Shown piece after piece: positions 1 to 25,045 of a DNA stretch of 25,045 bases. A program made the position numbers and the translations under genes. The notes below the pieces were generated by a model. The model did not search any database and was not told where the DNA came from. It worked only from the letters and a program-made list of their open reading frames with translations. The stretch is taken from IMG/VR virus record IMGVR_UViG_3300000265_000004, positions 20,624-45,668 of that record. One strand, written 5' to 3'. Source of the DNA: a virus. How positions within the stretch are numbered: the stretch's first letter is position 1; every line of letters starts with the position of its first letter.

Positions 1-291
1 GATGTAGAAGAAGTACACAAACAAGCGGCCGAAATAGATCGTAAAATGTGTGCCGCTTTTCCAATGGTACCAGTAATAAACTTTGAAACAAAAACTATAG
101 TACACTGTAGTAAAAAGTTTGCTAACAACCTTGAACTATCTAGATCGTTTCCTATGACAAAGGAAAATATAGACAAGATGATGAACTTTCAACTATTTAA
201 ATATGAAAAATATTGTGTAACATGTAAGGAGTATGTACAACCAAAGGGACACTTCCCTATTGAAAAGTACAGTAACATATTGAACGTATAA
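1..291 (+). CDS. Unknown protein, C-terminal part (cut by the window edge)
   Basis: The reading frame is open from the first base and ends at TAA 289-291, so the gene begins left of the window and only its last 96 residues are visible. An in-frame ATG at 46 is not needed as a start and has no clear ribosome binding site. The visible part has no family signature I recognise. It holds five cysteines and one histidine-cysteine pair, including a CxxC near the C-terminus (KYCVTCKEY), which could bind metal but is not diagnostic. The stop codon overlaps the AGGAG ribosome binding site of the next gene, so the two are probably co-transcribed. The real gene could be much longer, and its function cannot be judged from this tail. 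Confidence 0.75.
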   Translation, partial: DVEEVHKQAAEIDRKMCAAFPMVPVINFETKTIVHCSKKFANNLELSRSFPMTKENIDKMMNFQLFKYEKYCVTCKEYVQPKGHFPIEKYSNILNV

Positions 292-301
292 GGAGTAGAT
301 T

Positions 302-700
302 ATGAATGAAACAGACGATCCAGATTTAAGACAACCTACACCATCGGTTGACCCACAAGTTAACGCTACTTTATCAGATATTAAAGACGATCAAGAAATG
401 CGTCTAGAGTTTATTAATAAAATTACAGAGAAACTTAAAACTTGTTATGATCCTGAAATTGATACAGACATATATACACTCGGACTTATATATGACGTTA
501 AAGTTACCTCTGAAAGATATGTATTTGTATTAATGAGTTTAACCTCTGCTTTTTGTCCGGCTGTAGATGAAATAGTTAACGGAGTAAGACAAGCAGTTGA
601 AAGCATACCAGGACTTAAATGCAAAGTTAGAATTACAATGACACCTATGTGGTCTAGGGATATGATTGATCCTGAAATAAGAGATTTAATGGGACTATAA
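302..700 (+). CDS. DUF59 / MIP18-family Fe-S assembly-type protein
   Basis: A 132-residue protein. After a polar, probably disordered 30-residue leader it has the DUF59/MIP18 (SufT/PaaD-like) fold signature: YDPEID at 49-54, then LGLIYDVKV at 60-68, a hydrophobic strand leading to the conserved cysteine in AFCP (Cys85), an IPGLKCKV segment (102-109), and the C-terminal PMWSRDMI block (115-122). Members of this family help assemble or deliver Fe-S clusters in the cytoplasm, and phage copies are known in T4-like marine viruses. The start at 302 has AGGAG at 291-295. The last codons overlap a TATAAATA late-type promoter for the next gene. A radical SAM enzyme with two predicted Fe-S clusters lies 4 kb downstream on the same strand and is a possible client, but that link is inference from proximity. 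Family call is firm, exact role is not. Confidence 0.85.
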   Translation: MNETDDPDLRQPTPSVDPQVNATLSDIKDDQEMRLEFINKITEKLKTCYDPEIDTDIYTLGLIYDVKVTSERYVFVLMSLTSAFCPAVDEIVNGVRQAVESIPGLKCKVRITMTPMWSRDMIDPEIRDLMGL

Positions 701-703
701 ATA
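696..703 (+). promoter_or_regulatory. Predicted T4-type late promoter (TATAAATA) for the + strand cassette
   Basis: An exact TATAAATA word on the + strand. Its first bases overlap the TAA stop of the DUF59 gene. In T4 the same octamer is the complete late promoter, read by host polymerase with gp55 and gp33, and transcription starts about 6 bases downstream. Here that puts the transcript start near 709 and leaves a leader of about 19 bases containing the GGAGA ribosome binding site of the carbamoyltransferase gene. The spacing makes a functional promoter plausible. Confidence 0.6.
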
Positions 704-717
704 AATTTATTAAGAAT

Positions 718-722
718 GGAGA
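718..722 (+). promoter_or_regulatory. Ribosome binding site that fixes the carbamoyltransferase start at 728
   Basis: GGAGA lies 5 bases before the ATG at 728. The alternative in-frame ATG at 716 overlaps this site and has no such sequence upstream, so 728 is preferred. The protein then begins MKINAVAINLHDH, which fits the usual family N-terminus. Confidence 0.7.
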
Positions 723-727
723 AAAAA

Positions 728-2251
728 ATGAAAATAAATGCTGTTGCGATAAACTTACATGATCACAATACCTATGATGGTGTATATCACAATCAAAGAG
801 AAAGACACACTAGATTTAAACACAATCTACCATACAGAGCAGAAGCTTACAATCATCAATCAGACATATTAAATCCTGGAGATTATACTCTAAATGATCA
901 GTTTATAGAAGAATATCTTAAAAAGCCAGAGGAAGGTGTTTTAGCATTTACATATACTTATGGTGGTATAAGAAAATCAAAAGAAGAATTATTTAATACT
1001 ATATTTAAAGGTCACGATGAGATTTTAGACTATGAAGTTAAATCATTATGGCAAAATCATTATAAAGACGGTATCTATTATATTGATCATCATCAATCAC
1101 ATGCTGCTTATGCATTTTTAAATTCAGGTTATCAACAAAGTGATGTACTTGCAATAGATGGTATTGGTTCAAGATACAGATGTTTATTTTTTGATAGAGA
1201 CGGTAAAGCAACTGATCTATCATCTAAACTACCTATCGGGTGGTTATGGAATCATATGTCTAATCTTACAGGTTTCGGAACACTAGGTGCAAGTAAACTT
1301 ATGGGTAAAGTTGGTTATGGTAAACATAGTGATTACTATTATAATGTATTAAACACTATATTAGAAGGACCTATTTTAGAAAGAAAGTATCCTGAATGGA
1401 AACAAATAGAAATAGATAAACATGGTATAAATGATTTAGCATATACACTACAAGAAATTACTATGGAAAAAATTAAAGAATATGTTTATCCTTTAAAAAC
1501 TTCAGATAACTTATGTCTTGCTGGTGGTGTTGCATATAACGGTTATTGTAATGAAATGTTTACTGAAAAATGGGATAATGTATTTGTTCCACCTGCAATA
1601 GGTGATGAAGGCCAAGCTATTGGTGCTTATCAACATGCCGATTATACAATAAACAATAATGTACATAAGTCTAACGTTTATGCTGGTCAATCATATGATT
1701 ACTATAAAGGTGCTGAAAAGTTAACTTCATACAAAGAAGTTGCTCAGGCAATCGCTGATGGTAAAATAGTAGGTTGGTTTCAAGGTAAATCAGAAAGTGG
1801 TAATAGAGCATTAGGTAATAGAAGTATATTGGCTGATGTAAGAAATCCAGATATTAAAGATATTATTAACAGTACTATTAAAATGAGAGAAGACTTTAGA
1901 CCATTTGCACCAGCAGTTTTAGAAGAACATTATAAACAATATTTTGAGACTAATCAACCTAGTCCTTACATGTCAAGAATATGTAAAGTTAAACCAGAAA
2001 TGAAAGAAGTAATACCTGGTGTTACTCACGTTGATGGTACGGCTAGAATACAAACTGTAAACAAAAACGACAATAGTAAATTCTATGAACTAATAAGAGA
2101 GTTTGGAGAAATAACTGGTGTGCCTATGTTACTTAACACAAGTTTTAACTGTCAAGAGCCTATAGTAGAAACACCTGAAAATGCATTAAAAACATTTAAG
2201 AAAACTCAATTAGATATATTAGTTATAAATGATTATATAATAAGAAAATGA
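728..2251 (+). CDS. NodU/TobZ-family carbamoyltransferase
   Basis: A 507-residue enzyme expected to move a carbamoyl group from carbamoyl phosphate, through carbamoyl-adenylate, to a hydroxyl of a small molecule, sugar or nucleobase. Signatures in order: HHQSHAA at 121-127 (Kae1-like domain metal and nucleotide site), DVLAIDGIGS (139-148), LAGGVAYNG (264-272), and in the YrdC-like C-terminal half GWFQGKSESGNRALGNRS (349-366), REDFRPFAP (387-395) and LLNTSFN near the end. Length is in the usual range for the family. The common GPRALG motif reads GNRALG here. Relatives carbamoylate nodulation factors, tobramycin and cephem antibiotics, and phage carbamoyltransferases have been linked to carbamoylated 5-hydroxymethylcytosine in DNA. 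The substrate here is unknown. The next gene overlaps its stop by 4 bases (ATGA), so the two are probably translationally coupled. Family confidence is high. Confidence 0.93.
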   Translation: MKINAVAINLHDHNTYDGVYHNQRERHTRFKHNLPYRAEAYNHQSDILNPGDYTLNDQFIEEYLKKPEEGVLAFTYTYGGIRKSKEELFNTIFKGHDEILDYEVKSLWQNHYKDGIYYIDHHQSHAAYAFLNSGYQQSDVLAIDGIGSRYRCLFFDRDGKATDLSSKLPIGWLWNHMSNLTGFGTLGASKLMGKVGYGKHSDYYYNVLNTILEGPILERKYPEWKQIEIDKHGINDLAYTLQEITMEKIKEYVYPLKTSDNLCLAGGVAYNGYCNEMFTEKWDNVFVPPAIGDEGQAIGAYQHADYTINNNVHKSNVYAGQSYDYYKGAEKLTSYKEVAQAIADGKIVGWFQGKSESGNRALGNRSILADVRNPDIKDIINSTIKMREDFRPFAPAVLEEHYKQYFETNQPSPYMSRICKVKPEMKEVIPGVTHVDGTARIQTVNKNDNSKFYELIREFGEITGVPMLLNTSFNCQEPIVETPENALKTFKKTQLDILVINDYIIRK

Positions 2252-2871
2252 TAGACTTATATTTGTTAAAAAACATAATGGAAGAGATACGTGAGAATAG
2301 TGATTTACTAGACTCATTAAGTCCTAATCAATTCAATACTAAATTAAAACTTATAGAACATATTAATAAAATAGTACCATTAGAAAAAGAAGATGATATA
2401 GCTATCTTTGGTTGTTGGTATGGTAGTATATTAATACCTGCTTTTTATAATGAAGTTAAAAGAATTACAGCCATAGATTTAGATCCACAAGTTATTAGTA
2501 GAAACAAATATAGAATATATCCTGGATATAAACAACTTGATTTTGTATCTAAAGATTGTTTTGAATGGGCTGAAGATTCTAACAGAATTAAAAGAACAAA
2601 ACTAATTATTAATACTTCTTGTGAACATATGAAACCAATGAAAGAATTAAAAATATTAAGTGAGATAAATTCTTATTTTGCATTTACTTCAAATAATATG
2701 TATGACATTGAAGGACATATAAACTGTGTAGACACAATAGAAGATTTTAAAGCACAATTACCAGAAACGGCAACCGTTCTTGCTGAAGAAAAGGTAACAG
2801 ACTATAGAGGAACAAGATTCTTATTAGTTGGAGAATTAAAAACAGATAACCCAGCGTACTACAAGGAGTAA
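2248..2871 (+). CDS. Class I SAM-dependent methyltransferase-like protein
   Basis: A 207-residue protein with a Rossmann-type methyltransferase core. Motif I is IAIFGCWYGS (51-60), the acidic loop that would bind the SAM ribose is ITAIDLDP (73-80), and a motif IV-like strand reads KLIINTSCEHM (118-128). The N-terminal 45 residues are helical and charged. The start overlaps the carbamoyltransferase stop (ATGA at 2248-2251), a strong sign of an operon. The gene ends 1 base before the next ATG. The acceptor is unknown. In this context a sugar, nucleotide or the carbamoyltransferase product are candidates, but nothing in the sequence chooses between them. The W-Y after the first motif I glycine is unusual and may mark a phage subfamily. 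Confidence 0.75.
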   Translation: MIDLYLLKNIMEEIRENSDLLDSLSPNQFNTKLKLIEHINKIVPLEKEDDIAIFGCWYGSILIPAFYNEVKRITAIDLDPQVISRNKYRIYPGYKQLDFVSKDCFEWAEDSNRIKRTKLIINTSCEHMKPMKELKILSEINSYFAFTSNNMYDIEGHINCVDTIEDFKAQLPETATVLAEEKVTDYRGTRFLLVGELKTDNPAYYKE

Positions 2872-2872
2872 A

Positions 2873-3757
2873 ATGAAAAGAGTAATATTCAGTTTATTCA
2901 TAGATATACCTAAAGAAGAATTAGATGTATTTGATAAACATATAAAAAAAGAAGGAGCCATACCTACAAATTACAATACTAAAAATGAGTTTCAAAAAAA
3001 CTATAAACAGTTAGTAGAAAATAAGGTCAACTATGCTAAATCAATAGGTATAGATTTTGTAATGGTAGAAAATGATACAAAATGTGGTTCTTTAAATACT
3101 AGTTATATTGATTATTATAAATGGATGAGAGAATTTTATCCAGAAATTACAAGTTATAATATAGTTAATTTTTTTAAAATACATTTATTATATGAGTTTA
3201 GTAAAGAGTATGATGAGGTATTATATCTAGACTTTGATGTAGTTACCAATACTACCGAAAACTTTTTTGAAGTGTGGGACTTATCAAAAGGTGTATGCGT
3301 TTTAAATAATAACGAGAGAGTATCTCCTATTCAAAAGATAACTGATAAAACACAAACTATAAGAAGTCCTAATGCAAAATTCTATAATGCTCAGGCTATG
3401 TTAATAGAAAAAGGATTAAGTCCTGAAAATGACGTTATCAATACAGGTATAGTAGGTATCAGTAAAAAACATTTAGATCAATTAGAATATTTTAAAGACT
3501 TTAAAGGAACAATACAATTAATGAAAAGTCTTATAGGAGAAACAGATATATTTCCTAAAAAAATTGCTGATTTTTTTGGTTATGATAACGAAACAATATT
3601 TGCTGTTAAGTTAAAAGAACATAAAGTACCAATACAATGGTTAGATCAAAAATGGCATTATTTCTTTGATACACAAATGTTTATACCTTCAACTGCAAAC
3701 TTTATACATGCCATTAACAAAAGGTTTGATATAGTTTGGAGAAACATTAATGCTTAG
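2873..3757 (+). CDS. GT-A-like glycosyltransferase (first of three in the cassette)
   Basis: A 294-residue protein resembling retaining GT-A glycosyltransferases of the GT8 or galactosyltransferase type. The N-terminal strand MKRVIFSLFI is followed by a helical region, then a sugar-nucleotide-site pattern NIVNFFKIHLLYEF (96-109) and the DxD metal motif in LYLDFDVV (Asp120, Asp122). A later block, DVINTGIVGIS, corresponds to the acceptor-side segment that often follows DxD in such enzymes. It would transfer a sugar from a nucleotide donor in the cytoplasm. No signal peptide or membrane segment is visible. The start has a good ribosome binding site (AAGGAG, 2863-2868). The next gene overlaps its end by 8 bases. 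Donor and acceptor are unknown. Confidence 0.75.
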   Translation: MKRVIFSLFIDIPKEELDVFDKHIKKEGAIPTNYNTKNEFQKNYKQLVENKVNYAKSIGIDFVMVENDTKCGSLNTSYIDYYKWMREFYPEITSYNIVNFFKIHLLYEFSKEYDEVLYLDFDVVTNTTENFFEVWDLSKGVCVLNNNERVSPIQKITDKTQTIRSPNAKFYNAQAMLIEKGLSPENDVINTGIVGISKKHLDQLEYFKDFKGTIQLMKSLIGETDIFPKKIADFFGYDNETIFAVKLKEHKVPIQWLDQKWHYFFDTQMFIPSTANFIHAINKRFDIVWRNINA

Positions 3758-4541
3758 AATATGTACAGTATATTATAAAGGTACTTACACACCAGACTAT
3801 GTTGGTAACTTTTATAAAGCTTTAAGAAAAAATAGTACCATACCTTTTAGATCAGTATGTATAAGTGACGATCCTAATGTTGAGGCAGACATTGTACTAC
3901 CATATAATCATCATAGTGATATTAAAAAACACTGGCATAAATTAAAATTTTTTAGTCCTTTATTTGGTGGCCAACAACCAGGTGATGATATAATAATAAT
4001 GGATATAGATCAAGTTGTCGTAGGTAATGTAGACGATCTTATAGGTTTTCCTGTTGGAGATAATGAGTTAGTATCTTATGGTGTTTGGTGGAATAATGAT
4101 ACTAAAAAAATTAAAGATCCTGAAAAGTTACGTGATCATAATATTTTACCATTAAACGGAGGTTTTTACAAGTTTAAATCAGGCCAATTAAAGCATGTAT
4201 GGGATGATTTTGCACTTAACCCACCTTATTGGCAACTACACTATTATAATATAGGTAAAGTACATTTTAAGTATTATGGAGAACAAAATTATGTTGACTG
4301 GAAAATATTTGAAAAAGAAAGTAAGTTAACTTTAACACCACCAGAGTGGTTAGGTAAATACACTGAAAATAAAGAAGATATGATACAATTGAACATGTTA
4401 TATTCAAAAACATTTAATACTGATTATATGTTACTAGACGAACCAGATGAAAAGTTAAAGATTGTTCACTACACAGGTCCGAGTCGTGCCATACACACTT
4501 TACCTGAAAGTCCTTTGTATAATATTTGGATAAATAAGTAG
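3750..4541 (+). CDS. GT-A-like glycosyltransferase (second in the cassette)
   Basis: A 263-residue protein with a GT-A layout. The N-terminal strand MLRICTVYY is followed by a HWHKLKFFSP segment (61-70), the DxD motif in IIIMDIDQVV (Asp85, Asp87), and a LNGGFYKFKSG block that resembles the acceptor-binding strand of GT8-like enzymes. Later come a YYGEQNYVDW block and a HYTGPSRAIH block near the C-terminus; histidines there can complete the metal site in GT8 relatives. The gene overlaps the previous one by 8 bases and is 1 base from the next, so it is co-translated in the cassette. It shares the order W-x-K, then GxxxxhhhDhD, then DLh with the smaller protein at 7787-8374 and is probably a distant paralog of it. 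Substrates are unknown. Confidence 0.75.
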   Translation: MLRICTVYYKGTYTPDYVGNFYKALRKNSTIPFRSVCISDDPNVEADIVLPYNHHSDIKKHWHKLKFFSPLFGGQQPGDDIIIMDIDQVVVGNVDDLIGFPVGDNELVSYGVWWNNDTKKIKDPEKLRDHNILPLNGGFYKFKSGQLKHVWDDFALNPPYWQLHYYNIGKVHFKYYGEQNYVDWKIFEKESKLTLTPPEWLGKYTENKEDMIQLNMLYSKTFNTDYMLLDEPDEKLKIVHYTGPSRAIHTLPESPLYNIWINK

Positions 4542-4542
4542 T

Positions 4543-5829
4543 ATGAACGAACAACAGAAAAAAGAGTTTGAACAAAAACTAAAAGATAAAAAACTGTGGT
4601 TTTGTCCACTTCCTTTCACACACGTATTTTCTAGTTTAAGTGGTAGATATGCACCTTGTTATGACGCACTAGCAAGAACTGGCCATAACATGGAAGATAC
4701 TACAATAAAAGAATGGTATACTTCCGAGTATCAAAATAAATTAAGAGCAGAAATGTTAAAAGAAGATTATGACCCTAAATATTTTAGACACCATTGTACA
4801 GGTTGTTGGAAACAAGAACAAAAATATGGTCGTTCAGACAGACAAAAATATACTGAACAAATACTAGCAGGAACATTTGACAGTAAAGTACCAGAATTAT
4901 TAAGAGCCGTTCAAAAGTTTATAGAAGAAGGAGCAATTACAGATTTTGATGAAAGAATACTAGATATTAAAATGAAAATGTTTGGTAATGCTTGTAATCT
5001 AGATTGTTATATGTGTACACCAAGAAGTGCTAACACTAGAACTCTTTCACTAAAACAATTAAAAAAAGTATATGATCCAGATTTAGACCCTAAAGACGGT
5101 GAAAGAATGAATACAATGAAGCACGATGATGAACAATATTTAGATGATGTTGCCTCTGTAGCAAAGTATACTAGATCAATCAAACTAATTGGTGGCGAAC
5201 CTTTAGTTATGAAAAATCACTACAAACTATTAGACAAATTAGTAGCAACAGGTTACTCAAAAGGTATAGATTTAATATACAAAACAAACTTATCTGTATT
5301 TGATATGGATGGATATAACTTTAGAGATTACTTTGATCATTTTAAAGAATTTGTTATGAAGATATCTATAGACAGTTATGGTAAACATAATGACTATTTA
5401 AGAAAAAAATCAGATTGGACTTCTCTTGTAGATAACATGAAAACTATGAGAGCTAGAAGAAATGCTAGAGTTAATGTTCACTCTGTAATATCTTTTTTAT
5501 CTGTATTAGAAAATTATAAACTAATTGCTATGTTAAAAGATATGGGTATACAACATACATTTTATATTATTGAACACCCAAGAATATTACAAGTAAAGAA
5601 TTTGCCTAAAGAAATTAAGGAAAATCTAAAACCACTATATAAAGATTATCCTAATATTTTAAAGGCTTTAGACAAAGAACAGGATGTAGAAGAATTTATT
5701 AAGACTATTGATTATTGTCAAGATTTAGATCAAAATGGTTTTAGTAAAAAAGAAGGACACGATTTATTTACAACACATCCTGAATTAGAGGATTACTATT
5801 TAAAAGCAAAAAGAGAAACTAATTATTAA
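4543..5829 (+). CDS. Radical SAM protein with N-terminal auxiliary-cluster (twitch-like) domain
   Basis: A 428-residue enzyme with two predicted [4Fe-4S] sites. The radical SAM core has CNLDCYMC (Cys151, Cys155, Cys158; CxxxCxxC) and the SAM-binding GGEP motif at 217-220. Before the core, cysteines at 21 (WFCPLPF), 39, 85 and 88 (HCTGCWKQE) form a pattern typical of twitch-domain radical SAM proteins, in which an extra cluster domain sits at the N-terminus. Such enzymes open S-adenosylmethionine reductively to start radical chemistry on a peptide, sugar or nucleotide. The gene lies 1 base after the glycosyltransferase stop and 9 bases before a QueC-like gene with AAGGAG ahead of it. QueE is also a radical SAM enzyme, but this protein is about twice QueE's usual size and does not look like it. 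Family is clear, substrate unknown. Confidence 0.88.
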   Translation: MNEQQKKEFEQKLKDKKLWFCPLPFTHVFSSLSGRYAPCYDALARTGHNMEDTTIKEWYTSEYQNKLRAEMLKEDYDPKYFRHHCTGCWKQEQKYGRSDRQKYTEQILAGTFDSKVPELLRAVQKFIEEGAITDFDERILDIKMKMFGNACNLDCYMCTPRSANTRTLSLKQLKKVYDPDLDPKDGERMNTMKHDDEQYLDDVASVAKYTRSIKLIGGEPLVMKNHYKLLDKLVATGYSKGIDLIYKTNLSVFDMDGYNFRDYFDHFKEFVMKISIDSYGKHNDYLRKKSDWTSLVDNMKTMRARRNARVNVHSVISFLSVLENYKLIAMLKDMGIQHTFYIIEHPRILQVKNLPKEIKENLKPLYKDYPNILKALDKEQDVEEFIKTIDYCQDLDQNGFSKKEGHDLFTTHPELEDYYLKAKRETNY

Positions 5830-5838
5830 GGAGTTATT

Positions 5839-6594
5839 ATGAAACTAACATACGGCAATCAGACTATTGACCTATTTGGAAAAGAACATTTTCCAGACGG
5901 ACCACCAGAAAAGGTCGTAGTATCACTATCAGGTGGTTGTGATTCATCATCACTTACATACTTAATAGGAACAAACTTTCCTAATATAGATATGTACCCT
6001 TTTCATACCAAAGATGAAGACTGTCCTATAGACACTGAACGTGCTATAGAAGTACATCAATGGTTACAAAACAAATTTCCTAAACTACATGATCTACGGA
6101 TATTTACAGTATCTACGTCTGATCCAGTTTGGCAAGAAAAGGCTAAAGAAGCAATGGCCTCACCAAAAGGTAGTCTTATAGTAAATGGTAAAAAAGTTTC
6201 TATGTGGGGAACGTTAAATGGTTGTTCAAAGGCTTTACAAAATAGAGACAAGAGATCAAAAATGTCTTTACAGTATGACGCACCTGTTGTTATGGCTATG
6301 ACTTCTAATCCACCTGTAGATGTACAGAAAGAAAGAGGATTTTACGAAGTAGCAGAAAGAAAAAGAGATCCTGGTGAAAGTAAACTAAAAGTTATGGACA
6401 CAATAGATAAAGGTGGTCTTACATATCAACCTTATTTAAGAAACGATAAAAAATTTGTAGCAGGTGTTTTTAAAGAACACAATCTAATGGATAGTTTATA
6501 TCCTCTAACTAAATCATGTGCTTGGTCCCAAACACTAGAAAATTGTGGTAAATGTTTTTGGTGTAACGAGAAAGAATGGGCTTTTGAAGATTAA
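5839..6594 (+). CDS. QueC-like PP-loop ATPase with four-Cys zinc site
   Basis: A 251-residue protein of the PP-loop superfamily. The ATP-binding loop is SLSGGCDSSS (SGGxDS at 31-36). The C-terminus carries Cys227, Cys236, Cys239 and Cys242 (SCAW, then CGKCFWC), closely matching the zinc knuckle at the end of 7-cyano-7-deazaguanine synthase QueC. The FVPGRN block of true QueC, needed for its usual substrate, is not visible; the corresponding middle region is different. It may therefore adenylate another carboxylate or carry out a QueC-like amide, nitrile or conjugation step. QueC-like proteins also occur in the Qat and type IV CBASS defence systems. The start has AAGGAG (5829-5834) and the next gene overlaps the stop (TAATG). 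PP-loop and zinc site are sure; a preQ0 role is not. Confidence 0.8.
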   Translation: MKLTYGNQTIDLFGKEHFPDGPPEKVVVSLSGGCDSSSLTYLIGTNFPNIDMYPFHTKDEDCPIDTERAIEVHQWLQNKFPKLHDLRIFTVSTSDPVWQEKAKEAMASPKGSLIVNGKKVSMWGTLNGCSKALQNRDKRSKMSLQYDAPVVMAMTSNPPVDVQKERGFYEVAERKRDPGESKLKVMDTIDKGGLTYQPYLRNDKKFVAGVFKEHNLMDSLYPLTKSCAWSQTLENCGKCFWCNEKEWAFED

Positions 6595-7154
6595 TGAAAA
6601 AAAGAACGGCTGTAGTATTAATACATTTTGAAATTAACAATAAACTAGCTATGAATAAAGAGTTAGATGAATTACGTTTTAGTAAATTAAAAGAATTGAT
6701 TTTTGAACATCCTATATACGATACTGGTATGTTTATAATATCTGAAAATTTAAAAACTCATCATAGTCCTAGAATGTTGCAATTAAAACATGAAGTTGAT
6801 AACGAAATGCCACAATCTTATTGGCACGAACTAGATGATAATGTCAAGTCAATAGAAGATATTAAAAAAGAGGCCGCTAAAGCAGGTTATGAAATTGGAA
6901 ATGTAATTATAGCAGGTCAAAACTTAGCAGGTTGTGTTTTGCGATCTTTAGACTATTCCGCTTTTAAATGGGCTAATCAAGGACATAATGCACAAATAGT
7001 ATTATCAATGTGTGGTGATTACGAAATATCTGGTATAGGACCTTTAAAATATATGAACTCTTTTTCTTCACTATATAGTCAAGTAAAGAAATCTGGTATG
7101 ATAGATAAAATTGATATCGTATCTGACATAGATAATATTAAATTTGATGAATAA
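6594..7154 (+). CDS. Unrecognised protein, first of a tandem paralog pair
   Basis: A 186-residue cytoplasmic protein that I cannot assign to a family. It is clearly paralogous to the next gene: both share ELDxLRFSxLK near residue 25, IISENL at 48-53, and a long C-terminal block with GQNLxGCV (108-115), SAxxWAxQGH, QIVLSMCGDYE (134-144), GPLKYM and a final DIDxI. Cys114 and Cys140 are conserved in both copies. The order of an N-terminal hydrophobic strand, a middle helix region and then IIAGQNLAGCV loosely recalls cysteine hydrolases of the isochorismatase fold, where the cysteine sits in a similar AGxxxxxCV turn. However, the acidic residue expected in the first strand is a histidine here (LIHFE) and no catalytic lysine is obvious, so that idea is weak. 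The start overlaps the QueC-like stop (TAATG). Confidence 0.7.
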   Translation: MKKRTAVVLIHFEINNKLAMNKELDELRFSKLKELIFEHPIYDTGMFIISENLKTHHSPRMLQLKHEVDNEMPQSYWHELDDNVKSIEDIKKEAAKAGYEIGNVIIAGQNLAGCVLRSLDYSAFKWANQGHNAQIVLSMCGDYEISGIGPLKYMNSFSSLYSQVKKSGMIDKIDIVSDIDNIKFDE

Positions 7155-7157
7155 ATT

Positions 7158-7784
7158 ATGTATCACACACAAAAATTTAAACAGGTAACACTTCTAAACT
7201 TAATAGACTTTGAAGGTAATGGACTTCTTTCTGATAATAAAGATTTAGATCAACTTCGTTTTAGTACTTTAAAAAGATTATTATTTGAACACCCTTGTGA
7301 AGACTTATGTATATTATCTGAAAATTTAGATGAAAAACCTCATGCAACAAGAATACTAGAATTATATGAAGAAGTTAAAGATAGATATGATTGGCAGTGG
7401 TTAGAATGGGATAACAAATATAAAAACGGAGACCCTAATTCTATTAAAGAAATAAAAAAGAAATACAAAGGTAAAGAAATTAAAAACGTAATTGTAGTAG
7501 GTCAAAACCTACCAGGTTGTGTTTTTAAAACATTAGATCACTCTGCTTTACGTTGGGCTCAACAAGGTCACTATACACAAATAGTATTGTCTATGTGTGG
7601 AGACTATGAAGTATCTGGTGTAGGACCTCTAAAATATATGAAATCTTTTGCAAATTTATATAAAGAAATTAAAAAAGCAGGACAATGGAGTAATATTGAT
7701 TTAGTATGTGACATTGATGATATAATGTATTACAATGATGGAATACCTTATGTTCTTTCTGATAGGGAGCCTCCTAGGAAATAA
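7158..7784 (+). CDS. Unrecognised protein, second of a tandem paralog pair
   Basis: A 208-residue protein sharing most of its C-terminal half with the preceding gene: GQNLPGCV (115-122, Cys121), QIVLSMCGDYE (141-151, Cys147), GVGPLKYM (154-161) and CDIDDI near the end. Unlike its neighbour it keeps an aspartate in the first strand (NLIDFEG, Asp17) and has about 20 extra residues at the C-terminus. The first strand plus the VVGQNLPGCV turn would fit a divergent isochorismatase-type cysteine hydrolase slightly better than the first copy does, but this is only an inference from pattern. Two copies that both keep the core block suggest either a heteromer or enzymes with related substrates. The gap to the previous stop is 3 bases, and the next gene starts 2 bases after this stop. 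Confidence 0.7.
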   Translation: MYHTQKFKQVTLLNLIDFEGNGLLSDNKDLDQLRFSTLKRLLFEHPCEDLCILSENLDEKPHATRILELYEEVKDRYDWQWLEWDNKYKNGDPNSIKEIKKKYKGKEIKNVIVVGQNLPGCVFKTLDHSALRWAQQGHYTQIVLSMCGDYEVSGVGPLKYMKSFANLYKEIKKAGQWSNIDLVCDIDDIMYYNDGIPYVLSDREPPRK

Positions 7785-7786
7785 TA

Positions 7787-8374
7787 ATGAGAAGAATAAT
7801 AGCTTGTAGATTTGGTAATAAGTTTAATCAATGGCATGTTGATAACTTAAAATATATGATAGATTTCCACTCTGGAATATCTTATGATAGTTTTGAAGTT
7901 ATTGAAAATGACATTTATGGTAATTGGTATAATAAGTTTCAAATGTACGATAAGTTTAGAGACGGAGAAAACTTATACTTTGATTTAGATGTTATTATAT
8001 GGAAAGAGTTACCAGATTTATTCAGAAAAGATTTTACTTTATTAAATGACCTATGGTGGAGAGAAGAAGCTCATACACCACTTAACTCAACTATCGTTTC
8101 ATGGACAGGCGATGTATCTCATATATGGGATAAATTTAAGTCTAACGAAAAAATGTACCTGGAAAAATACAATAAAGGTAGTGATGAGTTTTATTATAGA
8201 GAAATAGATTACAAAAACTATGATAAAGTTTGTCCTTCTATTAAAAACTATATGTATGAAATACCACCAAAAGAATTTAGTATTTGCACTCTAGGTCAAA
8301 TGAACCACCTATTAGAACCAGGTTGGCAAGGTTGGTGGTCAGATTTTATTCTGCCTCACTATAAAGATCAATAG
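7787..8374 (+). CDS. Small GT-A-like glycosyltransferase (third in the cassette)
   Basis: A 195-residue protein with a short GT-A-like core. MRRIIACRFG forms the first strand, WYNKFQMYDKF (47-57) precedes the DxD motif in LYFDLDVII (Asp66, Asp68), and LNSTIVSW takes the place of the LNGGFYKF block of the 263-residue glycosyltransferase upstream. It is shorter than most members, and the C-terminal part that often completes the active site is reduced, so it may work as a complex or have lost activity. It is the last gene of the + strand cassette. Its final 29 bases overlap the last codons of the oppositely transcribed gene 8346-8885. No terminator hairpin is visible between them. Fold assignment is probable, substrate unknown. 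Confidence 0.6.
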   Translation: MRRIIACRFGNKFNQWHVDNLKYMIDFHSGISYDSFEVIENDIYGNWYNKFQMYDKFRDGENLYFDLDVIIWKELPDLFRKDFTLLNDLWWREEAHTPLNSTIVSWTGDVSHIWDKFKSNEKMYLEKYNKGSDEFYYREIDYKNYDKVCPSIKNYMYEIPPKEFSICTLGQMNHLLEPGWQGWWSDFILPHYKDQ

Positions 8375-8885
8375 CACCTTTAAGTAATTCTATTCTAGTC
8401 TTACTTTTTCTTAATGCTTTTTTACCGTCAAGATTTTTAGAATCTTTTATCTTGTCTACTTCAAATAAAGCAATTTTTAAAGCAAACATTTCATCTTCAT
8501 CTGCTTCTTTATCACTAAAAATATAATCAAGTATTCTACTTGGAGAAGTATCGTCTGTTTGTACAAGACCGTCTCTTTTAGCAATTTGTATTGCAAATTC
8601 TTCAAATTCTTTTCTTTCTTTATTTACTTTAACATACGTAGCTTCATGTATTTCGTCTAACGTAGTAAATTTCATTAATGCTTGACAATTAGGATGTTCT
8701 AAATCATATTCAACGTGATGTGAAGAAAGACTATCTCCATTTTCGTTAGTTAAAACTTCTATCCATGTTCTTTCGTTGTTTGTAAAATGAGCTCCTGCAA
8801 AATGATTTTTTAGTAATTCTTCACCAAATCCTATTTCTTTATGTTCTACTTTTTCTGGTATAATTAAATTTTTATCAATTAACAT
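8346..8885 (-). CDS. Unrecognised phage protein
   Basis: A 179-residue, mostly charged and helical protein with no signal peptide or membrane segment. I do not recognise a family. Visible features are an N-terminal LIDKNLIIPEKVEHKEIGFG stretch, an aromatic NNERTWIEVL segment, a HxHPNCQALM-like region with His and Cys, and a long helical C-terminal half rich in Lys, Glu and Asp (from about residue 85). It is the last gene of the - strand structural block, and its start overlaps the end of the epimerase gene by 11 bases, suggesting coupled translation. Its own end overlaps the convergent glycosyltransferase gene by 29 bases. The position after fibre-like genes and an epimerase fits an accessory late protein, but the sequence does not say more. 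Confidence 0.7.
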   Translation of the reverse strand: MLIDKNLIIPEKVEHKEIGFGEELLKNHFAGAHFTNNERTWIEVLTNENGDSLSSHHVEYDLEHPNCQALMKFTTLDEIHEATYVKVNKERKEFEEFAIQIAKRDGLVQTDDTSPSRILDYIFSDKEADEDEMFALKIALFEVDKIKDSKNLDGKKALRKSKTRIELLKGAIDLYSEAE

Positions 8886-9606
8886 TTTTGTTTTCCTTTA
8901 TATAATCGTAAAGGTCAATTGTAGTTGACCAATTTAGTTTGTTTAATACTTTGTTATCTGCTTTATTATCTTCTCTCTCAAACTCGTTCCCAATTCTTTT
9001 TTCAGCGTCAATTCCGAAGTAAGTTAATAACTCTATTAAGTTATAAGACTCTCCTCTACCAACGTCACATATTCCTTTAAAATCTGTTTTCATTAATGTA
9101 TCAATGGCGATCATTAAATCATTTATATGAATAAAGTCTCTTGTATGATTTGTATGTATAAATGGAACATCGTCTCTTAATATTCTTGGTATTAACATAT
9201 GTTCTCTTGCACCAGGTCCATATACAGTTGTAAATCTCATACCTACACTATTCTTTGGTGCTATACTCTCTAAAGACTTCTTACTCATTGCATATGGATT
9301 TCTCCACGGATCTACAGCCGTTGATGAACTCGCATATAGTATTCTTGTGTTTGGAAAATAATCAAATAGTCTTTGACCTGCAATTACATTTTCTTTCCAG
9401 TATTCTGTAGGTCTATCTAAACTATCTCTAACACCTGATAGACCAGCCAAGTGTATGACTAAATCTACATCGTATTTAAGGTCACAATTTATTAAATCGT
9501 TACCTGATAATTTATCTATTGGTATTACTTTGTGATTGTTGTCTTGTAGAAATTGATGAAGGTGTTTACCTATAAATCCTTCACTGCCTGTTAATAATAT
9601 ATTCAT
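8875..9606 (-). CDS. NAD-dependent sugar-nucleotide epimerase/dehydratase (extended SDR)
   Basis: A 243-residue extended short-chain dehydrogenase. The dinucleotide-binding loop is GSEGFIG (7-13), followed by the acidic residue after the second strand (IPIDKL), HLAGLSG (52-58), the catalytic serine region YASSSTAV (91-98) and the YxxxK pair in YAMSK (Tyr105, Lys109). RFTTVYGPG and DFIHINDL are the usual later epimerase blocks. It would interconvert nucleotide sugars such as UDP- or GDP-hexoses in the cytoplasm. It is shorter than typical GalE or RmlB enzymes (about 310-340 residues), mainly through a reduced substrate domain. It follows the virion genes on the - strand and has a late-promoter-like word 5 bases before its ATG, so it is probably expressed late. 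It may feed the + strand glycosyltransferases. Confidence 0.88.
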   Translation of the reverse strand: MNILLTGSEGFIGKHLHQFLQDNNHKVIPIDKLSGNDLINCDLKYDVDLVIHLAGLSGVRDSLDRPTEYWKENVIAGQRLFDYFPNTRILYASSSTAVDPWRNPYAMSKKSLESIAPKNSVGMRFTTVYGPGAREHMLIPRILRDDVPFIHTNHTRDFIHINDLMIAIDTLMKTDFKGICDVGRGESYNLIELLTYFGIDAEKRIGNEFEREDNKADNKVLNKLNWSTTIDLYDYIKENKNVN

Positions 9607-9611
9607 AATCT

Positions 9612-9619
9612 TATTTATG
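9612..9619 (-). promoter_or_regulatory. Late-promoter-like word (CATAAATA) before the epimerase gene
   Basis: On the - strand this reads CATAAATA, one base from the T4-type late consensus. It ends 5 bases before the epimerase ATG (9606), the same spacing as the exact TATAAATA before the Cys-rich gene at 24551. If used, the transcript would start at or inside the start codon. Confidence 0.4.
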
Positions 9620-9639
9620 CCACCGTTAAGTGACTAGTT

Positions 9640-10176
9640 TTAAACGCCGGCGCCGTGTATTGTTCTTAAAGTACCACCAGCACTGTTTTTAATAATTAAT
9701 GTTGATAAAGATTTCATTTGACCTGAACCAATTGCGTCATCAGCCATCATACTTTCAGCAACTAAATCAATTGAACCAGTTGTTATAATTTCTCCTGTTG
9801 CACTTGGAAATGTAACTGTTTGTCCGTTTAATGTGCCACTAACAGTCAAGTTAGTAACTGTTACGTTAGTTGGAAAGGCAAGTGTTACTGTATCAGGACT
9901 TGAAACTGTAGCAGTTATCTGATTACTTGTACCTAAAAAAGATACTGTATTACCTGGAGCAATTAACTGAACTGTTGAACTTGCGTCTCTAATATAGTGA
10001 CCTTGACCTGTACCTATTTGTGAAGATAATTCTACTACGGCACCTACAACAGAGGTTGCTGATATTCCTGCACTAGATAATAAAGTTGCGTCACCAAAAT
10101 CATTAGCCGCTAAGTCATTAAACGTTGTTCTAAACGTTTCTAGTGTATCTGTTCCTGATATATTTTTTACAGCCAT
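9640..10176 (-). CDS. Fibre-like virion protein with shared C-terminal peptide
   Basis: A 178-residue, Ser/Thr/Gly/Val-rich protein with almost no charged core, typical of beta-structured phage fibre or virion proteins. The N-terminus (NISGTDTLETFRTTFNDLA, 5-23) is of the kind seen at the attachment end of marine T4-like tail fibre proteins. The middle is strand-rich, with SQIGTGQGHYIRDAS and alternating TVTLAFP and VTVTNLTVSGTLNG stretches. The last 21 residues (158-178, from STLIIKNS) align without gaps with the end of the fibre-like protein at 17980-18906; 12 of 21 residues are identical by eye. Its ATG overlaps the preceding stop (TAATG) with AAGGAT upstream. Likely a small fibre or decoration component of the baseplate; exact place unknown. 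Confidence 0.75.
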   Translation of the reverse strand: MAVKNISGTDTLETFRTTFNDLAANDFGDATLLSSAGISATSVVGAVVELSSQIGTGQGHYIRDASSTVQLIAPGNTVSFLGTSNQITATVSSPDTVTLAFPTNVTVTNLTVSGTLNGQTVTFPSATGEIITTGSIDLVAESMMADDAIGSGQMKSLSTLIIKNSAGGTLRTIHGAGV

Positions 10177-10394
10177 TAGTTTTTATCCTTTATCAATTTT
10201 TTTATTTCAAATAATTCTTTCTTTAAAGTATTTATCTCTTTACAAAGACCTCTTACCATATCACTATTATTTTCTCTATTCTTAACTCTTTTCATATAGT
10301 TGTTATAGTCTGCTCTGTTAGTATTAATTATAGCGCTAGTGTTTACGTCTCTTACTAAACTTTCAAATCCTTCAACTTTTAATGTTCTAGCCAT
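10176..10394 (-). CDS. Small conserved-type virion-region protein
   Basis: A 72-residue protein beginning MARTLKVEGFESLVRD, with an asparagine/arginine-rich middle and a C-terminal coiled-coil-like helix (MVRGLCKEINTLKKELFEIK, about 46-65). Small proteins with a similar start occur next to tail fibre genes in marine T4-like phages, as far as I recall. A longer version starting at a TTG at 10415 inside the upstream gene is possible, but its GAGG is only 2 bases from that TTG, while the ATG at 10394 lies 4 bases after the upstream stop, so 10394 is preferred. The stop overlaps the ATG of the fibre-like gene. It could be an oligomerising or chaperone-like partner of the fibre; that is a guess from the coiled coil and position. 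Confidence 0.7.
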   Translation of the reverse strand: MARTLKVEGFESLVRDVNTSAIINTNRADYNNYMKRVKNRENNSDMVRGLCKEINTLKKELFEIKKLIKDKN

Positions 10395-10398
10395 ATCT

Positions 10399-13300
10399 TT
10401 ATACTGCCAATGCAATTCCTCTTAAATCTCTTACTATAGGTGGATAAGCAGAGTTTGTTCCTTCCATAACTATTTTAATTTGAAAAGTATTAAATTCTGT
10501 TAGGCCACTTGCACTATATTTGTATTCGTTGTACGTTTCATCATTTTCTGCCGGTGTGACAGTTATGTCTTCTTCTCCAGCTGTGTTGAACGGTGTCCAA
10601 CCTATGTCTGTAATATTTCTAGATTCTTCCGAAGATGATAGTCTGAAATATACATTAACGTTTGAAGTTGATCTTACGTTTTGTGTTAATCTGACATCTA
10701 AAGCAGTTGATAAGTTTTCTAGTACAACTGGTTTAGTTATGTAAGCAGCCGCTGATGATGTTCCTGAACTTTCTATGTCTGAAACATATCCAGGTGTATT
10801 ACCTGTAGTTGCTTTATTAATTCTGTTTTGAACTACATATGCACTAACTCTTTGCATGTCTAATACAGGAGAAAGTTTAGTATTTGTAGTTGTAAATGTT
10901 AAGTTAACAAATAAAGATTTATTTGACGCCATTTCATTTGTTTCATTAATTACACTAGCGACCATTTGAGGAGCTGTAAAGTAAATATTGTCATTTGAAA
11001 TTGTAGCAACTGGACTAGTAGCTGGTGTTAAACTAAATTCTGTTTCTGTACCATGTACTGATCTACCTGTAGTAGGTCTCATATCATAAGAGATACTTGT
11101 ACCTGGAACATTTACTGTTTGTAAGTTTAAGTTTAATACATCGTACAATCTATTCTGGGTGGCTGTTATAACGTCACCACCTATATCTCCAGTAGCATTT
11201 GCCGTTCCTGAAGTAGTTACATCATAACTATCTAAAGTTACGTTAGAAATACTTGTATATGTTCCGTTAATTGCTGAATGAGCAATACCATTGTAAGTAC
11301 CTGAAGGAACACCTGCAATTGTAACATTATTAGATGTACCATGCATACCATGATTAGGATGTGAAACTGTAACTACAGCAGATGAGTTAGTTGTTCTAAT
11401 TGAATTGTTTTTTAATGTTCTAGTAGGTAAATCGTCATTACATAAAGTAACTGTACCTGTAACATTTTCAAACTCTGCTCTTTTAATCTTAAATTTAATA
11501 TCTTCGTTTTGTTCAGCAGTCCATGTAGAACCGTTTTGTGATTTAAACATAACACCAGCATATGGCTGTTGAGAAATTGTTCTATCTGATCCTATTACTT
11601 TTTCACCTAATCTTCCAACATAACAGTTGTAAGCATTACAGTTAGACATTACAACAAAACAATATTCTGTTTTTTCTTGTAAATAAACTGGCGAATTAAA
11701 AGTAAATGTAGTAGCTGTTGTTGCGTCTGTACTTATACTTACTGCATTAGGATTTAAAGTTAATTCACTAAATGGAACTATTCTTTTTCCTGGGTAACCG
11801 TTTACTACTTCTCTAATTTGTATTGTTACTGGAATATTCTCATCTTTTGAACTAAAGAATAAGTCCATTGAAGTTAAGAATACACCACCAACATCATCTA
11901 TCATAAATGTTTGTGCTAATGGGTCTGTCCAACCGATTGTAGTATCTACATTTCTTGTACTTGTTCTATTTCCTAAACTAACTGATTCAACTGTACTTTC
12001 TCTTACTGTTAAAGGCTCTCTTGTAGAAATAATTGTTTCTTGTATTGTTTCTAAAGCACCTTTAGCTAAATAGTCTGCTTCTCCTGAAGTTTCAACTGCT
12101 GTACTTAATACGTTTGTTGATGAAGAAGTTAATCTGAATACTCTTGTACCTGTTCTCCATCTAGGATTAGAATTAACTTTTGAGTCTGGAATTACAAAAG
12201 TACCTGTTACTGCACCATTAATATCTGTAACTAAATTACCACCTAATGAACCTCCGTTAGGTGTAATATAACTTGATATATCAATGTTATCAAAGAAAGG
12301 ATAAACTCTTGTTTCAGGTTTCATTCTTGTAGCAGTAAATGATAATGTTCTACTTCTTAAAAAAGGAATAATAGCAACACTAACAACTCTGTCACCTATT
12401 GAATTTCTTACTACTTGTGGTACTATTCTTGTTCTAATACCTGTTCTAGTGTTAGACATTTGACCAGATAAAGTATCTTGTCTTCTTTGTATAATTCTTC
12501 TACCCATTCTATGTTGGCCTAAAACTCTTGAACTTGTTACTGTTGGTGTTCCTGACCAATGCTCTTGCCATTCATTCCATACAGTACCTATCTCTACACT
12601 TGTAAGATTAGGATTTCCTAAATTTTGTACTAACGTGTCAAAACCACCTGTTCTATTAACAACTAATTCAGGTGCTCTTTCAGTTTCTTTCCATTCGTCT
12701 GACGGAGGTGTTAACGCAATAGAACCAGTCCAACTGAAAATGTCAAATGGGTTTACGTTAACAAATTTACTAGCAAATGGTTGATCAATTAAAGTTGCCT
12801 CACTATAAGGTAACGTAATTAAATCTCCTGTTTTTGCATACTTGGCATCCGTTCTATCAGCCGAAGTAATCGTAGTTCCGTCGTTATCACTTTCAATCAA
12901 TTGTACGGCATCCTCATTAAACATAGGTCTAACTTCACCTCTTGCCATATCCATTGATACTTTGTAGTCTAAATTTCTTACATCACCTATACTATGTCCT
13001 GTAAAATTGTCTACTATAAATCCATTCTTAAATCTGTCAAATCCTTGAGCGTCTTGTACTTGCAAATTTTGAGCTTGCATTTCTAATAAAGAAAGTTGAG
13101 TATAATATTCAATGTTTTCAATTCTATTTTCTAATCTACCAATATCTCTCATAGTGTAACGTTTGTTATCAACTTTAGTAATAGTAATATCTGCTGTGTC
13201 AAGTGTGTATGCCGGTATATCTAATGTGTATAAATGCATTGCACCATCTAAATTTTTTGGAGATTGAGGTACTAATGCACTTGATCCTTCGGATATTTTA

Positions 13301-16300
13301 AATTTACCATCTTTATCTACAAACACCTTGTCTATTCTTGGCATGTAGTATTCTAAATCTGAAGTTATATCAGTACCAAATTTAACAACATCAACTGTTG
13401 AAGCACCGGCACCGTTATAATATCTATCAACTTCTCCTTTATTAATTGTAGAGTTATCGTCAACTCTAGGTCTAAAGTCTAAACAATCTCTTAAATCAAA
13501 AGTTTCTCCAGTTGTATCGGAAGTATGAGAAGGAATATCTGCATAGTCAACAACTCCTGAATAACTATCAACAGTGAAAACATCTCCTGAACCGTGAGAG
13601 AAGTAATCAACGTTAATTTGAACAGAACCTGTTGGGTCTACTGCACCTTTATTTAAAGTTACTCTACCTATATCATAGAAGTTATCTCTTTGTCCATTGT
13701 CTAAAGTAAATCTATCTGTAATATCAATTTCTCCTGAAGATGAATAAGTACCAAAAGCAGTTGCCATTTTAACAGAATTTAATTTGTAAATATCACATCT
13801 GCTTAATCTCATACCACCTTGTTTTTTAATATCTGCTAAACTTGTATGATTTCTTGTAAATCCTGTAACCAAAGTTTTAGATTTTTCTTCTACAACGGCT
13901 CTACTAACTGTTGCTAAGATTTTAATTTTGTGTCCTGCATAATTAGCACCAAAGTCTAGTACTAAAGATTTTCCTGTTGGAGAACCACTTAATGTAAAGA
14001 TAGTATCTCCTTCGTGGTTATTTCCGTTTAATGCTAAGAAATCTCCTACGGCACCTGTTCCACCAGAGCCGGTCGTCATAATTGAAACTGAAAAATCTGA
14101 ATTTAATAAAGAAGCAAATGTTTCGTTTGTTCCTGCTGAAATAGTTGCGTCACCATTTGATCCTAAAGTTTGTGTAAAATGTCTTCTAACTTTAAAGTTT
14201 GTATCACTAGCACCAGAGTTAGAAGTTGTTTTTAATGTTTTAACTGTTTCGTATGGTAACTTAAATACAGAAACGTTTTTGTTTGTATCTTTAAGTGTTG
14301 ATCTATTTCTATTTGCATTTGATTTAGTTGATACATCTGAACCACCAACAGCTGTTGATAATTGTAAAGAAGTATCTGAAATTATTGCCTCAACAAGTCT
14401 AGTTATTGAACTACCTGCGTCTGTAGTAAATGTTATTGAGTCACCAATTTTTAATTCTGTATTAAATTTAGTACCAAAACCTGTAACAGTTGTGCCACTA
14501 TTTGCAATTGAAATTGTACCTGAAATTTGTAAACTTTCTCCGTTTGTACTATCTAAAATTGTATCTGCTGTATATGCCGGAGAACCAGCCATACCAATTT
14601 GTTTAGTAGATGAAAAATCGTATGTTGTAACACCTTTGAAACCTCTAGCGTCTGCTTGAATAGTAGCAGTGTTAGATGAAATACCACCTGTTATAGTTTC
14701 TCCTGGTACAAATGTTCCTGATACATTATATAATACTACAACTGATTGATCTGCTGTACCACCACTTGAATATGAACTAAAAGAAGAACCGTTTACATCT
14801 AATTCAAAATTTGAACTAGTTGGATTTTTAACTGTATATGTGTTACCATTTAATTGTGTCATACCACCAACACCGTTAATTGTCACTTGTTGACCATCTT
14901 GTAAAGTGTTTGATGAAGTTATTACAACAGGATTAGCCGCTGTTGCACCTGTAATTGTATGTTGGTTGCTTGTTGATAATTTATCAACAGTACCTTTGGC
15001 ACCTGAAGTACCACCTGTAATTTCTTCTCCATCTGTAAATGCTTGATTTTTTGCAACGTTGATATGAGTAAACATAACAACATCAAATAGATAGTGTTTG
15101 AAAACGTTTGTTGTTGCACTTGAACTAGAGTAAGCACCACTAACAGCATTACCTGAAACATACTCAAATCCTTTAGATTTAGCATGACCTACTGATTTTA
15201 TATCTGAACCTGATCCTGCGTTTTCTGTTCCTCTTGATGATGTTTCTTCTCTATATAAATTTACTTCTTTAAAAGCTGCAACGTCACCTGATACAAATCC
15301 TACATCTGGAGAACCGTAAACATTATTTACATTTACAAAGTTACCTACATCAAATCTAGTAGTAGAATTATTTTGTGTATCAAACGATCTTGCTTTGTTT
15401 ACATCAACGAAAGTAGTACCTAAAGTTTCTATTTCATAACCTTTAACGTATGCTTTACCTGATTCCATACCGGCAGCAATTTTAGTTTCTAATCCACCAT
15501 CGCTTGAACTGTAGATACCTCTATTAGTACCTGAAATTAAATGTTCTCTTAAATCTATATCAAAGTCTCTTACTGCATAATCGCCTGACTCGTCAAACGT
15601 TCTTCTTGCTAATGTATCTTCTAGTATTGCATATTCAGTTGTTCTAACTTGATTTTGTACAATACCATTTTTTAATCTTAATAACTCTACAAAGTTTGCG
15701 TCATCTGTAGCAGCTAATGATTTTTTAGTTAATGTTAAATCTATTTTAAATCTGTGAGCACCTGGAGCATTTGTATTTGAAACTCCTTGAGCATTATCAT
15801 TTAAAGTTGCGTCATCATTTTGAGTTACAAAACTTTCTGCTACTGTTAAACCTATTCTATAAGATGGTTTGTTTGTATACTTGTCTAGTATTAAATCTTG
15901 ATTACTTACTTTAACATGATAACCATTTATGTAATAAACACCTTCTTTAACTGAAGCTGCACTACCTGTTGCTGTAGCAGATACTACTGCTGAAACTGTT
16001 GTTGATGTAGATTGTAAAGTAGTTGCTACTGAAATTGTTTCTGCTGAAAAAGCAGTTGTTGTATTATTAGTACCTGAATTTAGATATTTTACAAATAAAG
16101 TATTAGGGTCAGTACCATCTGTTGCTACAACGTTAACAACTCTTGCTTTTACACCTGAAGAAGCACCTGTTAATGTTAAGCCAATAAAATCGTTTAGTGT
16201 AATACCTACAGAAGCTGAGTCTGTAAAAGAAGTTAATTTAACTGCATAGTAATTTAAGTCATATCCAATATCGCCAGGTATAACCATAGCGCCTTGTTCA

Positions 16301-16470
16301 AAGACGTGATCTGATAATCTCTCAATCTGATTCTGTAGAATAGATTGTGATTGTGTTAACTCTCTACCTTGTACTGCAAAAGCAGGTCTAAAAAGAACTC
16401 TATGAAACTTTTTTGTCTCATTAAAGTCATCGTAGTAAGGCGAAAGATTGAAGTCTGTTGGACTTGGCAT
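10399..16470 (-). CDS. Giant DUF4815-type virion structural protein
   Basis: A 2023-residue protein, the largest in the window. The N-terminus has the DUF4815 signature: PYYDDFNETKKFHRVLFRPAFAV (quoted in part, 11-33) followed by GRELTQSQSILQNQIERL, as in the large virion proteins of marine T4-like phages. Within it are two inserts resembling the E1-FCCH-like beta domain that is common in phage structural proteins: about 505-573 (INGVGGMTQLNGNTYTV) and about 1690-1760 (HPNHGM, then YNGI). Short repeats of the form GExITGxTSxA flank the first insert. A central coiled segment (about 1110-1140) includes YTMRDIGRLENRIENIEYY. The start has AGGGAGA 6 bases upstream and follows gp8 by 11 bases. Its position after gp8 suggests a role on the baseplate periphery like T4 gp9/gp10 or a fibre-connecting protein; homology to those is not shown. 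Confidence 0.85.
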   Translation of the reverse strand: MPSPTDFNLSPYYDDFNETKKFHRVLFRPAFAVQGRELTQSQSILQNQIERLSDHVFEQGAMVIPGDIGYDLNYYAVKLTSFTDSASVGITLNDFIGLTLTGASSGVKARVVNVVATDGTDPNTLFVKYLNSGTNNTTTAFSAETISVATTLQSTSTTVSAVVSATATGSAASVKEGVYYINGYHVKVSNQDLILDKYTNKPSYRIGLTVAESFVTQNDDATLNDNAQGVSNTNAPGAHRFKIDLTLTKKSLAATDDANFVELLRLKNGIVQNQVRTTEYAILEDTLARRTFDESGDYAVRDFDIDLREHLISGTNRGIYSSSDGGLETKIAAGMESGKAYVKGYEIETLGTTFVDVNKARSFDTQNNSTTRFDVGNFVNVNNVYGSPDVGFVSGDVAAFKEVNLYREETSSRGTENAGSGSDIKSVGHAKSKGFEYVSGNAVSGAYSSSSATTNVFKHYLFDVVMFTHINVAKNQAFTDGEEITGGTSGAKGTVDKLSTSNQHTITGATAANPVVITSSNTLQDGQQVTINGVGGMTQLNGNTYTVKNPTSSNFELDVNGSSFSSYSSGGTADQSVVVLYNVSGTFVPGETITGGISSNTATIQADARGFKGVTTYDFSSTKQIGMAGSPAYTADTILDSTNGESLQISGTISIANSGTTVTGFGTKFNTELKIGDSITFTTDAGSSITRLVEAIISDTSLQLSTAVGGSDVSTKSNANRNRSTLKDTNKNVSVFKLPYETVKTLKTTSNSGASDTNFKVRRHFTQTLGSNGDATISAGTNETFASLLNSDFSVSIMTTGSGGTGAVGDFLALNGNNHEGDTIFTLSGSPTGKSLVLDFGANYAGHKIKILATVSRAVVEEKSKTLVTGFTRNHTSLADIKKQGGMRLSRCDIYKLNSVKMATAFGTYSSSGEIDITDRFTLDNGQRDNFYDIGRVTLNKGAVDPTGSVQINVDYFSHGSGDVFTVDSYSGVVDYADIPSHTSDTTGETFDLRDCLDFRPRVDDNSTINKGEVDRYYNGAGASTVDVVKFGTDITSDLEYYMPRIDKVFVDKDGKFKISEGSSALVPQSPKNLDGAMHLYTLDIPAYTLDTADITITKVDNKRYTMRDIGRLENRIENIEYYTQLSLLEMQAQNLQVQDAQGFDRFKNGFIVDNFTGHSIGDVRNLDYKVSMDMARGEVRPMFNEDAVQLIESDNDGTTITSADRTDAKYAKTGDLITLPYSEATLIDQPFASKFVNVNPFDIFSWTGSIALTPPSDEWKETERAPELVVNRTGGFDTLVQNLGNPNLTSVEIGTVWNEWQEHWSGTPTVTSSRVLGQHRMGRRIIQRRQDTLSGQMSNTRTGIRTRIVPQVVRNSIGDRVVSVAIIPFLRSRTLSFTATRMKPETRVYPFFDNIDISSYITPNGGSLGGNLVTDINGAVTGTFVIPDSKVNSNPRWRTGTRVFRLTSSSTNVLSTAVETSGEADYLAKGALETIQETIISTREPLTVRESTVESVSLGNRTSTRNVDTTIGWTDPLAQTFMIDDVGGVFLTSMDLFFSSKDENIPVTIQIREVVNGYPGKRIVPFSELTLNPNAVSISTDATTATTFTFNSPVYLQEKTEYCFVVMSNCNAYNCYVGRLGEKVIGSDRTISQQPYAGVMFKSQNGSTWTAEQNEDIKFKIKRAEFENVTGTVTLCNDDLPTRTLKNNSIRTTNSSAVVTVSHPNHGMHGTSNNVTIAGVPSGTYNGIAHSAINGTYTSISNVTLDSYDVTTSGTANATGDIGGDVITATQNRLYDVLNLNLQTVNVPGTSISYDMRPTTGRSVHGTETEFSLTPATSPVATISNDNIYFTAPQMVASVINETNEMASNKSLFVNLTFTTTNTKLSPVLDMQRVSAYVVQNRINKATTGNTPGYVSDIESSGTSSAAAYITKPVVLENLSTALDVRLTQNVRSTSNVNVYFRLSSSEESRNITDIGWTPFNTAGEEDITVTPAENDETYNEYKYSASGLTEFNTFQIKIVMEGTNSAYPPIVRDLRGIALAV

Positions 16471-16481
16471 AATATCTCCCT

Positions 16482-17951
16482 TTAAAACTCAATAACTAGT
16501 TTAATATTTTCTGTTTGGTCTGTTGCTCTTTGAATAGGTGCTCTGTTTTCTATGTACAATACATCGCCAGAGTCATGATCTATTTCAGAAGCAGAATACC
16601 CACTTGAAAATACAACATTGTTAACTGTTGCCGAAACTGTTGTGTCCGGTGTTCCTGTTGCTGAAGACGTTTGACCTGTGATTACATGAGTACTAGAAAT
16701 AGCAGTCAAGTTACCATTAGCGTCAACGCCGGCGTCATTGTGTCTTGATTGAATGTAGTATAAAATTCTGTTTGTTGCGTCCCACTCTACGACTTTAGCG
16801 ACAGCGCCTGTAGTTGCTTGATTTAATTCTTCATCTACTACAAAAGTACCTGGTGTTGGACTAGCTGCTAATCTTACTGCTTTAGTACTTCTTAAAGTTG
16901 AAGCACTTGCAGCTGAACCTGAAGCTTTTGGATCTCTGATTAAACAAATTTTTCTAAAGTCATTACCAGCATGGAAATCTCCAGAGTTTGCTGATTCTGT
17001 TCCTTCTAAATTTACGTTTAACATTACAAAGAAACCACCTAATTCTTCTACTGCATTAAAACCATGACCACCTTTTGGAGAGATAATCACATCTAATTCT
17101 GCACCTGTTAAGTTTGTTGACCCAGCAGATACTATTTCTGCATTTGAAACTGTACCAAAAGTATAACCTGATCCTACGTTAGTCATAACTACCGAAGTAA
17201 TAGTACCACCTGATACTACAACATTTGCAGCTGCACTTGATCCGTCACCTTTTATTGTTACTGAATGTGTTCCGTTTGTTCCACCTGAACCGGCAGATTT
17301 AATTTTAATACAATCAATTGAACCATCTACAGCAGCTGAACTAACTGTTGAGTTAGTTGAAAGTCCCATAAAGTCTGTTGATAAGAAATTTGATTGTTGA
17401 GCCGCTGACATAGTACACATATATTTCCATTTGTAACCATCAGCAGTTGTTATAACACTAGTACCTGTTCCAGTTGGTTCGCTTGTAGAAGCTGTATTAC
17501 CATCGTTGTCAATACACTTGTAAACATTTCTGTCTGTAGTTAAAACATAAAAATTAGCGTCATGTAAAGTTGTTGCACCACCATTAGCAGTATTTCTTAA
17601 AGATGTACTACCTGTAATATATTCTCCGTAGTCGTGTCTGTAAATATCGTATGTTGTTCCAGTTGCCCAATTTCTTCTTGGTACTGCAAAACTAATATCT
17701 GAACTTGTAATTTTTTTAGCAGCTAATAGATCATCAAAGGTATTGAACTCTGCAACAACAGTATCACCTGGTATAATTGGTGCTGAGTCTGTTCCTTCAT
17801 AATCTGTACGGCCATCACCTCTTGTAGGTGTACCGAAAGCTTGTGGTCTTGCTAGACCTAGATAATAAACATTTGGAGAAGATTCCGTAAAAGATTCGTG
17901 AAACTGCTCACTGTTGTTTATTCTGAATTTTGTTGTTATTATTGCTGGCAT
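16482..17951 (-). CDS. 8: Baseplate wedge subunit gp8
   Basis: A 489-residue homolog of T4 gp8, which as a dimer forms part of each baseplate wedge. Blocks matching T4 gp8 as I recall it run in the same order: IITTKFR at 4-10 (IVTSKFR in T4), VPRRNW at 90-95 (IPRRDW), YKCID at 144-148 (YRCLD), DGYKWKYM (171-178), and the C-terminal SGDVLYIENRAPI, then DQTENIKLVIEF (about 461-489). It is about 155 residues longer than T4 gp8 because of a Gly/Ser-rich insert between about residues 190 and 420, which includes a copy of the short repeat shared with gp7 and the DUF4815 protein. A TATAAATA late promoter sits 12 bases before the start, with GGAA between. Next in transcription order is the DUF4815 gene. 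Confidence 0.92.
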   Translation of the reverse strand: MPAIITTKFRINNSEQFHESFTESSPNVYYLGLARPQAFGTPTRGDGRTDYEGTDSAPIIPGDTVVAEFNTFDDLLAAKKITSSDISFAVPRRNWATGTTYDIYRHDYGEYITGSTSLRNTANGGATTLHDANFYVLTTDRNVYKCIDNDGNTASTSEPTGTGTSVITTADGYKWKYMCTMSAAQQSNFLSTDFMGLSTNSTVSSAAVDGSIDCIKIKSAGSGGTNGTHSVTIKGDGSSAAANVVVSGGTITSVVMTNVGSGYTFGTVSNAEIVSAGSTNLTGAELDVIISPKGGHGFNAVEELGGFFVMLNVNLEGTESANSGDFHAGNDFRKICLIRDPKASGSAASASTLRSTKAVRLAASPTPGTFVVDEELNQATTGAVAKVVEWDATNRILYYIQSRHNDAGVDANGNLTAISSTHVITGQTSSATGTPDTTVSATVNNVVFSSGYSASEIDHDSGDVLYIENRAPIQRATDQTENIKLVIEF

Positions 17952-17963
17952 AATTGTTATTCC

Positions 17964-17971
17964 TATTTATA
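17964..17971 (-). promoter_or_regulatory. Predicted late promoter (TATAAATA) before gp8
   Basis: Exact TATAAATA on the - strand, ending 12 bases before the gp8 ATG at 17951. With a start about 6 bases downstream the leader would be about 6 bases and would lack the GGAA that follows the box, so that ribosome site could only serve longer readthrough transcripts. Confidence 0.65.
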
Positions 17972-17979
17972 ATACTTTC

Positions 17980-18906
17980 CTATGATGTTGTTCCAATAAT
18001 TGTTTTTAATGTAGTACCACTAGAGTTTTTTACTAATAGAGTTGACGTATTAGATAGAGATCCCATAGTAATAGAACCACCAGTTATTGCAACTGCATTA
18101 GCATTTTGACCAGCCATAGTACCTATAACTCCTAAAGCTATATTTACAAATTGACTACCGTTCCACTGTAAAATGTCACCACTTGTAATACTTGATAAAG
18201 TGACATCTGACATTTCAGATATTTCGTCATTTGCTGTAATATTTGAATCAACATATTGTTTTGTTGCAATACCTAAATTTTTTGTTGGGTTACCAAATAC
18301 TGTAACCTCACCTGTGCTATCTCCTTCTAACCAAGTTGTCAAAGTAGAACCATCTGATCCTGCAATTATCATTGATCTAGTTTCACCGGCAGTATTACCA
18401 CCAGCATTTCCTATAATGACATTACCTGATCCAGTTTCTACAGTTTGACCTGCATTGTAACCTACAAAAGTATTGTGTTGTCCTGAAGATACTCTTAAAC
18501 CTGCGTTTGCACCTATAACAGTATTTTTTTCTCCTGTTGCGTCTTTACCTGCTGAATGTCCTACGGCTGTACTTTTTGCTGTAGATGTAACTGATTGTAA
18601 AGCTGCAAAACCCACGGCAGTATTATCATCTCCTGAAGTAATTGCTCTTAAAGATGTTTTACCAACGGCAACGTTTTCTTGTGCTGAACTCAAAGTACCT
18701 GTCACCGAGTGACCGATCATTAAAGAGTTTGAGAAGTTTGTTCCTTCTTGTTTACCAGTAATTACACCGGCATTTAAATTAGTACCATCTCCGAAAGCAG
18801 TATAGATTTCGTTAAAGTTATCGTTGATTAAATCACCACCAGCTCTAATAGTAGAACCTGTGCCGTCATTAGGAGTTGAACCGATTGCTATTGTTTGTTT
18901 TGCCAT
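17980..18906 (-). CDS. Fibre-like virion protein with YadA-head-like repeats
   Basis: A 308-residue protein lying between the gp7-like and gp8 genes. The N-terminus (MAKQTIAIGSTPNDGTG, then LINDNFNEIYTAFGD, 26-40) is of a type found at the start of marine T4-like fibre proteins. Residues about 60-172 carry at least six imperfect repeats of 16-18 residues with the pattern N-x-x-[VI]-G-x-x-[AS]-[GL] (NVAVGKTSL 78, NTAVGFAAL 95, STAVGHSAG 112, NTVIGANAG 128, NTFVGYNAG 145, NVIIGNAGG 162), like the trimeric YadA-head beta roll. After KQYVDSN there is a SGDILQWNGSQFVN block typical of phage fibres. The final 21 residues match the end of the 178-residue fibre protein. Probably trimeric, on the baseplate or as a short fibre. 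It has its own tandem late promoters. Confidence 0.82.
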   Translation of the reverse strand: MAKQTIAIGSTPNDGTGSTIRAGGDLINDNFNEIYTAFGDGTNLNAGVITGKQEGTNFSNSLMIGHSVTGTLSSAQENVAVGKTSLRAITSGDDNTAVGFAALQSVTSTAKSTAVGHSAGKDATGEKNTVIGANAGLRVSSGQHNTFVGYNAGQTVETGSGNVIIGNAGGNTAGETRSMIIAGSDGSTLTTWLEGDSTGEVTVFGNPTKNLGIATKQYVDSNITANDEISEMSDVTLSSITSGDILQWNGSQFVNIALGVIGTMAGQNANAVAITGGSITMGSLSNTSTLLVKNSSGTTLKTIIGTTS

Positions 18907-18915
18907 TTCTATCTC

Positions 18916-18923
18916 TATTTATA
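18916..18923 (-). promoter_or_regulatory. Predicted late promoter (TATAAATA), proximal copy before the fibre gene
   Basis: Exact TATAAATA on the - strand, 9 bases before the ATG at 18906. The bases between (GAGATAGAA) could hold a weak ribosome site. A second copy lies 4 bases further upstream. Confidence 0.65.
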
Positions 18924-18927
18924 GTTA

Positions 18928-18935
18928 TATTTATA
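18928..18935 (-). promoter_or_regulatory. Predicted late promoter (TATAAATA), distal copy
   Basis: A second exact TATAAATA on the - strand, separated from the proximal copy by four bases. It overlaps the stop codon of the gp7-like gene (18931-18933). From this copy the transcript would begin near 18922, giving a leader of about 15 bases. Confidence 0.55.
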
Positions 18936-21516
18936 CACTTGTTTTGTCAAATTTTTTGTTTGTTGAATCAAATTTTAAAGTATTACCACTGAACGATTCT
19001 TCACCTGGGAACGTAATATCTGTTGGAAAAGCAAAGTTGGTCTTTAACATAAAACCAAAATCATCTTCGTTTAAGTTATTAGGTGGAGTTATACCACTTA
19101 TCATATTAAATATAGCTGTTGTACCATCTAAACTTGATCTTGTACCAGTGACTTTTAATTCATTCAATCTGTTGAAAGTATTACCAGTTGTACCATTAAT
19201 ACCACCTGATCTGTTACCTGTAACACCATATGCTGTATTTGCAAATCTATTAATTGATTTAAAACTAGGACCACAATATGCAAATCCTTGATTTATAGTC
19301 ACGCCTGTTCCAACTTTTCTTCTTACTCTTAAATTCAATATGACACCTATAGGAGCTCTTGTTACTGTAACGTCTCTAGAGTTATTTGGATTAGGCTGTT
19401 GAGCAAAAGTTGATAAAGTTGAACCATCATCAACTGTTCCTGTTCTTCTACCAAATACAGTTTCAAATATTAATTTCATCATTGCAAGTATTGGTTCACC
19501 AATTACACCAGTGTTTATTGCCTCTGCAACTTTAACTCTCATATTCAATCTGTTTTCTATATCAACTTGTCCTGTAAAATAAAAACCTGAAGTATGCATT
19601 GTTTTTTTAAATGCGTCTCTCCACAAATTAATTGAGTTACCTACTTTTAATACATAAGAAAAATCTTGATAGTATAAACTATCTTGTACTTTCATTGTAG
19701 ACTCTGAAATATGTCCTTTTTCATTTATAAATCTACCATCTGTATCAACTACAGCAGTTACGTTTACAGTTGATGTAGTAACATCTAATTTTTTTAATGT
19801 AGCACTACCTGTGCCAGAAGCTACTGTTTCGTCTTCTTGAAAAGTACCTGAAACTTCTTTTAATTTTAAAACGTTAGTACCTGCATTAAAGCCTGTAACT
19901 AAACCTGTTGCATTTGAAGTAGCACCTGTAACTGTATCTCCATTAGTAAACGAACCTGTAACTGTCATAACAAATAAATTGTTTACAAAGGTTAATGTTG
20001 GTGGTGTAGGATTGTTTTCGTATTTAATACCTAAATTTGATGTTGTTACTCCTAAAACTTTACCCACTTCACTACCATATGCTAATACACTTGCACCTGA
20101 TCCTGATGTAGATGTAACTGAAACAGTTGGTAAAGATTTATATCCGTCACCACCGTTTGTTAAGTAAATATCTGTAATATCTCCTACGCCTGATTCAAAA
20201 ACAATTTTATCTCCTGTAAGATGATCGCCAGCAGATGTTTCTTCTTCTAATACAATATGATCAGTGTCTTCATTAGAAACTGCACCGTTAACAACTGTAA
20301 CTACACCAGCTGCATTTAAACCAAATGTGCCTGTGTTAGTAAAACTTAAAATATCTCCTATTTCATAACCTGTTCCACCAGCGTCTACAAATGTTTCTGT
20401 TATCTTACCAGAACCTACATCACTAATTTGCATAGCAGCTTGTTCACCACCACCTGTGATTTTTATAAGATCGTCTGTAGTATAAAGATTACCATCGTTA
20501 GTAATTGTTTTTGTTCCTGGTATACCTGTAATAGTAGCTAAAATGTAATAATCTGATTGATCAGTTTCAGTACCCTCTATAATTTCACTTACAGCAAAAG
20601 TACCTACAATAGTTTCTTTGTTTATAGTAATTTCAGAAACTTCATTAGCGCCAATGTAAAATTTTTCAACATTTTCTACTATTGCTGTTGCGTTTGATGT
20701 TCTTCCTTTTATTTGTCTTCCTATTAAACTTAAAGTTTCTCCTTGTGTACTTAATACTCTTAAAACTGTTTGTGTGTTCCAAGTACCATCTGATACCTTC
20801 ATCATATTCTGTCTAGGATAAAATGTTTCAGATTTATCGTTAAAAAGTATTCTAAAAAATAATTCGTGACCTTTTTGTGTACCTTTTAACTTATATAAAG
20901 ATTTTATGTTTTTTATTAAATTTCTTTTACTTATTCCTGAAGTTAAACTTTCTGGAATAGTTTTAAAAAACTCATTTCTAAAATTATCTAAAAATTGAGA
21001 AATAACTTTATCTGGATCTCTAAAATTTGTTAATTGTTGAATACTATGAACAGGATTAGGTCTATATGTGTTAACAACTGCTTGAGCGTTAGAACTTTCG
21101 CCTTTAATAATTTCACCTGTTAAAAATTTGTCTTGTGATGTTATGAATAGTCTTCCACTATCTAAATCCTCAGTCAACACTACAGATGTTGCTTTAGAAG
21201 TCTGTCCTGTTATAGTTTCTCTATATGTAAATTTACCAAAACTACTATCTTCTAATATTATTTTATCATCAAGGTCTAATTGAGTATTTTCAGCACCAAG
21301 TGAGCCACCATCTAATACTAAATTGTTTTGTACGCCTGTTTGATTTTCTAAATTTATTCCGTCTGTAGATTCAATAGAAGTTACACCTAACTCGGCAGCT
21401 TCCATAAATTGATAGTAAGTTTTTAAGAACTCTACAAATTTTGGGTGATCATCAACAACAAAATCTGGTAATTGAGTGTTTATTAAGTTGGATATTTTAT
21501 TATCAAATTTTGCCAT
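18931..21516 (-). CDS. 7: gp7-like baseplate wedge protein
   Basis: An 861-residue structural protein. The N-terminus has FDNKISNLINTQLPDFV, then DDHPKFVEFLKTYYQFMEAA (23-42), and a second conserved block RNLIKNIKSLYKLKGTQKG, then HELFFRILF (198-225); both are hallmarks of large wedge proteins in marine T4-like phages. It lies between gp6 and the gp8 region, the place of T4 gp7 (about 1030 residues), so it is named by position; I cannot confirm sequence homology to T4 gp7 by eye. At least four copies of a short GExITGxTSxAtg motif occur (about 98-113, 131-148, 266-280, 520-545). The start follows the gp6 stop by 8 bases without a clear ribosome site, so translation may be coupled. The stop lies inside a late promoter. 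Confidence 0.8.
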   Translation of the reverse strand: MAKFDNKISNLINTQLPDFVVDDHPKFVEFLKTYYQFMEAAELGVTSIESTDGINLENQTGVQNNLVLDGGSLGAENTQLDLDDKIILEDSSFGKFTYRETITGQTSKATSVVLTEDLDSGRLFITSQDKFLTGEIIKGESSNAQAVVNTYRPNPVHSIQQLTNFRDPDKVISQFLDNFRNEFFKTIPESLTSGISKRNLIKNIKSLYKLKGTQKGHELFFRILFNDKSETFYPRQNMMKVSDGTWNTQTVLRVLSTQGETLSLIGRQIKGRTSNATAIVENVEKFYIGANEVSEITINKETIVGTFAVSEIIEGTETDQSDYYILATITGIPGTKTITNDGNLYTTDDLIKITGGGEQAAMQISDVGSGKITETFVDAGGTGYEIGDILSFTNTGTFGLNAAGVVTVVNGAVSNEDTDHIVLEEETSAGDHLTGDKIVFESGVGDITDIYLTNGGDGYKSLPTVSVTSTSGSGASVLAYGSEVGKVLGVTTSNLGIKYENNPTPPTLTFVNNLFVMTVTGSFTNGDTVTGATSNATGLVTGFNAGTNVLKLKEVSGTFQEDETVASGTGSATLKKLDVTTSTVNVTAVVDTDGRFINEKGHISESTMKVQDSLYYQDFSYVLKVGNSINLWRDAFKKTMHTSGFYFTGQVDIENRLNMRVKVAEAINTGVIGEPILAMMKLIFETVFGRRTGTVDDGSTLSTFAQQPNPNNSRDVTVTRAPIGVILNLRVRRKVGTGVTINQGFAYCGPSFKSINRFANTAYGVTGNRSGGINGTTGNTFNRLNELKVTGTRSSLDGTTAIFNMISGITPPNNLNEDDFGFMLKTNFAFPTDITFPGEESFSGNTLKFDSTNKKFDKTSV

Positions 21517-21524
21517 TGGCTAAA

Positions 21525-23366
21525 TTAGTAACTTGTTGTAGTATTGTAGCCTACGCCGGCTTCAGATGAACCACCAACAAATGTATCTTCCTCTACAGTT
21601 ATATTTGAGTTTGTAACGTCTATTTCTACGACTTGATTTCTAACAGGCACAATATCGTTTGAATTTGGTTTAACTGTAATTTCAATAACGTTGGAAACAG
21701 CATTTCTTATATTTGATATTGAAGCTACGTTCAATGAGTTTAAAGTAACTTGACCTGTTTCATAATTAATAGTACCTTGTGTATTATTAGCATAAGTTTT
21801 AACACCACTTACTAGATAATATCTTCTAACGTTACCATTACTATCATCGTTTAAAAACATTTCATCATCACTACCTGTAACTTTGAAACCTGTTGATGAT
21901 AAGACACTTGAATGACCTGAATGAGGATTATAAATTGCATTTCTAAAATACACATCGTATTTTGTTGAAGACGCAATAGATGGTGTAAAATTCTTTCTCA
22001 TACTAATAGATGTTATGTTAGATAGTATACTTGTATCAACATCATCTATTAAACCTGTTAATTTAGAAAATCTAAACACACCATCAAATTTTTGTAGAGT
22101 AGTTGCGTTATAGTTTGTAATAGCCGTAACTATTTCTGACTTAATACTATCAGAAGACTTACTAGTACCTTTTTTATCATACTTAGCAACACTTGTTAAT
22201 AAAATTGATGTTGTTTCTGGGTCAACTATTAATGGTCTAACTGAAGCTACGTTATAAGGTATTAATCCTTTTACTATAGAAGCTTTTGTTGTTTCTGTTA
22301 ACGTAGAACCTGAAGCTGCTTTGATAGCAATATTTACAACACCATAAACCGGCGTTTCATCATCTTCTCCTCCCCAAGCACTAACTGATAATGCATTAGG
22401 ATATAATGTCTTAACTATTGATTCATAATCTGTAGTTGTAACTGCTCTGTCTTGTGCTGTATATTGCAAAGGTGCATTAAATCTTATAGACTCTTTTGTT
22501 TCAGGCTCTGATCCGCCTTGAGCATTTGCTTTAGTAGTTATAGTTACATTATTAAAACTACCAACACTGCCGGCTAACTCAAAAGTTTTAGCGCCGTTAG
22601 ACTCTGCTTTGTTTGTAACAATATATTCTAATATAACTATGTTACCATCTTCTAATTTTTTACCTATAACACCATCACCAAAGTAAACTTCAAATTTACC
22701 ACTGTCTGTTTCTTGTAAGAAGTAAATTTTAGATGTATCGTTTAAATTTCTTAAACCTGTAGCTAATGTGTAAGTGTTTAATGTTGAATCTGATACAGAG
22801 TTTTGAACTGTTACTTTTAAAGTAGAAGTATCAGCATTTAAATTTTGTATTATATACCTTTGATCTGTATCTGTACTATCAACTGTATATTTAAAAGTAA
22901 CTAAAGTACCTTCGTATAAATTAACGTTTGAAAATTTATAAACACCGTTTAAAGGTGTAATTGTAATATCTTCATTAGTTAAAAAGTTATAACCTGTGCC
23001 ATCTACTGAACTTGTAAACGTTGTACCTTTATTCATTAAGATACTTGAACCTGAAGCGTTGTTTACTGTTATGTCAATAGTTGATACTGGCGCTCTAACA
23101 GATGATGGTGTATATCCTATCATCTTTGCTAATGCAACTATATTTTTTCTTATGTCTGCACTATCTAAATAAGTTTCGTTAACTAACATATTAGCATTGA
23201 AGCCAAGATAGTGTGTATTGTATGCTAGAATATCTAAAAGAACGGCAAAGCCTGATCCTTCAAAATTATAGTCTGAAAATTCTGGTTGGTTTTGTAAAAA
23301 TGTTTTTAAATTTGATTTTATGTTATCAAAGTCAAAATCAGATACTACTAGTTTATTGCTTGCCAT
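21525..23366 (-). CDS. 6: Baseplate wedge subunit gp6
   Basis: A 613-residue homolog of T4 gp6 (about 660 residues), whose dimers form the inner ring that ties wedges together. The N-terminal region is typical: SDFDFDNIKSNLKTFL, then FEGSGFAVLLDILAYNTHYL (35-54) and NANMLVNETYLDSADIRKN (58-76), followed by GYTPSSVRAPVS. A baseplate J-like middle region includes YFGDGVIGKKLEDG (about 226-239), QYTAQDRAVTTTDYES and ALSVSAWGGEDD. The start is 1 base after the gp25 stop, with AAAGATTAAGAT upstream, so translation is probably coupled. Family assignment is firm from these blocks and from the gp25-gp6-gp7-like-gp8 order. Confidence 0.93.
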   Translation of the reverse strand: MASNKLVVSDFDFDNIKSNLKTFLQNQPEFSDYNFEGSGFAVLLDILAYNTHYLGFNANMLVNETYLDSADIRKNIVALAKMIGYTPSSVRAPVSTIDITVNNASGSSILMNKGTTFTSSVDGTGYNFLTNEDITITPLNGVYKFSNVNLYEGTLVTFKYTVDSTDTDQRYIIQNLNADTSTLKVTVQNSVSDSTLNTYTLATGLRNLNDTSKIYFLQETDSGKFEVYFGDGVIGKKLEDGNIVILEYIVTNKAESNGAKTFELAGSVGSFNNVTITTKANAQGGSEPETKESIRFNAPLQYTAQDRAVTTTDYESIVKTLYPNALSVSAWGGEDDETPVYGVVNIAIKAASGSTLTETTKASIVKGLIPYNVASVRPLIVDPETTSILLTSVAKYDKKGTSKSSDSIKSEIVTAITNYNATTLQKFDGVFRFSKLTGLIDDVDTSILSNITSISMRKNFTPSIASSTKYDVYFRNAIYNPHSGHSSVLSSTGFKVTGSDDEMFLNDDSNGNVRRYYLVSGVKTYANNTQGTINYETGQVTLNSLNVASISNIRNAVSNVIEITVKPNSNDIVPVRNQVVEIDVTNSNITVEEDTFVGGSSEAGVGYNTTTSY

Positions 23367-23367
23367 T

Positions 23368-23793
23368 TTATCTTAATCTTTCTAAAAATGTTTCTACTGT
23401 TATCGGCTCCGATGAACCTATAACATAGAACATAATTGTTAAATGATAACTATTCCTATCTAAATCTGGTCTAGCTAAAATTTGTACTAACTTTATTCTA
23501 GGTTCAAAATTATTTAGAACTTCGCCAACTTTTCTTTGTAAGTTAAGTGCTGTAAGAGGTGTCATTGGTTCAAATAACATTCTTCTAACATCACTGCCAA
23601 TTTCTGGATGAAAAGGTCTTTCAAAGTGAGAAGTATTAATTAAATTTCTAACACTTCTTTTAACGGCCTCTACATCGGTCAATTTGTTTACATCACCAGT
23701 TACAACGTTACGACCAAAATTCAAATCCAAGTCTTTATAGATTCTATTTGCTCTTTTACTGTTGTTCGTATTACTACTATCAAAATTTGGCAT
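23368..23793 (-). CDS. 25: Baseplate wedge subunit gp25
   Basis: A 141-residue gp25/GPW family protein, the small wedge subunit that initiates contractile sheath assembly. Visible signatures are YKDLDLNF near the start, the RPFHPEIGSDVRRMLFEPMTP stretch (59-79), and the family's EPR motif in NNFEPRIKL (95-103). T4 gp25 is 132 residues, so the length fits. It has an exact late promoter 8 bases before its ATG and no ribosome binding site, consistent with a leaderless or very short leader transcript. It is followed directly by gp6. Confidence 0.94.
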   Translation of the reverse strand: MPNFDSSNTNNSKRANRIYKDLDLNFGRNVVTGDVNKLTDVEAVKRSVRNLINTSHFERPFHPEIGSDVRRMLFEPMTPLTALNLQRKVGEVLNNFEPRIKLVQILARPDLDRNSYHLTIMFYVIGSSEPITVETFLERLR

Positions 23794-23801
23794 TACGTAT
23801 A

Positions 23802-23809
23802 TATTTATA
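23802..23809 (-). promoter_or_regulatory. Predicted late promoter (TATAAATA) before gp25
   Basis: Exact TATAAATA on the - strand between the PAAR stop (23812) and the gp25 ATG (23793). The predicted transcript start is only about 2 bases before the ATG. It would drive gp25, gp6 and the gp7-like gene. Confidence 0.65.
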
Positions 23810-23811
23810 CG

Positions 23812-24111
23812 TTAACCAGCAAAGATATTTGAAGAACCTGAAGTCATTGCTCCAGCGTCTGTACTATCACCTATTCTAGCTATTGGACTACCACAGACTG
23901 AAACTGTTGAACTACCTACATTAACGTTTGCTACGTGAGGTACACAAGGAGGTGCTGGTGGGAAAGGGTGACTTACTGTTGGGTCACCCACTCTTGCTAT
24001 TAATATACTATTTGCCCTAACTGTACTTTGACCAGGCGTATTTAAAGTTGTTGTACTAGCACAAATGTGTCCGGTACTCAAACTATCGCCTTGTCTACAG
24101 ATTGCTGGCAT
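23812..24111 (-). CDS. PAAR-domain spike-tip protein
   Basis: A 99-residue PAAR protein that caps the central spike of the contractile tail, like T4 gp5.4. It is a short beta protein with two IARxGD blocks (IARVGDPT at 38-45 and IARIGDST at 77-84), a GDSLSTGHICAS opening (8-19), and histidine/cysteine candidates for the tip metal site (His15, His48, Cys56, His59). The proline-rich HPFPPAPPCVPHV loop (48-60) is typical. Length matches the family. The start lies 1 base after the preceding stop, with GGAAGA upstream. Encoded next to gp25, as expected for a baseplate hub and wedge region. Confidence 0.92.
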   Translation of the reverse strand: MPAICRQGDSLSTGHICASTTTLNTPGQSTVRANSILIARVGDPTVSHPFPPAPPCVPHVANVNVGSSTVSVCGSPIARIGDSTDAGAMTSGSSNIFAG

Positions 24112-24369
24112 TTATCTTCCCAATCCTTTTAGTGCTTTAGCAGCTGCTCTCGCTTTTTCCACTATAAGCGCTTGTCGTACTTTTCTACCCATAGGTATTT
24201 GTACTGAATCGCTAATTTGTTTGCCTTTTTTGCTCATATATTCAACACCAATAAATTTATCTTTAAAATCGCCTTGAACTGACATTACTGCCTTCTTCAA
24301 ACTCATCGCTTCTTTCTCTTTTTCATCACCTGCTTCATTCCAAAACTTAAATATTCTCATTTTTGCCAT
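24112..24369 (-). CDS. Small basic protein upstream of PAAR
   Basis: An 85-residue, lysine-rich protein starting MAKMRIFKFWNEAGDEKEKE, with KKAVMSVQGDFKDKFIGVEYM in the middle and a basic helical C-terminus (RKVRQALIVEKARAAAKALKGLGR, quoted in parts). I do not recognise the family. A longer form starting at ATG 24381 exists, but GGAG (24376-24379) lies 6 bases before the ATG at 24369, so the shorter form is chosen. It sits between the Cys-rich gene and the PAAR gene and is transcribed with the baseplate genes. No signal peptide or membrane segment. Could be a minor virion or assembly protein; this rests only on position. Confidence 0.72.
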   Translation of the reverse strand: MAKMRIFKFWNEAGDEKEKEAMSLKKAVMSVQGDFKDKFIGVEYMSKKGKQISDSVQIPMGRKVRQALIVEKARAAAKALKGLGR

Positions 24370-24375
24370 TTTATT

Positions 24376-24379
24376 CTCC
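24376..24379 (-). promoter_or_regulatory. Ribosome binding site fixing the start at 24369
   Basis: GGAG on the - strand, 6 bases before the ATG at 24369. The alternative ATG at 24381 overlaps it and has only AT-rich sequence upstream. Confidence 0.65.
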
Positions 24380-24383
24380 ATTA

Positions 24384-24551
24384 TTAAACATTATCGTATT
24401 TTACAGTATCTTCCCAATTATCATCATCTTTTTCGCAACTACAATGTGTACAACATACGGTTTTTTGTGATTCTCCGTAATCTTGTAAACATTTTTCGCC
24501 ACAATGCGATTCGTGTCCACAATTTTGACAATAAATTTGTGAATTTACCAT
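24384..24551 (-). CDS. Cysteine-rich mini-protein (zinc-ribbon-like)
   Basis: A 55-residue protein starting MVNSQIYCQNCGHESHCGEK and ending in an acidic tail. It has eight cysteines (8, 11, 17, 21, 33, 34, 37, 39) arranged as CxxC, CxxxC, CC and CxC, plus several histidines, so one or two zinc sites are likely. Small Cys-rich proteins of this type (CQNCGHESHCG) occur in marine T4-like phages, as far as I recall, without known function. It is too short for usual gene-length cut-offs, but its coding pattern, clean stop and tight fit between neighbours support it. An exact late promoter ends 5 bases before the ATG, and there is no ribosome binding site. Confidence 0.75.
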   Translation of the reverse strand: MVNSQIYCQNCGHESHCGEKCLQDYGESQKTVCCTHCSCEKDDDNWEDTVKYDNV

Positions 24552-24556
24552 ATTAT

Positions 24557-24564
24557 TATTTATA
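24557..24564 (-). promoter_or_regulatory. Predicted late promoter (TATAAATA) before the Cys-rich gene
   Basis: Exact TATAAATA on the - strand, just upstream of ATG 24551 and just after the lipoprotein stop (24566). Transcription would start at or very near the ATG and could cover the 85-residue protein and PAAR genes. Confidence 0.6.
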
Positions 24565-24565
24565 A

Positions 24566-24745
24566 TTAAAATTTACAAGACATTTGAGCATGTTTTAGCT
24601 CAGTTTCACTTAAATTTTCTTTATTTTTTAACGCTGATTCGCTGATTTTTTCTAAATCTGGCTCAATTTTGCAATCCTTAACATTTTTTGAGCAGGAAAT
24701 AAGAACAAAAAGTGAACAAATTGCAATTATTTTAATTATTTTCAT
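24566..24745 (-). CDS. Small predicted lipoprotein
   Basis: A 59-residue protein with a lipoprotein signal peptide: basic start MKIIK, hydrophobic core IIAICSLFVL, and lipobox LISC with the modified cysteine at position 18. The mature part is about 42 residues, charged and helical (DLEKISESALKNKENLSE), with two more cysteines (25 and 57). It should be exported by Sec, lipidated, and anchored on the inner or outer membrane of a Gram-negative host. Phage lipoproteins of this size include o-spanins (Rz1) and superinfection-exclusion proteins such as T5 Llp; it has no proline-rich mature region as Rz1 does, so exclusion or another surface role is at least as likely. A CATAAATA late-like word lies about 30 bases upstream. 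It is too short for usual cut-offs. Confidence 0.75.
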   Translation of the reverse strand: MKIIKIIAICSLFVLISCSKNVKDCKIEPDLEKISESALKNKENLSETELKHAQMSCKF

Positions 24746-24759
24746 ATTTTACGCTTTTT

Positions 24760-24789
24760 TTGCTTGCTTTTAGTGTATTTATGTTATAG
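24760..24789 (+). promoter_or_regulatory. Possible sigma70-like promoter for the + strand membrane protein
   Basis: TTGCTT (24760-24765) and TTATAG (24784-24789) are spaced 18 bases apart, about 40 bases before the predicted ATG at 24828. Both elements are imperfect in a very AT-rich region, so this could be chance. The divergent gene arrangement does call for a + strand promoter here or upstream transcription from the other side. Confidence 0.25.
24776..24783 (-). promoter_or_regulatory. Late-promoter-like word (CATAAATA) for the lipoprotein gene
   Basis: One mismatch to TATAAATA on the - strand, 30 bases before ATG 24745, giving a leader of about 25 bases. It lies in the 82-base divergent region between the lipoprotein gene and the + strand membrane protein gene. 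Confidence 0.35.
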
Positions 24790-24815
24790 GATGGACGAGT
24801 AATATGAAAAACAAC

Positions 24816-24821
24816 AAAGGA
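24816..24821 (+). promoter_or_regulatory. Ribosome binding site fixing the start at 24828
   Basis: AAAGGA lies 6 bases before the ATG at 24828. The in-frame ATG at 24804 has no comparable site upstream and would put eight polar residues before the otherwise natural start MKKIIEYM. Confidence 0.6.
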
Positions 24822-24827
24822 TACACT

Positions 24828-25010
24828 ATGAAAAAAATAATAGAATACATGTCGGTAATAATGGCGACAGTCGGTACTTTAGCAATGGTTGGTGCTGTAG
24901 GTTCAATTGAAATAGACAAATATTTACAAGGTGCTTCAATGACTTTGATAGGTGTTGCGTCTTATATCTTAGCTTTATATGCTCAAGAATTATATAAGGA
25001 GGACAAATAA
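24828..25010 (+). CDS. Small membrane protein with two transmembrane helices
   Basis: A 60-residue protein with a basic start (MKKIIEY), a first hydrophobic helix (about 7-26, MSVIMATVGTLAMVGAVGSI), a short turn with IEIDKYLQG, a second helix (about 35-54, ASMTLIGVASYILALYAQ) and a charged tail (ELYKEDK). Two helices with short ends are compatible with a class II-like holin or a small inner-membrane regulator, but there is no specific motif. The next gene starts inside its stop (TAATG), so they form an operon. It is divergent from the predicted lipoprotein gene, which makes a lysis or membrane-remodelling module a reasonable but unproved idea. Confidence 0.65.
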   Translation: MKKIIEYMSVIMATVGTLAMVGAVGSIEIDKYLQGASMTLIGVASYILALYAQELYKEDK

Positions 25011-25045
25011 TGAATAACTTAAATCTTTCAATTGTAAGAAATGTT
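25010..25045 (+). CDS. Start of an unidentified gene (cut by the window edge)
   Basis: The ATG at 25010 overlaps the preceding TAA and has a strong AAGGAGG (24997-25003) 6 bases upstream. Only 12 residues (MNNLNLSIVRNV) are visible, too few to identify. It is probably translated together with the small membrane protein. Confidence 0.6.
   Translation, partial: MNNLNLSIVRNV

Follow-up and report, generated by a model that had tools for sequence, protein, structure and literature searches.

The QueC-like gene and its surroundings

The stretch of DNA analysed here (the window, 25,045 nucleotides) corresponds to bases 20624-45668 of a 45,668-base IMG/VR record. At positions 5839-6594 of its + strand lies an ORF with an ATG start, which encodes a QueC-like PP-loop protein of 251 aa and is preceded by an AAGGAG ribosome-binding site (5828-5833, + strand, 5 nt before the ATG). 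The assignment is based on the ORF itself, on the AlphaFold2 (AF2) fold and on relatives in viral contigs. The protein carries an SGGCDS ATP-pyrophosphatase loop at residues 31-36 (5929-5946) and a zinc knuckle, C227-x8-C236-GK-C239-FW-C242 (6517-6564), whose spacing is that published for QueC (PMC13329287). The likeness of this loop and of the CGKCFWC knuckle to QueC, pointed out in a first-pass annotation of the sequence, is thus borne out.

Immediately upstream, on the same strand, is a twitch-domain radical SAM enzyme (4543-5829), which is matched by NF033640 at 296.4 bits (cut-off 170). It has a CNLDCYMC (CxxxCxxC) motif at 4993-5016 and Cys21/39/85/88 on the twitch side. It is not QueE, as it scores 14.9 bits against the QueE model (cut-off 300). 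Downstream are two isochorismatase-like cysteine hydrolases (6594-7154 and 7158-7784, + strand), 54% identical to each other, neither of which has a Pfam match. For the second copy, an AF2 model (pLDDT 86.4) gave a top Z of 12.3, and the matches listed (the best 50 PDB entries, Z 10.6-12.3) are cysteine hydrolases, nicotinamidases, isochorismatases or relatives. In their alignment, Cys121 is invariant, the Asp is His in some members and the catalytic Lys is not evident. These hydrolases form an unnamed family with 59 ORFs near QueC-like genes.

The other genes of the window operon are also on the + strand. They are the C-terminal part of a radical SAM enzyme (1-291; about 279 aa when whole, as read at locus L193), assigned by its radical SAM relatives and its place in the operon; a MIP18/PaaD-like Fe-S assembly protein (302-700; PF01883, E 3e-13); a NodU/TobZ-type carbamoyltransferase (716-2251; PF16861, E 1.4e-70); a methyltransferase-like protein (2248-2871; a weak PF13649 match, and 56% identity to Mosig_00090, annotated as a putative methyltransferase); a GT8 glycosyltransferase (2873-3757); and two PHROG 1962-type glycosyltransferases (GTs), at 3750-4541 and 7787-8374. 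The latter, 64% identical to Mosig_00094, is the downstream border of the cassette. The MIP18/PaaD-like gene fits an operon in which many radical SAM enzymes would have to be loaded.

In the whole record, the collinear + strand run spans about 13.4 kb to 29.0 kb. It starts with a GT-like gene, two pairs of a small radical SAM enzyme with a Cys-rich 120-aa protein, a DegT aminotransferase and an SGNH-like protein. It continues with two nitroreductase-like proteins, the ~279-aa radical SAM enzyme and the MIP18, carbamoyltransferase, methyltransferase, GT8 and GT genes, and ends with the twitch radical SAM enzyme, the QueC-like protein, the two cysteine hydrolases and the last GT. Past the run come an epimerase and then, on the other strand, a 2023-aa protein, matched to VrlC by position. 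The island lies beside tail genes.

The gp6-like baseplate protein shares 70% identity with that of Pelagibacter phage Mosig EXVC030M and 54% with that of HTVC008M; by this likeness, the source virus is very probably a pelagimyophage relative, a T4-like ocean phage akin to known SAR11 phages. The cultured pelagiphage Mosig has the same operon frame in the same place (carbamoyltransferase, methyltransferase, GT8, GT, epimerase and VrlC), with identities to the window of 73% (carbamoyltransferase), 56%, 49%, 51% and 64%. Between its two GT genes, Mosig carries a nitroreductase (L158, 17856-18737), whereas the window has the cassette of twitch radical SAM, QueC-like and two cysteine hydrolase genes (4543-7784). 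Since the slot is identical, this natural swap, seen in a phage that has a laboratory host, indicates that the cassette is exchangeable. The host recognition cluster of pelagimyophages is known to hold GT8 enzymes and radical SAM cassettes (PMC7029224), and among T4-like marine genomes, one has been described with 12 radical SAM genes and paaD (PMC5332604). By term search, the QueC-like family is not mentioned in either paper.

A QueC fold with its own conserved residues

The best Pfam family for the window protein is QueC (PF06508), with 21.4 bits against a cut-off of 22 and the best stretch at residues 25-59; the model for true QueC, TIGR00364, gives 14.9 bits, far below its cut-off of 150.3. 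All 27 aligned family members match PF06508 at E <= 0.1, and the same core is retained in relatives at about 33-100% identity. In a single hhalign comparison, the family aligned with canonical QueC at E 2.9e-7 and 14% identity, the knuckle region included. A search of the PDB with the sequence profile returned chiefly PP-loop matches of many kinds and did not resolve the family level.

Further, an AF2 model was built from a 10-row alignment (pLDDT 86.9, pTM 0.87). Its top match by structural alignment to the PDB is B. subtilis QueC (3bl5; Z 14.4 over 181 residues, 3.5 A), followed by Cap9-CdnD (Z 13.9), LarE (13.6), TilS and QatC (12.5), where Z differences below 1 were treated as ties. By Foldseek E-value, TtuA comes first. 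The matches of 27/27 members to Pfam QueC, the core kept in relatives and the agreement of the model with QueC structures together argue that the resemblance to QueC is not due to chance.

Motifs were counted in 50 family representatives clustered at 75% and in 7 canonical QueC controls. SGGxDS is found in 49/50 representatives (the individual PP-loop letters in 49-50 of 50), and the four zinc cysteines in all 50. The window protein has the exact C(x)8CxxCxxC pattern; most other members have a longer first spacer. T224xSC227 and CxxC[FW]WCxExxWA are also kept (the latter 48/50 by pattern), and no Cys outside the knuckle is conserved among the representatives. With the PP-loop and the zinc site so well preserved, the protein is predicted to be an active ATP-using enzyme.

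The canonical QueC signature comprises SGGxDS, YxQxHxxE, VPxRN, YPDC and C(x)8CxxCxxC, and mutants of E. coli QueC have shown that Y35, R99, Y131 and Y189 are essential (PMC13329287). The first-pass annotation had reported the FVPGRN block as missing, and the loss proved to be wider. Neither the window protein nor any of the 50 representatives has VPxRN/FVPGRN (5/7 controls do) or YxQxHxxE (3/7 controls). YPDC (4/7 controls) and [T/S]CY, with its Tyr right after the first zinc Cys (Y189 in E. coli; 6/7 controls), were each found in 0/50. These patterns are strict but not blind, as each is found in 3 to 6 of the 7 controls.

Instead, the family has residues of its own. A P54x4D59x5D65 pattern is present in 44/50 representatives; its D59-x5-D65 part (6013-6033; D59 46/50, D65 44/50) would, from the alignment, occupy the place of YxQxHxxE. 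K131 (6229-6231; 49/50) appears, by predicted secondary structure, to open the helix that holds VPxRN in canonical QueC. The NPP motif of residues 157-159 (6307-6315) lies close to where QueC has its YPDC substrate loop; it is retained as N157-P158-[P/S] in 47-50 of the 50 representatives (P158 50/50, N157 47/50) and found in none of the 7 canonical controls. E173-x2-R176 (6355-6366; 47/50 each) probably lies on the substrate side of the pocket, in a part of the model where residues 175-180 fall in a low-confidence loop. K204 is present in 50/50. Thus, the structure prediction and the alignment to QueC, QatC and Cap9 that had been proposed as a check yield a QueC fold with its own motif set.

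A family apart from canonical QueC

With the window protein as query, 19 viral loci were found in IMG/VR; an alignment query gave 103 matching stretches and a broader one at least 474. A tblastn search with three diverse members found no cultured homologue in 50,697 phage records. All the viral evidence is metagenomic, and the 75% clusters are not fully independent. The family also has 19 bacterial loci, several of them on long Bdellovibrionia contigs; it is present in only 3/144 genomes of that phylum, and its bacterial occurrence is therefore sporadic. The Bdellovibrionia genomes searched carry canonical QueC as well (E about 1e-46 to 1e-71), so the two proteins are not interchangeable.

A maximum-likelihood tree sets all 50 representatives apart from canonical QueC, Cap9 and QatC with a branch support of 100/100; QatC and Cap9 form long branches of unsure placement, and the tree is read here solely for where the 50 family rows part from the rest. 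The QueC-like proteins are a distinct family with a QueC fold. Placement inside the canonical QueC clade, with all the substrate residues present, had been named as the outcome that would speak against a non-canonical enzyme; the tree and the missing motifs give the opposite picture.

Several islands have features of their own. Two or three divergent QueC-like paralogues per island are seen in L018, L022 and L044, which suggests several substrates in one pathway. In L018, a MOSC-domain gene (8766-9230) directly follows the QueC-like gene, and L009 and L017 have an ORF of the same size there. In the Bdellovibrionia chromosomal islands L091, L095 and L098, the QueC-like gene is followed by two membrane proteins, with many twitch and B12-binding radical SAM genes close by. 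The Bdellovibrionia partners F40 and F41 were considered as SdpA/SdpB-like from their length and membrane segments, a candidate rejected for want of Pfam or NCBIfam support. As read from the sequence, the QueC-like gene of bacterial locus L089 (5176-8873) has as its neighbours a sulfotransferase-like gene and, on the opposite strand, CysC-, CysD- and CysN-like genes; sulfotransferase-like genes also lie downstream of the phage gene in L057-L070.

Fusion and adjacency with the radical SAM partner

The first-pass annotation had drawn attention to a phage QueC-like copy beside a radical SAM enzyme. This adjacency is seen directly (4543-6594), and fusions in other viruses give it meaning. In four 75% clusters (L043/L045/L050; L047-L049; L114; L102/L103/L115), the C-terminus of the QueC-like domain continues into a twitch radical SAM enzyme within one chain. 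These chains are 725-769 aa long, except for that of L050 (417 aa, cut by the contig end); the 725-aa fusion of L115 also ends at a locus edge. The fusion of L047 (8001-10229) has 743 aa. In a fifth cluster (L044/L046/L068, 458 aa), the fusion is to a small radical SAM enzyme. The QueC-like domain is complete in the fusions, and the radical SAM part of the L114 fusion matches NF033640 at 275.9 bits (cut-off 170). The four twitch fusions share one tree clade with unfused members, and may therefore go back to a single fusion with subsequent splits; the fifth cluster has a different place in the tree. In L192 (14278-16288) and L045 (3861-4974), a protein of 110-130 aa with a CCW/C-motif stands beside a radical SAM domain of 210-260 aa, as if a twitch enzyme had been cut in two.

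Adjacency was tested against shuffled gene order at 61 loci, which come from different clusters and have a run of genes on the same strand. The twitch radical SAM enzyme (family F0) is next door to the QueC-like gene in 22 cases, with 13.2 expected (P 0.003), and the isochorismatase-like cysteine hydrolase (F7) in 10, with 3.3 expected (P 0.0002); both stay below 0.05 after Bonferroni correction for 12 families. The carbamoyltransferase and the methyltransferase, common as they are in the islands, have no next-door enrichment at these 61 loci. Within 7 kb of the QueC-like gene, the twitch radical SAM enzyme occurs in 57 of 70 clusters, the carbamoyltransferase in 36 and DegT in 27.

Comparison with known PP-loop enzymes

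The QueC-like protein shares with canonical QueC the fold, the SGGxDS loop, the C(x)8CxxCxxC pattern and a conserved Lys before the knuckle. It differs in the four lost motifs, in an N-terminal hairpin extension, in a structural-alignment identity of only 17%, and in having a twitch radical SAM partner, fused or adjoining, with no pathway genes found. The window had earlier been described as free of folE, queD and queE; the whole 45.7-kb record likewise yielded no folE or queD, and the radical SAM gene is of the NF033640 type. QueD (PF01242), FolE (PF01227) and TGT (PF01702) were found in none of 16 virus records, which may be fragments (the longest 171 kb), while controls were positive. As fragments can hide genes, this absence weakens a role in DNA modification, against which the loss of motifs is the stronger argument.

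Cap9 of type IV CBASS (9nto) is likewise a short QueC-core protein with the same fold. Unlike Cap9, the family has neither the RN pair nor YxDC, whose Tyr and Asp hold CDG in Cap9, and its partner is a radical SAM enzyme; no CD-NTase partner was seen, Pfam giving no CD-NTase match among ten window genes. Of the Cap9 signature (Y/FxQ(x)5E, RN, YxDC and CE(x)6CxxCxxC), YxDC and CE(x)6CxxCxxC occur in 0/50 representatives, and a relaxed YxQ in 3/50 and not in the window protein. QatC of qatABCD (9y02) resembles the family in its QueC core and in that the CDG-recognition residues are replaced; yet the 251-aa protein lacks the large N- and C-terminal extensions and C(x)19CGxCxxRR (0/50). No QatA or QatD was found among the scanned neighbours of QueC-like genes, and the PADLOC QatC model matched 1/27 members (E 0.0095). 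With the WbpG-type N-sugar amidotransferases (PF06508 cluster 5, PMC13329287), the family has in common the PP-loop, a likely surface-polysaccharide setting and possibly sugar amide chemistry, although SGGxDSxY and CxxC(x)6CxC are each at 0/50.

Possible roles of the pair

Of the roles proposed at first, 7-deazaguanine modification of DNA or tRNA, by a divergent preQ0 enzyme whose partners would be encoded at other sites of the phage or by the host, is now very improbable. The QueC fold and a radical SAM neighbour that recalls QueE favour it, and aquatic viruses commonly carry queC, queD, queE and folE (PMC9301287); yet the CDG-reading motifs are gone in 50/50 representatives together with the residues essential in E. 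coli, the pathway genes are missing from the 16 records, the radical SAM enzyme is not QueE and, in Bdellovibrionia genomes, the protein coexists with canonical QueC. A defence or counter-defence role of the kind known from Qat or type IV CBASS is hardly to be expected either. The shared fold and the carriage by phages would suit it, but the QatC model matches a single member, the QatC and Cap9 zinc motifs are absent, the family branches separately, Met-Gly N-termini are not enriched near QueC-like genes (6/308 vs 9/405) and the recurrent partner is a radical SAM enzyme, not a CD-NTase, KAP NTPase or TatD. A sulfur-transferring PP-loop enzyme of the TtuA/LarE kind, rather than an amide-forming ligase, also seems improbable, if somewhat less so: TtuA leads by Foldseek, LarE is near the top structurally and L018 has its MOSC-domain gene. 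Against this, QueC is first by Z-score (though within the tie), the QueC-type C-terminal knuckle is kept with no other conserved Cys, and non-sacrificial LarE has a three-Cys [4Fe-4S] site and no QueC zinc motif (PMC13329287).

The main rival is that the pair modifies a peptide or protein, for example of the tail or the host, by RiPP-like maturation or Cap9-like conjugation; it is unlikely, but deserves more weight than the others. Protein N-termini are the target of Cap9 and have been proposed as that of QatC (PMC13279940); Cap9 also ties for the top structural match, and the island adjoins tail genes. Peptides are frequent substrates of twitch/SPASM enzymes. The twitch radical SAM relatives, the bacterial ones included, weakly resemble many peptide maturases, which makes a peptide or protein substrate conceivable. 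On the other hand, the tightly packed operon leaves no room for a precursor ORF, the neighbours are mostly sugar enzymes, and the lack of Met-Gly enrichment weighs here as well.

The reading preferred here, with a probability of about 0.5, is that a QueC-fold ATP-pyrophosphatase ligase pairs with the twitch radical SAM enzyme and makes an amide or conjugate in the tailoring of surface glycans. What remains of the original interpretation is the non-canonical QueC fold, the radical SAM link and an amide- or conjugate-forming enzyme as the best reading; 7-deazaguanine, Qat and CBASS are given up. Adenylation followed by attack of a nitrogen nucleophile is the established chemistry of NAD synthetase. 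The same is known for this PP-loop fold in QueC and Cap9, where a carboxylate (or amide) is adenylated and passed to a nitrogen nucleophile (PMC13279940). With the PP-loop and zinc site intact, the predicted activity of the QueC-like protein is taken from this family: its PP-loop would adenylate a carboxylate, and an amine or ammonia would attack to give an amide; a nitrile is the less likely product. The cysteine hydrolases may supply the ammonia, a possibility that their fold and adjacency fit, although the triad Lys is not evident. The acceptor pocket would be lined by its own residue set (D59/D65, K131, NPP and E173/R176). Since the 7-deazaguanine-reading Tyr and Asp, as well as the Tyr and Arg residues needed for preQ0, are lost and a separate motif set is present, the substrate is probably not CDG, and the bond formed probably differs from preQ0 chemistry.

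The glycan substrate and the surface role have less support than the reaction class. The neighbours (carbamoyltransferase, DegT, methyltransferase, GTs and epimerase) resemble a set for amino-sugar or aminocyclitol tailoring, which makes a cell-surface sugar the most likely target. In aminocyclitol tailoring, twitch radical SAM enzymes such as BtrN are oxidases. Here, the radical SAM partner would either make or finish the substrate, and the pair would act as an exchangeable cassette in an operon of carbamoyltransferase, methyltransferase, GT, DegT, nitroreductase and SGNH-like genes beside the tail genes. The likeliest target would be a sugar, amino sugar or cyclitol on the infected cell or the virion coat, and the host surface may be altered against competing phages. 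More tentatively, the pair may be a two-step enzyme: the twitch radical SAM part would make or open a carboxylate, which the QueC-fold module, fused to it or docked, would then adenylate and ligate. Host surfaces altered by the phage, or virions, would thereby gain a chemical group that is new to description.

Significance for the family and for marine phages

A 2026 survey of PF06508 distinguished canonical QueC, QatC, Cap9, LarE, GMPS, a purine-salvage type and WbpG, and left three archaeal clusters open (PMC13329287). The viral, radical-SAM-linked family is not among the clusters described there; the window protein itself falls just under the Pfam cut-off. The single-chain fusions offer a ready, testable protein, and the two activities likely belong together. 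If the two-step enzyme is real, the pair would be one among several tailoring cassettes that marine T4-like phages can swap for one another. Should a surface glycan prove to be the target, the pair would offer a chemical way into the rebuilding of host surfaces by SAR11 phages, a question raised earlier for these islands of the pelagimyophages (PMC7029224).
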